Shown here in pieces: positions 1 to 64,000 of a stretch of 64,000 nucleotides of DNA. The stretch spans positions 248,001 through 312,000 of the forward strand of contig CANNDD010000004.1 in assembly GCA_947503285.1 (NCBI GenBank). The letters are read 5' to 3'. Source of the stretch: an uncultured Croceitalea sp. (lineage in GTDB: Bacteria; Bacteroidota; Bacteroidia; Flavobacteriales; Flavobacteriaceae). Below the pieces are notes generated by a model. The model made no database searches and had not been told where the DNA came from. It saw only the letters and a program-made list of their open reading frames with translations. The translations under genes were made by a program, and so were the position numbers. Position 1 is the first letter of the stretch. Each line of letters begins with the position of its first letter.

Positions 1-50
1 TTACACGAAAGGCAAATGAGAATAAACATAAAAAATACGGTACGTGTCAT
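1..50 (-). CDS. Lipoprotein, N-terminus only (cut by left edge)
   Basis: An ATG at 50 on the minus strand opens a frame that runs off the left edge after 16 codons (MTRTVFFMFILICLSC). The peptide is a short basic start, a hydrophobic core and a Cys at residue 16 preceded by Leu-Ser, which is a type II (lipoprotein) signal peptide with lipobox. It begins 43 bp after the pirin stop codon on the same strand, so it is probably co-transcribed with the pirin gene. The mature protein is outside the window and its function cannot be named. Confidence 0.5.
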   Translation of the reverse strand, partial: MTRTVFFMFILICLSC

Positions 51-93
51 AAGGTCACTATCGTTGGATTTGAAAACAAAGCAAGGTCAGGTT

Positions 94-969
94 TTATGAT
101 CCTGGTAAGGGAACGTAAGAGTCATCGTGTTCCATCATCGGAAATGTTTTATCCTTCCAATCGCGTTTTGCCTTTTCAATTTTTTCTTTGGATGCCGAGA
201 CGAAATTCCAATGTATAAAGCGCTCTTCAGAAAAAGCCTCCCCTCCGAAAAGTAGTATATGTGAATTCGCATCAAGTAGGATATCACAGGTATCCTCAAC
301 CTTTGAGACCAAGATATTTCCCTTTTCGATAGCCTGTCCGCAAGCAGTAATCCCGCCTTCTACGATACAAATGCCGATTTCACCCTTCAATTTACCAGAA
401 ATGTCCAAATTATATGCATTTGAGTTCTTAACTTCTACCATGAACAATGGGGAATATACGGGTACAGGTGAGGTTCTATCATATCCCTGGCCGGCGACCA
501 AGGTGAATTTGGCACCGTTATCTTCCCATTTAGGCAATTGATCCGCAGCTATATGGTGAAAACTGGGTTCGATATCCTCAAAATCTTTGGGGAGGGCAAC
601 CCAAATCTGATATCCATGGGCAACAAACTCTTTCCCATTTCGAAGGGCCGTTGGCGTACGTTCCGTATGTGAAACGCCTTTTCCCGCGGTCATCCAGTTT
701 ACTGAACCGGGTTGGATCAGTTGTTTGGTGCCCAAACTGTCCTCATGCATAATCTCGCCCTCAAGCATGAATGTCAACGTAGAAAGGCCAATGTGTGGAT
801 GTTGATCTACATCCATATAATGGTTAGGGCCCAGCTTAGTAGGACCCATATGGTCGATAAAAATGAAGGGGCCTATCATCCTTTTTTTTCGAAAGGGAAT
901 CAACCTACCCACCAAAAAATCACCGATATCACGGCTTCTTTCCTCAATGATCAATCCGATATTCGACAT
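94..969 (-). CDS. Pirin family protein (bicupin)
   Basis: The 291-aa protein has the size and layout of bacterial pirins. The N-terminal cupin carries the metal-site pattern: FIDHMGP near residue 40, then QHPHIGLSTLTFMLEG (His58, His60) and MTAGKGVSHTERT (His and Glu near residues 101-103). The second cupin half follows from about residue 165. Pirins are cytoplasmic Fe(II)-binding proteins; some act as quercetin 2,3-dioxygenases and others as regulators, so the substrate here is open. The start codon is divergent from the serine hydrolase at 1029 with 59 bp between them, and a lipoprotein gene follows downstream. Confidence 0.88.
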   Translation of the reverse strand: MSNIGLIIEERSRDIGDFLVGRLIPFRKKRMIGPFIFIDHMGPTKLGPNHYMDVDQHPHIGLSTLTFMLEGEIMHEDSLGTKQLIQPGSVNWMTAGKGVSHTERTPTALRNGKEFVAHGYQIWVALPKDFEDIEPSFHHIAADQLPKWEDNGAKFTLVAGQGYDRTSPVPVYSPLFMVEVKNSNAYNLDISGKLKGEIGICIVEGGITACGQAIEKGNILVSKVEDTCDILLDANSHILLFGGEAFSEERFIHWNFVSASKEKIEKAKRDWKDKTFPMMEHDDSYVPLPGS

Positions 970-1028
970 ACGGTAAATACTTATATTTAGACTCTGAAAG
1001 TTACGATAAAAACAATTGATTCATCCCT

Positions 1029-2363
1029 ATGAAACGTTTCAAAATAGTACTTCTAATCGTATTGGTCATCGTTGCCGTGGTAGTTTTCCTGAACTATCCC
1101 AAACTTAACATTATCAGTGGCTATGCCTCAAAATATCTTGCCTCAAGTATTTTTATAGCGGGCCATCAACCTGAAATGATCCAAGAAACCGACCTGTCGA
1201 TGCCCTTGATAGAGCTGGCTACCACTACGATAGATCAAGAAAATACAAGTGCCTCGGCCAATGTTTACGGACTCATGACACGTAAGGCAATTGACCGACA
1301 GGGTTTAGGCACGGTGTTGGTAAATAGCGATTATGATGATGGCGAGCAGTATTTGCAACCCAATCGGAATTTTATAAAGATTAATGCCCCTTATCCGTAC
1401 GGACATGAGGCACCGAAAGACTCTTTGTTTACCTCCATTGATTACGGCCAGCTGCAAAAAGCAGTGCAAATGCCTTTCGCCAATAATGCGATTCAAAAGA
1501 CAAGAACCCTTTTAGTGCTCTATAAAGGACACCTTTTACACGAGGATTATATTGAGGGTTTTGATAAGGATACACCTGTACTAGGCTGGTCGATGACCAA
1601 AAGTATTTTGGCTACCTGTTTTGGTGTTTTGTCACATCAACAAAAAATAGCTATGGGCTGGCCTGCGCCAATTGCGGAATGGAAAAATGATGATAGAAAG
1701 AACATCACTTTGAACCATTTGATGCGGATGCAAAGTGGATTGGAATGGAACGAAGATTATTCCGGTATTTCAGATGTTACCAAAATGCTGTTTTTAGACA
1801 GTGACATGACCAAAGCACAGCGAGGCAAAAAGGCGATTGCCAAGCCCACGGAAGTTTGGAACTACTCGTCAGGAACTACGAACCTCCTGTCAGGCATATT
1901 GCGACAACAGTTTCGATCGCACCAAGAATACCTTGATTTTCCGTACCAGGCCCTTATCGATAAAATTGGAGGTCACAGTATGCTTATCGAGGCTGATTTA
2001 GAAGGTAATTATGTAGGATCGTCCTATGCATGGGCAAGTACGCGTGATTGGGCTCGCTTTGGACAATTGTATCTAGACAAAGGTTCTTGGAATGGGGAAC
2101 AGCTTTTTTCTTCTGAATGGGTAGATTACGTCAAAACCCCCACCCAATTATCCGATGGGGTCTATGGAGCTCACTTTTGGCTCAATGCAGAAGGCAAATA
2201 TCCTGACGTTCCTAAAGACCTTTTCTCTATGAATGGATTTCAAGGGCAGTATGTCTTTATAATCCCCTCCAAAGATTTGGTGGTCGTCCGCACCGGTTTG
2301 GCTGAAACACCGGAATTTGATATCAATGGCTTTCTTGCCGCACTGTGCAAAGCCATTGAATAG
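1029..2363 (+). CDS. Membrane-anchored serine hydrolase (beta-lactamase family)
   Basis: The 444-aa protein has an N-terminal transmembrane anchor (about residues 4-22) and a periplasmic class C beta-lactamase-type domain. The catalytic SxxK motif is Ser188-Met-Thr-Lys191, and the second motif is the Tyr-Ser-Ser at residues 279-281 (WNYSSGTTN). These enzymes are penicillin-binding-protein-like hydrolases, including esterases, D-aminopeptidases and carboxypeptidases; the substrate cannot be told. The gene stands alone, divergent from the pirin gene and followed by the tandem small-RNA-like units. It does not resemble the serine hydrolase at 4717 beyond the shared fold. Confidence 0.88.
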   Translation: MKRFKIVLLIVLVIVAVVVFLNYPKLNIISGYASKYLASSIFIAGHQPEMIQETDLSMPLIELATTTIDQENTSASANVYGLMTRKAIDRQGLGTVLVNSDYDDGEQYLQPNRNFIKINAPYPYGHEAPKDSLFTSIDYGQLQKAVQMPFANNAIQKTRTLLVLYKGHLLHEDYIEGFDKDTPVLGWSMTKSILATCFGVLSHQQKIAMGWPAPIAEWKNDDRKNITLNHLMRMQSGLEWNEDYSGISDVTKMLFLDSDMTKAQRGKKAIAKPTEVWNYSSGTTNLLSGILRQQFRSHQEYLDFPYQALIDKIGGHSMLIEADLEGNYVGSSYAWASTRDWARFGQLYLDKGSWNGEQLFSSEWVDYVKTPTQLSDGVYGAHFWLNAEGKYPDVPKDLFSMNGFQGQYVFIIPSKDLVVVRTGLAETPEFDINGFLAALCKAIE

Positions 2364-2470
2364 CGTCTTTGAATGCGCCAAATAGCAGTGTTAGCCCTAC
2401 TTGACCACAAAACGATGCGCATTCACAACAATAATTTCGATTCGAGATACACTACCGCTACATTTACAAC

Positions 2471-2550
2471 GTAATAATCAAGTAAACGATTTTTCATTTT
2501 CATATAGTGTTCTCGTAAAAGAGCCTTGTTCAAAAGACAGGGCTCTTTTT
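2471..2550 (+). ncRNA. Putative small RNA, tandem copy 1
   Basis: The promoter-like TACATTTA at 2459-2466 fits the Bacteroidota -7 box (TAnnTTTG with the last base changed). TTTC lies 20 bp upstream where TTTG would be expected. Transcription would begin near the GTAATAA at 2471. The end is a terminator: 12 paired bases from AAAGAGCCTTGT (from 2518) with ACAGGGCTCTTT, a 7-nt loop, and a T-run to 2550. The predicted RNA is about 80 nt. No homologue or function is recognised. Confidence 0.6.
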
Positions 2551-2700
2551 AGTTTACGGGTATCGCATTGATAGTCAATTTTTAAGACAATAAAGTGAAA
2601 CCGAACTTATAACATTGTTAAAACCCCGATTAGACCACAAAAGGGTTAAAGTTCACAACAATAATTTCGATTCGAGATACACTACAGCTACATTTACACT

Positions 2701-2781
2701 GTAATAACCAAGTAAATAATTTTTTCATTTTCATATAGTGTTCTCGTAAAAGAGCCTTGTTCAAAAGACAGGGCTCTTTTT
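2701..2781 (+). ncRNA. Putative small RNA, tandem copy 2
   Basis: This unit is almost identical to copy 1: TACATTTA at 2689-2696, GTAATAA at 2701, the invariant TTCATTTTCATATAGTG segment at 2725-2741, and the same 12-bp terminator stem with T-run ending near 2781. Promoter, body and terminator are all duplicated, so each unit appears to be a separate transcription unit and not part of one long transcript. Confidence 0.6.
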
Positions 2782-2931
2782 AGTTTACGGATATTGCATT
2801 GACAGCCAATTTTTAAGGCAACAAAAGCAGAATTGAAATACAAAATTGTTAAAACCAAAACTAAACCACAAAAGGATTGAAGTTCACAACAATAATTTCC
2901 AATCGGGTGGTCATGGTAGTACTTTTACTAT

Positions 2932-3014
2932 GTAATAAATCAGAAAGTAAATTTTTTCATTTTCATATAGTGTTCTCGTAAAAGGGCCTTTAGTCGAAAG
3001 ACGGGGCTCTTTTT
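2932..3014 (+). ncRNA. Putative small RNA, tandem copy 3 (diverged)
   Basis: The -7-like box is TACTTTTA at 2920-2927, with TTTCC again at the same distance upstream. The body keeps the TTCATTTTCATATAGTGTTC segment unchanged. The terminator differs in sequence but still folds: one A-U pair becomes G-U, and the top of the stem becomes GTC-GAAA-GAC, a GNRA tetraloop hairpin. The structure is kept while the sequence drifts, which supports a functional RNA. Confidence 0.55.
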
Positions 3015-3192
3015 AGTTTAAATCCTCAAGACCCAAATTAAAAGAAGGTGGATGTTCTACCATGCAGCCCTAGTTTGGGATTCAACACGATGCCTATGCA
3101 ATCAGCAGGTATAGAATAGCATTTTTCTATTTTTAAGTTAGGATATTGTGACTTAAATGCAAAATGCGTTTCTTACGGATAAACACGACAAT

Positions 3193-3582
3193 ATGAAAAA
3201 GCTGGTTATTTTACTTTTAGTAGGTACTTTTTTCAATTTCACGCTCCAGGCGCAGGATTCCACTGGGGTTTCAGATTCTGACAAAGTTCAAATGGAAAAG
3301 ATTGCTAAATCAATCAAAAAAGCCAAGAAGGATGAAAAAGATGCGAAAAAAGCCAAAAAGGCGCTTAAAAAAAGTAGTGCCCTAGCCAACGATATTTCCA
3401 AAACCGAAGCTAACCTCGATTCAGAAAAAGCACGATTAAGGAAATTGCAAACCAAGTTGACCAAAAAACAAGGCAAAATGGATGCCGTGGAACAGAAAAA
3501 GGCTGAACTTAAAATTGCCAAAACGGAGGAACGAATCGAAAAGTTGACCTCACGATTGCAAAAACTTCGAAAAAAGCTTTAA
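3193..3582 (+). CDS. Secreted lysine-rich coiled-coil protein
   Basis: I chose the ATG at 3193 because it gives a clean signal peptide (MKKLVILLLVGTFFNFTLQAQ, cleavage after about residue 21). The frame could start upstream at 3157. The mature ~108 residues are almost entirely charged helix, with repeated KKAKKDEKDAKKAKKALKK-like segments and Leu/Ala heptads, so a periplasmic coiled coil is likely. No enzyme motif is seen. Proteins of this type are common and unnamed in Flavobacteriaceae. It ends 8 bp before the convergent menB stop. Confidence 0.75.
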   Translation: MKKLVILLLVGTFFNFTLQAQDSTGVSDSDKVQMEKIAKSIKKAKKDEKDAKKAKKALKKSSALANDISKTEANLDSEKARLRKLQTKLTKKQGKMDAVEQKKAELKIAKTEERIEKLTSRLQKLRKKL

Positions 3583-3589
3583 AAAATCA

Positions 3590-4432
3590 CTAGGGTAACC
3601 ATTTATCTTTACCAAAATCTGGTTTTCGCTTTTCTAAAAAGGCATTTCTCCCCTCTTTAGCTTCATCGGTCATATAGGCCAAACGGGTAGCTTCACCGGC
3701 AAAAACCTGTTGGCCGACCATACCGTCGTCGGTCAGGTTCATTGCGAATTTCAACATTTTGATGGAGGTCGGTGATTTTGCCAATACCTCTTGCGCCCAT
3801 TGATAGGCAGTTGCCTCTAAATCATCATGGGGGATCACGGCATTCACCATGCCCATCTCAAAGGCCTCTTGAGCAGAGTAATTACGCCCTAAAAAGAAGA
3901 TTTCACGCGCCTTTTTCTGTCCGACCATTTTCGCCAGATAAGCTGACCCATAACCTCCGTCAAAACTCGTGACGTCTGCATCGGTCTGTTTGAAAATCGC
4001 ATGTTCTTTACTGGCCAAGGTCATATCGCAAACCACATGCAGACTATGTCCACCACCTACCGCCCAACCGGGTACCACGGCGATGACTACTTTTGGCATA
4101 AATCGAATCATACGCTGTACCTCAAGAATGTTCAAGCGGTGTTGGCCATCTTGGCCCACATAGCCTTGGTGCCCCCTAGCCTTTTGGTCCCCACCGCTAC
4201 AAAAAGACCAGATACCATCTTTGGTCGATGGGCCTTCAGCAGAAAGCAAGACCACCCCGATCGAAGTATCTTCTTGGGCGTCGTAAAACGCTTTGATCAA
4301 TTCGCTGGTCGTATTGGGGCGAAATGCATTACGCACATTGGGGCGATTAAACGCGATACGGGCTACACCGTTACTTTTTTTATAGGTGATATCCTCAAAT
4401 TCTATGGCGGTCTGCCAATTGGCTGTTGACAT
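3590..4432 (-). CDS. menB: 1,4-dihydroxy-2-naphthoyl-CoA synthase
   Basis: The 280-aa crotonase-fold protein converts o-succinylbenzoyl-CoA to 1,4-dihydroxy-2-naphthoyl-CoA in menaquinone synthesis. Typical MenB signatures are present: FNRPNVRNAFRPNT near residue 28, the oxyanion segment FCSGGDQKARG near residue 77, AVVPGWAVGGGHSLH near residue 118, and SFDGGYGSAYLA near residue 155. The length matches the family. No other men gene is in the window. It is convergent with the coiled-coil protein and has its promoter in the 284-bp gap to 4717. Confidence 0.95.
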   Translation of the reverse strand: MSTANWQTAIEFEDITYKKSNGVARIAFNRPNVRNAFRPNTTSELIKAFYDAQEDTSIGVVLLSAEGPSTKDGIWSFCSGGDQKARGHQGYVGQDGQHRLNILEVQRMIRFMPKVVIAVVPGWAVGGGHSLHVVCDMTLASKEHAIFKQTDADVTSFDGGYGSAYLAKMVGQKKAREIFFLGRNYSAQEAFEMGMVNAVIPHDDLEATAYQWAQEVLAKSPTSIKMLKFAMNLTDDGMVGQQVFAGEATRLAYMTDEAKEGRNAFLEKRKPDFGKDKWLP

Positions 4433-4716
4433 ATGGTGTCTATATTTGGTGAGCTACAAAATAACGGAAATTCCCTCGTATTGTCATTTCGAAATAACTA
4501 CCGCTGTTAAAAACCTTTGAATAAGACAGATATGTTGTGCTTGATAGCATTCGTTTTTTCTGTCAATTTCTTTATCAAACACAAAAAAGGGATTACCTGG
4601 CTTCTAGCCTTTTCGTACCACACATTTGAAACACATTCGTAAAAAAGTAAACCTTCTGTAAGATTTTGAACACTTCAGGCAACCTATAAAGCAAATGAAA
4701 CTTAAATGGTTGTCTA

Positions 4717-6099
4717 ATGAAAACTTCAAAATTACTCATTGTACTTATTATGATATTCGTACTAGGAAAGATAATGCAAGCTCAGTCCCCAAAATTCGAC
4801 TCACGGACACTTGAAACCTACCTTAAGGTAATCAATCATAATAAGGGTTTTAACGGAGAGATACTGATTTCGAATGGACACGACATCATATTTCAAAAAT
4901 CCATAGGGATGGCATCGTTTGAAAATAATATCCAATTGGAAAATGGAGCCAAATATCGAATAGCTTCAATAACTAAAACATTCACAGGTACTCTCATCGC
5001 TATCGCCCAAGAAGAACAAAAGCTAAATGTACATGATAGGGTAAACGACTATCTGATAGCATTGTCACCAAAGTTCAAAGACATTACCATTCTACAACTA
5101 CTAAAACACAGTTCAGGATTACCACATAACGAGGGAATTAAAGACTACTGGCGGATAAAATCAAAACTACAAATGACACCTGAACAAGTCATAAAAGAGA
5201 TTAATGGCCTCGACCTTTTGTTTGAACCAGGTTCAAAAATGAAATATTCGAGTTTAGGCTACTATCTATTGGCATCAATTCTCGAAAACGTTTACAAAAG
5301 CAATTTTGAAGTTATTTTACAGGATAAAATCCTAAGCAAACTACAAATGAAGGAAACCAATGTTGCTGACAACTTAAAAATACTTCCTAAAATGACTTCG
5401 GGTTATCATTTAATTAAGGATGATAGTTTAGTAGTTGCGCCTTACAGAAATTTCTCCTTACTTAAAGGTGCGGGAGACCTATATGCTACCTCTTCTGATT
5501 TATTGAAATGGAATAACAGTTTTTACTCTAATACGCTTTTAACCCAAAAAACCCAAGATATTATATTTGAAAAATCCGACCATCCGATTGCAAAAAATGG
5601 TGACCACTATGGGTATGGTTGGTATCTGAATTCCGATACGCCTAAAAGTTACTATCACGGTGGTGGAACTTGGGGTTATTCCACTTTTACTTCTATGTAT
5701 CCAGATAGCCAAACTAGTATCATCATCTTGAGTAATATATCCGCATTACCCATAAGTAGTATTGCATTGGACGTGGAGAAAATTGTATTTGGCAAACCAT
5801 TTCGGCTTCCATCCATAGAAGAAGTTTCGAAAAAACCTGAATATATGTCGATGTATAGTGGTAAGTTCATTGCAGATGGAAACCAAATGATACTTTCCAT
5901 AATCAACTTCGAAAATAGGCTCTATGCCAAACTTGGAAGAAATCCACCTTTTGAGATCTACCCAAAAACCAATCATCGGTTTTATGGTAAAAAAGTAGAC
6001 GTTGAATTCACTTTTGAAATGAACGAAACCAATTTAGTTACAGGCTTGTTAGCCAATGGAATGGGTAAGTCGTTACAATTTAAAAAAGCGGATAACTAG
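4717..6099 (+). CDS. Secreted serine hydrolase (beta-lactamase family)
   Basis: The 460-aa protein has a signal peptide (about residues 1-22, ending MQAQ) followed by a class C beta-lactamase-like domain. The catalytic motif is Ser84-Ile-Thr-Lys87. The second motif is the Tyr-Ser-Ser at about residues 177-179 (KYSSLGYYLL), and a YHGGGTWGYS segment supplies the third. A C-terminal ~120-residue beta domain follows. The stop codon directly abuts the ATG of the ECF sigma factor, so the two are one transcript. The real substrate is unknown. Confidence 0.85.
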   Translation: MKTSKLLIVLIMIFVLGKIMQAQSPKFDSRTLETYLKVINHNKGFNGEILISNGHDIIFQKSIGMASFENNIQLENGAKYRIASITKTFTGTLIAIAQEEQKLNVHDRVNDYLIALSPKFKDITILQLLKHSSGLPHNEGIKDYWRIKSKLQMTPEQVIKEINGLDLLFEPGSKMKYSSLGYYLLASILENVYKSNFEVILQDKILSKLQMKETNVADNLKILPKMTSGYHLIKDDSLVVAPYRNFSLLKGAGDLYATSSDLLKWNNSFYSNTLLTQKTQDIIFEKSDHPIAKNGDHYGYGWYLNSDTPKSYYHGGGTWGYSTFTSMYPDSQTSIIILSNISALPISSIALDVEKIVFGKPFRLPSIEEVSKKPEYMSMYSGKFIADGNQMILSIINFENRLYAKLGRNPPFEIYPKTNHRFYGKKVDVEFTFEMNETNLVTGLLANGMGKSLQFKKADN

Positions 6100-6573
6100 A
6101 TGGAAAAGGCTTTTCTGAAAAACATAGAAGCCCATCAAGGCATCATTTACAAAGTCTGCAAGATGTACCGAGATACCAAAGAAGACCAAGAAGACTTGTT
6201 TCAAGAAATCGTGCTTCAATTATGGAGGGCATTTCCACACTTTAGGGAAGAATCGAAAATAAGCAGTTGGATGTATCGAATTGCCCTAAATACCGGGATA
6301 GCCATTTTCAGAAAGAACACGATCAACATTGAGTTCAAAAAAGATCTTCTTAATAATACTGTTCAAAACAATACACGAGAAGCCTCAGAAAACGAGGAAC
6401 GCTTATTTGAGGCAATCAGGACTTTGACAAAGGCCGATAGAGCAATAATTGCGCTGTATTTGGAGGATTATCCATACAAGGAAATCGCCGAAATGATTGG
6501 GATCACTGAAAATTATGTAGGCGTCAAAGTCAGCAGAATCAAAGAAAAACTAAAAACAATTTTAAAAAAATAG
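6100..6573 (+). CDS. ECF-type RNA polymerase sigma factor
   Basis: The 157-aa protein has sigma-70 region 2 (about residues 12-75, with DQEDLFQEIVLQLWRAFPHF and SSWMYRIALNTGI) and region 4 (about 100-152, with LTKADRAIIALYLEDYPYKEIAEMIGITENYVGVKVSRIKEKL). There is no region 3, as in ECF factors. It starts right after the hydrolase stop codon and is followed 4 bp later by a membrane protein gene. ECF factors usually sit next to a membrane anti-sigma factor, which makes the downstream gene the obvious partner. Confidence 0.92.
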   Translation: MEKAFLKNIEAHQGIIYKVCKMYRDTKEDQEDLFQEIVLQLWRAFPHFREESKISSWMYRIALNTGIAIFRKNTINIEFKKDLLNNTVQNNTREASENEERLFEAIRTLTKADRAIIALYLEDYPYKEIAEMIGITENYVGVKVSRIKEKLKTILKK

Positions 6574-6577
6574 AAAA

Positions 6578-7132
6578 ATGGACATGGAAAATATAAAATC
6601 TACTTGGAAAAATTCCCAACAAGGTGAAAAAAGCCAAACGGAGCTGCTCATGATGACCAAAATTAATAACCATCCAAAAATTCAAAAGATTAAGATCAAA
6701 TTTTTGATTGAGGCTATTTTGCTATCCGTTTTTTTAACGGTATACTATACCGGGTTAGACGGTGCAACTAAACCGCTATGGGCGAATGCTTTTTTAATTG
6801 TTTGTACGGTGGCGTTTATCATTGTTCGCTTTGTTGGATGGCTTGTCTTGCAAAATCCCGTAAAAGATAGCAACTTAAAAAAGTCGCTTCGACAATTTCA
6901 AACTAATTTAAAAAAAGTGGCACTTTCAATTCTGTTTACCGCATTTTTATCTGGCTCAGCATTCATCATATTTTTCACATCATCAATTGATTTTACGAGA
7001 GAGAAATACTTCTTATTCGCCGGCATGATTTTGGGCCTATTGTGTGCAATATATTTAGCCAACAGGAATTGGATTAGTCGAATTAAGGCAATTAAAACTA
7101 CCCTTGATGAACTAGATGATTCCAACTTTTAA
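6578..7132 (+). CDS. Membrane protein downstream of ECF sigma, possible anti-sigma
   Basis: The 184-aa protein has a soluble N-terminus of about 42 residues (starting MDMENIKSTWKNSQQ), then four hydrophobic segments near residues 44-62, 67-88, 112-132 and 142-160, and a short charged tail. It does not carry a recognisable zinc-binding anti-sigma motif (HxxxCxxC). Position and spacing 4 bp after the sigma gene suggest it controls that sigma, but this is inference from context only. Confidence 0.7.
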   Translation: MDMENIKSTWKNSQQGEKSQTELLMMTKINNHPKIQKIKIKFLIEAILLSVFLTVYYTGLDGATKPLWANAFLIVCTVAFIIVRFVGWLVLQNPVKDSNLKKSLRQFQTNLKKVALSILFTAFLSGSAFIIFFTSSIDFTREKYFLFAGMILGLLCAIYLANRNWISRIKAIKTTLDELDDSNF

Positions 7133-7273
7133 AAAAGTTCCGTAACATAAGATAAAAATAAGGGTGGTTTTTGTGTTTACCCCATTGTCTTTGTTTTTAC
7201 ATGCTTACATATTGATGAAAGATAGTAGTATAGAATCCATTATTGCGCTTAGCCCAAACCATTAACAAAACTT

Positions 7274-8512
7274 CTATTTTTTTTTGTTCTTCTCCTCAAT
7301 CCATTTTGCCATATACTTGGTACTTGCCATAGATTGTTGTTGAAGCAGTTGCCCTATAAAGTTTTTAGCGCGCTGTTCGACGATGTTGGTTCTTAGATTT
7401 TCCAAAACTTTAAAAAAAGCAGGCAGAAGCTTTTCCTTGCTATAAAGTCCGTTGATAATATCAAGGCCATTTTGCTGTTTTTTATGCCATTTTTGCTCGT
7501 TTTGGTATAAATCAATCGCCTTTTGAGCAAAATCATTAGGTTTTTCAGTTATTTCCCCCGCCCAATCCATAGCACCGTACATACCCTCAGCCCCGATTGC
7601 TGTGGTAACACTTGGGATGCCATTTTGCATGGCTCGCGTCAATTTGCCTTTGATACCTGCCCCAAAACGAAGTGGTGCTAAATTGATTCTTGTCTTTTGC
7701 AGTTCCGTATCCAGGTCCTCGACCCAACCATGAACAAGAAAACCTTTTTGTGGTCGATGTAATTCTTGTATTTGTTGTGGGAGGTATGCTCCATAGACAT
7801 GGAGCTTGGCTTCAGGCAACTCTTTTCGAATCAAAGGCCAAATGGCATCGTTCAAATACTTTAGGGCATCAATATTTGGGGCATGCCTGCCATTGCCAAA
7901 ACAGCTAAAATCTTTTCGTTTTTCAAAAACCGGAAATGCTTTTCGGTCTTTCTCCGTGATTGCTTCCAGTAGAAAAGGCAAATGGTATACCAGCACAGCG
8001 GGAATATGGAGTTCTTCCTCCAATAATTTTTTCTCATAATGTGAAACCAGCAGGGTCAAATCAGAACGATAGAGACTGGCGATTTCGCGTTTGGTCATGT
8101 CGTGCTGAAGCCAATGGCTAATTGTAAACTCCTCCCCTTTTCGGTGTACTAGCTGCCTCGTTTTACGCAGGGAGTGCAAATCTTCCGTATTCAAAATACG
8201 CAGGGCCTTTGGCACAAACTCGGCCACGCGCCAGCCAAACTGTTCTTCGACCATAAAACGGTCAAAGACGACCACATCTGGGTTCAACGCTTGAACAAAG
8301 ACGTCAAAACTTGAATCATTCAATGCAATGGGTTGCTCTTGAATTCCTATGCTAGCCAAATCTTCCGAATATTTCGTCTTAGAGGCTGTAGTCGCAAAAA
8401 CGATATGATAGTCATATTCAAGAAAGCCATGAAGCAGTTGCATCATACGATTGCCCGCGGCCGTCGTCTTGGGTTCAGGCCAAATGTAACCGATAACTAG
8501 GGCTTTTTTCAC
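7274..8512 (-). CDS. Glycosyltransferase, GT4-like
   Basis: The 412-aa cytoplasmic protein begins MKKALVIGYIWPEPKTTAAGNRMM, the N-terminal Rossmann start of GT-B glycosyltransferases. The second half has the donor-binding layout: CFGNGRHAPNIDALKYL near residue 202, LHVYGAY, HGWVEDLD, and the glycine-rich RFGAGIKGKLTRAMQNGIPSVTTAIGAEG around residue 280. The family transfers sugars from nucleotide donors; donor and acceptor cannot be read. It is monocistronic, convergent with the sigma-factor operon, and not adjacent to other glycan genes. Confidence 0.85.
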   Translation of the reverse strand: MKKALVIGYIWPEPKTTAAGNRMMQLLHGFLEYDYHIVFATTASKTKYSEDLASIGIQEQPIALNDSSFDVFVQALNPDVVVFDRFMVEEQFGWRVAEFVPKALRILNTEDLHSLRKTRQLVHRKGEEFTISHWLQHDMTKREIASLYRSDLTLLVSHYEKKLLEEELHIPAVLVYHLPFLLEAITEKDRKAFPVFEKRKDFSCFGNGRHAPNIDALKYLNDAIWPLIRKELPEAKLHVYGAYLPQQIQELHRPQKGFLVHGWVEDLDTELQKTRINLAPLRFGAGIKGKLTRAMQNGIPSVTTAIGAEGMYGAMDWAGEITEKPNDFAQKAIDLYQNEQKWHKKQQNGLDIINGLYSKEKLLPAFFKVLENLRTNIVEQRAKNFIGQLLQQQSMASTKYMAKWIEEKNKKK

Positions 8513-8671
8513 GTGTTAAGTTCAAGGATCAAGTTCAAACCCAAAATACAACAAACCAGTTCAATAATGATTGGTAATAGCAAGTGTAATTCATAACAAT
8601 TTAAAAATCAGCACTTCAAAAGCCCATCTTTTTACTTCTGACTTCGCACTTGAAACTTTCTACTTTTACCA

Positions 8672-10183
8672 CTACATCATCTGGGCAAACTTTTTAGAGA
8701 TGCTTGAACGCAATTTACGCTCATAATCTTCTTCAAGCCACTCTTTGTAGTTCTTGGTATTGTTCATAATGCAATACGAATACTGTCGCACGCGATACGC
8801 TATTTCCTCATTAAGTTCCTTGGCCAAAATACGGGCATCAAATACATCTTCACTGTTCTCTACACAGATATTGGCATGCTGCTCGATACTGCGTTCCAAT
8901 ACCAATTTTGACTTACCACCCTCTGCAAAGACCTTTTTATATTCCGCTTTGATGTCGAAATGGATGTCCTTTGACTTGCTGAACTTGGCTTTTAGTTCCT
9001 CGGGCATTTCATACACAAACTCCCGCTCAATCTCTTCATCATTTTTAATATTTTCCAAATAGAAATCCGGAAAATGAAAAATCTCCTGCCAATCTATGGG
9101 TTCATCCCAAGGACCAAAACGAGCGATATTGTTACCCAGGTCGATTACGTTGAATTCGCTTTTATCGGGTAGCACCCTAGATCCACGACCAATCATTTGA
9201 AAGTACAAGGTCAATGAACGGGTCGCCCGATTCAGAATAATACTTTTTACTGAAGGTTCATCAAAACCTGTGGTTAAAATGCTAACGGATGAAAGAATGG
9301 CATCGGGTGTTTTTGAGAACCAATCCAAAATTTCCTTACGTTCGCTTATGGAGTTTCTGTTATCAAGGTGCCTAACATTGTAACCTGCCTTTTTAAAGGT
9401 CTCATAAACATAATGCGAGGTATTGATACCGTTATTGAAAATAAGGGTTTTGGTACCTTTCGCCACTTCTTCATAGGCGCTCATCAACTTGCCCAACATG
9501 CTTTGGTTACTGTAGAACTCGTCTGAGGACTTTACGGTATAGTCTCCATGTATGCCCAATTTGAGGCTTTTAAGGCTCACATCGTAATTGTATGGGTTTG
9601 CACGGGCCAGAAAGTTTTTTTCGATAAGTGATTTGATGGACTTACCTACAATCAACTTTTTGTAGTGGTCCTTCATGGGCAATTTGATATTTGAACTCAA
9701 CGGCGTGGCCGTTACCCCAAGTATCGTGGCCTCTTCAAAATACTTGAATAATTTTCTGAACGAGTTGTAATGGGCCTCATCTATGATGACCAAGCCAATA
9801 TTATTGATTTTCACCTTATCTTCTTGCAACCTATTATTCAAGGTTTCGACCATAGCGACAAAACAGGTATACTCGTCTTGATCGTCCAACTCTTTGACGT
9901 CACTACTGATAATTTTGTTCGAGACCCCAAAACCTTTCAACATTTTAGAGGTTTGTCGACTTAACTCGATCCTATGGGTCAACACGACCACCTTTTTCTG
10001 GGTCTGCTCGATGTAACGTCTCGTAATTTCAGAGAAAACCACCGTTTTTCCGCCCCCCGTCGGTAATTGATACAGCAGGTTACTGCCCTTTGGGAGTTCA
10101 TCCAATTGTTTGAAGATCGTGGTCAGATCTTCAAGCTGATAGTCATAAAGGTTTTTTTTAGCAACGTCTTTCTGTATCTCCAA
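8672..10183 (-). CDS. DEAD/DEAH-box helicase (SF2, restriction-subunit-like)
   Basis: The 503-aa protein has both RecA-like domains of superfamily 2: Walker A LPTGGGKTVVFSE (about residue 41), motif II VIIDEAHYNSF, motif III GVTATPLSS, motif V TTGFDEPSVKSIILNRATRS and motif VI MIGRGSRVLP. This layout is shared with type III restriction subunits and UvrB/RecG-like helicases. No methyltransferase or nuclease gene is nearby, and no nuclease motif is seen in the C-terminal ~120 residues, so I treat it as a stand-alone helicase. The start at 10183 sits 244 bp from rpoD, divergently. Confidence 0.88.
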   Translation of the reverse strand: MEIQKDVAKKNLYDYQLEDLTTIFKQLDELPKGSNLLYQLPTGGGKTVVFSEITRRYIEQTQKKVVVLTHRIELSRQTSKMLKGFGVSNKIISSDVKELDDQDEYTCFVAMVETLNNRLQEDKVKINNIGLVIIDEAHYNSFRKLFKYFEEATILGVTATPLSSNIKLPMKDHYKKLIVGKSIKSLIEKNFLARANPYNYDVSLKSLKLGIHGDYTVKSSDEFYSNQSMLGKLMSAYEEVAKGTKTLIFNNGINTSHYVYETFKKAGYNVRHLDNRNSISERKEILDWFSKTPDAILSSVSILTTGFDEPSVKSIILNRATRSLTLYFQMIGRGSRVLPDKSEFNVIDLGNNIARFGPWDEPIDWQEIFHFPDFYLENIKNDEEIEREFVYEMPEELKAKFSKSKDIHFDIKAEYKKVFAEGGKSKLVLERSIEQHANICVENSEDVFDARILAKELNEEIAYRVRQYSYCIMNNTKNYKEWLEEDYERKLRSSISKKFAQMM

Positions 10184-10427
10184 AAGGGTATCGGTAATTT
10201 GAATTCGTAATTAGCAAACCTTACAAAATTATAAGATTTTTAAGCGTAAAGTTTATTCTTAAGCAGGAAATATTTCAAATACTATCAACAATTTTTATGT
10301 GCATTGGCGATAGGCCCCATTTGTAATGTTGATGATAAAAATTTTATAATAAAACCAATACCCATTTGGATTTTCGATTCTAAAAATGTATACTGAGGTC
10401 TTATATCCATTTAAACGAGAACAACGA

Positions 10428-11291
10428 ATGAGGCAACTAAAAATCATTAAGCAGGTTACCAACCGCGAATCCAAATCTTTAGATAAGTACTTACAAGACA
10501 TTAGTAAAATTGATTTAATAACTGCCCAAGAAGAAGTTGAATTAGCCCAAAGAATCAGGGAAGGAGACCAAATAGCCTTAGAGAAGTTGACCAATGCCAA
10601 CTTAAGGTTCGTGGTCTCGGTCGCAAAACAATACCAAAACCAAGGTTTAAAATTACCTGATTTGATCAATGAGGGTAACGTCGGATTAGTGAAGGCCGCC
10701 AAACGATTTGATGAGACCCGTGGTTTCAAATTTATATCCTATGCGGTTTGGTGGATCCGCCAGTCCATACTACAAGCTTTGGCCGAGCAGTCAAGGGTGG
10801 TTCGACTGCCGTTGAATAAAATTGGTTCCATAAACAAGATCAAAAAGACGTTTTCCTATTTGGAACAGGCCCATGAACGCCCACCTTCAGCGGAGGAAAT
10901 CGCAAAGGAATTGGATATGACCGTTACCGAGGTAAAACAATCATTGAAGAATTCAGGACGTCACGTATCCATGGATGCCCCCCTAAAAGAAGGGGAAACA
11001 TCAAATCTTTATGATGTAATGCGGGCCGGTGAGTCACCAAAACCCGATTACGATTTGATGCATCAATCCCTGAATACCGAAATCAACCGTGCGCTTGATA
11101 CGCTTTCCCCAAGGGAGGCGGATGTAGTGCGATTGTATTACGGTATTGGTGAACAACCTTCAATGACCTTGGAAGAGATAGGTTCTACATTCGATTTAAC
11201 CCGAGAGCGTGTACGCCAAATTCGGGAAAAAGCGATTCGAAAGTTACGGCATAGTTCCAAAAGTAAAATATTGAAAACCTATTTAGGATAG
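10428..11291 (+). CDS. rpoD: Primary RNA polymerase sigma factor (RpoD/SigA)
   Basis: The frame extends upstream to 10386, but flavobacterial RpoD starts MRQLKI, which places the start at ATG 10428 and gives 287 aa. Region 1.2 is [20 protein letters not shown], region 2 includes [27 protein letters not shown] and the melting segment [13 protein letters not shown], region 3 is at about 145-200, and region 4 is [25 protein letters not shown]. Bacteroidota primary sigma factors lack a long region 1.1, as here, and recognise TTG/TAnnTTTG promoters. It is followed by a perfect 19-bp inverted repeat and a strong terminator. Confidence 0.97.
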
Positions 11292-11304
11292 TTTTTAAAA
11301 CTGT

Positions 11305-11351
11305 GAACTCATTTAGACTTTTTCGATTAGCTAAAAAGTCTAAATGAGTTC
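11305..11351. repeat. Perfect 19-bp inverted repeat after rpoD
   Basis: The arm GAACTCATTTAGACTTTTT at 11305-11323 is exactly mirrored at 11333-11351, with a 9-nt loop CGATTAGCT. It begins 14 bp after the rpoD stop codon and ends 3 bp before the next hairpin. There is no T-run after the right arm on the plus strand, so it is not a standard terminator by itself; an RNA processing or stabilising hairpin is possible. Confidence 0.85.
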
Positions 11352-11354
11352 TAT

Positions 11355-11389
11355 AAAAAAAGGGCCTCTATTACTAGAAGCCCTTTTTT
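11355..11389. terminator. Bidirectional terminator between rpoD and microprotein operon
   Basis: The sequence AAAAAAAGGGC at 11355-11365 pairs with GCCCTTTTTT at 11380-11389, with an inner TCTA/TAGA pairing and a TTAC loop. A T-run follows the stem on both strands (six T on plus, seven on minus). It can therefore end rpoD transcripts and the convergent minus-strand microprotein transcript, whose last stop codon is 19 bp away. Confidence 0.85.
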
Positions 11390-11407
11390 ATTGATATACA
11401 CTTAAAA

Positions 11408-11509
11408 TTAAGAACAATTCAATTGACTAATATTGTAGTTTACTAGAATCTCATTCAAATTTTGAATAAAATTTACGTAAGCACTATTTTCCTGATTTTG
11501 GTTTTTCAT
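11408..11509 (-). CDS. Microprotein 2 of a tandem paralogous pair (33 aa)
   Basis: An ATG at 11509 opens 33 codons: a polar start (MKNQNQENSA), the core YVNFIQNLNEIL at residues 11-22, and the tail VNYNISQLNCS. The core matches 8 of 12 positions of the upstream microprotein (YLAFLQELNEIL). In the shared LNEIL the codons differ only at synonymous positions (GAG/GAA, ATT/ATA, CTA/TTG), which points to selection on the protein. The gene starts 20 bp after the upstream stop, and the bidirectional terminator follows. An amphipathic helix is likely; function is unknown. Confidence 0.65.
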   Translation of the reverse strand: MKNQNQENSAYVNFIQNLNEILVNYNISQLNCS

Positions 11510-11529
11510 GGTAACTCTTTTAAGTAGGT

Positions 11530-11628
11530 TTACAGATAATCTAACTCTGCCAATTCATTTAAACTCAATATTTCATTCAATTCTTGCAAGAAGGCCAAGT
11601 ATTCTTCGCCGTAGGTATCATACAACAT
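11530..11628 (-). CDS. Microprotein 1 of a tandem paralogous pair (32 aa)
   Basis: The ATG at 11628 opens 32 codons. The peptide is acidic (MLYDTYGEEY at the start, LNELAELDYL at the end) with the core YLAFLQELNEIL at residues 10-21 shared with the following gene. Leu and Ile spacing fits one amphipathic helix. A Bacteroidota promoter lies 40 bp upstream and the pair ends at a terminator, so this is a compact two-gene operon of about 290 bp. No known family is recognised. Genes this short are normally missed by annotation. Confidence 0.65.
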   Translation of the reverse strand: MLYDTYGEEYLAFLQELNEILSLNELAELDYL

Positions 11629-11668
11629 GGTTAATAAATTTAAAAATTCGGGTCTGCTATTATGAACG

Positions 11669-11699
11669 TAAACTTATCATAAACATTATCACATGCCAA
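11669..11699 (-). promoter_or_regulatory. Promoter of microprotein operon
   Basis: On the minus strand TTG (11699-11697), 20 bp, then TAAGTTTA (11676-11669) matches the flavobacterial TTG-N19-21-TAnnTTTG consensus except for the last base. The predicted start near 11662 leaves a 5' leader of about 33 nt before the ATG at 11628. Confidence 0.55.
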
Positions 11700-11770
11700 T
11701 AATTTGTGGTGAACCTGCTAAAAGTTGTTGTGAAATTATTTGTAGGAATAGCCTGTCATTATTTACCCTG

Positions 11771-11858
11771 CAGCATTGATTATATTTCTGCAATAAGCCC
11801 TTTTCAGCAACGTTATCTAACAGTATACAAGTGTATTCCATCGTATAAATCAATGCTG
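11771..11858. repeat. Split inverted repeat upstream of the ILEI-GDPD gene
   Basis: CAGCATTGAT at 11771-11780 is mirrored exactly by ATCAATGCTG at 11849-11858, 13 bp before the start codon at 11872. The arms are 68 bp apart, too far for a simple operator but consistent with a looped protein-binding site or a structured 5' leader. The rest of the 580-bp gap 11292-11871 holds the terminator, the microprotein operon and its promoter. Confidence 0.4.
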
Positions 11859-11871
11859 TAAAACAAGAAAA

Positions 11872-13131
11872 ATGCAATTGACCAAACCTTTACATACCTT
11901 ATGGGCCATTTTGTTTCTTTTCGTTGGAGCCTTTCAAGAAAGTGATGCGAAAACAACTATCGAACCCTTAAATGAAACTATGCTTGTCATTCAGAGCCAT
12001 GGGTTCAATGCCAAGAAACGAAGTAGTTTTAGCATTGGGGATATCGAAGAAGTCATTGAACGGGGCTTGACCGTCATCCATTTCAATTCTTCAAGCGCAT
12101 ATGAATTCCGTGGTTTTGACACCTATGGTAGCGAAGATGCCTTTGCTGAATTTCTTGATCATATCACCAATATGCTTAGCAATAAAGCCAATTTCATAAT
12201 AATTGCCCATGATTCTGCGGTTAAGGGTTCATTTTCAAAATCAAATGAGCTTGCCACCCTTGGGCTTGAGCAGTTAAGTAACCTAAAGAGTCGGCAAGCT
12301 TACGTAATGCACAATCTAGGGAATGGTATAGTAGAATCCGTTGATTCGGTTTCCGTAATTAAGTCCATAGCGATACCAAAAACAATATCCGATGCAACCG
12401 TTTACTTTCCGAAAATAACTTACGAGTTTGAGCCGAGCAACGACCGTTACATTGCACATGCGGGCGGAGAGGTAAATGGCATTAAATCAACCAACTCTAA
12501 AGAGGCCCTTGATGAAAATTATAAAAAAGGATTTCGTCTTTTTGAGTTGGATATCATCGAAACTTCAGATCATAAATTGGTAGCGGCACATGATTGGAAA
12601 ATGTGGGCACGGTTCACGGATTATAAAGGGGAATTGCCCCCTTCCCTTAACGAATTCAAGAAACATAAGATTTACGGCGATTATACCACATTGGATATGA
12701 AGGGAATCAACGATTGGTTTGCAGCGCACCCTGATGCCATTTTGGTGACCGACAAGCTGAATGACCCTGTGGCCTTTGCCAAAAACTTCATTGATAAAGA
12801 GCGATTGTTAATGGAACTCTTCAGTTATATGGCTATGGATGAAGCTTCTAGAAATGGTATTCAAGTCATCATCTCGCAACAACCTTTGCTTGAATTGGTC
12901 GGTGACAAGGTCAACTATTTAATAGTCAATAACATCAAATATGCTGCTGTTTCAAGAAGGATCATCCGCAATCAAACCAAATTATTGAAACAACTTAGGG
13001 ACAATGATATCAAGGTTTATGTCTACAACGTCAACTTTGACCCCGGCAAGGATGAACAATACGTTCAAGACAATGAAATTGGCCTTGTATATGGCATGTA
13101 TGCCGATAAGTGGGTATTTGATCCAGAATAG
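11872..13131 (+). CDS. Secreted ILEI-like / glycerophosphodiester phosphodiesterase fusion
   Basis: The 419-aa protein has a signal peptide (about residues 1-26) and two domains. Residues ~35-155 resemble the interleukin-like EMT inducer (ILEI/FAM3) fold: RGLTVIHFNSSSA, FDTYGSEDAFAEFLDHI, IIAHDSAVKGSFSK and LATLGLEQL follow its order. Residues ~190-419 are a GDPD TIM barrel with the HD-type active-site set His196 (HAGG), Glu225-Leu-Asp227 and His240-Asp241. GDPDs cleave glycerophosphodiesters to glycerol 3-phosphate. The gene is convergent with the polysaccharide operon whose product 14479 is a likely phosphoglycerol transferase, so they may act on the same glycan. The ILEI call is from motif order only. 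Confidence 0.7.
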   Translation: MQLTKPLHTLWAILFLFVGAFQESDAKTTIEPLNETMLVIQSHGFNAKKRSSFSIGDIEEVIERGLTVIHFNSSSAYEFRGFDTYGSEDAFAEFLDHITNMLSNKANFIIIAHDSAVKGSFSKSNELATLGLEQLSNLKSRQAYVMHNLGNGIVESVDSVSVIKSIAIPKTISDATVYFPKITYEFEPSNDRYIAHAGGEVNGIKSTNSKEALDENYKKGFRLFELDIIETSDHKLVAAHDWKMWARFTDYKGELPPSLNEFKKHKIYGDYTTLDMKGINDWFAAHPDAILVTDKLNDPVAFAKNFIDKERLLMELFSYMAMDEASRNGIQVIISQQPLLELVGDKVNYLIVNNIKYAAVSRRIIRNQTKLLKQLRDNDIKVYVYNVNFDPGKDEQYVQDNEIGLVYGMYADKWVFDPE

Positions 13132-13141
13132 ATTTTCAATA

Positions 13142-14476
13142 CTAGAACTTTACCTCGTAGGTAAGTCCGGCAGAAATGGCCCAAAAGTAAGTACCCGCGG
13201 CAAACGCAAACTCTTGTCTACGTACGCCTAGATTGGCACGGTAAATATTAGGCGATTTCTTTGGCGTGAACTGATATTGCAGGTTCAATCGTTGCGACCC
13301 TACGAACAATACTGTTTCAGACAATAACTCCCCACCTGAAAAAAACTGCCTCAGCTCTGGTGAGAAACCTAACCCAACACTGATTCCCATAAAATTCTCG
13401 GCATCCCTTAAATACTTTCTAATGAGTAGGTTGCCAGATATACTCAGTAAGTTATTCTCCCTTGGAGATACGAATGACCGTAACGAAAAGTAATAATTGC
13501 CCTTGTAATACCCTAGAGAGTTTGTAATTGCCCTAATATCTTGGGTATTGGTACTGATATAACGCCCCCCTGCCGAAAATTCAATGGCATTGGGCAGGTT
13601 GACATAGATATCACCCCCAAACTTTTGTCTAGGAAATATCGTGGAGTTCGAATAACCATAATTGAGGTAGGCGTAAAATCGTTTCAAGAACTTTGGATAA
13701 AAGTCAATATCGTATTGAAGACCATGTTGCCCCGAACGATTACTGTAATTAACACGGGGTATAACACTGCCAATCTTGGTTTGGTGCCTAAAGGTTACGC
13801 TTGAGAAAACGACGGGTTCATAACGTTCACTAAAAACAGTAAATGCATTATTGACCCCAATTCGATTTTTGGGTTTTTCGGCTTCTTCCGTGGTCTTGCT
13901 TTCTTCTATTTGTGCTGATTTCTTAGATTTTGTTGTTTCGTTCCCAATTTTTTTGGCGCGCTTCTTAGCCGTCTTCTTATTGACTGGTGCCCCCTCTTGG
14001 TTGTACCATCCTTTTTCGCCATACTTTTGCTGGTTTATACCTTCAAAGGCTAAAGTTCGAAGTCGTTGCAGTTCTTCATCATTCTTGACATACAATGCTG
14101 CCTTGTTTGCCAGACCTAATGCAATTGCGTAGGTTTTCGCATAAAGTTCATTCTTTATTGAGGCAATCCAGAAATCCCTGTTTTCTTTTTCATTTGAGGT
14201 AATTTTGTTGAACTCGTCTCGCGCTTTATCATATTGACCACTCCAACTATAGGTGCGCGCGAGTAAGAATCGGGCATCCAAGTCGTTGTTGATCTCGTCG
14301 TTCACCGCTTGGGCCAAAATCCGTTTAGCGGATTGATGTTTTCCTTGATAGGCCAGTTCGAAGGCCTCTTCATAAGATTCGTCTTCAAATTCCGTAGAGG
14401 CCATGTCTTGACAAAACCCATAAAAACTAAGTATTACGGTAACTAGTGTACAATATGTCTTAAGATTCAATTTCAT
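13142..14476 (-). CDS. YaiO-family TPR / outer-membrane beta-barrel protein
   Basis: The 444-aa protein has a signal peptide (cleavage near residue 22), TPR-like helices at about 30-155 (AFELAYQGKHQSAKRIL, ARFLLARTYSWSGQYDKARDEF), a Lys/Glu-rich linker at about 170-205, and a C-terminal beta-barrel of alternating aromatic strands ending in Phe, as outer-membrane proteins do. This is the YaiO architecture. It parallels PgaA and BcsC, where TPRs feed a polysaccharide into an outer-membrane pore. It starts 2 bp after the stop of the sulfatase-like gene, so it is the last gene of the operon. I infer an export role. Confidence 0.8.
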   Translation of the reverse strand: MKLNLKTYCTLVTVILSFYGFCQDMASTEFEDESYEEAFELAYQGKHQSAKRILAQAVNDEINNDLDARFLLARTYSWSGQYDKARDEFNKITSNEKENRDFWIASIKNELYAKTYAIALGLANKAALYVKNDEELQRLRTLAFEGINQQKYGEKGWYNQEGAPVNKKTAKKRAKKIGNETTKSKKSAQIEESKTTEEAEKPKNRIGVNNAFTVFSERYEPVVFSSVTFRHQTKIGSVIPRVNYSNRSGQHGLQYDIDFYPKFLKRFYAYLNYGYSNSTIFPRQKFGGDIYVNLPNAIEFSAGGRYISTNTQDIRAITNSLGYYKGNYYFSLRSFVSPRENNLLSISGNLLIRKYLRDAENFMGISVGLGFSPELRQFFSGGELLSETVLFVGSQRLNLQYQFTPKKSPNIYRANLGVRRQEFAFAAGTYFWAISAGLTYEVKF

Positions 14477-14478
14477 GA

Positions 14479-16812
14479 CTAATTATGGGCTACGATTTGA
14501 TTTTTTCTTGCTTCCCTTCGGGCCCTTTCGATCTTATCCGTGATTTCATTGACGCTTGAACTATTTTCCTCGACCTTTTTGATCAACGCTAAGGCTTCTC
14601 TATGGCGCCCATCCCAATAGTACACATCAAAAAGTGCGGCATAGGAATCAATATAATTTGGGTTCATCTTAATACAGGCATTCAAAATCTCGATAGCCTT
14701 TGTTCGTGCTCCTCGCCAAGCGTTCACGCGGCCAGTTAATATTTTCGTGTCAATATGGCTCGGCGATTCTGATATGATGTACCTGCTTAACAACAAGGCT
14801 TTATCATATTCTTTATCAAACGCAAAATCACGCGCAATGAAGTACAGCTTATCAGAATCATATTCATTCAAAAGACTGTTGATCCAGACCATCTCACTGT
14901 TTGCGAATTTTTCGGTCTTTACAGTGAAAATTGCTAAGCTATCTGGGATGATCTTATCACTCGTGGTCACGTAGGCATTCATGGATTTGAACGCAGTTAG
15001 TTTTTCTTCGACCCCAGCGCCACTAAATGAGCTTCCTAAATCCATATTACCGTCAATCTCGAAGATGGCACCATCAGAATAGACCTTCGTACCACTGATG
15101 TATTCTTTCAATTCATTCTTATTTCGCATCAAGGGGATATTCTTCGTGGATCGGAATGCGATCTCTGTATCTAGGGCATCACCCATCCAGGCAACTTTTT
15201 TCGGCATTTTCATCTCATACTTATTATCCAACAGGGCCAATAACGTAGGGGTCACGTCAAAATGGGATGAAATGGAACTCATTTTACGTGTTGTCTTTAG
15301 TAAAGGACTGTATACAATAAGGGGAACATGAAATCGACTTATGGCATTACGTTGTGGAATCGGGATTAACCTGTGGTCACCAGTGATGATGAAAATGGTG
15401 TTGTCGTACCCTGGCTGTTTTTTATAGGCTTCCAATACAAATTTTAAGGTACTATCGGTATAGAGTAACGTAGCAAATACATTATCGTTCTTCTTGATGA
15501 TCTTTTTGGTCCTGCTATCAAAACTGCCCTCTTGTAGTAGCTTTTTTACCATTTTAGTATAATGCTCTTGGTTCGGTGGAATGAAGGGTTCATGATTACT
15601 AATGGTCATATAGGCCTCCATTCTTGGTTGCCCCGTGTTTCTGGGCAGACTCATACTTTTTCTGAACAGCTCCTTATCGGGATAACCCCATGTGGAACCC
15701 GCAGCATCTTCAGCTTGTAGTTTGTATTTGTTGCCAAATCCGGATTTATCCAAAACAAAATCCAAATTTTCACTTAGTAGAAATCGATCCACACCATCGA
15801 AAGAACTATTGGTGCCTTGGTAAAACGAAGTATGGTAGCCGTTGTTCTTTAGGACACTGAAAAGGGTCAACTTGTTGGGATATTTTTCCAATTCCATAAA
15901 ACCGCTCCTTCCGAAGGGTAAGGATCCAAGAAGGCCAGGTATAACCCCAAATGTTCGCCCCGTAGTGCTCAAACAATTTTCCCAATACAAAGATTTTGTG
16001 GTCAGTGAATCTAAAAAAGGCGTGAAACCACCATACTCGGCACCCTCACCAACAAAATCACGACCTAGTCCCTCAACGATCAAAAAGACGATATTGGGTT
16101 TTTCTTCTTTCAATTCAAAATATTCGCCAAGAACATCGGTGGTTTGTTGTGCTTTGATTAATGGATATTCAACATTGGCATCGTAGCTCGTGTCTTCCGT
16201 TGTTGAATTGTATAGGTTCAAGACCAAATATTGTGTTTTGTTCTGGTTGATAGGTTTACCTTCCAAAAACAAGGTTGAGATAAAAAGACTGAAAAGAATG
16301 ATGGTAAAAGGATACATTCTACCCAAATAATGATAGTATCTTGAGGTCAACTTATAGGTACCAAAAAAAAGGGCGATCATCGCCAAAGCGCCAATAATGG
16401 GCATTATGGAAATTCCACCTGAATTGGATATCGTTTCTTTAATATCCTTAAAACTATATCCTAACAGGTCAGACCCCAAGGGTACCAATGCCGTACAATA
16501 ATAACTTACCAACATGGCTTCAATGAGCAGTAAGACAATGAGTATGGCAAATACCAGGTTTAAACCATATGCAGGTCTATAATTTTCCCAAAAATTAAAG
16601 GGAAAAACCAATAAAAGGGCAACTATTGATGCATACCCCAATTGATGTGCGACCGCAATAAAAAAACTAGTGCTCAAAATGGTATCGACCACCCCCTTGA
16701 AGTAAAGTGTGGTGTATTGGTATAGTAACAATACCAAGAGTATCGCGAAGAACGCAATAATCACCCTTGTGTATTGTTTTAAAGTATACCTATCCCTTTT
16801 ACTTGTATTCAT
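14479..16812 (-). CDS. LTA-synthase-like sulfatase-fold transferase with C-terminal TPRs
   Basis: The 777-aa protein has five hydrophobic segments (about 18-36, 46-72, 84-108, 136-152, 168-184), then an alkaline-phosphatase/sulfatase domain at about 238-540. Key residues fit LtaS/OpgB-type phosphoglycerol transferases: Glu247 in IVFLIVEGLG, the nucleophile region LSTTGRTFG (Thr284 to Thr287), and ITGDHR further on. The last ~130 residues hold TPR-like helices (AWRGARTKAIEIL, YYWDGRHREAL). Family enzymes move phosphoglycerol or phosphoethanolamine onto glycans outside the inner membrane. The TPR tail is unusual for LtaS and may dock to the YaiO TPRs. Confidence 0.82.
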   Translation of the reverse strand: MNTSKRDRYTLKQYTRVIIAFFAILLVLLLYQYTTLYFKGVVDTILSTSFFIAVAHQLGYASIVALLLVFPFNFWENYRPAYGLNLVFAILIVLLLIEAMLVSYYCTALVPLGSDLLGYSFKDIKETISNSGGISIMPIIGALAMIALFFGTYKLTSRYYHYLGRMYPFTIILFSLFISTLFLEGKPINQNKTQYLVLNLYNSTTEDTSYDANVEYPLIKAQQTTDVLGEYFELKEEKPNIVFLIVEGLGRDFVGEGAEYGGFTPFLDSLTTKSLYWENCLSTTGRTFGVIPGLLGSLPFGRSGFMELEKYPNKLTLFSVLKNNGYHTSFYQGTNSSFDGVDRFLLSENLDFVLDKSGFGNKYKLQAEDAAGSTWGYPDKELFRKSMSLPRNTGQPRMEAYMTISNHEPFIPPNQEHYTKMVKKLLQEGSFDSRTKKIIKKNDNVFATLLYTDSTLKFVLEAYKKQPGYDNTIFIITGDHRLIPIPQRNAISRFHVPLIVYSPLLKTTRKMSSISSHFDVTPTLLALLDNKYEMKMPKKVAWMGDALDTEIAFRSTKNIPLMRNKNELKEYISGTKVYSDGAIFEIDGNMDLGSSFSGAGVEEKLTAFKSMNAYVTTSDKIIPDSLAIFTVKTEKFANSEMVWINSLLNEYDSDKLYFIARDFAFDKEYDKALLLSRYIISESPSHIDTKILTGRVNAWRGARTKAIEILNACIKMNPNYIDSYAALFDVYYWDGRHREALALIKKVEENSSSVNEITDKIERARREARKNQIVAHN

Positions 16813-16821
16813 GCATAGTAT

Positions 16822-18252
16822 TTAAGTGGCCTTTACAAAACCTTTTCGTACTTGTGACCCCCATCCAGATTTTACCCGAAATAGTTTTTTATAGTTGCCC
16901 CGTACGGCAGACCATACCACTATGGGGTGAAAAACAAAGGGTTCTATCAGAGCGCATAACATAAGCGTCAAAATATCTTTGGTTCGCTTGTATTCGTTAT
17001 AGGTATAGACATCCCATAGAATGGCATAAAAGGAGAACATGACCGAGAACATGTAGATAGTAGCGGTGATTGCTACAAAAAATTCCCAATTCAAAATGCC
17101 GAGGTACCAGAACAATATGATCGTAAAAAAACCAAAGAATTCCATTAAGGGGGCCAGCCATTCGTAAAAAAACCAATAGGGGTAGCTCACTAGGCCAAGC
17201 CGACCAAATCGCGAATTGAAAAACATATCCTTGTGTTTGAATAGGGTCTCAAGGTTTCCCCTAGCCCAACGATCTCGTTGGTTGACAAATATCTTAAGGT
17301 CTTCGGGCACCTCGGTCCAACAAAGTGGATCCGGAATATACTCAATGGTATATGATTCTTTCAATTCATGCATATAACGGCGCATTCTAAAAATGATTTC
17401 CATGTCCTCCCCTACAGTATTGGTATCATATCCACCTACCGCCAAGGCTATTTCACGATCAAAGAAACCAAACGCCCCAGAGATGATCAAAAGACTATCG
17501 ATCCTACCCCAAGCCATTCTGCCCAACAAAAAAGAGCGGGTATATTCCAACAACTGAAACTTGGCAAGCCAATTTTCGGGCAATCTGATTTCTTCCAAGG
17601 TCCCCCCTGAAATTCCACAAGAATTTGCAACCCGAATGACCCCACCAACTGCGATAACCCTTTTTTTACTACGTTGGTAAAAAGACTTCACAACGTGTAA
17701 AAGGGCATCAGGCCGTAAAAGACAATCTACGTCGATACAGCCCACGTACTTACTATCTGATAGGTATATACCGGTATTGATCGCATCTGATTTGCCCCCA
17801 TTCTCTTTATCCACCACCGTTAATTTTGAAAATGAGGGTTGTTTTGATTTATATATACCACGTATGGGCTTTGAACGCCAGTTTGGGTCAATAAGGCGGT
17901 CTATCTTTTCAAGATGATACGCATTGATCATCTTTTCAAGTGTGTCATCTTTGCTACCGTCATTTACTACCATTACCTCATAGTTCACATATTTCAGCGA
18001 TAACAGGGAACGAATATTCTCAACAATGGTAAGCCCTTCATTGTATGCAGGCGCAATAATGGTAATGGTTGGTGCCAATGGTGATGCCATTACTTTTGAA
18101 AGATCGCCAATGCTGTTCTTATTTCTATAATGAATGGCATTTCTAGTCGACAAATACCCCATTATGGTAAACATGGCGAACAGTATTACCGAAAACACCA
18201 AGAAAACGGTGTTGATGTATTCAATGATTATATCAAAAATCCCACCACTCAT
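16822..18252 (-). CDS. Processive family 2 glycosyltransferase (PgaC/BcsA-like)
   Basis: The 476-aa inner-membrane protein has a transmembrane segment at about 8-32, a cytoplasmic GT2 domain at about 60-335, and three or four transmembrane helices after 340. All synthase motifs are present: APAYNEG (68-73), VVNDGSKDD, the DxD Asp174-Val-Asp176, the base GED at 281-283, and Gln325-Arg-Asp-Arg-Trp329 (the QxxRW motif of processive enzymes such as PgaC, hyaluronan and cellulose synthases). It should polymerise a beta-linked glycan and pass it across the membrane. Its start overlaps the HEAT gene stop by 4 bp, so expression is coupled. Confidence 0.9.
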   Translation of the reverse strand: MSGGIFDIIIEYINTVFLVFSVILFAMFTIMGYLSTRNAIHYRNKNSIGDLSKVMASPLAPTITIIAPAYNEGLTIVENIRSLLSLKYVNYEVMVVNDGSKDDTLEKMINAYHLEKIDRLIDPNWRSKPIRGIYKSKQPSFSKLTVVDKENGGKSDAINTGIYLSDSKYVGCIDVDCLLRPDALLHVVKSFYQRSKKRVIAVGGVIRVANSCGISGGTLEEIRLPENWLAKFQLLEYTRSFLLGRMAWGRIDSLLIISGAFGFFDREIALAVGGYDTNTVGEDMEIIFRMRRYMHELKESYTIEYIPDPLCWTEVPEDLKIFVNQRDRWARGNLETLFKHKDMFFNSRFGRLGLVSYPYWFFYEWLAPLMEFFGFFTIILFWYLGILNWEFFVAITATIYMFSVMFSFYAILWDVYTYNEYKRTKDILTLMLCALIEPFVFHPIVVWSAVRGNYKKLFRVKSGWGSQVRKGFVKAT

Positions 18253-20405
18253 TGATCTTCTAAATTTTGGTTTTCAGTGGCTATCATAGCAAAGAATTCA
18301 GCTGACAATTCAAAATTCAAGCCTAGGTCTTCTTTCTTGTCTTCCTTATCATATGAAATTCCCAATTCGTCATAAAGAAAACAGAGCTCTAACGGAATCC
18401 GTTCGTCTTCGATATCATCATCGGTCATGTTACTTGGTTCATTTTGTACGGGAACCTCGGCTAGCTGATCTGTGTCTGACGAGTTGGTTTGGTCAAGCGT
18501 CTCAGAATGAGTGGGGTCAGTGGTTTCATGCACTTCGGAACCTAATACTTCTTCTGGATATTTTTTAGTGAGATATGCAAGTGCCTTCCCTGCAAGCTGT
18601 TTGATCTTTCCTTGTTCAGTCCGCACCAAATTCCGTAGTAATGGAATCTCTTTTTCATCACCGATATCCATCATCTCATTGATCAAGATGGCCTTAGAAT
18701 CCAAATCAGAGGCATAACGATACAATTCGTAAAAAACACTGTATTCTGGAAGTTTGTCTTCGGGCTTTGGTACTACAGGTAGTTCTTCGATTTCTTCTTC
18801 CATCCCAATTTCGTTATCGAGATGTTTCAGTTTATTGAAAGCCCGAAAGCGCAACTCTGATTCTTCTTCATTTTCTACGATAAATTCCAAGACACTAATT
18901 GCTTCTTGATGCCCTGGTTTTTCAATACTATCAAGAAAAAGACTGCGTTCTTCTGAAGACATCTGTTGATAGCCTTCCCGTAGTTCGTCTAAATTATCTT
19001 TTGTACCGGTTTGATCAAGGTTCACATCAATAAGACCTAACGACTGATTCAGCGATTGATCAAGCTCATACTCCAATTCAGTCAACAACGGACTTTCTTC
19101 AATCTCAATGTTACTTACGGTCTCAGCCCCATCACCTAAAATTTCATCGGATAAAAGTTCCGTCGTTTCTGGCGATTGCCCATCCGCAACCAAATCATAG
19201 ACTTCCACTTCATCCACTTCAATTCCGATAGCTTTTTGAGTATAGGTAACTTCATCGCAATCAACATCTATTTGCAAGAAATCCGAATCCTCTAATCCGC
19301 TTTTATCCCTTACGATCGGTGTATTTAAATCTTCAATAATGTCTCGGGTCGGTAGTACCGTGTCGGGTGCTATGGTATTTATCGCCCCATTTGCCTTGCT
19401 CACTATCGCAAAATTATGCTCTACACTGCTGACCTCATGCAAGAACATCAGATCACCCTGATTCCCTATTTTGCCAACGGTATCCAAAATTTGGATCTTC
19501 ACTTTGGTATTGCACTTCCAAAAGACTTTTTTGAGTATTTCAACAGAGTCGAAAAAATTGAACTCTTGAATACAATCGATGGCCGCAATTTTAACTTCGT
19601 CATTCTTATGTTTGACAAGCTCGGCAATCGAAGCAGCCGCATCATTTTGGTTGAAGTGTCGTATTAGGCGTAAACTAAAAAGCACCACATCCTTATTGTG
19701 GGAAACCAACCATGATTTGAACTTGGGTGGTTGATAGTCATTAATGCTACCAATGGCCTCGATCAGTTTTAGTTGCTGCCATTCACTTATTGCATATTTT
19801 GTAGTGTCCAACAAATGCTCTATGCCATGGTCGTTTAAGGAAACAATAGCAATTTCAGCTTGCTTTCGTACAACACCTCGACGATCATTGATGAATTTTG
19901 AGATTAACTGAAAAGAGTCTGCAACCTCCATTTGGGATAGTTCAAGAATACCTTGGGAAACGGTATTCCATCGCCAGCTCGATAATTTCTTAAAGGAATC
20001 ATGATGTAAACCGAGTTCTATGAAGAGTTTAAACAGACGGTTTCTGGCGTCCCCCGAAATATCCCTTTGCAAATCAAAAAGAATATTTGCCAATATTTTA
20101 CGAAAGTTCTTATCCCCGAGATATTCACGTATCTCGATCTTTAACCTCACGTATTCCTTTTGTTCCTCTTTTGGGTCTTGCGGGGTATAAAATAAAAAAT
20201 TGCTTATCACGGGTGCCAATTCGGCCCTTTTACTTTTTCTTTTTCGTGCGATACTTGAAAATCGATTTCTAAAAAAGAAAATGAATAAAAAGTAAAGTCC
20301 TCCCAATGTTAGAAACAACACGGTAAGGTCCCATAAAATATCGGCATGGATCTTTGGGGAACTGATCAGTAAATAATGGCAATATGTAATTTTACTTATA
20401 CTCAA
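18249..20405 (-). CDS. Membrane-anchored HEAT-repeat protein
   Basis: The 718-aa protein has one transmembrane helix (about 23-46), a basic stop-transfer (RKRKSKR), then helical pairs typical of HEAT repeats at about 90-330 (for example RRGVVRKQAEIAIVSLNDHGIEHLL and KNDEVKIAAIDCIQEFN), a very acidic linker at about 345-475, a second HEAT block at about 480-630 and an acidic tail. HEAT repeats are protein scaffolds; no enzyme motif is seen. It overlaps both neighbours by 4 bp (response regulator upstream, GT2 downstream), which suggests it links the phosphorelay to the synthase. Confidence 0.78.
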   Translation of the reverse strand: MSISKITYCHYLLISSPKIHADILWDLTVLFLTLGGLYFLFIFFFRNRFSSIARKRKSKRAELAPVISNFLFYTPQDPKEEQKEYVRLKIEIREYLGDKNFRKILANILFDLQRDISGDARNRLFKLFIELGLHHDSFKKLSSWRWNTVSQGILELSQMEVADSFQLISKFINDRRGVVRKQAEIAIVSLNDHGIEHLLDTTKYAISEWQQLKLIEAIGSINDYQPPKFKSWLVSHNKDVVLFSLRLIRHFNQNDAAASIAELVKHKNDEVKIAAIDCIQEFNFFDSVEILKKVFWKCNTKVKIQILDTVGKIGNQGDLMFLHEVSSVEHNFAIVSKANGAINTIAPDTVLPTRDIIEDLNTPIVRDKSGLEDSDFLQIDVDCDEVTYTQKAIGIEVDEVEVYDLVADGQSPETTELLSDEILGDGAETVSNIEIEESPLLTELEYELDQSLNQSLGLIDVNLDQTGTKDNLDELREGYQQMSSEERSLFLDSIEKPGHQEAISVLEFIVENEEESELRFRAFNKLKHLDNEIGMEEEIEELPVVPKPEDKLPEYSVFYELYRYASDLDSKAILINEMMDIGDEKEIPLLRNLVRTEQGKIKQLAGKALAYLTKKYPEEVLGSEVHETTDPTHSETLDQTNSSDTDQLAEVPVQNEPSNMTDDDIEDERIPLELCFLYDELGISYDKEDKKEDLGLNFELSAEFFAMIATENQNLEDQ

Positions 20406-20776
20406 TAATATCTATTAAGTTCTCTTGCTACCCGAATCAACAATTCCGTGGGACTTACGGGTTTGGCTATAAAATCATTTGCCCCCAACTTTAGGGCACT
20501 TACAACATTTTCCTCATTAGAGGCTGCCGATATGAGAATGATGGGTATATCCGTTTTTAAATCATTTCTTAAATAATCGACCAACTCGATACCTGAAAAA
20601 TAAGGCATCATGACATCACTGATTATGGCATCGGGCAATTGTTCAGTAATTGCCGTCTTCATTTGATGGCCATCATGCTTTACAGCGACCACATAGCCGT
20701 CTTTTTCTAAACGGTATTTCAATAGTGATGCGAGCATGGTATCATCTTCTGCCAACAATAGTCTTTTTGGTTTCAA
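20402..20776 (-). CDS. Single-domain response regulator
   Basis: The 124-aa protein is a receiver domain alone. The acidic pocket is Glu10-Asp11-Asp12, the phosphoacceptor is Asp54 in IISDVMMP, the switch residue Ser83 follows ILIS, and Lys105 is in AKPVSP. There is no DNA-binding or other output domain, so it must act by protein contact. It lies 15 bp after the hybrid kinase gene and overlaps the HEAT gene by 4 bp, and the kinase ends in an Hpt domain, so this is the natural final acceptor of the relay. Confidence 0.93.
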   Translation of the reverse strand: MKPKRLLLAEDDTMLASLLKYRLEKDGYVVAVKHDGHQMKTAITEQLPDAIISDVMMPYFSGIELVDYLRNDLKTDIPIILISAASNEENVVSALKLGANDFIAKPVSPTELLIRVARELNRYY

Positions 20777-20791
20777 TTTGGGACTGGTTTA

Positions 20792-22525
20792 TTATTTTAA
20801 CTTCTTGATTTCTAAGTCAATGAATTTTTCTACTTTGGGGTACTCCTCTAAAAATCGATGGTATAAGACCGTAAGGGCTTGCGTATCTTTACTTTCTTTA
20901 CAGGTTTCCGATATCGTTTCACATATTTCGAACAGACTACTTGCCTCCATCATCTTCAACGATGATTTTATCTTATGCGCAGCAAAGCCAATGCCTTGAA
21001 GGTTGTTGTTTTGCAGGTGCATTTTGACCTTTCCGATAAACTCTAACATATTTTGCTTGAAAAGGCGTATCAATTCGTCTAAAAGTTCAATCTGCCCAAG
21101 GCACTCTTCAAGTATGGGAGCCAAGTTTGCAGGGTTCATTTTCGGCCCAGCTACCCAATTATTGGGGGTGCCGGTATTGCCCACCCTATTTTGGTTCAAA
21201 TGAAACCCCATCATATTTTGAAGCTCATCAGAATTATACGGCTTTAATATAAAGTCGCTCACCCCGTATTCATGGCACTTGTCTTTGTCAGAAGCACTCA
21301 TATCTGCCGAAATTGCGATAATGGGTATGGTTTGAAGCATATAGTTGCTATTGTTCCTTATTCGTCTTGTTATCTCAAACCCATTCATGCCAGGCATTCG
21401 CAAATCCATCAGTACCATATCGAAATGATGGTTTTCCAAAAGTTTGAGTCCATATAGGCCATTGGCCGTTATAATGGTTTCACAACCCCAATTTTTCAAC
21501 CGGTTCTCCATTAATTTCTGATTGAGCGTGTTGTCTTCAAAAACCAATACCTTGGTCCCTTCAAGCCCCTTCCCTTCCACTCTTTTGTTTTGCTTGGTCA
21601 CTGTTTGCTGAACATCGTCAGTCGAGGCTTTTTCAAAGGGAAGTGTTACTTTGAATACCGTACCCCTGCCTAAGGTACTTTGCACCGTAATTTGGCCCTT
21701 CATTTTCCCTATCAATTCTTTAACTATGCTAAGACCCAGACCCGAGCCCCCATATTTCAATTGTGTATCGGGTTCGGCTTGTTGGTAAGTCTCAAAAATG
21801 TCATTTAATTTATCATTGGCGATACCAATGCCGGTGTCAACCACGTCAAAGTCTAGAAACACCTCGTTATTTTCTTCTTTGATAAAATGGACTTTCAATT
21901 GAATCTTGCCTTTTTCAACAAATTTCACTGAATTTCCCATTAGGTTCAGTAGTATCTGGGAGAGCTTTGCAGGATCACCGATCAAGGAATGTGGTATGCC
22001 CTCGTCCATTGTGACCTGTAGGGTAATATCTTTATTCGTAATCAAGGTCCTACATAAAAAGCCAACTTCGTTAACGAGATTTTTTAGGTTAAAGGGAACT
22101 TTGGCGAACTTCTCACGACCAGCGGCCAGTTTAGAAAACTCCAAAAGTTCGTTTACAATATCCATCAAGTTTTGTGAAGCCTTTGAAAGTGCATTGGTAA
22201 GCTCAAATTGCTTTTGGGTCAATGGGGTCTCCTTCAAAAGATCCACAAAACCAACGATCCCGTTCAAGGGAGTTCTAATTTCATGACTTACGTTGGCAAT
22301 GACGGTGTGCTCTTTTGAATTATTTATGGAAGTTACCGTCAATGCATCAGCCTGTAAAGCGGCTACACTGTCGCCGCCAAACACCTTGGTCTCAAGTCCA
22401 TTTTTAAAGGACTCAAATGACTTCTTCAATGCCTTGGCCTCAGTAGTATTCAACTCTGAAAATGAAAAGCTATCCAAGCCATTTTCCAGTTTCGATAAAT
22501 GCGTTAGTAATTCTCGAGTGTTCAA
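20792..22525 (-). CDS. Cytoplasmic hybrid histidine kinase (HisKA-HATPase-REC-Hpt)
   Basis: The 577-aa protein has no transmembrane or sensor domain beyond ~65 N-terminal residues. The H-box is NVSHEIRTPLNGI with His81. The ATPase part has NLMGNSVKF (N box) and VVDTGIGI, then YGGSGLGLSIVK. The receiver spans about 324-440 with Asp374 (LMDLRMPG) and Lys428. The Hpt domain at about 465-577 has His517 (AAHKIKSS). The relay would be His81 to Asp374 to His517 to Asp54 of the next gene's product. It is the first gene of the polysaccharide operon. What it senses is not visible. Confidence 0.93.
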   Translation of the reverse strand: MNTRELLTHLSKLENGLDSFSFSELNTTEAKALKKSFESFKNGLETKVFGGDSVAALQADALTVTSINNSKEHTVIANVSHEIRTPLNGIVGFVDLLKETPLTQKQFELTNALSKASQNLMDIVNELLEFSKLAAGREKFAKVPFNLKNLVNEVGFLCRTLITNKDITLQVTMDEGIPHSLIGDPAKLSQILLNLMGNSVKFVEKGKIQLKVHFIKEENNEVFLDFDVVDTGIGIANDKLNDIFETYQQAEPDTQLKYGGSGLGLSIVKELIGKMKGQITVQSTLGRGTVFKVTLPFEKASTDDVQQTVTKQNKRVEGKGLEGTKVLVFEDNTLNQKLMENRLKNWGCETIITANGLYGLKLLENHHFDMVLMDLRMPGMNGFEITRRIRNNSNYMLQTIPIIAISADMSASDKDKCHEYGVSDFILKPYNSDELQNMMGFHLNQNRVGNTGTPNNWVAGPKMNPANLAPILEECLGQIELLDELIRLFKQNMLEFIGKVKMHLQNNNLQGIGFAAHKIKSSLKMMEASSLFEICETISETCKESKDTQALTVLYHRFLEEYPKVEKFIDLEIKKLK

Positions 22526-23381
22526 TTATAGCGGATTAAAGTGTATTGGGTCTCAATGGAAAAACCTAATAAACTGGTTTATATAAGATTAAAACTCTTC
22601 ATTTCACCTACAGTGTCCAATTAATTGTTACCTAGTGGTACTAATTTGTTGTCAAAGCGCCTTATTTGTAGGTATAGCTATTGATAAAATGGGGAAGCCG
22701 GTAGTATTGATGGCATGCCCGATAATGCGGTGGCAATGAAAAACGGAAAAGAATAGCATGGAATTCTTTCAATAAGAGGCATAACGAATAGGTGGGAAAT
22801 TAGTTCGCATTTATCCTGAAGATAGTAATACAAGCAAAGAATCGAAACCCCTCTTTTTACCAACACAATATATTGGTTGTTAGACTTTTGAAACTCATTA
22901 CCTAAAGTGTATTCAGATAGACTTATTTTGCAAGATATAGATGGACTATCTTAAGTTCAGTGAGCATGCAATTTATCCATAAAGGCCAAATGCCCTTTAT
23001 TAATAAAATGTTTAGATAAATAAATATAAATATTTGAAAAATAGACTATTAAAAAAATTAAATTGTAATTGCATAATCTACTACGTGATTGTTTCGCAAT
23101 CGTTAGGCTGAACTTGCCTTATCAGAAGACAAGGCCATCTAGGCCTCTTCGGTACCGCTAAAAGCACCAGGCATAGTATGGTATAAGTTATTACCCGAAA
23201 TCGAATTGCCCAAGTAGAATTTGGACTATGGGCTCAGAAATTAGGATGGAAAAAAAGGGTTCCGCCCTGAAGAACGTATCCGCTTTCTTCTTCGATTCAT
23301 ATGAGACTTACGAGGTAAGGTTGACCTGGCATTTATCTTTAAGACCATACCAATTATTGAAGTGGCAAAGGCACTTGGCCA
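22526..23381. other. 856-bp gap without a confident gene
   Basis: This AT-rich stretch separates the divergent-facing end of the polysaccharide operon from the thioesterase gene. No frame over 60 codons looks like protein. The right part (about 23110-23380) is less AT-rich than the left and has short plausible peptides in different frames broken by stops (for example KKGFRPEERI then TIPIIEVAKALGHY), which could be a decayed gene. The left part must hold the promoter of the kinase operon, but no clear consensus site was picked out. Confidence 0.4.
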
Positions 23382-23786
23382 CTACCCTTTTGCTTCCAGT
23401 TTTTCTAGACGATCTTTGACGTACTCGATTTTTGTTTTACCGTGGGGCTTTGGTTTGCCCTTTTCATCTAGATTTACCAAAATCACGTTATCAACGGTCA
23501 CAATGGTTTCATGATTCATCTTATTACGCACCTCACAGTTCAGCGTTAAAGAACTTTTGCCAAACTTGGTGACCTCCATTCCGATTTCAATGATATCGCC
23601 TTGTTCGGCAGTGCTCATAAAATTCACCTCTGACATATATTTGGTTACGACCCTCTTATTTTCCAATTGGATAATACCATAGATTACGGCCTGCTCATCA
23701 AGCCACGCCAACACTTTGCCCGCGAACAAGGTGCCATTGGCATTTAGATCTTCTGGTTTTACCCATTTTCTGGTATGAAAACGCAT
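23382..23786 (-). CDS. Acyl-CoA thioesterase, hotdog fold (YciA-like)
   Basis: The 134-aa protein has the YciA/BACH hotdog signature: residues 11-29 contain LNANGTLFAGKVLAWLDEQ, where Asn, Gly and the Asp are the usual active-site positions, followed by the central helix and strands with MSEVNFMS and the VTKFGKSSLTLNCEV strand. These enzymes hydrolyse acyl-CoA thioesters in the cytoplasm. It is a single gene, with its promoter in the 196-bp gap shared with the divergent psd gene. Confidence 0.88.
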   Translation of the reverse strand: MRFHTRKWVKPEDLNANGTLFAGKVLAWLDEQAVIYGIIQLENKRVVTKYMSEVNFMSTAEQGDIIEIGMEVTKFGKSSLTLNCEVRNKMNHETIVTVDNVILVNLDEKGKPKPHGKTKIEYVKDRLEKLEAKG

Positions 23787-23916
23787 GTCTTTTTTTTTAT
23801 AAAATTATGCTAGAAATACGATTAAAAAGAGATTTTGGGTTTTATCTACCATGTTAACAGGTCGATTTGATCAATTATAAAAATTGTTAAGCCTAAACTA
23901 AAGTTTTCTTAATCCG

Positions 23917-23948
23917 TTGGTCTCCTTATTGCGGAAAAAATAAATTTA
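23917..23948 (+). promoter_or_regulatory. Candidate promoter of psd
   Basis: TTG at 23917-23919, 21 bp, and TAAATTTA at 23941-23948 fit the Bacteroidota -33/-7 pattern apart from the last base. The predicted start near 23955 gives a short leader before the GTG at 23983. Confidence 0.4.
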
Positions 23949-23982
23949 AGGGCCAATTTATAAACAACGCCTATTTCTTAAC

Positions 23983-24834
23983 GTGGAAACTACACCAGAG
24001 TATTATTCCGATCCTAGTTTTACCGTGTTTCAAGTTCCTTCTTGGAGGGCCTATTGCTATAAATTTTTGTCCGTGCAAGTTTGGGGAGGACTGCCCAGTA
24101 CCTTACAAAGAAAAATATCGGCATGGTATGCTAGAATATATACCAAGTCGTTTTCCAAATACTTGATAAAACCCTATTTATGGTTAAATTATAAGGACAA
24201 AACCTATTTGCAAAAGTTTGATCCGCCGTTAGGCAAAGCCAATTTTGAGAGTTTTCAAGATTTTTTTACCCGCGAGTTCAAGTCAATTCCACATAATCAG
24301 GAGCCCGCTGTTTGGCCATGTGAAGGTCTTTTGTGTGAAGCAGGAAAAGTAGGGGAAATTAAGAAAAGTACCGTGAAATATGATTCGAGGTATATTGATA
24401 CTATTTTTGGGCTTCAAGCCCAAGTTATTCCGAAAGCGCACTATTTTACCAATGTATTCTTACACAATAAAAATTACCATCGTATTCACACACCAATAGA
24501 TGGAACAATTACCCGAATACAGCATATACCAGGTGACTTGATCGTATTAAGACCATGGATCTATAAACAAAACCCCTCATTACCGGCCTTTAGAAACGAA
24601 CGCTATAATATAGATATCAAAGATGCCCACGGAAAAACTTGGTATTTGTCCATTGTTGGCGGACCCGCTGTAGGTACTATTGAGTTGCACCATAAAATAA
24701 GTATCGGTAGAAAAATTGAAAAACTTGATGAGCTAGCCCTTTTTTATTTAGGCTCTACCTGTTGCATGGCGAGTCCGGAAGCACCTCGATATCATTCAAA
24801 AAATACTTTTGTCGAGGTCGGTACCGCCTATTAA
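23983..24834 (+). CDS. psd: Phosphatidylserine decarboxylase
   Basis: The 283-aa proenzyme makes phosphatidylethanolamine from phosphatidylserine at the inner membrane. The family landmarks are FQDFFTREFKSIP near residue 90, HNKNYHRIHTPIDG near residue 162, and the self-cleavage site LGST near residue 261, where Ser becomes the pyruvoyl group. The start must be the GTG at 23983: the frame is closed by a TAA at 23947 and no ATG lies between. The stop overlaps the convergent DUF72 gene by 4 bp. Confidence 0.9.
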   Translation: METTPEYYSDPSFTVFQVPSWRAYCYKFLSVQVWGGLPSTLQRKISAWYARIYTKSFSKYLIKPYLWLNYKDKTYLQKFDPPLGKANFESFQDFFTREFKSIPHNQEPAVWPCEGLLCEAGKVGEIKKSTVKYDSRYIDTIFGLQAQVIPKAHYFTNVFLHNKNYHRIHTPIDGTITRIQHIPGDLIVLRPWIYKQNPSLPAFRNERYNIDIKDAHGKTWYLSIVGGPAVGTIELHHKISIGRKIEKLDELALFYLGSTCCMASPEAPRYHSKNTFVEVGTAY

Positions 24835-25730
24835 AATAACTCCTTTTGATTATTACCAAGGGTGGTTTTAGGAATCTGAAGCCCAACCCCGAGGTTTTTA
24901 TTAAGGTTTTCAATAAAATATGCAGAGAGCAAAGGGGATTCCAACTCCATATTTTGATGTACGAAAAAGTGGATGTTCCTTAGCCCTTTCGCTTTCCAAT
25001 ACCCCAACTTTTCGACCCAATCGTCCAATCTCGGATAATCACTTTGATGATTTGCGCCAACATAACGAACAAATGCTTCATTGTTGGTCAATCTCATATG
25101 CATGATATCCCTACGACCCGCCGTATCAACCAAAATGTTGGCAATATGGTTCTCTTCGAGTAAATGGTACAATTCATTAGCAACTTTTTCATCATTGAAC
25201 CAATCGGTATGCCTGAATTCCATCGCTAATGGAAACTCTTTGGGCCAATATTCCACAAAGCGTACTACCCTGTCCCAGTTTTTGGGTCCGAAATTATTGT
25301 GCATTTGTAAAAAAATGGTTCCCAATTTTTCTTTGAGAAGGGAGGTCACTTCAAGATAGCGGTCGGCGATTTCATATACCTTATCGTTCATTCGCCGCAA
25401 ATGGCTTACCTCATTGGTCATTTTCGGAAAAAACTTAAATCCAAGAGGCGTTTTATCATACCATTTTTGATACGTCTCCGCAGGAAAAATACGGTAAAAG
25501 GTAGCATTGAGCTCAATGGAATTGAATTGACCGGAGTAGTAGGAAAGCTCATCTTTCGTACCCCTCGGATAAAAATTCTTCAAATCTTGTCTATTCCATT
25601 TTGCACAGCCCACGAATATCTTGAAATCCCCGTCCTTATCATGTTTTTTCAATACGATTTCAGTTTCAGGGTGATCTTCGGGAAAAGAAAAATCAATGAG
25701 CTCAGGATGCTCGACCTTACCAAATTTCAT
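24831..25730 (-). CDS. DUF72 domain protein
   Basis: From the ATG at 25730 (an ATG at 25751 is also in frame) the protein is 299 aa. DUF72 features are seen: FVGCAKWNRQDLKNFYP, YYSGQFNSIELNATFYR, PLGFKFFPKMTNEVSH, then LGTIFLQMHNNFGP and the MEFRHTDWF segment. The fold is a TIM barrel of unknown activity. It overlaps the psd 3' end by 4 bp on the opposite strand. Confidence 0.88.
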   Translation of the reverse strand: MKFGKVEHPELIDFSFPEDHPETEIVLKKHDKDGDFKIFVGCAKWNRQDLKNFYPRGTKDELSYYSGQFNSIELNATFYRIFPAETYQKWYDKTPLGFKFFPKMTNEVSHLRRMNDKVYEIADRYLEVTSLLKEKLGTIFLQMHNNFGPKNWDRVVRFVEYWPKEFPLAMEFRHTDWFNDEKVANELYHLLEENHIANILVDTAGRRDIMHMRLTNNEAFVRYVGANHQSDYPRLDDWVEKLGYWKAKGLRNIHFFVHQNMELESPLLSAYFIENLNKNLGVGLQIPKTTLGNNQKELF

Positions 25731-25878
25731 AACAGTGCTATTTAAAATCAAAGGTATGGATTTGCTGTATTAGAAGCTAGCACCCCTAATAAAGCAAAAC
25801 AATAAATAAAATATGCCCAATCTGTAACATTATTAGTAATTTTCACACCTATAGTTATTACAAATAAAATCTACTAAA

Positions 25879-26646
25879 ATGAAAAAATTGAAATTCAGTA
25901 TTGTCGCCCTATTTTTCGCAATGGCGATACCACTTCAGGCCCAAACGGCTGATGAGATCATTGCCAATTATTTTGAAAATACCGGAGGCATGGATAACTG
26001 GAAAAACATGACTGGTATGAAAATGACCGCTAAGGTAAATCAACAGGGGATGGAAATTCCATTGGAAATTTACCAACTTAAAGACGGGCGCCAAATGACC
26101 GTCATTACTTTTCAAGGTAAAGAGATCAAACAAGGGGTTTTTGATGGGGAGACCTTATGGAGTCATAATTTCATGACGATGAAAGCAGAGAAGAGCGATG
26201 CCGAGCAAACCGCTAATTTTAAGTTGAATACCAACGATTTCCCAGATTCTTTTATGGATTATAAAGAAAAGGGCTATACCGTAGAACTTATGGGTAAGGA
26301 AACCATTGACGGTGCCGAGACCTATAAGATAAAACTGGTCAAAGAACCTATTATGGTCGACGGAAATCAAGAAGAGGATATTTCTTTTTATTTTTTTGAT
26401 ACCGAAAACTTCGTGCCCATTGCCGTACAATCAGAAATCAAATCAGGACCCGCGAAGGGCCAGACGTCAGAAACTACCATGAGCGACTATCAAGAGGTTG
26501 ACGGAATGTACTTTCCATTTTCAATGACCCAAGGTGTCAAAGACGGGCAATCACAGCCTATTACGATAAGTGCAATTGAACTGAACCCCACCGTGGACGA
26601 CAGTTCGTTTAGCTTTCCTGAGGAAGTCGGTGAAGAAAAAAAATAA
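25879..26646 (+). CDS. Secreted LolA-like (outer-membrane lipoprotein-sorting) protein
   Basis: The 255-aa protein has a signal peptide (cleavage near residue 21, LQAQ) and a mature domain that fits the LolA/LppX half-barrel seen in many Bacteroidota secreted proteins: DEIIANYFENTGGMDNWKN, then paired strands such as KQGVFDGETLWSH and MDYKEKGYTVELMGKETIDG. It could carry a lipid or lipoprotein in the periplasm; it is not the canonical LolA, and the role is inferred from fold only. The segment around its start codon (25876-25889) is exactly complementary to 14 nt of the third small-RNA-like unit. A terminator follows. Confidence 0.65.
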   Translation: MKKLKFSIVALFFAMAIPLQAQTADEIIANYFENTGGMDNWKNMTGMKMTAKVNQQGMEIPLEIYQLKDGRQMTVITFQGKEIKQGVFDGETLWSHNFMTMKAEKSDAEQTANFKLNTNDFPDSFMDYKEKGYTVELMGKETIDGAETYKIKLVKEPIMVDGNQEEDISFYFFDTENFVPIAVQSEIKSGPAKGQTSETTMSDYQEVDGMYFPFSMTQGVKDGQSQPITISAIELNPTVDDSSFSFPEEVGEEKK

Positions 26647-26661
26647 ATACTGCTAAATTTT

Positions 26662-26691
26662 GAGGGACCCCTATGCGGGTCTCTTTTTTTT
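26662..26691 (+). terminator. Rho-independent terminator
   Basis: GGGACCC at 26664-26670 pairs with GGGTCTC at 26677-26683 (one G-U pair) around a 6-nt loop, followed by at least seven T. It lies between the LolA-like gene and the sortilin-like gene, separating their transcripts. Confidence 0.8.
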
Positions 26692-26704
26692 AAACCTATC
26701 AATC

Positions 26705-29700
26705 ATGAAAAAAATATTTATATCGGGGCTTGTACTGGGGTTAGCGTCTTTGACAACAGCTAACGCACAAGACTTGGGCTCCATTGATGGTAAAGCGCTT
26801 TTTGGTGATATGAGTGCACGCCATATCGGGCCGGCCTTAATGAGTGGTCGTATTAACGACATGGAAAACCATCCCACGAACAGTAGGATAATTTATGCTG
26901 GAACAGCCGGTGGTGGCGTTTGGAAATCCAACGACGCAGGTACTACGTTCAATCCAATTTTTGACGACTATTGCCAGTCTATCGGGGCTGTCGAACTAGA
27001 TCCCAACGACCCTGACAATACCATATACGTAGGTACGGGTGAAACCTGGACGCGCAATAGCGTATCCGTTGGTGATGGCCTATACAAATCTGTCGATGGC
27101 GGTGCCAACTGGACAAAACTAGGTTTTGAAAACTCTGACCGAATTGCCAATATCATTGTAAATCCAAAAAATTCAAATGAGGTTTATGTAGGTGTGCTAG
27201 GCGCACTTTGGGGCGATAGCGAAGAACGCGGTGTCTATAAATCAACTGATGCCGGAGCAACTTGGGAAAAATTGTTATATGTAAATCAAAAAACCGGATG
27301 TGCTGATTTGGCAATGGATCCCTCAGACCCAAATACCATATATGCCAGTATGTGGGAGTTCAGAAGAACAGGATGGTCTTTCGAATCTGGTGGGGCCAAT
27401 AGCGCCCTTTATAAGTCTACCGATGCGGGTAAAACCTGGAATAAGATCCATAATGGTTTCCCAGAAGGAAAACTAGGCCGTTTGGGCATAGCGATTGCCC
27501 CTTCCAATCCTAAAGTTCTTTATACGGTAATCGAAGCGGAAAAAAATGAACGTAAAGGTCTATATCGCAGTAATGATGCCGGTGCAAGTTGGGAGCAATT
27601 GAACAACGATTTCGGTATTACCGTACGTCCCTTTTATTTTTCGAGGATTGTAGTCGATCCCAAAAATGAGGATGTGGTAGTTAAAGGTGGTTTGAGTGGT
27701 TCCATATCGAGGGATGGCGGAAAAACCTTTAAGGCTCTAGGCAACATGCACTCTGACATTCATGATATCGTATTTAGCATTAAAGATTCCGATATCATGT
27801 ATATAGGGACCGATGGAGGGGTATATCGAACCTGGGATGGTGGCACAAATATGGAAATTGTGGAAAATCTTCCCTTATCGCAATTTTACCATATTAGCGT
27901 TGACAATGCCGAACCCTATAACATATATGGCGGATTACAAGATAATGGGTCTTGGTATGGCCCTTCTTCATCACCCGGTGGTGTTGAGGCCCGTGACTGG
28001 AATTCCGTTGGTTATGGTGATGGATTTCGCGTATTGAAACATCCTACCAAAAATATTATTTATTCCGAGATGCAAGGTGCAGAGAATGTGTGGCGCTATG
28101 ATGTCGAAAGAAATTTGACAAAGACCATTCAGCCTTTACAGGTTTCTGAAGACCAAAAACTACGTTGGAACTGGAATGCCCCCATGGCGATAAGCACACA
28201 TCAGCCTGATCGCTTTTATATGGGAAGCCAATATTTGCACAAGTCAGAAGATATGGGTGATAGCTGGAAAATCATTTCCCCAGATCTTACCACCAATGAT
28301 CCAACGAAACAGAATCAAGAAGATTCAGGTGGTCTTTCGATGGATAATTCGGGGGCTGAAAACCACACCACGATTTTCACTATTGCAGAATCATCCCTAG
28401 ATGAAAATGTCATTTGGGTGGGTACCGATGACGGAAACGTTCAAGTAACCCAAGATGGGGGAAAAACATGGACCAATACCGTTGCTAATATTCCTGGGCT
28501 TCCGGCAAACACATGGTGCTATCATATCGAGGCCAGTACTTTTGAAAAAGGTACTGCCTATGCCGTTTTTGATGGGCATACCGCGAATGACAAGAACCCG
28601 TATGTCTATAAGACGACCGACTTCGGAAAAACATGGAAAAATATCATTTCCGATGATGTGGTTGGTTTCGCTAGAAACATACAAGAAGACTATGTAAACC
28701 CCGATCTATTGTTTCTAGGTACCGAATTTGGATTGTACATTACCATGGACGGAGGTGAAAATTGGAAAAAATTCACCAATAACATGCCTTCCGTGGCGGT
28801 CCATTTCATTGACCTACAGAAAAAAACCAACGATTTGGTAATGGGCACCCATGGACGTGGAGTCATTATCATAGATGACATTTCACCCCTACGTGATATC
28901 AACGATGAGGTCTTAGCGCAAAACGTTCATTTTTTCGATACCCCTAATACCATAATCAGTGAAACGGGTGGATTTTCTGGAAACTTTGGCGGCGAGACCC
29001 AATTCGTTGGTCCCAATAAGAGCAAAGACGTGCAGATCAAGTATTACTTGAAGAAACGACACACTTTTGGTAAAATGAAAATGGAAATCCAAGACATGGA
29101 TGGAAATTTAATCGCTGAATTGGGGCCGGGCAAATCAAAAGGCATCAATATCGTGGACTGGAACTATACCAGAAAGCAACCAAAAGTGGCCAAGGGCAAG
29201 ACCTTCAGTTTTGGCGGATTTACCTCGCCCCAAGTTCCTGCGGGAACCTATAAGGCGGTAATGACAAAGGGTAAGGAAACCTTTGAGCACACTTTTGATG
29301 TGGTGTATGATCCCAAATCACCGTTGAGCGCTACCGATAGGGAACTGAAGAACTCGACCACGATGCAATTATATGACATGACCCAAGAATTGGCATACTT
29401 GGTTTACGAGGTCGATGAAATCTTGACCCATGCCGAGGCCAAAGGCGATTCCAAAACAGTTTCGAAGCTAAATTCGCTTAAAGAAACCTTGGTCATCACA
29501 ACAGGGGATAATTATGTGGGTTCTGCCGAGCCGCAGTTACGCGAAAAAATGGCGGATTTGTATAGTAAACTCGCCTCGAGCTACGATAAACCCTCAAGCT
29601 CTGAGCTTGAAAACCTTAAGGTTATTTCCACTAGGTTTGTTGATGCAAAAGAAAGTTTTGCCAAGTTGAAATCGAAATACCTCAAGAAGCAACCTCTTGA

Positions 29701-29737
29701 AATGAAGTCATTTGAGGTTTTTCTAGAGAGTAAATAA
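26705..29737 (+). CDS. Secreted sortilin/BNR-repeat beta-propeller protein
   Basis: The start at 26705 gives a signal peptide (MKKIFISGLVLGLASLTTANAQ) and 1010 aa; an in-frame codon at 26660 would add a non-secretory extension. The mature protein carries many Asp-box/BNR motifs (SNDAGTTF, SVDGGANWTKL, STDAGATWEKL, SRDGGKTFKAL, TQDGGKTWTN, TMDGGENWKKF), as in VPS10/sortilin and YCF48-like beta-propellers, followed by a C-terminal beta domain and helical tail. No sialidase catalytic set is evident. Proteins of this family are frequent in flavobacteria and often called glycosyl hydrolase without proof. Confidence 0.85.
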   Translation: MKKIFISGLVLGLASLTTANAQDLGSIDGKALFGDMSARHIGPALMSGRINDMENHPTNSRIIYAGTAGGGVWKSNDAGTTFNPIFDDYCQSIGAVELDPNDPDNTIYVGTGETWTRNSVSVGDGLYKSVDGGANWTKLGFENSDRIANIIVNPKNSNEVYVGVLGALWGDSEERGVYKSTDAGATWEKLLYVNQKTGCADLAMDPSDPNTIYASMWEFRRTGWSFESGGANSALYKSTDAGKTWNKIHNGFPEGKLGRLGIAIAPSNPKVLYTVIEAEKNERKGLYRSNDAGASWEQLNNDFGITVRPFYFSRIVVDPKNEDVVVKGGLSGSISRDGGKTFKALGNMHSDIHDIVFSIKDSDIMYIGTDGGVYRTWDGGTNMEIVENLPLSQFYHISVDNAEPYNIYGGLQDNGSWYGPSSSPGGVEARDWNSVGYGDGFRVLKHPTKNIIYSEMQGAENVWRYDVERNLTKTIQPLQVSEDQKLRWNWNAPMAISTHQPDRFYMGSQYLHKSEDMGDSWKIISPDLTTNDPTKQNQEDSGGLSMDNSGAENHTTIFTIAESSLDENVIWVGTDDGNVQVTQDGGKTWTNTVANIPGLPANTWCYHIEASTFEKGTAYAVFDGHTANDKNPYVYKTTDFGKTWKNIISDDVVGFARNIQEDYVNPDLLFLGTEFGLYITMDGGENWKKFTNNMPSVAVHFIDLQKKTNDLVMGTHGRGVIIIDDISPLRDINDEVLAQNVHFFDTPNTIISETGGFSGNFGGETQFVGPNKSKDVQIKYYLKKRHTFGKMKMEIQDMDGNLIAELGPGKSKGINIVDWNYTRKQPKVAKGKTFSFGGFTSPQVPAGTYKAVMTKGKETFEHTFDVVYDPKSPLSATDRELKNSTTMQLYDMTQELAYLVYEVDEILTHAEAKGDSKTVSKLNSLKETLVITTGDNYVGSAEPQLREKMADLYSKLASSYDKPSSSELENLKVISTRFVDAKESFAKLKSKYLKKQPLEMKSFEVFLESK

Positions 29738-29754
29738 TATTTTCAAGGGTTACA

Positions 29755-29801
29755 GGCCGTGTTACAAGTGGGGTTCGACCGACTGGTAACACGGCCTTTT
29801 T
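29755..29801 (+). terminator. Rho-independent terminator
   Basis: GGCCGTGTTAC at 29755-29765 is perfectly mirrored at 29786-29796, an 11-bp stem with a 20-nt loop, followed by five T. It ends the sortilin-like transcript. Confidence 0.88.
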
Positions 29802-29883
29802 GTTTATAAGAAGTTGAAAACTACCTAAGGGTATTCCGATTATCGAAGGTCACATCACGTAATTTTAACTAAACAAATGCCGT

Positions 29884-30294
29884 ATGAAAGAGCGTTCTCA
29901 GAATTTGCTAAAGGTAAGGCCCGAGATAAAAACCACTCAAATCAACCCTATGATGAGTGATGGGGAACGTTTTCAAAATGAAACGTTGAGACCTATCTTA
30001 AAGATGCAAAATGATCTGTTCATCGAAGTGTTCAAAAACTACATCAAAAAACACAAGAACGCTTTTTATGAACTTTCGTTAGAGCAAAGACTGGACTATA
30101 TCGCCAAGGCCATACAAAAAGATATCAAGCTTAGAAATTCTTTAAAAGGTATGGTAATCGGTCAATTTACCGTTGAGGAATACCGGATATACATCCAGAA
30201 TTCCTCTGCATTGAACAAACGAATGATGAACATGGTCATCAAACGCTTAAAAGACCAAATTCAATTATTGGAAAGAATACAATTAGCCTATTAG
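29884..30294 (+). CDS. Conserved hypothetical protein, 136 aa
   Basis: This is a soluble, mostly helical protein with no signal peptide. Readable features are SDGERFQNETLRPILKMQNDL near residue 25, HKNAFYELSLEQRLDYI near residue 56, and LKGMVIGQFTVEEYRIY near residue 84. Similar flavobacterial proteins exist and are sometimes labelled glyoxalase, but no vicinal-oxygen-chelate metal motif is visible here. Its 3' end overlaps the convergent DUF2461 gene by 12 bp. Confidence 0.75.
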   Translation: MKERSQNLLKVRPEIKTTQINPMMSDGERFQNETLRPILKMQNDLFIEVFKNYIKKHKNAFYELSLEQRLDYIAKAIQKDIKLRNSLKGMVIGQFTVEEYRIYIQNSSALNKRMMNMVIKRLKDQIQLLERIQLAY

Positions 30295-30963
30295 TGATTC
30301 CCCATTCAAATTTGTAGTCAACACAGAACCCATAAAATCAAAATAGGGTCTTATGGCCCTGAACGAATCATCGACATGCCTTAGAAAATCATCCGATAAG
30401 ACTTCTTGATCGGAAAAATTTCTGACAAAGATGAATTGTTTATGGCGAATCAAATCAATATCAGGATGATCTTTGTCAAATCCTTTCGGTGCCGTTTTAA
30501 CCGCATCACCCTTCAAATCACCCCAAATGGTTTGAAATGCTTCTTCATTAATGATTTCCCGAAATTCAGATGCATCTACTTCCAATTCTTTTCGTATACG
30601 TAACAAGTCTTCTTTATTCGGGGCCCAAAAGCCCGTAGCTATAAAGGTTTCCCCTGGTTTTAAACATAAATAGTACCCCCCACGCCGCTCCGCTCCTGCC
30701 CTTGAGAACGAAACTGAGAATTGGGTTTTGTAAGGCGTTTTATCCTTAGAAAAGCGAACATCACGATAAATACGAAACATCTTCATTTTTTCAATCTGAT
30801 CGTGCTTATTCAAACGCTCGGTCAATGCAGTAAACAGCCCTTTCATTTCAAGTTCATGAGTTTTGAACTCATCCTTATGTTCCGTGAACCACTCACGGTT
30901 ATTGTTTTTTTCCAATCTCTTTAAAAAATCCAGCGCCTTGCTGTTCAACATTAGGTCAGCCAT
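30283..30963 (-). CDS. DUF2461 (TIGR02453) protein
   Basis: The 226-aa protein matches the DUF2461 pattern: FLKRLEKNNNREWFTEHKDEF at residues 13-33, MFRIYRDVRFSKDKTPYKTQFSVSF at about 60-85, GGYYLCLKPGETFIATGFW, and KGFDKDHPDIDLIRHKQF. The function of this family is not known. It is monocistronic, divergent from cysE. Confidence 0.9.
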   Translation of the reverse strand: MADLMLNSKALDFLKRLEKNNNREWFTEHKDEFKTHELEMKGLFTALTERLNKHDQIEKMKMFRIYRDVRFSKDKTPYKTQFSVSFSRAGAERRGGYYLCLKPGETFIATGFWAPNKEDLLRIRKELEVDASEFREIINEEAFQTIWGDLKGDAVKTAPKGFDKDHPDIDLIRHKQFIFVRNFSDQEVLSDDFLRHVDDSFRAIRPYFDFMGSVLTTNLNGESLIG

Positions 30964-31060
30964 ATCACAAATCGGTCTTATTTTAGGCTAAAGTTAACCA
31001 TTTCAACAGTGATTGCTTTTTTGAGAATATTTAATTTTGAACTGTACAAGCCAATTTGCA

Positions 31061-31852
31061 ATGGACAAACAAAAAATAATTGCCACGCTAAGGAAGCATA
31101 AAAAACAGCCCTACTTAGACTACCGATTGAAAAGCCATACCGAAATATTTACGGATACCCTATTCTATACGCTGTTTGACATCAATACCGACATTGAAAG
31201 TAATCTTGAGGTGTTAGAGGGACAGTTCAATGAACTGGTCGATCTTGCCTGTTGGGAAACCCATAAACCATGTACCAAGGTCTGGAACAATTATGTGCAG
31301 CAGCTGCCCGAAATTCTTGAAAAACTGAACTTGGATGCCGAGGCCATCTTAAATTGTGATCCCGCTTCATTGTCCATACAAGAGGTCTACATGGCCTACC
31401 CCGGTTTTTATGCGATTGCCATTTACCGCCTTGCCCACGTGCTCTATAACGAAGGTTTTCCTTTGGTACCCCGATTGATGACGGAATATGCACACCGACA
31501 GACGGGAGTGGATATCAATCCTGGTGCGACCATAGGTAAATCATTTTTTATTGACCATGCAACCGGTGTCGTCATTGGTGAGACCGCAATTATAAAAGAT
31601 GATGTGAAGATTTATCAAGGGGTTACCCTAGGGGCCCTTTTCGTCAATAAATCCCTCCGTCAGACCAAAAGACACCCCACCATCGAATCAAATGTTACCA
31701 TTTATGCAAACGCGACAATCCTAGGTGGTGAGACCGTTATCGGAGAAAACTCCGTGATAGGTGGTAATGCTTGGTTAACGGCATCAATTCCGCCGAATTC
31801 AAAAGTATTCCATACCCCAGAAATTAAAATCAAAACAAGTACTAATGTCTAA
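31061..31852 (+). CDS. cysE: Serine O-acetyltransferase
   Basis: From the ATG at 31061 the protein is 263 aa. It acetylates L-serine with acetyl-CoA in cysteine synthesis. The N-terminal helical part is followed by the left-handed beta-helix of hexapeptide repeats from about residue 150: HRQTGVDINPGATIG, FFIDHATGVVIGETAIIKDDV, YQGVTLGALFVNK, and ILGGETVIGENSVIGGNAW. The length and helical N-terminus match the EpsC type. The last 8 bp overlap the cysteine synthase gene, so product and consumer of O-acetylserine are translated together. Confidence 0.92.
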   Translation: MDKQKIIATLRKHKKQPYLDYRLKSHTEIFTDTLFYTLFDINTDIESNLEVLEGQFNELVDLACWETHKPCTKVWNNYVQQLPEILEKLNLDAEAILNCDPASLSIQEVYMAYPGFYAIAIYRLAHVLYNEGFPLVPRLMTEYAHRQTGVDINPGATIGKSFFIDHATGVVIGETAIIKDDVKIYQGVTLGALFVNKSLRQTKRHPTIESNVTIYANATILGGETVIGENSVIGGNAWLTASIPPNSKVFHTPEIKIKTSTNV

Positions 31853-32729
31853 TTCCATACTGAACCTGATTGGAAACACCCCATTGGTCAAATCAAGGGT
31901 TCTGAACGATAACCCAAACGTAACGCTATACTTCAAGTTGGAAGGACACAACCCGGGAGGGAGCGTAAAAGACCGCCCAGCCTACCATATGATCAAAATG
32001 GGTTTGGAGCGTGGGGATTTCAATAAAGATTCAAAATTGATAGAGGCCACCAGTGGCAATACCGGTATTGGATTGGCTTTGGTGGCTAGCAGTTACGGAT
32101 TGGACATTGAACTGGTAATGCCTGAAAATTCAACGTATGAAAGGGTGCAAACGATGAGTGCCTATGGGGCAAAAGTAACCTTGACCCCTGCCGATATCGG
32201 CATTGAAGGTGCTCGGGATTATGTGGAAAACAAGGTGAAAAATGAAGGTTTCACCATGCTCAACCAATTTGGGAATGATGATAACTGGAAGGCACATTAT
32301 AGAACGACGGGGCCCGAACTATGGAAGGACACCCAGGGTAGCATCACCCATTTTGTTTCTAGCATGGGCACTACCGGCACAATTACCGGAACTTCCACGT
32401 ACCTCAAAGAACAAAATTCAAACGTTCAAATCATTGGCGTGCAACCTGAAGAAGGGGCTCGCATACCGGGTATACGCAAATGGTCACCTGAATATGTACC
32501 TAGTATCTTTGACCCCAAAAAAGTAGATGACATTTTATACGTCAATGAAAAAGATGCCATTGCCATGGCCAAGCGACTTGCAAAAGAGGAAGGAATTTTT
32601 TCCGGTATGAGCAGTGGTGGGGCCGCCGTCGTTGCATTACGTATTGCGAAACAATTGAAAAATGGTGTCATTGTCTCCATCGTATGTGATCGCGGTGACC
32701 GGTACTTATCCTCGAACCTATTTGATTGA
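31845..32729 (+). CDS. cysM: Cysteine synthase (O-acetylserine sulfhydrylase)
   Basis: The 294-aa PLP enzyme makes cysteine from O-acetylserine and sulfide. The PLP lysine is in GGSVKDRPAYHM (about residue 42), the substrate loop is EATSGNTGIGLA (about 67-78), and the phosphate loop is SSMGTTGTITGTS (about 169). A Ser in SGMSSGGAAV binds the pyridine nitrogen. The short length without an extended C-terminus is closer to CysM than CysK, but the two cannot be told apart with certainty. Confidence 0.9.
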   Translation: MSNSILNLIGNTPLVKSRVLNDNPNVTLYFKLEGHNPGGSVKDRPAYHMIKMGLERGDFNKDSKLIEATSGNTGIGLALVASSYGLDIELVMPENSTYERVQTMSAYGAKVTLTPADIGIEGARDYVENKVKNEGFTMLNQFGNDDNWKAHYRTTGPELWKDTQGSITHFVSSMGTTGTITGTSTYLKEQNSNVQIIGVQPEEGARIPGIRKWSPEYVPSIFDPKKVDDILYVNEKDAIAMAKRLAKEEGIFSGMSSGGAAVVALRIAKQLKNGVIVSIVCDRGDRYLSSNLFD

Positions 32730-32856
32730 TTTTTTTGAATACTAACAGTTGATAAACATCTTTATCCAAAAAATATCTCGGGATAATACTGATACAACAG
32801 TGCCGACAGGAATATCGTGCATTTAAATGGATAGGGCTTACCTGTAAGTGACCACT

Positions 32857-33651
32857 TCAATCCAAAGCTTTGTCAATATGCTGGGTGTAGGCCTCAAAAT
32901 TTATCAAATTATTGTGTCCACCACTGGGTATGGTAATGAATGTTTTTTTGGCTGGGGCTGAATTATAAAGCTTCTTCCCAGATTCGTAGGGCACCACGGC
33001 GTCCTCCGTACCGTGGAAAATGGTTACTGGGCATGTAATGTCAGTGATGTATTTATTGGATTCGAACTTATAGGTTAACAACCACTTAACGGGCAATATG
33101 GGGAACCGCTTTTTAGCTACTTCCAATAAATTATAAAAAGGGGTTTCCAAGACCAGTTTCTTAGGGCTATTTTTCGAAGCCGTATAGGTTGCTATCGCAC
33201 AGCCCAAAGAACGGCCATAAACTATAATTTGGTCTTCACTGTAGTTTTTTAGCGTATAATCATAGAAAAGCTGGGCATCTTTGAACAAGGCCTCTTCACT
33301 AAGCTTACCCATACTTTTGCCATAAGTCCGGTAATCCATAATAATTACACTATAGTCTTTTTGTACAAAAAAGGTGGCAATTTCACCCCACCGTGATAAA
33401 TCCCCGGCATTGCCATGAAAATAAAGAATGGTTCCTTTCGGATTTTCACGTTTGAAATGAAGTCCATTAAGTCTGGCACCATCATCGGTGGTCAAAAAAA
33501 ATTCCTCAAAAGGTTCCGTAAATTGATAGGTATGTTCTTGTGGTAACGTTGTTGGTAGAAAAATAAGTTTTTCCTGCAAAAAATAGAGCATAGTGGAAAT
33601 TAGAAGGAATGTGGTAAGGATTATTAGGGCTATCTTTTTAAACTTTCGCAT
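32857..33651 (-). CDS. Alpha/beta hydrolase, BEM46-like (downstream copy)
   Basis: The start is taken as ATG 33651 (MRKFKKIALIILTT), giving 264 aa with one N-terminal membrane anchor; a start at 33678 is possible. The nucleophile elbow is YGRSLGCA, the oxyanion loop is FHGNAGDLSRWG, and the Asp and His of the triad are in FHGTEDAVVPY and PSGGHNNLI. It overlaps the upstream paralogue by 14 bp, so the pair is one operon that arose by duplication. Substrate unknown. Confidence 0.85.
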   Translation of the reverse strand: MRKFKKIALIILTTFLLISTMLYFLQEKLIFLPTTLPQEHTYQFTEPFEEFFLTTDDGARLNGLHFKRENPKGTILYFHGNAGDLSRWGEIATFFVQKDYSVIIMDYRTYGKSMGKLSEEALFKDAQLFYDYTLKNYSEDQIIVYGRSLGCAIATYTASKNSPKKLVLETPFYNLLEVAKKRFPILPVKWLLTYKFESNKYITDITCPVTIFHGTEDAVVPYESGKKLYNSAPAKKTFITIPSGGHNNLINFEAYTQHIDKALD

Positions 33652-34516
33652 TAGATGGTTTGGAACTGTGTTTGACATGGATACTTGAACCTTCTAAATT
33701 TACTTTACCAGGCTTTGAATTTACAATTTCGGAAAGCATTTTATGATAGGCCTCAAAAGTATTGAGATTTTTATGGCCACCACCTATCACCGTGTGAAGT
33801 GTAGTGGTCTTTGGATTTATTCGAGATAGTCTAACACTGGTCTTATAAGGTATCAAACGGTCATCGGTTCCATGAATGATGTGAATAGGACACTTCACGT
33901 ATTTCAACCATTTATAGGTAGGCATGGGAAATTTAATAAGTAACGACAGCGGCATAAAGGGAATATACTTCTTTGCTACTTTACTCAAACTGTAATAGGG
34001 AGCATCTAAAATCAACATCCGAGGGTTGTTCATTGAGGCTAGTTTGGTAGCAAAACCAGAACCCAAAGACCTACCGTATAGTATGATATATTTCTCAGAA
34101 ACTTTTTCCTTGATTTTGTTGTAAATAACCTGCATATCGCGTTTTACGGCTTTCTGGGTTCTACGACCAGTACTTTTACCGAAACCGCGATAATCTACCA
34201 TAATCACGTCAAAGCCATGACGGGTAAAATCGACGGCGAATTTACCCCAACCCTTTATGCTTTTTGAGTTTCCCTTTAAATAGAAGACGACACCCTTGGG
34301 GTTTTGGGCCTTAAAACGAAGTCCGTTAATGACGGCACCGTCCCTTGTTTCTATATTATATTCTTCAGTTTCTTGATTTTCGTAATGAAACTGAAATTCT
34401 TTTGGAAGCTTTTCCGGTTTGAACAAAAAATAGCCTTGCAGAAAGTACAAGAGTATACTGATAACCACATAGATCAGAACAGTAACTCCTATAACATAGC
34501 CAATCTCTTGCACCAC
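33638..34516 (-). CDS. Alpha/beta hydrolase, BEM46-like (upstream copy)
   Basis: The 292-aa paralogue of the next gene has an N-terminal membrane helix (about 7-27), nucleophile elbow YGRSLGSG, FYLKGNSKSIKGWG in the oxyanion position, and the catalytic Asp and His in IHGTDDRLIPY and IGGGHKNLN. It differs from its partner by a longer C-terminal tail that runs over the partner's start. The active site faces the periplasm or cytoplasm depending on anchor topology, which is not resolved. Confidence 0.85.
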   Translation of the reverse strand: MVQEIGYVIGVTVLIYVVISILLYFLQGYFLFKPEKLPKEFQFHYENQETEEYNIETRDGAVINGLRFKAQNPKGVVFYLKGNSKSIKGWGKFAVDFTRHGFDVIMVDYRGFGKSTGRRTQKAVKRDMQVIYNKIKEKVSEKYIILYGRSLGSGFATKLASMNNPRMLILDAPYYSLSKVAKKYIPFMPLSLLIKFPMPTYKWLKYVKCPIHIIHGTDDRLIPYKTSVRLSRINPKTTTLHTVIGGGHKNLNTFEAYHKMLSEIVNSKPGKVNLEGSSIHVKHSSKPSNAKV

Positions 34517-34563
34517 TTTAATTTTCTTGAAAATACAAAAAAACTAGGGCATTGGCTTTTTTG

Positions 34564-34597
34564 AATGAAAAAAGGGCGCTAAGTGCGCCCTCTTCAA
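34564..34597 (-). terminator. Rho-independent terminator (minus strand)
   Basis: Read on the minus strand, GGGCGC (34590-34585) pairs with GCGCCC (34579-34574) around ACTTA, with an outer TTGAA/TTCAA pairing and a T6 run. It terminates transcripts coming from the small membrane protein operon before the hydrolase gene at 34516. The 34598-34776 stretch between holds no convincing gene. Confidence 0.75.
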
Positions 34598-34776
34598 TGG
34601 TTTAATTAAGCTCTATGGTTTTTGACATTACCTTTCTTTTCTTTTCATACTTTTCACAATTGTATATCCCATACTTCAATAGTATTCTTGATTTTTTTCA
34701 AGACTCATCAATCCTTCTGGTCATTTGCTAGTATAACAATTTAGAATACGATACTTAATACCAAAGTATTCTGCTT

Positions 34777-34950
34777 CTATGGCTCTAATTTTTGAAAGGA
34801 GTTTTTGATAAAACTGATTAGAAAAAATACTAGAAAGAGGATGGCCAAACCTGCTGTGATGATAGATACCATGGTTACCTCAGTAGTCATTAGGCTTACT
34901 ATCCCGCTTCCTAGTGCTATAATTAGATAAGTAAGTGTGTTTTTAAACAT
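34777..34950 (-). CDS. Small two-helix membrane protein (57 aa)
   Basis: ATG at 34950 opens 57 codons ending in TAG at 34777. The peptide has two hydrophobic stretches, about residues 5-21 (TLTYLIIALGSGIVSLM) and 27-48 (VSIITAGLAILFLVFFLIS), and a short basic C-terminus (KNSFQKLEP), so an inner-membrane hairpin is likely. It begins 16 bp after the stop of the secreted protein gene at 34967 on the same strand, and the next terminator is downstream of it, so the two form one operon. No known family recognised. Confidence 0.65.
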   Translation of the reverse strand: MFKNTLTYLIIALGSGIVSLMTTEVTMVSIITAGLAILFLVFFLISFIKNSFQKLEP

Positions 34951-34966
34951 GTCACACTATATTAGA

Positions 34967-35503
34967 TTACTTGGATTCTGAACTGGAGTCCATTTTATTG
35001 AATGATTCCACCTTAAATTCAATCTCGTTTCCATCATCTAAAGTGAAAACATACGCCTTTTCAGGATTCATTTCATCGTCTAAATTAATCGACCTATTTT
35101 CTAATATGCTTAAGTTTTCGCCATCTTCTACCGCTACCATTAAATTATCGCGGCCAGATACCAAGGTAAAATCCGTCTTTGCACTGGTAGTATAACTGAA
35201 CTTAACCACTTCATCATACTGATTATCGGCATCATTATCGATTTTTACGGTTTTGACTACCACGGTAGGTGGAATGACCCTGTCTTGATTCACATTGTCC
35301 TTATCTTCCTTTTCCAACATTACCGCTTGGTTTCTAGTGGTTTCTATGAGTACCGAGTTTTTAATAAGTTCCCCATTTTGGTACAACTTGTACGTTTTTT
35401 TGGTACTCTCTTTTGAAACACCGGCCTGCGTTGCATCTTGCGCGAATGTGGTTGTACCAGTTAATAATGCTATTGATATTGCTATTGTCTTATATATTTT
35501 CAT
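34967..35503 (-). CDS. Secreted hypothetical protein, 178 aa
   Basis: A signal peptide (MKIYKTIAISIALLTGTTTFAQ) is followed by a ~155-residue acidic domain predicted to be beta-rich, with TYKLYQNGELIKNSVLIETT and a DDGNEIEFKVESF segment near the end. No enzymatic motif is seen. The gene lies 38 bp after dps on the same strand and 16 bp before the small membrane protein, so the three may share a stress-related transcript, which is inferred from spacing only. Confidence 0.75.
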   Translation of the reverse strand: MKIYKTIAISIALLTGTTTFAQDATQAGVSKESTKKTYKLYQNGELIKNSVLIETTRNQAVMLEKEDKDNVNQDRVIPPTVVVKTVKIDNDADNQYDEVVKFSYTTSAKTDFTLVSGRDNLMVAVEDGENLSILENRSINLDDEMNPEKAYVFTLDDGNEIEFKVESFNKMDSSSESK

Positions 35504-35541
35504 TTTTGTGTTTTTAGTTTAATAAATTGTTTTCAAAAATT

Positions 35542-36042
35542 TTATGCGTTCAAGGATGTCTTTAATTTCTCATCCTTTCTTTTGCCCCATGCATTTAGCA
35601 TCCAACTACTTTTTTCCAGCTCCCTGATGTAGGCACCAATTAAATCTATCGTTCCTTCATCGTTGATGCTTTCTGCCTTCTTTATGACTTTACTCATTTG
35701 CTTTAATAAGATACCGTGGGCAAAAAGAATTTCTTCGACCATTTTCTGGTCATTTAAATCAGACCCGCTTTCATTAATGGATGACTTTTCCAAATAGTTG
35801 CTGAAATTGCTCATCGGATGGTAACGTAGGGTTAAAATACGTTCTGCGATCTCATCGATTTTTATTCTGGCATCGGTATACAGGGTTTCAAATTTCTCAT
35901 GTAAATCAAAAAAGTTTTCCCCTGTAATGTTCCAATGGAAATTCCTTAATTTTTGGTAATACAAATGATAATCAGCCAGTAGTGTGTTCAATTCGTTGAC
36001 TACTGGTAATACTTGCTCTTCTTCTAAATTCAAATAATTCAT
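35542..36042 (-). CDS. dps: Dps ferritin-like DNA-protection protein
   Basis: The 166-aa protein has the Dps ferroxidase signature: FHWNITGENFFDLHEKFETLY with His, Asp and Glu positions, followed by DARIKIDEIAERI. Dps forms a 12-subunit shell that binds DNA, oxidises Fe(II) with H2O2 and protects the nucleoid. The length is typical. The upstream 227-bp gap to corA presumably holds the promoter. Confidence 0.92.
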   Translation of the reverse strand: MNYLNLEEEQVLPVVNELNTLLADYHLYYQKLRNFHWNITGENFFDLHEKFETLYTDARIKIDEIAERILTLRYHPMSNFSNYLEKSSINESGSDLNDQKMVEEILFAHGILLKQMSKVIKKAESINDEGTIDLIGAYIRELEKSSWMLNAWGKRKDEKLKTSLNA

Positions 36043-36269
36043 TTTTAGGTGTTTTATAACGCTGGGGTTTCCCCAGGGCCTAGTTCAAAAAATATGTTAT
36101 TGTTGGTAGTGAGGAAAATTTAACGTTGCTTACATAGTGCAACCACTTTTGGCGAATGCCTGTTTACTAGAACAGTAAACCAACACCCTTAATATAAGGG
36201 CATATGAAGATTTGTCAAGTGATTTAACAAGGTTTAACCCTTTGTAATGACCATTAACATAATAGTGTG

Positions 36270-37361
36270 TTAAAGCCAGTCTTTTTTCTTAAAGTAAATT
36301 AACAGTCCTAAGAAAATCAATATAAAAACGCCCCATAAATAGTAGTATCCGTTTTCTGTGTGAAGTTCAGGCATGTTATCAAAATTCATCCCATAAATAC
36401 CGGCAATGAAGGTCAGGGGAATAAAAATGGAAGCTATGACCGTGAGTACCTTCATTACCTCATTCATTTTATTGCTCATATTGGTCATGTACATTTCCAT
36501 AAGGCTGGTCGACATTTCCCTATAGAGCATGATATCCTCATTGATTTCAGAACAATGGTCAAAAGTATCACGAAGAAAAAGTTTGGTCTCTTTTTTTATT
36601 AAAGGATGTTCAGAAATAATAAGCCTATTGATCAACTCCTTTACGGGGAATATCCACTTTCGAATCCGTAAAATTTCTTTCTTCAACAATTGGATTTTAT
36701 TGGCCACATCTTTTCTGGGATTATCATACACCTCTTCTTCAAGTAATTCCAACTTATTCTTGATATCCTCTAAAACCACGAAATAATTATCCACTATGGC
36801 ATCCAACAATGCGAAGAACAGGTAATCGGCCCCTCGACTTCGAATTCTTCCAAATTTATTCTCAATCCTTTTGATTACCTCCCCAAATACGTCATCTTCC
36901 GTCTCTTGAAAAACCAATACGGAGTTTTCGACGAGGATCAGGGCTACGTGTTCAATGACCAATTGATAGTGTTCATCTAAATACAACATTTTAAAAACCC
37001 CAAAAACATAATCTTCATATTCATCGATTTTTGGCCGTTGCATGGTGTCGACCAAATCTTCAAGTAGTAGGTTGTTCAACTCAAACTTTCGTCCTATGGC
37101 CGCGATGGTTTCGACATCACTTATACCCACCACATCGATGAATGACGTTTGCTTGTTCTCAAAAATGGCACCCAGCATGTCGACGGATACACCTTTGGTT
37201 TGATACGCTGATTCGCTATAATTGATGGTCGTGATTGCCGTAACCTGTTTTCTACGATTGCCTATGTAGGTAATCGCACCAGGTGCCTCACCTAACTTTG
37301 ATTTAGAACGGAACGGTTTGATACCCTTCAACTTCGGTGACTTTATGATTTTTTTCGTCAT
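36270..37361 (-). CDS. corA: Magnesium/cobalt transporter CorA
   Basis: I chose ATG 37361 (MTKKIIKSPK), giving 363 aa; the frame extends 40 codons upstream with a hydrophobic, non-CorA-like stretch. The cytoplasmic funnel domain occupies about 1-290. Two C-terminal transmembrane helices flank the diagnostic YGMNF loop at about residue 327, preceded by IASIFIPLTFIAGI. The last residues are Lys-rich (KKKDWL), as in CorA. It is divergent from the DUF418 gene with starts 110 bp apart. Confidence 0.93.
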   Translation of the reverse strand: MTKKIIKSPKLKGIKPFRSKSKLGEAPGAITYIGNRRKQVTAITTINYSESAYQTKGVSVDMLGAIFENKQTSFIDVVGISDVETIAAIGRKFELNNLLLEDLVDTMQRPKIDEYEDYVFGVFKMLYLDEHYQLVIEHVALILVENSVLVFQETEDDVFGEVIKRIENKFGRIRSRGADYLFFALLDAIVDNYFVVLEDIKNKLELLEEEVYDNPRKDVANKIQLLKKEILRIRKWIFPVKELINRLIISEHPLIKKETKLFLRDTFDHCSEINEDIMLYREMSTSLMEMYMTNMSNKMNEVMKVLTVIASIFIPLTFIAGIYGMNFDNMPELHTENGYYYLWGVFILIFLGLLIYFKKKDWL

Positions 37362-37471
37362 GAATGCATTACCTTGTAGCTTACAATATACATTTAAAAA
37401 AATTTGCTTGTGAAAACTGTAACAAAAAAGTAGCGGACATAGTCTTATCAACAACATCAAGCAACCACCAT

Positions 37472-38698
37472 ATGTCAACAACGGCCAAAAATCAATCCAC
37501 CTTTCAAAGAATTGAAATTATAGATGCCCTACGGGGTTTTGCCTTAGCGGGAATTGTTTTCTGCCATATGCTCGAGAATTTCGTAGCCTCACCTTTACCG
37601 ATTTCTGTGATGGAATCGATGAACCCATCGATTTTAGACCAAGTGGCAAATGGGTTCGTAAGTTTTCTTTTTAGGGGGAAATTCTTTGCTTTATTCTCTT
37701 TTCTTTTTGGTTTGAGTTTTTACATTCAAATGGACAATGGAAGTAAACGCGGCACCAACTTTAGTGGTCGTTTTCTCTGGCGATTGATCCTCTTGTTCGC
37801 CATTGGTTTCATACATAGTATGTTCTATCGTGGTGATATCTTGACCCTTTATGCATTTTTGGGCGTTTTCTTAATCCCGTTTCATAAAATCAATAGTAAA
37901 TGGATTCTGGGTTTAGCAGCGATACTTTTTCTAGGGTTAGGTCGCTTCATCGTGTTCTATTTTACGAATGGTGAAGGCTTGCTAATGAAAGAGGAGTTGA
38001 CACCTGAGAGCCCCATGATTGCAGCGTATTTCGATGTATTGCGGCATGGCTCGATCACAGAGGTATTTGCCTCAAATGCCATTGAGGGTAATCTAAGTAA
38101 ATTCGAGTTTCAATTCGGAATCTTCTCAAGAGGCTATTTGACCTTTGGCTTTTTCTTATTAGGCCTCTATATAGGACGAATGGAATTTTTCAAAAACCAT
38201 TTTACGGAGAAGAAGTTCATAAAACATCTTTGGATAGGTGCTTTGATCCTTTTAGGAATTTCCGTCGTGGCAATGATCGCAACTTTCGCCGCTATGGGGC
38301 CGAATGTACAATTCAAGTCATGGACCGCAATGTTGGGCCTTACCTTCTTTGACTTAATGAATGTTGCAATGACGGTTTTAATCGTAGCCGTTTTTGTAAT
38401 TCTATATCAAAAGAACAAACCACAAAAGTTTTTGCAAAAGTTTATAGGCTATGGTAAAATGGCTTTGACCAACTACGTTTTTCAAAGTATTCTAGGGACC
38501 TTTATTTTCTTCGGATGGGGATTGGGCTATTTGACGAAAATACCCAATACCTATGTATTCTTGATGTCCATAATTGTAATTGCATTACAAATGTGGCTAA
38601 GCAACATATGGCTTAAATATTTCCAATATGGCCCATTGGAATGGACCTGGAGAAGCCTCACCTTCTTTAAATTAATGCCTTTAAGAAGAAAATCTTAG
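37472..38698 (+). CDS. DUF418 membrane protein (YeiB-like)
   Basis: From ATG 37472 (MSTTAKNQ) the protein is 408 aa; an upstream in-frame start at 37364 would overlap the corA start. Features are IEIIDALRGFALAGIVFCHM at the N-terminus, about eight to ten transmembrane helices, LRHGSITEVF in the middle, and a C-terminal DUF418 block with YGKMALTNYVFQSILGTFIFFGWGLG and FQYGPLEWTWRSLTF. The family is related to acyltransferase 3 membrane proteins; the substrate is unknown. Confidence 0.9.
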   Translation: MSTTAKNQSTFQRIEIIDALRGFALAGIVFCHMLENFVASPLPISVMESMNPSILDQVANGFVSFLFRGKFFALFSFLFGLSFYIQMDNGSKRGTNFSGRFLWRLILLFAIGFIHSMFYRGDILTLYAFLGVFLIPFHKINSKWILGLAAILFLGLGRFIVFYFTNGEGLLMKEELTPESPMIAAYFDVLRHGSITEVFASNAIEGNLSKFEFQFGIFSRGYLTFGFFLLGLYIGRMEFFKNHFTEKKFIKHLWIGALILLGISVVAMIATFAAMGPNVQFKSWTAMLGLTFFDLMNVAMTVLIVAVFVILYQKNKPQKFLQKFIGYGKMALTNYVFQSILGTFIFFGWGLGYLTKIPNTYVFLMSIIVIALQMWLSNIWLKYFQYGPLEWTWRSLTFFKLMPLRRKS

Positions 38699-38699
38699 C

Positions 38700-40163
38700 T
38701 TAAAGTCCACTTATGTAACTTCCATACATATCCTTAAAGCGCACCCCATCAGACATTCGGTATTTACTCAGTTTTTTATGGGCGACCAGACCCCATAAAG
38801 CCAATTCTTTCATAAAATAACCGTCCTTTTTATCCAAATCGGGGTGATGCTCTTTTACCAGTTGATGTAAAGGAGTCACAGCGTCTAATTTAGATTTGTA
38901 GGTATTATCATCATCCTCATCCAATAATTCCAATGCCTCTTTATCAAAAAACCATGAGATCAATTCATCATAGGGGGTTTCCGCGTCTTTATGTTCCAGT
39001 TTATTGATTTTAGGGAATAAGTTGGGAAACAGTGTTTTAATTGCGTCATCAATCAAATTTTCGGCTACGAACGCAGCGCCCTCTTGCTCCCCTTCATAGA
39101 CCAATTCTATTTTACCTGTAATAGCAGGTACCACACCCATAAAATCACTTAAGCGAATGATGGTATCGTTTTCTCCCGACTTTAAAATTCTTCGTTCCGC
39201 GGTGCTCAGTAGATTTTCAAAGGCGGTAATGCTCATTCGGGCACTAACACCACTCTTTGCATCTACATATTCACTATCCCTCGCTTCAAAACTAATCTGC
39301 TCTAACAGATCCATGGCCAATTCGGGCACATGAACCAAATCAGATTGTCTTGTATCTAAATTCGCCTCTTGTTTGGTAATTCGTTTTGCCGTAGCAATAT
39401 CTTCTGGGTAATGCGTTAGAATTTGAGAACCGATCCTGTCTTTTAACGGTGTAACAATGCTTCCCCTATTCGTATAGTCTTCAGGATTTGCCGTAAAGAT
39501 AAATTGCAAATCCAAAGGCAAGCGGAGTTTAAACCCCCTAATCTGTATGTCACCTTCTTGCAGAATGTTAAATAACGATACTTGAATACGTGCCTGAAGA
39601 TCAGGTAATTCATTGATTACGAAAATACAACGGTTCGCTCGGGGAATCATTCCGAAATGAATGACCCTATCATCGGCATAGCTTAATTTTAAGTTTGCGG
39701 CTTTAATGGGGTCTACATCACCTATCAAATCGGCCACGGTGACATCAGGGGTAGCCAGTTTTTCATAGAAACGGTCACCACGATGCAGCCACTCAATAGG
39801 GGTGTCATCACCTTTTTCTTTGATCAGTTCAATAGCAAAACGAGACATTGGTTGCAGTGGGTCATCATGGATTTCAGAACCTTGCACTACGGGTATGTAT
39901 TCATCCAATAAGTTAACCATTAACCTGGCCAAACGTGTTTTTGCCTGCCCCCTCAGCCCTAATAAATTGATATTATGCCTTGAAAGGATAGCCCTTTCCA
40001 ATTCTGGAATAACCGAATTTTCATAACCCCAGACACCTTCGAAGATATTCTCGTTCTTTTGAATTTTTGCAATCAAGTTATCGCGAAGCTCATCTTTAAT
40101 ACGCTTTGATTGAAAGCCTGCCTTTTTAAGTTGCCCTAAGGTCTTTATTTGTTCTATTTTCAT
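38700..40163 (-). CDS. MoxR/ChlI-like AAA+ ATPase with altered Walker B
   Basis: The 487-aa protein has Walker A GLRGQAKTRLAR (about residue 69), sensor-1 FIFTANPEDYTNRGS, and an Arg-finger region PLKDRIGS, as in MoxR and magnesium-chelatase subunits. The Walker B region reads CIFVINELPDL, with Asn in place of the usual first Asp and Glu kept. Such ATPases pair with VWA proteins to remodel or load cofactors into targets; here the VWA gene is 67 bp upstream on the same strand. It is not a chlorophyll gene, since no other tetrapyrrole chelatase gene is near. Confidence 0.87.
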   Translation of the reverse strand: MKIEQIKTLGQLKKAGFQSKRIKDELRDNLIAKIQKNENIFEGVWGYENSVIPELERAILSRHNINLLGLRGQAKTRLARLMVNLLDEYIPVVQGSEIHDDPLQPMSRFAIELIKEKGDDTPIEWLHRGDRFYEKLATPDVTVADLIGDVDPIKAANLKLSYADDRVIHFGMIPRANRCIFVINELPDLQARIQVSLFNILQEGDIQIRGFKLRLPLDLQFIFTANPEDYTNRGSIVTPLKDRIGSQILTHYPEDIATAKRITKQEANLDTRQSDLVHVPELAMDLLEQISFEARDSEYVDAKSGVSARMSITAFENLLSTAERRILKSGENDTIIRLSDFMGVVPAITGKIELVYEGEQEGAAFVAENLIDDAIKTLFPNLFPKINKLEHKDAETPYDELISWFFDKEALELLDEDDDNTYKSKLDAVTPLHQLVKEHHPDLDKKDGYFMKELALWGLVAHKKLSKYRMSDGVRFKDMYGSYISGL

Positions 40164-40230
40164 ATTTTTCTTGAAACTGGAAGTATAGACAAGAATAAAA
40201 ACGTCTTATACCTTACTTCTTTAGTCTGTT

Positions 40231-41397
40231 TTACTTTATTCTTTTTCTTCTGTTATTTTCGTAGTCCTCAAAAATCATTTCGCCTAACCCTTTTAAACCG
40301 GTATAAAATGCCTTTCCTTTATTGGCTTGCGTAAACTCTCGTATAAACTGCATTAAATACGGGTCTTGTGCTATCATAAACGTAGTAATGGGAATGTGTA
40401 ATTTTCTGGCTTGGGATGCCATAGCATAGCACTTCTCCACAATATAATCGTCTAAACCAACGCTGTTTTTGTAATACGTGCCATCTGGCATTCGCAAGCA
40501 GCTCGGTTTGCCGTCGGTAATCATAAAGATTTGCTTATTGGTGTTTCGTTTTCTGCGCAACATATCCATTGCCAACTGCAGACCGGCAACCGTATTGGTA
40601 TGATAGGGACCGACTTTTAGGTATGGTAGGTCTTTAATGGGTATAGGCCAAGCATCGTTGCCGAAAACCAAGATATCCAAAGTATCTTTCGGGTATCTTG
40701 TGGTAATCAATTCTGCCAAGGCCATGGCTACTTTTTTTGCAGGTGTAATACGATCTTCCCCATACAAAATCATACTATGACTAATATCTATCATCAGTAC
40801 CGTACTCATTTGGGCCTTGTATTGGGTATCTTCAACAACTAAATCACCTTCATCCAACATAAAGTTTCCAATACCATGGTTGATTTGGGCATTTTTAAGA
40901 CTTTCAGTCATTGATATGCGGTCTAGACCATCACCATAACGGTATTCCCTAAACTCGCCTGTATGCTCATCTCCCCTGCCCGATTTACCTGTTTTATGAT
41001 TGCCAGAGCCACTACGCTTGATTTTACCGAAAATTTGATCCAAAGCGCGTTGGCGAATCATTCGTTCTAATTTGGCAGTTATGGATATCGTGCCTTTGCC
41101 AGATCCTTCATCACCATCTTCACCGTCTTCCCCCATATTACCACCACCATCTTCAAATTCTTCACGTATATATCCCTTGGCCTTTAAATCTTCGATAAAG
41201 TCATCAATGGTATACGCTTCTGTAGTAAGCTCATATTCCTTGTCCAGTTCCCGCAACCAATCGATTGCCTCATCAAAATCACCAGAGGTGTGCGTAATCA
41301 ATTCTTGAAAAATCTCAAAAAGTTTTTCAAAGGGGGATAGATTCGGAGCTTCGTAAGATGTAAAGCGAAATCCTTTTCTCAAATTCATAGCCATCAC
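40231..41397 (-). CDS. VWA-domain partner of the AAA+ ATPase
   Basis: The 388-aa protein has an N-terminal helical region (about 1-75), an acidic Gly-rich linker (EDGGGNMGEDGEDGDEGSG) and a C-terminal von Willebrand A domain from about residue 195 with an intact MIDAS motif (MIDISHSM, DxSxS), then FGNDAWPI and MITDGKPSCLR. The linker and domain order resemble ChlD/CobT and YehP-type MoxR partners. It is transcribed just before the AAA+ gene. The target of the pair is unknown. Confidence 0.87.
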   Translation of the reverse strand: MMAMNLRKGFRFTSYEAPNLSPFEKLFEIFQELITHTSGDFDEAIDWLRELDKEYELTTEAYTIDDFIEDLKAKGYIREEFEDGGGNMGEDGEDGDEGSGKGTISITAKLERMIRQRALDQIFGKIKRSGSGNHKTGKSGRGDEHTGEFREYRYGDGLDRISMTESLKNAQINHGIGNFMLDEGDLVVEDTQYKAQMSTVLMIDISHSMILYGEDRITPAKKVAMALAELITTRYPKDTLDILVFGNDAWPIPIKDLPYLKVGPYHTNTVAGLQLAMDMLRRKRNTNKQIFMITDGKPSCLRMPDGTYYKNSVGLDDYIVEKCYAMASQARKLHIPITTFMIAQDPYLMQFIREFTQANKGKAFYTGLKGLGEMIFEDYENNRRKRIK

Positions 41398-41471
41398 ATA
41401 AAATTAACACATTCTATATTCATGACCTTTGCTTTAAAGAAAACTTAACGGTTTCGTTTAAGTTTGCAGCT

Positions 41472-42278
41472 ATGGAACGAGAATTATGTCTTGGCTTTTA
41501 TAGGACACCTTCATTGTGGATAAATACACAATTCGGAATTTCCCAATTCAGGTTTCCAGAATTGGATTTTACCATTTTCAAGGCTTTACCGATTCCTGAA
41601 CGCTTGCGAATAGGACATAAAATGGAACATGTTTTTGCGCAATTAATTCAGTTTTCAGAGGATTGGGACCTCATTGCCAAAAACCTCTTGGTAGACAAAA
41701 ACAAAGAGCGTATCGGCGAACTTGACTTTTTGATTCGTCATAAACCCACTGCTACCAGTTATCATGTGGAATTAGCCTATAAATTCTACATTATCAATCC
41801 TCGGATTACCGAACCAATGCATCGTTTAATGGGGCCAAACAAGGGCGATATGTTCTATACCAAATTGGATAAACTAAAAGGGAAGCAATTTCCTTTACTT
41901 TTTAATGAAGAACTGAACCCAAAGCTTGAAAGTTTAGATTTGAATTTGAATGAAATTCGGCAAGAGGCCTGCTTTAAGGCTCAACTATTCAAACCCTATG
42001 GGGCAAATGCGACTAACATTAGACCTTTAAATAAAAATTGCATTCAAGGGAGTTGGATTCGGTTTGAGGATTTCAATACCCAAGAATTTAAAAACTTTGA
42101 ATATTATATTCCCTACAAACAAGAATGGATTTTAGTACCGTCAACAAAGCGAACATATGTTTCGCACTACGAGACTTTATTGGATATTAATTTTAGAATG
42201 TTGAAAGAAAATGCGCCTATGCTCTGGTTAAAAAGACCTTCTGGAGAAATTGAAAAACTATTCGTTGTTTGGTGGTGA
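41472..42278 (+). CDS. DUF1853 protein
   Basis: The 268-aa soluble protein shows the DUF1853 pattern: an RLRIGHKMEHVFAQLIQFS segment near residue 48, then KERIGELDFLIRHKPTATSYHVELAYKFYI near residue 85, where the E-L-D-F and H-x-E-x-A-Y-K acidic set resembles a PD-(D/E)xK nuclease-like core. That similarity is my inference. It is divergent from the AAA+/VWA pair by 74 bp, and its last 21 bp overlap the convergent NTF2-like gene. Confidence 0.8.
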   Translation: MERELCLGFYRTPSLWINTQFGISQFRFPELDFTIFKALPIPERLRIGHKMEHVFAQLIQFSEDWDLIAKNLLVDKNKERIGELDFLIRHKPTATSYHVELAYKFYIINPRITEPMHRLMGPNKGDMFYTKLDKLKGKQFPLLFNEELNPKLESLDLNLNEIRQEACFKAQLFKPYGANATNIRPLNKNCIQGSWIRFEDFNTQEFKNFEYYIPYKQEWILVPSTKRTYVSHYETLLDINFRMLKENAPMLWLKRPSGEIEKLFVVWW

Positions 42279-43208
42279 GGTGTTATAAATGATTTTCTTA
42301 ATCTTTAAGACCCCTTCTTTCGAATCAAAAACAAAGAGGTTTTTTGTTTTAAATTCAAACGGGCGGGTCCCATCTTTTGGGTAGAAGGTTCCTGTGACTT
42401 CGCCGCGCATTAATACCACATCTTCATAGGTCTCTATTTCAACAATTTTGTGTTGCATTTCAGCACTACCGTATTGACGCTGCTCATTTAAATACACTCG
42501 CAATGCCCCTTTACCAAAGTTTACTTGGCTACCAGGAGCCATATGAACAACAGCATCATCGTATACCTCAAGTTGCTCTTCGACAGTTAGTGCATTGCTA
42601 TCAAGAACGGCCAAAATTTTCTCAATCTGCATTCTTAATGGCATACTTTCATACTTTACCAATCGCACAAAAGTACCTTCATAAAAAAGTCCCGTTGGAG
42701 AATTGTCCAAGCTGTACTGAATCGATGTCATATGGTATGAATCTTTGGTAAGCCACTTGTAATCATATATTCTGTAGGTATCTTTTGGTTCGCCTTCAAA
42801 ACTGATTTTGAGTTTCACATCGCCCTTCTCAGAAACACTACCTTCTCCCACTCCCGCCCTAAGTTCACCAAAATTTGATAAATGGCGTACTTCTTTTGTA
42901 ACCGGATTGTATGACCAAAAAATATGTCCATTGGGTTCTGGCCCATCAATAATTGAAAGCAAACTGTTCTTTGTATTCACTGGTGAAGAAATGGTATGGT
43001 GTTGCGGTATGGTGATGGTTTCGGTTGCACCGCCCCAATTTTGAGTCCATTTATCATCTTTAAGGGTCCATTCCCCTATGAAATTCCGAAAAGGGTTTTC
43101 AGAACTGTTCACCTCATGCTTTCCGTTAGTTTCGAATTCAATTTTACCCTTTTGACAAAAACTATTGAAAACAAATAGAAATATCAGGGCGGTAACACTA
43201 TATTTCAT
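42258..43208 (-). CDS. Secreted protein: lipocalin-like (DUF1579-type) + NTF2-like domain
   Basis: The 316-aa protein has a signal peptide (about 1-18, NSFCQ), a beta-rich domain at about 35-190 with FRNFIGEWTLKDDKWTQNW and HIFWSYNPVTKEVRHLSNFG, and an NTF2/SnoaL-like domain at about 200-312 (LEVYDDAVVHMAPGSQVNFGKGALRVYLNEQ). It is the third gene of an operon of NTF2-like proteins, 10 bp after the second. Such domains bind small hydrophobic ligands or act as simple lyases or isomerases; nothing here names a ligand. Confidence 0.72.
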   Translation of the reverse strand: MKYSVTALIFLFVFNSFCQKGKIEFETNGKHEVNSSENPFRNFIGEWTLKDDKWTQNWGGATETITIPQHHTISSPVNTKNSLLSIIDGPEPNGHIFWSYNPVTKEVRHLSNFGELRAGVGEGSVSEKGDVKLKISFEGEPKDTYRIYDYKWLTKDSYHMTSIQYSLDNSPTGLFYEGTFVRLVKYESMPLRMQIEKILAVLDSNALTVEEQLEVYDDAVVHMAPGSQVNFGKGALRVYLNEQRQYGSAEMQHKIVEIETYEDVVLMRGEVTGTFYPKDGTRPFEFKTKNLFVFDSKEGVLKIKKIIYNTSPPNNE

Positions 43209-43218
43209 AATCCTTTTT

Positions 43219-44139
43219 TTATTCTTTGGTTGATGCGGGCATGCTATGATTGATCATCTGTCTATAAATTTTAATCGTACCTTCTTGCATCCGTTTATAT
43301 AGTGTCAATCCCTTACCTTTAATATAGGATGGCTTTCCTTCCCAGGTCCATTCCACGTAATACTCCCCAAATTTCAGTGCATGATTACCCATATCAATCA
43401 CTTTTACAATTTTGGTCATTAAGGAATCCATCGGAACACGTCCGTTATTATGAACGTTAAAGTATTCCGTGATTTTTTCTTTTCCGATAAATGGCGGGTC
43501 ATAATAGGTCATATAGATAGCATCATCAGCATATGATTTCAATTGTGTTTTGGTGTCACCTGAAAATACAGCCTTGTGAGAAAACTTTCTAGCTTCTTCG
43601 ATATCTTTTTTCCATTGGGTATTGACTTTAATAGGTTCTAGACCTAGAACATCAATAGAAACGAAATTAAAATTTTCTGGCGCTGTATAACTTGACCCTC
43701 CCCAAACATGCGCCATAATTTTTGGTACCCCATTACCATTAAATTTCCAATAGGTCATATACTTTCCAACATATTCAAAGTCTTTTTCTTTGGGCGTACT
43801 GTACTCATGGGTATAGGTGCCAAGTTCGATGAAATGGTTCTTCAAATCAACTATCTCAAAAGGTTCTTTTGTAAATTTCGAGGTGTTCGTCTTTTCAAAA
43901 AACTGCATATAATACGCCCTGACTTTTGAATTGCCGCGAATCGACATATGATACTCCGGCATAAGGGTAGCTTCAACATCAAAAATGGAAAGGGTTTCTT
44001 TTAAAGATTCCCCTTCTATTGATTTTGCCAACTTTTGACTTTGCTTTGTTATTAGTTCCGTTCTTTTATCGGCTTGTTGAAAAGCAAAAGCACTTTTAGC
44101 TAAGATTAGTACCAAAATGGTGTAGCTTATTTTTTTCAT
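43219..44139 (-). CDS. Secreted tandem NTF2-like protein
   Basis: I chose ATG 44139, which gives a signal peptide (MKKISYTILVLILAKSAFAFQ) and 306 aa; the frame runs 51 codons further upstream into the previous gene. Two SnoaL-type halves are visible: about 30-150 (LFDVEATLMPEYHMSIRG-like start, ending KFTKEPFEIVDLKNHF) and about 180-300 (SYADDAIYMTYYDPPFIGKEKITEYF, then KIYRQMINH). It is 13 bp after the lipoprotein gene and 10 bp before the third gene, so all three are one transcript. Confidence 0.75.
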   Translation of the reverse strand: MKKISYTILVLILAKSAFAFQQADKRTELITKQSQKLAKSIEGESLKETLSIFDVEATLMPEYHMSIRGNSKVRAYYMQFFEKTNTSKFTKEPFEIVDLKNHFIELGTYTHEYSTPKEKDFEYVGKYMTYWKFNGNGVPKIMAHVWGGSSYTAPENFNFVSIDVLGLEPIKVNTQWKKDIEEARKFSHKAVFSGDTKTQLKSYADDAIYMTYYDPPFIGKEKITEYFNVHNNGRVPMDSLMTKIVKVIDMGNHALKFGEYYVEWTWEGKPSYIKGKGLTLYKRMQEGTIKIYRQMINHSMPASTKE

Positions 44140-44152
44140 CACTATTTGGTTT

Positions 44153-44653
44153 TTAATCTTGATAGGGCTGAATAATCTCATGAATGGTGGCCCAACCTGT
44201 CGGGCTTTCATCGTAGCGCTGCAAAATAATGAGGGTACGCCCCCTAAATACAAATGGATCATCGCCATTTTTGGGAATAAGTCGTAGCCCAAAAAGCATC
44301 TGTTTTATGACCAAATCTTTTTTAAGTAGAAATAACTCTTCTTGCTTTTCATTTAAAAACTCAAGGTCAAAATTAGCCATGGTTTCCCTTAGTCCGTCTA
44401 AAACAGCCTCACGGCCAACCTTAAGGTTATTGTAACCCAATGCTTTGACTACGTCTGGATGGTGGTACAATTTAATGGTTTCAACATCGCCTTTTTTAAA
44501 AGCTTCTCGTACGGCAAGTCCTGTTGCTGTAATTTGTTCAACAACTTCTTCTCTGTCCGGTTTTTTTTCTTCAATAATTTCACCTATATCATTACAAGAA
44601 GTCACTATCACAAGTACTAAAACATTAAGCGCTACAATCCATTTTTTATTCAT
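44153..44653 (-). CDS. NTF2-like lipoprotein
   Basis: The 166-aa protein has a lipoprotein signal peptide (LVLVIVTSCNDIG, Cys at residue 20). The mature part is an NTF2/SnoaL-like domain: AVREAFKKGDVETIKLYHHPDVVKAL, NLKVGREAVLDGLRE, and FRGRTLIILQRYDESPTGWATIHE. It is the first gene of the three-gene NTF2-like operon. Its promoter must lie in the 215-bp region shared with the divergent LytS gene. Confidence 0.8.
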   Translation of the reverse strand: MNKKWIVALNVLVLVIVTSCNDIGEIIEEKKPDREEVVEQITATGLAVREAFKKGDVETIKLYHHPDVVKALGYNNLKVGREAVLDGLRETMANFDLEFLNEKQEELFLLKKDLVIKQMLFGLRLIPKNGDDPFVFRGRTLIILQRYDESPTGWATIHEIIQPYQD

Positions 44654-44763
44654 GACTTTTACTGATTTCTACCAAAGAAAATTGAAACATCACCCTATTG
44701 AAAATGAGATTGTCTAGTGGTAGCAACTAAATGACAAGAGGCGGAAAGTAGGTTATATCAGGC

Positions 44764-44817
44764 GAAATTGACTAAAAACAGCCATTCGTCATTGATATGT
44801 TACCTGACGTCAATTTC
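44764..44817. promoter_or_regulatory. Inverted repeat in the divergent NTF2/LytS promoter region
   Basis: GAAATTGAC at 44764-44772 is mirrored by GTCAATTTC at 44809-44817, with 36 bp between, about four and a half helical turns centre to centre. It sits between the NTF2-like operon and the LytS/LytTR operon. A dimeric regulator site is possible, the obvious candidate being the LytTR protein at 45993, although LytTR sites are usually direct repeats. Confidence 0.4.
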
Positions 44818-44868
44818 AGAACATAAGTCATATCAACTCCTATCTTTTTAAGTATTTTTAAATAAAGT

Positions 44869-45987
44869 ATGACCGTTTTGTTTGAAAAAGCGATATCATT
44901 TTTCGGGAGATACAAATTATACCATTTAGGGTTTTGGTTTTTATATCACTATTTCTGGTGGGCACTTACTAGTGGGGCCTTAGAAGCTGTCAACAACATA
45001 TTCTTCTCTAACTACTCCATCAAATTTGTTTTTTATGTGGTTATGCAGGCCTTGGGAGTCTATTTTAACCTTTACTACCTAATCCCGAAGTTTTTACAAA
45101 AAGGAAAACACCTCATTTATATTCCTGCACTTTTAGCAACAATTCTTGTGACATCTTTTGGTATTATAGGGGGGTATTATGTAAATGCATTCATCGTAGG
45201 TATTCCTTTTCAAGAACTTTTTTATGTTGCCCCAACAGAATTTTTTCAGCTCTTTAAAGCGAATGCCTTGCCCTCTACCCTGGCAAGTATGACCTTGGCC
45301 ATGAGTATTAAATTGACCAAAAACTGGATAGCCTCAGAGAAAAAAAGAAATGCAGCAGAAAAAGAAAACCTGACTACCGAACTTAAATTTTTGCGTTCAC
45401 AGTACAATCCACATTTCTTATTCAATACCATAAATTCCATTTTTGTCTTGATTCATAAAAATCAGGATATGGCCTCGGAGTCTTTGGCAAAATTTTCTGA
45501 ATTACTCCGTTACCAATTGTATCAATGTAACGCGCCTGAAATAGATTTAGAACAAGAACTGAATTACCTAAAAAACTATATTGAACTTGAAACACTACGG
45601 CAAGATTTGTCAAATCTAGATTTGCAAGTAGCTTTAGATAGTTCAAATACCAATGGACTTCAAATAGCGCCGTTTTTATTGATGCCATTTATAGAGAATG
45701 CCTTTAAACATGTGTCACACCATATTGATTCAAGAAATTGGATTACCATTGATCTAAATGTGCATCACAATGGTTTGCAATTGAAGGTTTCTAATAGCAA
45801 ACCTGAATTAACCATTACCAATACTGAGGAATCTTCTGGTATCGGGTTGACAAACGTTAAGCGAAGGTTAGCGCTCTTATACCCAAACTCCCACAAGTTG
45901 GAAGTGCTAAAATCAAGCAAAGAATATGTGGTCTTTTTAGATATCACATTGAAAACAAAAGAAGCTAAAAATAGTAAAACGGCCTAG
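44869..45987 (+). CDS. LytS-family sensor histidine kinase
   Basis: The 372-aa protein has four transmembrane helices (about 18-36, 48-66, 82-104, 128-148) and a cytoplasmic His_kinase domain. The phosphoacceptor is in SQYNPHFLFNTINSIFVLI (His about residue 182); the ATPase part has FLLMPFIENAFKHV and SSGIGLTNVKRRLALLY. There is no extra sensor domain, so the membrane part must do the sensing. The cognate LytTR regulator follows after 5 bp. Confidence 0.93.
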   Translation: MTVLFEKAISFFGRYKLYHLGFWFLYHYFWWALTSGALEAVNNIFFSNYSIKFVFYVVMQALGVYFNLYYLIPKFLQKGKHLIYIPALLATILVTSFGIIGGYYVNAFIVGIPFQELFYVAPTEFFQLFKANALPSTLASMTLAMSIKLTKNWIASEKKRNAAEKENLTTELKFLRSQYNPHFLFNTINSIFVLIHKNQDMASESLAKFSELLRYQLYQCNAPEIDLEQELNYLKNYIELETLRQDLSNLDLQVALDSSNTNGLQIAPFLLMPFIENAFKHVSHHIDSRNWITIDLNVHHNGLQLKVSNSKPELTITNTEESSGIGLTNVKRRLALLYPNSHKLEVLKSSKEYVVFLDITLKTKEAKNSKTA

Positions 45988-45992
45988 TTGAG

Positions 45993-46715
45993 ATGATGAA
46001 TTGCCTAGTTATCGATGATGAACCATTAGCACGTGAATGCATTAAAGACTACATCCATAAAGTGGATTTTTTAGAATTTTGTGGCGAGGGTACAAACCCA
46101 ACACAAATTGCTGCCCTAATAGAAAAAACTACCATTGACCTTATTTTTTTGGATATTCAAATGCCCTTAATGACCGGGTTGGAGTATTTAAAAAACACCG
46201 CTCATCGTCCTATGGTGATTTTAACGACGGCCTACCCCAATTATGCTCTTGAGGGGTATGAGCTAGACGTGTTGGATTATCTGGTAAAGCCTATTACCTT
46301 TAGTAGGTTCTATAAATCTATCTTAAAAGCAAAAGATTATTTTAAGCTTATTCCTGCATCAGGCTTTAAGTCTCAAAAAGACAACTCTTCTTCCTATTTC
46401 TTTATCAAGTGCGACAACGTTTATGAAAAAATAGCCGTGGCCGAAATAGAGTATGTGCAGGCACAACAAAATTATGTTGTTTTTTACACTAAAGAACAGA
46501 AGTATATGACACTTATGCCCTTAAAAAGAATATGGGATATGCTACCCTACTCCAACTTTGTTCAAGTTCACAAGTCTTTTGTAGTAGCAATTGATAAAAT
46601 TCGGACGCTTGAAAAAACACAATTGCATTTAACGAAAGCTTGCGTTCCACTCAGTAGAAACTACAAAGAAAAGGTACGCGAAATCGTTATGGGGCAATCC
46701 CTTTTTAAAAAATGA
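45993..46715 (+). CDS. LytTR-family response regulator
   Basis: The 240-aa protein has a receiver (Asp11-Asp12 in VIDDEPLAREC, phosphoacceptor Asp55 in FLDIQMPL, Lys in YLVKPIT) and a C-terminal LytTR DNA-binding domain from about residue 128 (YFFIKCDNVYEKIAVAEIEYVQAQQNYV, then VQVHKSFVVAIDKI and PLSRNYKEKV). It works with the kinase just upstream. The divergent NTF2-like operon is a likely target, by position. It is convergent with hisIE, 17 bp apart. Confidence 0.93.
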   Translation: MMNCLVIDDEPLARECIKDYIHKVDFLEFCGEGTNPTQIAALIEKTTIDLIFLDIQMPLMTGLEYLKNTAHRPMVILTTAYPNYALEGYELDVLDYLVKPITFSRFYKSILKAKDYFKLIPASGFKSQKDNSSSYFFIKCDNVYEKIAVAEIEYVQAQQNYVVFYTKEQKYMTLMPLKRIWDMLPYSNFVQVHKSFVVAIDKIRTLEKTQLHLTKACVPLSRNYKEKVREIVMGQSLFKK

Positions 46716-46732
46716 CCCTTTGCATAAAACAA

Positions 46733-47359
46733 TTAATGCCTTGACTCCAAAACTTTAACGATATCATTCAACGTGAAGCCTTTGGCCTGAAGTAAGATCA
46801 GGTAGTGAAATAATAGATCCGCACTTTCATTCAGAAACAAATCGTCATTATCGTCTTTGGCCTCAATCACGGTCTCCACGGCCTCTTCACCGACTTTTTG
46901 GGCAATCTTGTTAATCCCTTTACGAAAAAGTGAAGCTACATAGCTCTTCTCGTCTTCTTTATGCTCTTTACGTGAACTGATGATTTCTTCCAGTTCAGAA
47001 AGAAAGTCAAAAGTTGACCTATTTTCTTCAGCCCAACAGGTGTCCGTACCAGTATGACAGGTAGGACCGACCGGATGCACAGAAATCAACAAGGCATCAT
47101 TGTCACAATCATTTTTGATACTGACTAGATGCAGAAAATTACCGCTCTCTTCCCCTTTAGTCCATAATCGTTGTTTACTTCTACTAAAAAAAGTTACTTT
47201 TTTGGTTTCTTGGGTTCTCTTGACCGCTTCTTCATTCATATAACCTAGCATCAAGACATTTTTGGTTGTTGCATCTTGAATAATAGCAGGTACCAGAGCC
47301 CCCTCTAACTCCCCCCAAGGGGGAGGATTAAAACCTATTTTATTATCATCCTTGCTCAT
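46733..47359 (-). CDS. hisIE: Phosphoribosyl-AMP cyclohydrolase / phosphoribosyl-ATP pyrophosphatase
   Basis: The 208-aa fusion performs steps 2 and 3 of histidine synthesis. HisI (about 20-115) has MLGYMNEEAVKRT, FFSRSKQRLWTKGEESGN and the zinc site CDNDALLISVHPVGPTCHTGTDTCW. HisE (about 120-208) has GINKIAQKVGEEAVETVIEA. Residues 11-19 (NPPPWGELE) are absent from the usual family N-terminus and are encoded by a copy of the small palindromic repeat at 47296-47333. It is the last gene of the his operon, 48 bp after hisF. Confidence 0.95.
   Translation of the reverse strand: MSKDDNKIGFNPPPWGELEGALVPAIIQDATTKNVLMLGYMNEEAVKRTQETKKVTFFSRSKQRLWTKGEESGNFLHLVSIKNDCDNDALLISVHPVGPTCHTGTDTCWAEENRSTFDFLSELEEIISSRKEHKEDEKSYVASLFRKGINKIAQKVGEEAVETVIEAKDDNDDLFLNESADLLFHYLILLQAKGFTLNDIVKVLESRH
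47296..47333. repeat. GC-rich palindromic repeat, copy inside hisIE
   Basis: The core CCCCCTCTAACTCCCCCC then AAGGGGGAGGATT matches the copy at 48164-48200 nearly base for base and stands out from the AT-rich background. Here it is read through in frame and adds codons for PPPWGELE to the N-terminus of HisI. Confidence 0.8.
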
Positions 47360-47407
47360 CTACTTACTTTTTTGTTCATTATTGATTCCCTTTTCAGCTT
47401 GGGCACT

Positions 47408-48163
47408 TTATATTCTTACTGGAATACCTTCTTTTTTTAAGGTATTCTTCAAATCTTTGATCTCGATTTCCTTAAAATGAAAAACACTTGCAGCCAATGC
47501 TGCATCTGACCTTCCAGTTTTAAAAGTTTCTGAAAAATGCGCTATTGTTCCTGCCCCACCAGAGGCAATAATAGGAATATTAAGTTCTTCTGATAATCGC
47601 GCTAGCGCCTTATTGGCAAACCCGTTCTTAGTACCATCGTTATCCATTGAGGTAAATAAAATTTCCCCAGCCCCACGCTGCTCTACTTCTTTTGCCCATT
47701 CAAATAAATCCAATTCCGTAGGTACCTTACCCCCTACCAAGTGCACTTTCCAGTTTCCTTCGAGTTGTTTTGCATCAATGGCCACTACAATACACTGTGA
47801 ACCAAACTTAGCAACCAATTCATTGATAAGTTCGGGTCTTTTTACCGCCGAGGAGTTAATAGAAACTTTATCGGCACCATTTTTAAGCAAGATATCCACA
47901 TCTTCCACCGAGGCTATTCCGCCACCTACAGTAAACGGAATATTCAGTTTTTCAGCAACGTGAAACACCAATTCTGCGAGGGTCTTACGCTTTTGCTCGG
48001 TCGCGGATATATCTAGAAAAACAAGCTCGTCAGCACCCTCATTGGCATAGCGTTGGGCCAATTCTACTGGATCACCGGCATCACGCAAGTCAACAAAGTT
48101 GACTCCTTTCACGGTTCTACCATCTTTTATATCTAAACAGGGAATGATTCTTTTTGTTAACAT
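47408..48163 (-). CDS. hisF: Imidazole glycerol phosphate synthase, cyclase subunit
   Basis: The 251-aa TIM barrel takes ammonia from HisH and makes IGP and AICAR. The catalytic Asp11 is in [17 protein letters not shown] and Asp130 is in [10 protein letters not shown]; phosphate loops are [11 protein letters not shown] and [11 protein letters not shown]. The initiator ATG at 48163 touches a copy of the palindromic repeat, so the hairpin lies in the ribosome-binding region of hisF. Confidence 0.96.
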
Positions 48164-48200
48164 AAAGCCCCCTCTAGCTCCCCCAAAAGGGGAGGATTTA
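48164..48200. repeat. GC-rich palindromic repeat, copy at the hisF start
   Basis: AAAGCCCCCTCTAGCTCCCC then CAAAAGGGGAGGATTTA pairs with itself through CTCCCC/GGGGAG. It abuts the hisF ATG on the minus strand and lies in the 84-bp gap after the DinB-like gene. Confidence 0.8.
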
Positions 48201-48247
48201 TAACTGAGTTAAAAGTGTCTTTTACAAAACTATGCATAGTTAATTCT

Positions 48248-48781
48248 TTATTCCCCCTTTGGGGTTAGGGGGCTTTTAATGTTTAAATCATGCCCTTCAT
48301 AAAAACCGAGCTGCTTGTTTTTCAACTGTTTTGCCCAAAAGGCTATTTGACCCGTATGATAGCTATAATGTTCCACAACATGAAGAACTACGCCAATACC
48401 CGAAAAATAAAATCCTTGGACTTCCCGCTTTTTCAACCACTGTTCCAAAGTCATATTTTCGATGGTCGACTTTGCCGCGGAAACGGTATTCAAAAGTTTC
48501 TTTAACAACTCCTTTTTTGTTACACCCAAAGTAGTTTTGAATTCACTATCCCTATCCCTTACATCTTCAACTTCCCCTAAAGAAGAGATTGCATATTGGG
48601 TAATATTACCACATAAATGCAAAATTAAGTTTCCGACGCTATTGGAAGATTCATTTGGCCTTTGCCATATTTCTTCTTCATCAAGTGTGTCAAAAGCAAT
48701 AGAGATCATTCGTGTGCTTTCATCCAAACGATAGATAGCATTTTCTACAAACTCCCTTATAACCGTACTTTCCATAATCAT
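48248..48781 (-). CDS. DinB/DUF1572-like four-helix protein inside the his operon
   Basis: The 177-aa protein has the DinB-like helical bundle with metal-binding His positions: [14 protein letters not shown] near residue 52, and [21 protein letters not shown] near residue 133 (HxxxHYxxHxG). It overlaps hisA by 4 bp and is not a histidine enzyme. The C-terminal tail SPLTPKGE is encoded by a palindromic repeat copy (48250-48278), so the original end of the protein was probably different. Function may be a thiol-dependent transferase, as in other DinB-like proteins; this is inference. Confidence 0.85.
48250..48278. repeat. GC-rich palindromic repeat, inverted copy in the DinB-like gene end
   Basis: ATTCCCCCTTTGGGG followed by TTAGGGGGCTTTTAA is the same element as at 48164-48200 in the opposite orientation, about 50 bp away. 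It supplies the last eight codons and the stop context of the DinB-like gene. Confidence 0.7.
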
Positions 48782-49554
48782 TGCGCTACTAGGAATTGTT
48801 CCAATTGTTTTAGGCTAATCTTATTTTCATAAATGGCTTTGCCAATAATTACGCCTTCGCAACCAAGTTGCCTTAGTTTTGGCAGTTCATCGTAATCTGA
48901 GATACCACCACTTGCTATAAGGTTGATACCAACCTCTTCAAAATCTTCTACACCAGCCCCGGTAATAGATGTTTTATGTATTCTAGTTTCTTTTAGTAGT
49001 TTTTCATACAACTTAAAAGAAGGGCCTTGCAACATACCATCTTTTGAAATATCGGTACAGATGACATACTTGACCCCTATTTTTTGATATTCTTTTACAA
49101 AGGGAATCAGCTTTTCATTTGATTCTTCTTGCCAACCAGAGACTGCAACTTTTTCATCTAAAGCATCGGCTCCTAAAATTATTTTATCGGCACCGTAGAC
49201 ATTTAACCACCGTAAAAAAGTAGCCCTATCTTTTACGGCAATACTACCCCCTGTAATTTGGTTTGCGCCACTCTCAAAGGCTATGCGTAAATCGTCATCT
49301 GATTTGAGCCCGCCCCCAAAGTCTATCTTCAAATTGGTTTTTGAAGCGATTTGCTCTAAAACCTTGTAGTTTACGATATGTTTAGACTTGGCACCATCTA
49401 AATCAACTAAATGTAAATATTCAATTCCGTGATCTTCAAAAGATTTGGCTACCTCTAAAGGGTTTTCATTGTAAATCTTCTTGGTACCATAATCCCCTTT
49501 TGAAAGACGTACACATTTCCCTTCAATAATATCAATAGCTGGTAATATTCTCAT
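48778..49554 (-). CDS. hisA: Phosphoribosylformimino-5-aminoimidazole carboxamide ribotide isomerase
   Basis: The 258-aa TIM barrel opens with [20 protein letters not shown] (Asp8 catalytic) and has [13 protein letters not shown], the second catalytic Asp in [12 protein letters not shown], and [11 protein letters not shown]. It isomerises ProFAR to PRFAR, substrate of HisF. It precedes the DinB-like gene with a 4-bp overlap and follows the first four-helix-bundle gene after 38 bp. The length is slightly above the usual ~245. Confidence 0.95.
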
Positions 49555-49592
49555 TTTTTAAGTACTTAGTATAAAGTAGGTAGTATTACGTT

Positions 49593-49943
49593 TTATTTTA
49601 GACTTTTTTGAAGTGAATAATTCATATTCCTTATTTCTTTACAAAGGCTAAGTGCTTTTATAGTTTCTCTCTCAGCTATAAATTTAAGTCGCGAAATCAA
49701 TATGAGCTGTGTTTCTAGCTCGGTTGTTGAACCATTTGAAATACTAAGAAAATGAATAAACTCTTTTTTTGAGTTTCTGCCCGCACCTTCTGCTATGTTC
49801 GAAGGAATCGAAACACTACACCTTTTGATTTGGGAAATCATCCCAAATTTCTCATCGTCAGGAAGTTTTTTCGCTAAATGATATACTTCTTCCACAAGTA
49901 ACATCGCTTTACTCCATATTTTCAACTCCATATAGTTATTCAT
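49593..49943 (-). CDS. Four-helix-bundle protein (23S rRNA IVP / Avd-like family), intact
   Basis: The 116-aa protein has the family pattern: ELKIWSKAMLLVEEVYHLAKKLPDDEKFGM, QIKRCSVSIPSNIAEGAGRNSKKEFIHFLSIS, and a C-terminal helix with ETQLILISRLKFI. The family occurs in intervening sequences of 23S rRNA genes and as Avd in diversity-generating retroelements; neither context is present here. It is inserted between hisH and hisA with short spacers of 11 and 38 bp. It has nothing to do with histidine synthesis as far as is known. Confidence 0.88.
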   Translation of the reverse strand: MNNYMELKIWSKAMLLVEEVYHLAKKLPDDEKFGMISQIKRCSVSIPSNIAEGAGRNSKKEFIHFLSISNGSTTELETQLILISRLKFIAERETIKALSLCKEIRNMNYSLQKSLK

Positions 49944-49954
49944 CTATTGACTAT

Positions 49955-50536
49955 TTACTTAATACTAAGAAAATTCGCTAGAATTTTATTTCCATACACT
50001 CCAGATTTCTCAGGATGGAACTGGGTACCGTAAAAATTATCTTTCCGTAAAGCGGCACTATACTCCAAACCATACGTACTTGTTGCTATTGTCTCGGTAC
50101 CTTTCGGAGCATAAAAACTATGTACCAAATAAATATAATCTTCATTTAGGCCTTGAAACAATGGGGATTTCAAATTCCCAATCTTATTCCATCCTATTTG
50201 CGGTACTTTTACACCAGAATTGAATTTTACCACATCTAAATCAAAAACCCCCAAACCTTTGGTATTGCCTTCTTCTGATGAATTACACATTAGCTGCATA
50301 CCTAAACAAATACCCAAAACAGGTTGCCTTAATTCAGGAATCAAGGTGTTCAAACCGCTTTGAATTAGCTTTTTCATAGCGCTACTTGCCTCACCGACCC
50401 CGGGAAATATTACCTTGTCCGCACTTTGAATAGTTTCAATGTCATTACTTAACTGCGCCTGAATACCCAATCTTTGAAAAGCAAACTTTATACTCTGAAT
50501 ATTACCAGCACCGTAATCGATTATTACAAGCCCCAT
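49955..50536 (-). CDS. hisH: Imidazole glycerol phosphate synthase, glutamine amidotransferase subunit
   Basis: The 193-aa class I amidotransferase supplies ammonia to HisF. The nucleophile is Cys in VLGICLGMQLM (about residue 78), and the His-Glu pair is in GTQFHPEKSG (about residue 170). The N-terminus IIDYGAGNIQS is typical. It lies between the two four-helix-bundle genes. The subunit genes hisH and hisF are separated by three other genes, so the complex depends on the shared transcript. Confidence 0.96.
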   Translation of the reverse strand: MGLVIIDYGAGNIQSIKFAFQRLGIQAQLSNDIETIQSADKVIFPGVGEASSAMKKLIQSGLNTLIPELRQPVLGICLGMQLMCNSSEEGNTKGLGVFDLDVVKFNSGVKVPQIGWNKIGNLKSPLFQGLNEDYIYLVHSFYAPKGTETIATSTYGLEYSAALRKDNFYGTQFHPEKSGVYGNKILANFLSIK

Positions 50537-50606
50537 ATGATAAGATTAAAGGATTGAAGTACGAGGTACAAAATATAATTAGAAATCAATTTCATTGGTA
50601 TTGTGA

Positions 50607-50949
50607 TTAAGTCCTTTTATTCTTTTTTGCTGTTTTTATCGATGCTACAATGATTGCCAACAGTTCAGTTGCTTCTTTATGTAAATTCTTTATGATCAGC
50701 ATATACTTCTTGAAACCACTCTAACCAATATGCTGATTCATCGACTTCTTCTTCAACTATTTTTAACTTATTTATAAAATCAGCAGTAAACTTTGATCTT
50801 TGTGAAGCTCTGTAATTTGCACCAACAGAACTTGAGCTTCGAATTAACTGTCTTACCCAAGCATCAAACTCCCTAGAACGTGGAACCAGTTTACAAAACT
50901 TCCAAGAGTCTATTGCAAATTTTCGAGTTCTAAATTTTAAATCTTGCAT
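50607..50949 (-). pseudogene. Four-helix-bundle gene, frameshifted near its 3' end
   Basis: The frame from ATG 50949 gives 90 aa (SWKFCKLVPRSREFDAWVRQ, then SSSVGANYRASQRSKFTADFINKL, the family core) and stops at 50677 soon after YADHKE. Dropping one T at about 50683-50685 restores a frame that continues LHKEATELLAIIVASIKTAKKNKRT to a stop at 50607, exactly the expected C-terminal helix of this family. So a single-base insertion has truncated it. It sits between hisB and hisH and is a distant paralogue of the gene at 49593. The short form might still fold. Confidence 0.8.
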
Positions 50950-50981
50950 TACTTTTCACCTTTCACTTAGTACCTCAAACC

Positions 50982-52118
50982 TCATAAAACTCCCTTAGTA
51001 CTTGGTAACACCATCTTTTCAACGTCACGCTTTACGGCCATTTTAATCGACTTTGCAAAGGCCTTGAAAATTGCCTCTATCTTATGATGTTCATTGGTGC
51101 CTTCTGCTTTGATATTTAAGTTCGCCTTAGCGCCATCTGTAAATGATTTAAAGAAATGGTAAAACATTTCAGTTGGCATGTCCCCGACCATTTCACGTTT
51201 AAAGTCCGCTTCCCAAACCAACCAATTTCTTCCACCAAAGTCAATGGCCACTTGAGCTAAACAATCATCCATCGGTAAACAAAATCCATAGCGTTCAATA
51301 CCTAACTTATTACCCAATGCTTTATGAAACACTTCCCCTAAGGCTATGGCCGTGTCTTCGATAGTGTGGTGTTCGTCAACTTCTAAATCGCCATCAACAT
51401 GTAGTTGTAAATCCATTTGACCATGTCTGGCCAATTGGTCTAACATATGATCAAAAAAGGCAAGTCCGGTCTTAATATCGCTTTTACCCTTGCCATCTAG
51501 GTTTAGCGCAATTTGAATCGTCGTTTCATTTGTTTTTCGGTGCACTTCCGCATGGCGTGATTGCATTTTCAGAAACTCATATATCTTTTCCCAGTCGTTT
51601 GATTGTATCGCAATATGATTGGATAGGTCATTCTCTGAAACGGTTATCTCATCCGTACCCAAAAGCGTTTTATCATCAATAAAGATTCCTTTCGCCCCCA
51701 AATTCTTGGCTAACTCCATATCGGTCAATCGATCTCCGATTACAAAAGAGTTTTCTAAATCATAGGTGTCGGTAAAATACTCCGTCAAAAGACCGGTTTG
51801 TGGCTTTCGCGTAGTTGCATTCTCATGCGTAAAGGTCTTGTCAATATAAATTTCTTCAAAAACTACACCTTCATTTTCAAAAGACTTTAAAATAAAATTG
51901 TGCACAGGCCAAAAGGTTTCTTCGGGAAACGCCTCAGTACCTAAACCATCTTGATTGGTTATCATGACCAACTTGTAATCCAATTCTTTTGCAATTTTCC
52001 CTAAATACGTAAACACTTTAGGGTAAAAAACCATCTTTTCGAAAGCATCTATCTGTTCATCTACCGTTTCTTTGATGATGGTGCCATCCCTGTCAATAAA
52101 TAGTACTTTCTGTGCCAT
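50982..52118 (-). CDS. hisB: Bifunctional histidinol-phosphatase / imidazoleglycerol-phosphate dehydratase
   Basis: The 378-aa fusion has an N-terminal HAD phosphatase (residues ~1-165: DRDGTII nucleophile Asp, MITNQDGLG, and the later [15 protein letters not shown]) and a C-terminal IGPD domain (~185-378: [27 protein letters not shown], and [13 protein letters not shown] manganese-site histidines). It performs steps 6 and 8. The ATG overlaps the hisC stop codon by one base (TAATG). Confidence 0.96.
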
Positions 52119-53164
52119 TAATCCAGTGTTTTTAATACTTCAAGTAATCTGTCATTTTCCAATTCGGTGCCAATGGTAAAGCGCAAGGTGTTGGTACACA
52201 GTGGTTGTGTACTTCTGTTACGAATCACAACGCCTTCATTCAATACTTGTTGGTAGCGTTCGTCAGCCGCATCCACTTTTGCCAAGATAAAATTGGCGTC
52301 ACTATCATATACTTTTGCAATAAAGGGAATATTGGCCAAAGCCTTGGATAACTTGTTACGTTCTGCGATAATAGTCTCCACTTGTTCCTGCACCTTTTGT
52401 CGGTCCATCATGCCCCTTAAGGCTTCTTTTTGCGTTAGTTCATTGACATTATATGGCGGTTTGATTTTTTTAAGGATAGTTATGATTTCTTCAGAAGCAT
52501 AACAAATTCCAAGCCGTATGGCCGCCATTCCATAAGCTTTTGATAAAGTCTGGGTTACGACTAAATTCGGATAGTCATGCAATTTTTCTATCCAAGATTC
52601 CGAACCCGAAAAATCGATATAAGCCTCATCGATAACGACTAGTCCATTGAAATTACCCAAGAGCTTTTCAATCTTCTTATCATCAATTAAATTACCAGTA
52701 GGGTTGTTTGGGGAACACAGAAATAAGAGTTTGGTATTGCTATCGATTCTTGCGAAAATAGCCTCAATATCAGGTTGAAAATCTTCATTTAAAAGTACCT
52801 CCCGATTTTCGATCGCATTGGTGCCCGCCAATACCTTGTACATCCCATAGGTCGGGGGTAATGAAATAATATTATCCCTATTTGGTTCACAAAATGCTCG
52901 AAAAAGCAAATCCAAAACTTCGTCGCTCCCATTCCCAAAAAGCATTTGACTTTCATTTACGCCTTTTTGTTCTGCCAACACGGCCTTCAAACTGCGTTGG
53001 TGGGGATCAGGGTATCGATTCACCCCATTGTCAAAGGGATTTTCATTGGCATCTAAAAAGATCATCGTCTCCCCTTTCGAAACAAATTCATCCCTAGCTG
53101 AAGAATAAGGTCTTAAAGCCCTTACATTTTCTCGAACCAGCTTATTTAAGTCAAATCTTTCCAT
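52118..53164 (-). CDS. hisC: Histidinol-phosphate aminotransferase
   Basis: The 348-aa fold type I PLP enzyme has [18 protein letters not shown] near residue 34, [12 protein letters not shown] near residue 76, NNPTGNLI, and the PLP lysine in [16 protein letters not shown] (about residue 208). It transaminates imidazole acetol phosphate with glutamate. It starts 1 bp after the hisD stop and its own stop overlaps the hisB start. Confidence 0.96.
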
Positions 53165-53165
53165 A

Positions 53166-54461
53166 TTAAGATTTTTCCCCTTCCAATTGCTTTAACCTCA
53201 AGGTAACTGCATTTTTATGGGCATACAGACCTTCAGCTTCTGCCATTAATTGAATAGTGTGGCCAAGCTCTTTAATACCTTCTTTTGTAATTTTCTGAAA
53301 GGTCATGCTCTTCATAAAACTATCGAGATTCACGCCGCTATACTGTTTCGCATACCCGTTAGTGGGTAGTGTATGATTCGTTCCAGAGGCGTAATCCCCA
53401 GCACTCTCAGGGGTGTAGTTACCAATGAACACCGATCCGGCATTGACTGTATGACGCACATAGAAATCTTCATCCTTTACGCAGACGATGTAGTGCTCCG
53501 GACCATACTCATTTATCAATTCTATGGCCAATTGATCATTTTCGACATAAATCAACTTACTATTGGCAATCGCCTTTAGTGCGATTTTTTTTCTTGGGAG
53601 ATGTACTAGCTGTTCTTGAACCTCTTCCGCTACTTTTTCAATCAATTGCTTTGAGGTCGATACCAAAATAACCTGACTATCAACACCATGTTCAGCTTGG
53701 CTCAATAAATCTGAAGCCACAAAAGCAGGATTCGCCGTGTCATCGGCAACTACCAAAAGCTCACTCGGACCTGCTGGCATGTCAATAGCAACACCATATT
53801 TTGTAGCCCATTGTTTTGCTACGGTAACGTATTGATTGCCCGGGCCAAACAACTTATGAACCTTTGGTACACTATCCGTTCCATGGGTAAGTGCGGCTAT
53901 GGCCTGTATTCCACCCATCTTGAAAACCTTGGTTACCCCACATAAGTTCGCCGTATACAAAATAGCAGGATGAAGTTCGCCATTTTCATCGGGTGGACTA
54001 CACAAAATAATCTCTTGGCAACCCGCAATTTTTGCGGGAATGGCCAGCATCAGTATTGTGGAAAACAAAGGGGCCGTACCACCTGGTATATACAAGCCTA
54101 CCTTTTGAATAGGCCGTTTTTCTTGCCAACAAGAGACCCCTGGCATGGTCTCAATTTCCACCCTTGCGGTCAATTGTGCCTTGTGGAAAGCGGTGATATT
54201 GTTCTTTGCGACCCAAATCGCATCCTTTAATTTCGTATCGACGGCTTTAATGGCCCTTTCAAATTCATCTGATGTCACTTGAAACCCATCCAATTCGACC
54301 CTGTCAAATTTCTGCGTATAACGAGCCACTGCCAAATCACCATTCGTTCTGACCTCATTGAATACGGTCGCAACGATATCTTCAATTTGGTCAAAGGTCT
54401 GCGTAGGTCTTTTTAGTAGTTCAGGCCATTTTGATTTGCTGGGAGCAACTATTTTTTGCAT
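53166..54461 (-). CDS. hisD: Histidinol dehydrogenase
   Basis: I chose ATG 54461 (MQKIVAPSKSKWPELL), giving 431 aa, the family's usual length; the frame also has an ATG at 54488, but 54461 forms a TAATG overlap with the hisG stop. Signatures are YIPGGTAPLFSTILM, GPGNQYVTVAKQWATKYGVAIDMPAGPSELLV, DLLSQAEHG with the Zn-site Gln-His, and TPESAGDYASGTNHTLPT. It performs the final two oxidations to histidine. Confidence 0.95.
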   Translation of the reverse strand: MQKIVAPSKSKWPELLKRPTQTFDQIEDIVATVFNEVRTNGDLAVARYTQKFDRVELDGFQVTSDEFERAIKAVDTKLKDAIWVAKNNITAFHKAQLTARVEIETMPGVSCWQEKRPIQKVGLYIPGGTAPLFSTILMLAIPAKIAGCQEIILCSPPDENGELHPAILYTANLCGVTKVFKMGGIQAIAALTHGTDSVPKVHKLFGPGNQYVTVAKQWATKYGVAIDMPAGPSELLVVADDTANPAFVASDLLSQAEHGVDSQVILVSTSKQLIEKVAEEVQEQLVHLPRKKIALKAIANSKLIYVENDQLAIELINEYGPEHYIVCVKDEDFYVRHTVNAGSVFIGNYTPESAGDYASGTNHTLPTNGYAKQYSGVNLDSFMKSMTFQKITKEGIKELGHTIQLMAEAEGLYAHKNAVTLRLKQLEGEKS

Positions 54462-55318
54462 TACAAAACCATTTTTTCGATTGGACAAACCAAAATACCC
54501 TCTGCACCTGCCGCTTTCAATTCATCAATAACTTCCCAGAACTTATCTTTGTTGATTACGGTATGAACAGAACTCCACCCCTCTTCTGCTAAAGGAAGTA
54601 CCGTGGGGCTTCGCATACCTGGTAGTAATTGAAGTATTCTATCTAAGTTCTCATTTGGCGCATTCAACAAAACATATTTTGATTGCCTTGCCCTTAAGAC
54701 CGATTGAATCCTAAATTGCAGTTTCTTTAAAAGAATGCTTCTATCGTCGTCAATCAGTGGTGAAACAGCGATTACCGCTTCACTGGTCAGCATGACTTCC
54801 ACCTCTTTCAAATTGTTTTTGAACAAGGTACTTCCACTTGACACGATGTCGCAGATTCCATCGGCCAAGCCAATGTTCGGCGCTATTTCCACAGAACCAT
54901 TGATAATATGCAACTCGGCATTCACCCCTTTTTCTTCTAGGTAATTTTTTACCGTATTTGGATAGGAGGTTGCAATACGCTTACCTTCAAAGTCTTTGAC
55001 CGAGTTGTATTTCACCGATTTAGGTATGGCCAAGGAGACTTTGCATTTTGAAAAATTTAGACGTTCAGCAATGGTAATTCCCGCCCCTTTTTCAATAAGC
55101 ACGTTTTCACCGATGATAGCGATATCAACTACCCCATCCCTCAAATATTGGGGAATATCCCCATTTCTTAAATAAAAGACCTCAAGGGGAAAATTTCGTG
55201 CGGTAGCTTTCAGTTGATCCTTGCCATTGTCGATGGAAATACCTGCCTCCTTTAAAATTTTTAGGGAATCCTCGTTCAGTCTTCCGCTTTTTTGAATAGC
55301 GATCCTAATTTTTGTCAT
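54461..55318 (-). CDS. hisG: ATP phosphoribosyltransferase (long form)
   Basis: The start at 55318 (MTKIRIAIQKSGRL) gives 285 aa, the long HisG form with a C-terminal ACT-like regulatory domain (about 215-285, PTVLPLAEEGWSSVHTVI), so no HisZ is needed and histidine feedback inhibition is expected. The catalytic part has DVVDIAIIGENVLIE-like text and DGICDIVSSGSTLFKNNL (PRPP loop). It commits ATP and PRPP to the pathway and is the first structural gene, 42 bp after the attenuator terminator stem. Confidence 0.95.
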   Translation of the reverse strand: MTKIRIAIQKSGRLNEDSLKILKEAGISIDNGKDQLKATARNFPLEVFYLRNGDIPQYLRDGVVDIAIIGENVLIEKGAGITIAERLNFSKCKVSLAIPKSVKYNSVKDFEGKRIATSYPNTVKNYLEEKGVNAELHIINGSVEIAPNIGLADGICDIVSSGSTLFKNNLKEVEVMLTSEAVIAVSPLIDDDRSILLKKLQFRIQSVLRARQSKYVLLNAPNENLDRILQLLPGMRSPTVLPLAEEGWSSVHTVINKDKFWEVIDELKAAGAEGILVCPIEKMVL

Positions 55319-55360
55319 TCTTTCAATTTGTTGTCCAAACAATCAAAATGGGTAAAAAAT

Positions 55361-55390
55361 AAAACCCGTTTGATTGCTCAAACGGGTTTT
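55361..55390 (-). terminator. his operon attenuator terminator
   Basis: AAAACCCGTTTGA at 55361-55373 is perfectly mirrored at 55378-55390 (13 bp, 4-nt loop), followed on the minus strand by a TTTTATTTTTT tract. It lies between the leader peptide stop and hisG. A competing hairpin, ATTTTGT/ACAAAAT at 55396-55414, lies just upstream, as expected for pause or anti-terminator pairing. Confidence 0.85.
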
Positions 55391-55418
55391 TAATTATTTT
55401 GTAACTCACAAAATATCC

Positions 55419-55472
55419 TTACCTCGCCTGAGCGTGATATTGGATATGATGATGTGTATTTCCTTTTTTCAT
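55419..55472 (-). CDS. hisL: his leader peptide (attenuation)
   Basis: ATG at 55472 opens a 17-codon peptide, MKKGNTHHHIQYHAQAR, with four His codons (three consecutive, one more four residues later). It is followed 29 bp later by a strong terminator hairpin and then hisG. This is the standard design for ribosome-mediated attenuation: scarcity of charged tRNA-His stalls the ribosome on the His codons and blocks terminator formation. Spacing and codon content make coincidence unlikely. Confidence 0.85.
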   Translation of the reverse strand: MKKGNTHHHIQYHAQAR

Positions 55473-55517
55473 TATGGGTTAAAATTAAAATATAATTTCC
55501 ATACAAAAAAGTAATTC

Positions 55518-56333
55518 TTAGTTATTTCCTAAGATGAGTGGTAAACCATCACCACCAGAACCTACAACCACCACCTTTGCATTCGGTGATTTTGAAAGTT
55601 CAAGTGTTGCATCAATCCCTTTATCTTTCAAGATTTTATCGGTCAAGGAAGCACTTAATATTCTATTGGCATCGGCTTTACCCTGTGCCTCGATCCGTAC
55701 TTTTTCAGCTTCTTTTGAAGCAGTCACCAAACGAAATTCATATTCCAATGATTCTTGCTCTTGCTTCAATTTTCGTTCGATAGCGTCTTTGATCGTAGGC
55801 GGTAAAGTAACGTCACGTACCAAGATTTCATTTAGTTGGATGTATTCATCCTCAACTATTTTTTTTGTCTCTTCAAAAATCTCTGCCTGAATGGCATCAC
55901 GCTTACTTGAATACAGCTGTTCAGGGGTATAACGCCCTACCACTGATCGGGCCGCCGAACGTATAGTCGGCAATAGTACCCTTTGCACGTAGTCTTCGCC
56001 TTTTTCTTGATGTAATTTGCCCAGATCATTGAACTTCGGTTGAAACCATGCCGAGGCATCCAATTTGATATCAAGGCCATTGCTTGAAAGTACGTTCATT
56101 TTTTCGAAGACTTCTTGCTGTCTCACCTCGTAAATATAGACCTTGTTCCATGGGGCGACAAGATGAAAACCTTCACCCAATGGTGCCTTGTCGGTGACCA
56201 CACCACCCCCGAACGTTCGATATAAAACCCCAGCCTCACCTGAACCAATGGTTACTGCGGATTTTGAAATTAAAATTATTACTAAAATGATTGCAAAAAC
56301 TACTGGTAGCGCAATCTTGGGTAATCTATCCAT
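55518..56333 (-). CDS. Prohibitin-like SPFH/Band 7 membrane protein
   Basis: The 271-aa protein has one N-terminal transmembrane helix (about 8-26) and an SPFH domain: GEAGVLYRTFGG near residue 33, EVRQQEVFEKMNVLSSNGLDIKLDASAWFQP, and IRSAARSVVGRYTPEQLYSSKRDAIQAEIFEETKKI. The C-terminal helix is Glu/Lys-rich. Family members form large membrane rings and often shield proteases such as FtsH. It is 10 bp downstream of the VWA membrane protein gene. Confidence 0.9.
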   Translation of the reverse strand: MDRLPKIALPVVFAIILVIILISKSAVTIGSGEAGVLYRTFGGGVVTDKAPLGEGFHLVAPWNKVYIYEVRQQEVFEKMNVLSSNGLDIKLDASAWFQPKFNDLGKLHQEKGEDYVQRVLLPTIRSAARSVVGRYTPEQLYSSKRDAIQAEIFEETKKIVEDEYIQLNEILVRDVTLPPTIKDAIERKLKQEQESLEYEFRLVTASKEAEKVRIEAQGKADANRILSASLTDKILKDKGIDATLELSKSPNAKVVVVGSGGDGLPLILGNN

Positions 56334-56343
56334 AACTCAATTT

Positions 56344-58374
56344 TTATATTAAACCATTATATTTTCTCACTAACCATTCCGTCGCCAAACTTAATACTAT
56401 AAGCCCTAAAAACCACCGAAAATCAATTAAAGGTACTATATTTTTAGAGCTTTTCTGTATTGGCACATACCGATTGTCGTCAAGCAACAATGTTGTCATT
56501 TTTTCGGTTTCTTCAGGATAAAAGAGTTCACTGTTGTTCCGTAGTGCAAATCGTTCTAATTTGCGGTAATCGGCAGCAAGAAATTGTTCTTCCAAATCAA
56601 ATTCCAAAATTTGGAATTGCCCTTTATTCGATAAACCTTCACCTTCGACCTGTACTATGAAATCAAAGGTACCAGCATCTAAGTCGGATAAATCAGCCTT
56701 ATACGTACTGTTCGAGAGAAGCATGGGCGCTTCGCGTTCAAAATCAGTTCCGCGACTTTTTACCACCAACCGTAATGTGGCATTAGCATCGAAATTATAG
56801 CTTCTATCAAAGTAAGAAGCACTGATCCCTGCTTCAGCGGCACCTTCATATATGGCATTGTATTGTACCACCAAGCGTTCTTTCTTTTCTGAATCCGATA
56901 AGAACAACATCAATTTGCCCATGAAGGTATCAAAGTTTTCAAAGCTTCTATCATTTCGATAGGCCTGTACCCTCCATTTCCAAATATCCTCCCCCAAAAG
57001 AAATGCTTGTTTCCGGTTGTCGGTATTTGTAACAAAGAATAAGGGGTCGCTCAATGTTATTCCCTTCACGCCCTGATAGGCGATAATTTCAACAGGTCTC
57101 GTGATGAGCAGATCCCCGAAACTGGATTGCAATGGTGGAAAATCAGTAAATGACATCGTGGCCAAATCAAACAGACCAAACGCGTTGTTTTTACTTGGAA
57201 TTACATCTTCAGACTGATCTAGATCTTCTTTCGTGAATACCGTATTGAAAGTGTTGAGGGAATTCCAGTCCGTTTTCGTACCCGTGATGGTAAAACTGCC
57301 GATTCCCTTATTTTCAATAAAATCATATATCCTTTTAAAGGAAGCGTCCGGTTGGTATAAAATCAATATATCCTTATCATCGAGTTCCTTTAAATCAACA
57401 GAGGGTCTAAGAATACCCACGGAACGTTGCTCGTTCGCTTCTATTGATTTTTTTAACATTCCAATATCCGGATGGTTCAGGTTCGAAACTATTGAAATCT
57501 GGGTCTTTTCATCAATGACCTCTATGGCGACTAGTTTCGTATTGTTCGCCTTGTTTCTTTCGTTGGTCAAGGCGGCTACCTCTAGTTTGATCCTTTTTAC
57601 CCCCACATTAGAGGCCTTTAGCAAGGTCTTGATGGTCTTGGCACCGCCATCGCCTGCGAACTCCAAGGTCTCCCTATGTACCAAAGTATCGTCTAAATAG
57701 ACCCTTACGGCTTTTTTTATCGGTTTCTTACCGTTATAGACAAATGTGGCCTCAACGGGAAATTCATTCTGTAAAAAAGCATATTTATTGACATTTATCC
57801 GCGTCACCCCAATATCTTCATATTGGGTAGTATCACCCAAGGCCACGGGTAAAACACTGGTATTGTCATTTACGGACTGAAATTCAAAATCATTGCCCAA
57901 GGTTTGATTGCCATCGGTCAATAATATGACTACGTTTTGCTCATTTCCGTAAACTTCATTGAGCGAACCCAATGCCTTTGAGATATTGGTAATCCTTTTA
58001 TCAAATACGATACTATCCTGATTCAAGAGGCTCCCCCCGAACAAGTAGGTTTTGATCTTGAACCTGTCAGATAAGTCCGTATTGTTTTGCAATTTGGCAA
58101 GAACTTCCTGGGCTGCTTCCCTTCCTTTTAAAAAATCAATGGATTTTGACCCATCCACTGCCAGAATAAGATTTTGTTTTTCCAACAAAATCCGCTCTTT
58201 CTCATATTTGGGATTGATGAGTAGTATAAAAAGTGAAAACAACGCAACAAAGCGCAATGCCGCCAACCAAATCTTGACGTTGCCCTTTGTCGTACTGTGA
58301 AAATATTGGAACCAAGTCAGTGCAACCGATAGTAGAAAGGCTATTATAAGAAGAATCAACTGAGTCGCTTGCAT
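56344..58374 (-). CDS. VWA-domain membrane protein
   Basis: The 676-aa protein begins with two transmembrane helices (about 5-23, 36-57), then a VWA-like domain at about 66-185 (ILAVDGSKSIDFLKG, a DxSxS motif reading DGSKS with the first Asp and both Ser, and VILLTDGNQTLGNDF), a long beta-rich extracytoplasmic region, and one C-terminal helix at about 653-672 (FLGLIVLSLATEWLVRKY). The layout resembles Bacteroidota BatA-like and DUF4159-like surface proteins. It is 21 bp downstream of fabG on the same strand. Function unknown. Confidence 0.8.
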   Translation of the reverse strand: MQATQLILLIIAFLLSVALTWFQYFHSTTKGNVKIWLAALRFVALFSLFILLINPKYEKERILLEKQNLILAVDGSKSIDFLKGREAAQEVLAKLQNNTDLSDRFKIKTYLFGGSLLNQDSIVFDKRITNISKALGSLNEVYGNEQNVVILLTDGNQTLGNDFEFQSVNDNTSVLPVALGDTTQYEDIGVTRINVNKYAFLQNEFPVEATFVYNGKKPIKKAVRVYLDDTLVHRETLEFAGDGGAKTIKTLLKASNVGVKRIKLEVAALTNERNKANNTKLVAIEVIDEKTQISIVSNLNHPDIGMLKKSIEANEQRSVGILRPSVDLKELDDKDILILYQPDASFKRIYDFIENKGIGSFTITGTKTDWNSLNTFNTVFTKEDLDQSEDVIPSKNNAFGLFDLATMSFTDFPPLQSSFGDLLITRPVEIIAYQGVKGITLSDPLFFVTNTDNRKQAFLLGEDIWKWRVQAYRNDRSFENFDTFMGKLMLFLSDSEKKERLVVQYNAIYEGAAEAGISASYFDRSYNFDANATLRLVVKSRGTDFEREAPMLLSNSTYKADLSDLDAGTFDFIVQVEGEGLSNKGQFQILEFDLEEQFLAADYRKLERFALRNNSELFYPEETEKMTTLLLDDNRYVPIQKSSKNIVPLIDFRWFLGLIVLSLATEWLVRKYNGLI

Positions 58375-58395
58375 TACCCGATATCGTATCTAAAA

Positions 58396-59142
58396 TTAGG
58401 TCAACATTCCGCCATCTACATTAAGTACTTGGCCGGTTACGTAACCAGATAGGTCAGAAGCCAGAAACAGACATGCATTGGCGACATCTTCGGGTGAACC
58501 TCCCCTTTTCAGAGGAATCGCATCACGCCAACCCTGAACGGTCTTTTCATCGAGCTTATCGGTCATTTCGGTCTCTATAAAACCCGGCGCAATGGCGTTA
58601 CAACGAATATTTCTCGATCCAAGTTCTAAAGCCACCGATTTTGTAAAGCCTATCATACCCGCTTTTGAAGCGGCATAATTGGTTTGCCCAGCATTACCTT
58701 TGACACCGACCACACTGCTCATATTGATTATTGATCCCTTTCGTTGTTTAAGTAGCGTACGCTGTACGGCCTTGGTCATATTGAACACCGATTTCAAATT
58801 GATTTCAATAACACTATCGAAATCGGCCTCACCCATGCGCATCAATAAATTGTCTTTGGTGATACCTGCATTATTTATGAGTACATCAATTCCACCAAAA
58901 TCTTCCAAAACAGCTTGTACGAGTGCCTCAGAAGCCTCGAAACTAGCGGCATTACTTTTATAGGCCTTGGCCTTGACCCCTAATTCGGTCAATGTTTTTT
59001 CCAAGGCTAAGGCAGGGGCCTCACTTGAGCTATAGGTAAAGGCAACATTAGCCCCGTGTTCTGCAAAAACCGCTGCAATCCCTTTTCCGATTCCCCGGCT
59101 CGCACCTGTGATAATGACGTTTTTGTCTTGTAGTAATTTCAT
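58396..59142 (-). CDS. fabG: 3-oxoacyl-[acyl-carrier-protein] reductase
   Basis: From ATG 59142 (MKLLQDKNV) the protein is 248 aa, the exact usual length. The SDR signatures are GASRGIGKGIA (NADPH loop), NNAGITKDNLLMRM, catalytic Ser in NMSSVVG, and Tyr-x-x-x-Lys in YAASKAG (about residue 155), plus NAIAPGFIETEMTD. It reduces 3-ketoacyl-ACP in fatty acid elongation. Confidence 0.95.
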   Translation of the reverse strand: MKLLQDKNVIITGASRGIGKGIAAVFAEHGANVAFTYSSSEAPALALEKTLTELGVKAKAYKSNAASFEASEALVQAVLEDFGGIDVLINNAGITKDNLLMRMGEADFDSVIEINLKSVFNMTKAVQRTLLKQRKGSIINMSSVVGVKGNAGQTNYAASKAGMIGFTKSVALELGSRNIRCNAIAPGFIETEMTDKLDEKTVQGWRDAIPLKRGGSPEDVANACLFLASDLSGYVTGQVLNVDGGMLT

Positions 59143-59201
59143 TTTGAAAATTTGTTGGTGGTTATTCAAATATACGTTTTGCGAATTTCAATTAAATGAA
59201 A

Positions 59202-59224
59202 AAATCCCGATAAAATCGGGATTT
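59202..59224. terminator. Terminator between sucD and fabG
   Basis: AAATCCCGAT at 59202-59211 pairs with ATCGGGATTT at 59215-59224 around a 3-nt loop, with a T-run on the minus strand (T6). It follows sucD and separates it from fabG. Confidence 0.85.
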
Positions 59225-59244
59225 ATAATAGTTTTAACGGAGTT

Positions 59245-60117
59245 CTACGCCATTACCTCTTTAACTTTCTTCCCTATTTCTGCAGGGGAATCCACAACAT
59301 GTATTCCACATTCCGCCATGATTCTTTTCTTGGCCTGTGCGGTGTCATCACTACCACCTACAATTGCCCCGGCATGCCCCATAGTGCGACCTGCAGGTGC
59401 CGTTTCCCCGGCAATAAAACCAACAATTGGCTTTTTACTTCCACTTTCTTTATACCAATTGGCAGCATCAGCCTCTAACTGGCCCCCGATTTCACCGATC
59501 ATGACCACACATTCCGTTTCCGGGTCATTGATCAACAGCTCTACCGCCTGTTTTGTCGTCGTTCCGATGATTGGATCCCCACCTATACCAATGGCCGTTG
59601 TGATACCTAATCCCTGTCTCACGACCTGATCGGCAGCTTCGTACGTCAAAGTACCCGATTTAGAAACGATGCCAACATTTCCTTTTTTGAAAACAAAACC
59701 TGGCATGATTCCCACTTTAGCCTCTCCCGGAGTAATCACTCCCGGACAATTGGGTCCTACCAAAGTGCAGTCCATATCCTTAATATAGTTATTCGCCTTC
59801 ACCATATCGGCTACTGGTATACCTTCGGTAATGGTAATGATTACCTTGATACCGGCGTTCGCCGCTTCCATAATGGCATCAGCAGCAAAAGCCGGTGGAA
59901 CGAAAATAATGGAAGTGTCTGCGCCGACCTTCTGAACTGCCTCTTCAACGGTATTGAAAACAGGTTTTTCTAAATGCTCTTGACCTCCTTTGCCTGGCGT
60001 AACACCCCCGACAATGTTGGTGCCATAAGCAATCATTTGCTCTGCATGGAACGTACCTTCGCTTCCGGTAAAACCTTGTACTATAATTTTAGAATCTTTA
60101 TTTACTAAAACACTCAT
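59245..60117 (-). CDS. sucD: Succinate-CoA ligase, alpha subunit
   Basis: The 290-aa subunit has the CoA-binding Rossmann part ([31 protein letters not shown]), [21 protein letters not shown], and the phosphohistidine in [11 protein letters not shown] (about residue 243). With SucB/SucC (beta), which is not in the window, it makes ATP or GTP from succinyl-CoA in the TCA cycle. It is 66 bp downstream of the LpxD paralogue. Confidence 0.95.
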
Positions 60118-60183
60118 CGTTATTTTTTTATATCGGATAACAAAAATAGCTTTTTGAATAGCAACTGAAAAGTAAACAACAAG

Positions 60184-61119
60184 CTATTTATTTTCTAATT
60201 TTTTAAGTATGGAAGGCATATTTTTAATTGTAGCGAGTTCGCGCATTTTATGTCTTGCCTCAACAGCCGGACTTCCAAAATAGGTTTTACCTCCTTCCAA
60301 TGAATTACCAATACCAGATTGCGCATACACTACAGCACCTTTGCCTATGGTAATACCACTAATCACACCGACTTGCCCCCATAGGGTCACCTCATCTTCA
60401 ATCACCACGCAACCGGCAATACCTGTGTGGGAAGCAATCAAACACTTTTCGCCTAAAACCGTATCATGGCCTATTTGTATTTGATTATCCAATTTAGAAC
60501 CTTTACCAATGGTCGTATCACCCGTAACACCCTTATCAATGGTACAGTTAGCACCAATATCAACATTATCTTCAATGACCACCCTTCCGCCTGATAGTAA
60601 TTTATCATAGCCTTCGGGACGTTTTTTGTAATAGAAGGCGTCGGCACCCAATATCGTTCCAGAATGAATGGTCACATTGTCACCGATGACACAGTTGTCA
60701 TAAATGGAAACATTCGCGTGTATCACACAGTCGGTACCGATTTTCACATTGTTCCCAATAAAGGCATTTGGCTGAACAATGGTTCCATGACCTATTGTTG
60801 CTGATTCGGAAACGGATGCAGCTGCGGATTCAAAAGGTTTGAAGTACCGGGTCAATGTATTAAAATCCCTAAAAGGATCCTCTGATATCAACAAGGCTTT
60901 TCCCTCTGGGCACGCAACCTCTTTATTGATCAAGACTACGGTAGCCCTAGAATTTAAGGCTTTGTCATAATACTTCGGATGATCTACAAATACAATATCA
61001 CCAGGTTCAACTACATGAATTTCGTTCATTCCCAGTACGGGAAAGTCATCTGAACCTACAAAAGAGGTATTAATGAGTGCTGCAATTTCTTTTAAGGAAT
61101 ACGTTCTTGGAAACTTCAT
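60184..61119 (-). CDS. LpxD-like UDP-3-O-acylglucosamine N-acyltransferase, second copy
   Basis: The 311-aa protein has the LpxD N-terminal uridine-binding domain (VEPGDIVFVDHPKYYDKAL, about 36-54) and a left-handed beta-helix at about 105-270 with LDNQIQIGHDTVLG (catalytic His position) and ASHTGIAGCVVI. Since a normal LpxD is encoded upstream of lpxC, cut by the right edge, this is a paralogue; its acyl donor or sugar may differ. It is 6 bp downstream of efp. Confidence 0.8.
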   Translation of the reverse strand: MKFPRTYSLKEIAALINTSFVGSDDFPVLGMNEIHVVEPGDIVFVDHPKYYDKALNSRATVVLINKEVACPEGKALLISEDPFRDFNTLTRYFKPFESAAASVSESATIGHGTIVQPNAFIGNNVKIGTDCVIHANVSIYDNCVIGDNVTIHSGTILGADAFYYKKRPEGYDKLLSGGRVVIEDNVDIGANCTIDKGVTGDTTIGKGSKLDNQIQIGHDTVLGEKCLIASHTGIAGCVVIEDEVTLWGQVGVISGITIGKGAVVYAQSGIGNSLEGGKTYFGSPAVEARHKMRELATIKNMPSILKKLENK

Positions 61120-61125
61120 CCTTTT

Positions 61126-61692
61126 CTATTCCTTTACCCTTTCGATGTAGGCCCCTTTCTCGGTATCAATCTTAATTTTATCCCCTTCGTTGATGAAGAG
61201 TGGCACATTGATACGGGCCCCGGTCTCTACCGTAGCGGGTTTAGTGGCATTCGTGGCCGTATTTCCCTTTACCCCAGGTTCTGAATGGGTTACCTCTAAA
61301 GTTACACTTGCGGGCATTTCTACTGAAAGCGGCATACTATCCTCGGTATTGAACAATATCTTGACCACTTCACCTTCTTTCAGCAAATCAGGGGCGTCAA
61401 GGGTTTCTTTTTGAAGTGTGATTTGGTTGTAGTCATCGGTATTCATAAAATGAAAGGTGTCGCCTTCAGGATATAAATATTGATACGATCTCGTCTCTAC
61501 ACGAACATCTTCAATCTTATGACCCGCTGAAAACGTGTTATCGACCACTTTGCCCGTGGTTACACTTTTCAACTTCGTTCTAACGAATGCCGGCCCTTTG
61601 CCCGGTTTCACGTGTAGAAACTCAATAATCTTGTAAATATCATTATTGTACTTGATACACAATCCCTTTCTAATATCTGATGTACTTGCCAT
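61126..61692 (-). CDS. efp: Translation elongation factor P
   Basis: The 188-aa protein has the three EF-P beta-barrels. The loop carrying the modifiable residue is HVKPGKGPAFVRTKL, with Lys at the tip as in most bacteria. The C-terminal part has ARINVPLFINEGDKIKIDTEKGAYIERV. It relieves ribosome stalling at polyproline. It is co-transcribed with the lipid A genes (2 bp after lpxA, 6 bp before the LpxD paralogue). Confidence 0.96.
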   Translation of the reverse strand: MASTSDIRKGLCIKYNNDIYKIIEFLHVKPGKGPAFVRTKLKSVTTGKVVDNTFSAGHKIEDVRVETRSYQYLYPEGDTFHFMNTDDYNQITLQKETLDAPDLLKEGEVVKILFNTEDSMPLSVEMPASVTLEVTHSEPGVKGNTATNATKPATVETGARINVPLFINEGDKIKIDTEKGAYIERVKE

Positions 61693-61694
61693 AA

Positions 61695-62480
61695 TTAATT
61701 TGAGCTAAAATATCCTTTCATGATCCCACGTTGGGAATCCCTAATAAATTGTAGAATTTCATCACGTTCAGGAGTAGCCTCCATTTCAGCTTCTATGATA
61801 GAGGCTGCCTGTGAGTTATTGTAATTTCTTTGATATAAAATCCTATAAATATTCTGTATTTCACGAATCTTATGTGATTCGAATCCGCGTCTTCTTAACC
61901 CTATGGAATTAATACCGACATAAGAAAGGGGTTCGCGCGCCGCTTTCACAAAAGGCGGTACATCTTTTCGTACCAAGGATCCCCCGGTAACAAAGGCATG
62001 TTTGCCAATGGATACAAATTGATGCACTGCTACCATACCGGCCAAGACCACATTTTCACCGATCGTCACATGACCGGCAAGTGTGGAATCATTGCTGAAA
62101 ATACATCCATCACTGACCAAGCAATCATGTGCGATATGGCAATACGCCATAATCAGGCAATTATTGCCAATTACCGTTTTCATGCGGTCGGCAGTACCCT
62201 TATTAATGGTGGCGCACTCTCGAATAGTGGTATTATCACCTATATGAACGGTAGTCTCTTCACCTTGATACTTCAAATCTTGTGGGGGTGCCGAAATAAC
62301 CGCACCCGGAAAAATATTACAATTTTTTCCGATACGGGCACCTTCCATAATGGTGACGTTTGAGCCGATCCATGTACCTTCACCAATAATCACGTTATTA
62401 TGGATTACGGTAAAGGGTTCAATAACAACGTTTTTCGCGATTTTAGCGCCTGGGTGCACATAGGCAAGGGGCTGATTCAT
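61695..62480 (-). CDS. lpxA: UDP-N-acetylglucosamine acyltransferase
   Basis: The 261-aa trimeric beta-helix enzyme adds the first acyl chain of lipid A. Hexapeptide repeats cover about 1-180, with the catalytic His in MAYCHIAHDC (about residue 125), and a C-terminal helical domain begins near residue 190. It follows lpxC/fabZ after 2 bp. Confidence 0.95.
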   Translation of the reverse strand: MNQPLAYVHPGAKIAKNVVIEPFTVIHNNVIIGEGTWIGSNVTIMEGARIGKNCNIFPGAVISAPPQDLKYQGEETTVHIGDNTTIRECATINKGTADRMKTVIGNNCLIMAYCHIAHDCLVSDGCIFSNDSTLAGHVTIGENVVLAGMVAVHQFVSIGKHAFVTGGSLVRKDVPPFVKAAREPLSYVGINSIGLRRRGFESHKIREIQNIYRILYQRNYNNSQAASIIEAEMEATPERDEILQFIRDSQRGIMKGYFSSN

Positions 62481-62482
62481 GC

Positions 62483-63886
62483 TTATTCTCTTTTAACTTT
62501 TATAATTTGTGCCATGATCTCAGCTTCAGAAACTAACTTTCCGTTCGCATAGGCCCGGGCCTGCATCTGACATATACCACGTCGTATCGGTGTCATCAAA
62601 TCCAATTTGAATATCAAAGTATCACCGGGTACCACTTGTTGTTTGTACCGAACATTATCTATTTTCAAGAGATAGGTCAAATAGTTTTCAGGATCTGGTA
62701 CCGTACTCAATACCAAGATACCCCCTGTTTGTGCCATAGCCTCAAGTTGTAATACCCCGGGCATAACCGGCGCCCCAGGAAAATGGCCCACAAAAAATGG
62801 CTCGTTCATCGTCACATTTTTGATACCGATGACATGTTGGTCGGAAAGCTCCATGATTTTATCCACCAACAAGAAAGGAGGCCTGTGGGGGAGCATTTTC
62901 ATGATTTCCGTGATATCCTTTAAAGGTTTTGCATGCAAATCAACTTCTGGAACATAGTTTCTACGTTCTTGTTTTATGATCTTATGCAATTTTTTGGCAA
63001 ACTGGGTATTCACGTAATGACCGGGTTTGTTGGCGATCACTTTTCCTTGAATACGTGTGCCCGCCAAGGCCAGGTCACCTATAACATCCAATAACTTATG
63101 CCTTGCGGCTTCATTGGGTTGGTGCAAGGTCAGGTTATCCAAAATCCCATTTGGCTTTACCGAAAGTTTCTTTTTGTTGAATGCCTTTTCCAATTTCTTC
63201 ATTGTGGATTCTGAAATTTCCTTATCCACATATACAATGGCATTGTTCAAATCGCCCCCTTTGATCAATCCATGTTCCAATAACATTTCAAGTTCATGTA
63301 AAAAACTAAAGGTACGGGCATTGGCAATCTCTGTTTTAAATTGAGAAAGGTCTTCTAAGGTGGCGTTTTGTGTACCCAATACCTTCGTTCCGAAATCGAC
63401 CATGGTGGTGATTTGGTACGTTTCGGCCGGTATCACTGTTATTTCACTGCCGGTTGCCTCATCTTTGTAGGCAATAACATCTTTGACCACATAGACCTCA
63501 CGGGGCTCTTCTTGCTCTACAATACCCGCCTCTTCCAATGCTTCAATGAAGTATTTTGAAGAACCGTCCATAATCGGTGGTTCTGGGGCATTGAGTTCAA
63601 TCATTACATTATCGATATCCATACCGACCAAAGCGGCAAGTACATGTTCAGAAGTCTGTATCTTGACCCCATTTTTCTCTAAATTCGTGCCCCTTTGGGT
63701 ATTTACCACGTAATTCGCATCGGCTTCAATGATTGGCTCCCCTTCAAGGTCGACCCTTTTAAAGGAAAAACCGTGATTCGCAGGTGCCGGAACAAAAGTC
63801 ATCGTGACTTCTTCACCGGTATGCAACCCTACTCCCTGGAGCATGACCTGTTTTGCTATGGTACGTTGTTTACTTTCTGTCTTCAA
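62483..63886 (-). CDS. lpxC/fabZ: Bifunctional UDP-3-O-acyl-GlcNAc deacetylase / 3-hydroxyacyl-ACP dehydratase
   Basis: The 467-aa fusion has LpxC at about 1-305 (GVGLHTGEEVTMTF, HVLAALVGMDIDNV, the zinc His of SEHVLAAL and HKLLDVIGDLALAGT) and FabZ at about 315-467 (MLPHRPPFLLVDKIMEL, GHFPGAPVMPGVLQLEAMAQTGG with catalytic His and Glu). The fusion is typical of Bacteroidota. The start is TTG at 63886: a TAG closes the frame 18 nt upstream and no ATG or GTG lies between. It overlaps the lpxD 3' end by 17 bp, which implies coupled translation. Confidence 0.95.
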   Translation of the reverse strand: MKTESKQRTIAKQVMLQGVGLHTGEEVTMTFVPAPANHGFSFKRVDLEGEPIIEADANYVVNTQRGTNLEKNGVKIQTSEHVLAALVGMDIDNVMIELNAPEPPIMDGSSKYFIEALEEAGIVEQEEPREVYVVKDVIAYKDEATGSEITVIPAETYQITTMVDFGTKVLGTQNATLEDLSQFKTEIANARTFSFLHELEMLLEHGLIKGGDLNNAIVYVDKEISESTMKKLEKAFNKKKLSVKPNGILDNLTLHQPNEAARHKLLDVIGDLALAGTRIQGKVIANKPGHYVNTQFAKKLHKIIKQERRNYVPEVDLHAKPLKDITEIMKMLPHRPPFLLVDKIMELSDQHVIGIKNVTMNEPFFVGHFPGAPVMPGVLQLEAMAQTGGILVLSTVPDPENYLTYLLKIDNVRYKQQVVPGDTLIFKLDLMTPIRRGICQMQARAYANGKLVSEAEIMAQIIKVKRE

Positions 63887-64000
63887 TGTGAATGTTCTTT
63901 TCTATTTCAGAGATTCGGTTAACTAGTTTCGGTAGATTCTTAAAATGAACATATGACTTGTTATAATCCCCATAGTTCAATGCAGGGGATCCTTGTAATA
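63870..64000 (-). CDS. lpxD: LpxD C-terminus (cut by right edge)
   Basis: A minus-strand frame from the right edge encodes 42 residues ending ISEIEKNIHIEDRK. The segment LQGSPALNYGDYNKSYVHF and FKNLPKL matches the C-terminal helix of LpxD, which normally precedes lpxC. It supports the operon order lpxD-lpxC/fabZ-lpxA-efp-lpxD2. Confidence 0.8.
   Translation of the reverse strand, partial: LQGSPALNYGDYNKSYVHFKNLPKLVNRISEIEKNIHIEDRK

Follow-up and report, generated by a model that had tools for sequence, protein, structure and literature searches.

In the window (the whole 64,000-nucleotide stretch of uncultured Croceitalea DNA analysed here), two short open reading frames lie in tandem on the minus strand, at the positions given for them in the initial annotation (Table 1). 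Both contain the core Y-x-x-F-x-Q-x-LNEIL, as read from the sequence, and, as had been described, the codons of the shared LNEIL differ only by synonymous changes (ttg-aat-gaa-ata-ttg in the upstream gene, A, and ttg-aat-gag-att-cta in the downstream gene, B). An alignment of B proteins shows that the Q of this core is not kept in the B of other genomes. The promoter reads as claimed, with a TTG and TAAGTTTA separated by 20 nt. The terminator assigned to the end of the operon could also be recognized by eye, as an inverted repeat with an A-run and a T-run that begins 19 nt past the B stop codon; similar hairpins are visible by eye at the same place in other loci. A consensus terminator scanner did not list this repeat, and its sole terminator-like match falls elsewhere.

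Table 1. Features of the AB locus, the sRNA copies and the regulator/kinase gene pair. Positions are those of the window unless a locus is named.
Feature	Position	Strand	Description
Microprotein A	11530..11628	-	32 aa (MLYDTYGEEYLAFLQELNEILSLNELAELDYL); ATG start; stop included
Microprotein B	11408..11509	-	33 aa; paralogue of A; ATG start; stop included
Operator	11705..11734	-	TTCACAACA-N12-TTCACCACA direct repeat; LytTR-type 9+12+9 layout
-33 TTG	11697..11699	-	read from sequence
-7 box TAAGTTTA	11669..11676	-	28 nt past second repeat
Short 5' leader	11629..11664	-	holds CCCGAAT element; transcript start estimated
Bidirectional intrinsic terminator	11354..11389		by eye; between B and sigma gene
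rpoD/sigA-type sigma paralogue (second copy)	10386..11291	+	convergent neighbour of AB
sRNA copy 1	2401..2551	+	operator 2401-2430; -7 box 2459-2466; RNA about 2472-2551
sRNA copy 2	2631..2782	+	operator 2631-2660; -7 box 2689-2696
sRNA copy 3	2862..3015	+	operator 2862-2891; -7 box 2920-2927
LytTR regulator and TPR-HisKA_2/HWE kinase pair	L232:2029-5306		genes separated by two operators and a short terminated leader RNA

Judged by their conservation, A and B are genuine protein genes under purifying selection. Homologues with a conserved frame were looked for, and the same frames are present in several genera of the Flavobacteriaceae, including seven other genomes of the genus that hold both. 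At 80 named loci, which are the best 80 of 245 matches and thus lean toward close relatives, A is always 32 aa long and is always followed by B (33 aa at 73 loci, 34-37 aa at 7). Across 81 sequences, pN/pS in frame is 0.08 for A (pS 0.71, pN 0.056) and 0.28 for B (pS 0.76, pN 0.21); the shifted frames give 0.69 and 4.3 for A and 0.98 and 1.2 for B. Residues 1-11 of A are invariant among nine sequences from five genera. The contention that this arrangement is hard to obtain by chance is well founded: both frames are kept across genomes, with stable proteins and freely varying synonymous sites, and chance ORFs are ruled out by conservation and codon statistics.

A and B had been proposed to be a duplicated microprotein family that possibly forms a helix. 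The duplication is upheld by homology between the two proteins (hhalign E 1.4e-7, probability 94) and the helix by AlphaFold2 prediction. Modelled as single chains, A is predicted to contain helices at 2-6 and 8-23 (pLDDT 87, pTM 0.51) and B a helix at 3-31 (pLDDT 82, pTM 0.45). The helical moments are unexceptional, being reached by shuffles in 19% (A) and 7% (B) of cases. A is strongly acidic (pI 4.05), B is acidic too, and a Pfam/NCBIfam profile search returned 0 families for either protein at E<=10.

Strong A matches (E<=1.9e-12) are found in 73 of 397 genomes of the family, and the clade with the circuit described below includes Muricauda/Flagellimonas, Maribacter, Arenibacter and Croceitalea. 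Among draws of 246 genomes from the order and 247 from the phylum, the A matches at E<=0.01 belong to members of the family, apart from two order genomes with an A match at E 0.005-0.007 that looks like chance. Since these draws hold many genomes of the same family, they say little about whether A is absent beyond it. Three genomes (G087, G107 and G317) carry a divergent A with no B found beside it, B having been looked for beside A in the named loci and the fetched loci. G043 and G279 each have a distant A-like ORF (E 3e-4 and 2e-3), and both genomes are without the regulator and the operator sites introduced below.

Inspection of the AB promoter region identified an operator-like element that the initial annotation, too narrow in its view of the context, had missed together with the regulon that shares it; these provide a stronger clue than proximity to rpoD. 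The sites bound by LytTR regulators are paired 9-bp repeats, spaced by about 12 bp and placed directly ahead of the -35 element (passages of PMC6193735 and PMC2766830); some functional repeats depart from the consensus (PMC6193735). The AB promoter follows this layout, being preceded by a pair of 9-bp direct repeats with a 12-bp spacer. The consensus TTYACMACA-N12-TTYACMACA lies exactly 28 nt ahead of the -7 box, and in 8/8 genomes of the genus the repeat at this promoter fits without a single mismatch. Removal of five divergent A genes (L171-L175) from 91 upstream regions leaves 86 AB promoters, of which 72 differ from the composite of repeat and -7 box at no more than 3 of its 24 specified positions and the other 14 at 4-7; with one shuffle per AB promoter as a control, none came closer than 7 mismatches. 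A strict two-box expression matched only 23/91 upstream regions and a single TTCACNACA matched 64/91. The divergent A of G087, G107 and G317 lacks the operator (8-10 mismatches, equal to background) in genomes where the regulator and its sites are present. A therefore predates its place in the regulon, and its biochemical job is not defined by the regulon alone.

Genome-wide searches showed that the element recurs well beyond AB. Allowing <=1 mismatch, the repeat occurs at 13 sites in G000 vs 0 for the reversed control, and at 3 to 14 sites in seven other genomes of the genus vs 0 to 3 reversed. Of 38 distinct sites located through the repeat only, 23 have a -7 box at a distance of exactly 28 nt (AB 8/8, others 15/30); none of the remaining offsets between 0 and 69 accounts for more than 2 of the 38. 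The composite (<=2 mismatches) has 4-16 sites in each of the 17/17 tested genomes with strong A; nine of 11 other genomes have none and two have one. The reversed control found no site in 27 genomes and a single site in G046. The repeat also precedes some larger genes, for example a subtilase and a sulfatase; these lack the -7 box at the 28-nt distance, and their membership of the regulon is doubtful. Five order-level genomes contain 3, 0, 0, 2 and 0 repeat matches, and none of the four order-level matches that were retrieved is followed by a -7 box 28 nt on. One of the two genomes with one site is G157, which is without A. Its site, at locus L285, matches the operator with two mismatches and lies near a LytTR/kinase pair that is 34% and 31% identical to the pair described below; it could be a coincidence or belong to a remote relative of the system.

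The operator is shared with a family of small RNAs. The window contains three tandem copies between 2401 and 3015 on the plus strand, each with its own operator and promoter, and there is one further copy in G000. The RNA is roughly 85 nt long. Its 30-nt core (TTTTCATTTTCATATAGTGTTCTCGTAAAA) does not vary among the 12 copies aligned from the genus and precedes a terminator hairpin in which 4/13 pairs have changed on both sides; one of the 12 aligned copies, in L209, is without an operator. The core (<=2 mismatches; control 0) was found in 48/299 genomes of the family, a draw that did not include G003, and all 48 carry strong A. Only three strong-A genomes in this draw are without the core, the same three that yielded no B next to A. 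When loci were retrieved through the core alone, 20/20 had the composite with at most 4 of its 24 positions differing; the operator is also present at 39/40 distinct sRNA copies, though many of those loci were found via the operator, unlike the 20/20. Rfam covariance models gave 0 matches at the gathering score in the window and 10 loci. Pairing of the sRNA core was in weak excess for the kinase start region (z -2.6), with z -1.7 for the regulator (10 loci each) and -0.2 for the sigma gene over 76 loci. Action of the sRNA on the AB mRNA was considered and rejected, as no excess pairing is seen (z +1.0). One variant core, TTTTCATATAGTGTTCTCAAGTTAG, lies behind operators at L289 in G087, a genome with A, no B beside A and no sigma-paralogue match.

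A candidate regulator is encoded next to some of these sites. This LytTR response regulator (Pfam Response_reg 1.1e-20 and LytTR 8.4e-18) is paired with a gene for a TPR-HisKA_2 kinase, and in six genomes of the genus a short terminated leader, preceded by the operator layout, lies between the two. The regulator adjoins operator sites in 12 genomes from 7 genera (G000, G001, G003-G006, G116, G258, G194, G136, G107 and G087), with the kinase seen in 11 of the 12. An ortholog with 74-100% identity is present in 17/17 tested A genomes vs 0/21 others (E<=1e-60). Layout, neighbourhood and co-inheritance thus point to the adjacent regulator as the likeliest activator of AB.

Other putative members of the regulon are also small. 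A third microprotein, C (33-35 aa, ...VYRNxFxxGxxxLxKKLFML and variants), is found behind the operator layout in G001, G002, G003, G005, G133 and G256; the sites retrieved from G000 showed no C behind them. Its loci are L216, L217, L231, L244, L288 and L304, with the pattern ...VYRN.F..G...L..KLFM, and the L216 copy has no Pfam match. In other genera, further RNAs driven by the operator (L249, L250, L278, L287 and L293) contain the motifs CCCAAAT and CCTACTT in repeated form; at L249 and L278 these RNAs form arrays with copies about 300 bp apart. A short element, CCC[AG]AA, lies within 70 nt 5' of A at 73/91 loci vs 28/287 control ORFs (of any kind, at least 200 aa long); at 47/80 loci it is found between A and B. 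By eye, it also precedes C and is repeated within other operator-driven RNAs of G008, G213, G256 and G040. A common RNA-binding factor might recognize this element; the simpler interpretation is a conserved context of the start site.

Coding function of A and B together with membership in this regulon is very likely, and it is likely that AB is a paralogous helical microprotein operon that serves as one output of the LytTR two-component system. Because A and B share a switch-like promoter with the sRNA family and the two-component gene pair, these elements probably form one signalling circuit rich in tiny products. The LytTR regulator would bind the repeats and would activate AB, a direction suggested because the second box abuts the -33 element. 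Less firmly, A and B may be short helices that dock on a larger protein through a Y-xx-F-hydrophobic-xx-LNEIL face. The likeliest partner would come from within the circuit, either the kinase or the regulator in a feedback role, perhaps bound by an A:B pair. Feedback on the two-component system is a tentative suggestion, and the ranking of partners is weak, with the sigma paralogue weakly placed second after the kinase or regulator. A more speculative joint reading, which we hold with considerable doubt, envisages a two-component regulon of marine Flavobacteriaceae whose best-supported outputs are tiny: the sRNA copies, further sRNAs and no fewer than two families of microproteins, A/B and C. 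In it, A and B would be dedicated co-effectors or feedback elements, and the element CCCAAAT...ACCTA, shared by the AB leader and some sRNAs, would be read in both by one RNA-binding protein for which the sRNAs act as sponges.

An alternative role for A and B is suggested by their neighbour. The gene initially called rpoD is a second rpoD/sigA-type paralogue, 82% identical to the ordinary copy on contig C7. A and B might bind this paralogue in an anti- or co-sigma role for which the convergent pair has been retained, a scenario that we consider possible but unlikely. In its favour, the paralogue (list cut at E<=1.3e-163, with five matches of 82-85% identity and E 4.5e-162 to 4.9e-161 set aside as ordinary rpoD) occurs in 67/397 family genomes, all 67 of which carry strong A, and a sigma-gene match lies beside A at 80/80 named loci (best 80 of 245). 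These matches are mostly 88-98% identical, with lower values at L116 (84.9%), L113 (87.4%) and L125 (partial, 57.6%). Adjacency is nevertheless only partly informative, since the helicase beyond the sigma gene is conserved nearly as well (75/80 named loci, best 80 of 245); the genes on the other side of A/B match at 11-23 of these same 80. Position next to this gene was thus correctly noted, and the meaning attached to it stands only in part. Six strong-A genomes have no full-length paralogue match: at E<=1e-160 none was found in G165, which has A and B, or in G087, G107 and G317, which have A, while G180 carries the gene split in two and the G334 assembly is a fragmented MAG. In G287 and G254, moreover, A and B are kept together away from the sigma gene. 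The sigma factor is not upheld as an obligatory partner, because some genomes have A (in one case A and B) without the paralogue; a dedicated anti-sigma factor, found only with its sigma, is likewise rejected on G165, G087, G107 and G317.

Three further explanations are less probable. The chance that a different LytTR protein or some other regulator binds the repeats, leaving the adjacent one a bystander, is small: each genome has 22-70 first-look response-regulator candidates, so other receivers abound, yet the sites adjoin this particular regulator, usually with its kinase, across genera, and its ortholog tracks them through the tested genomes. Still less probable is that the ORFs are mainly leader- or uORF-like, with the transcript rather than the peptides mattering. 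The ORFs are very short, they belong to a regulon with several sRNAs, and CCC[AG]AA is enriched before A; against this, both frames are conserved as protein while synonymous change is free, and among the window ORFs no larger minus-strand gene follows B ahead of the terminator. LytTR systems often control peptides, and two small adjacent genes could in principle encode a toxin-antitoxin pair or secreted signals. This is very improbable for A and B, which are paralogous and acidic, with a near-invariant A at the same locus clade-wide and no signal peptide or membrane segment apparent by eye. A microprotein operon under the adjacent LytTR system remains our preferred reading.

Our literature search found nothing naming these peptides, this sRNA or this regulon, and what appears to be new is the microprotein family and its apparent membership in a regulon of small transcripts. 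A pair of 32- and 33-codon ORFs thereby becomes a testable circuit with one operator, a candidate regulator, and several sRNAs and microproteins. To our knowledge, little of the post-transcriptional regulation in Bacteroidota has been mapped, and in this case the sRNAs come with a candidate regulator. Sda and MgrB are short proteins embedded in regulons that act on a kinase; A and B resemble them as short, putatively regulon-embedded proteins, for which a kinase is only a candidate partner.

Comparison with described systems reveals parallels and differences. The LytTR operators of HdrRM/BrsRM, SilAB and AgrA, as presented in passages of PMC6193735 and PMC2766830, are similarly promoter-proximal 9-bp direct repeats about 12 bp apart, with the regulator gene adjoining the site, and SilCR provides an example of LytTR-linked peptide control (from the same pair of sources). 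By eye, TTYACMACA shares only an ACCAC part with the published ACCACTTAT-type repeats in the passages of PMC6193735, and the system identified here differs in its Bacteroidota -33/-7 promoter, its sRNA and microprotein outputs and its TPR-HisKA_2 kinase. The FopS paralogous sRNAs of Bacteroides (PMC11697453) are likewise multi-copy RNAs with a conserved stretch in Bacteroidota; compared by description only, they differ in having 14 members and a link to RbpB, and the FopS passages mention no microproteins. Passages on the Flavobacterium psychrophilum transcriptome name Rfp18 and other sRNAs (PMC9723704), which can be set beside the present sRNA by name only. The CiaRH csRNAs of streptococci (PMC3091779) offer a parallel in which a single two-component system drives several related sRNAs, though with a different regulator, phylum and RNA sequence, whereas in the present case microproteins share the promoter layout.
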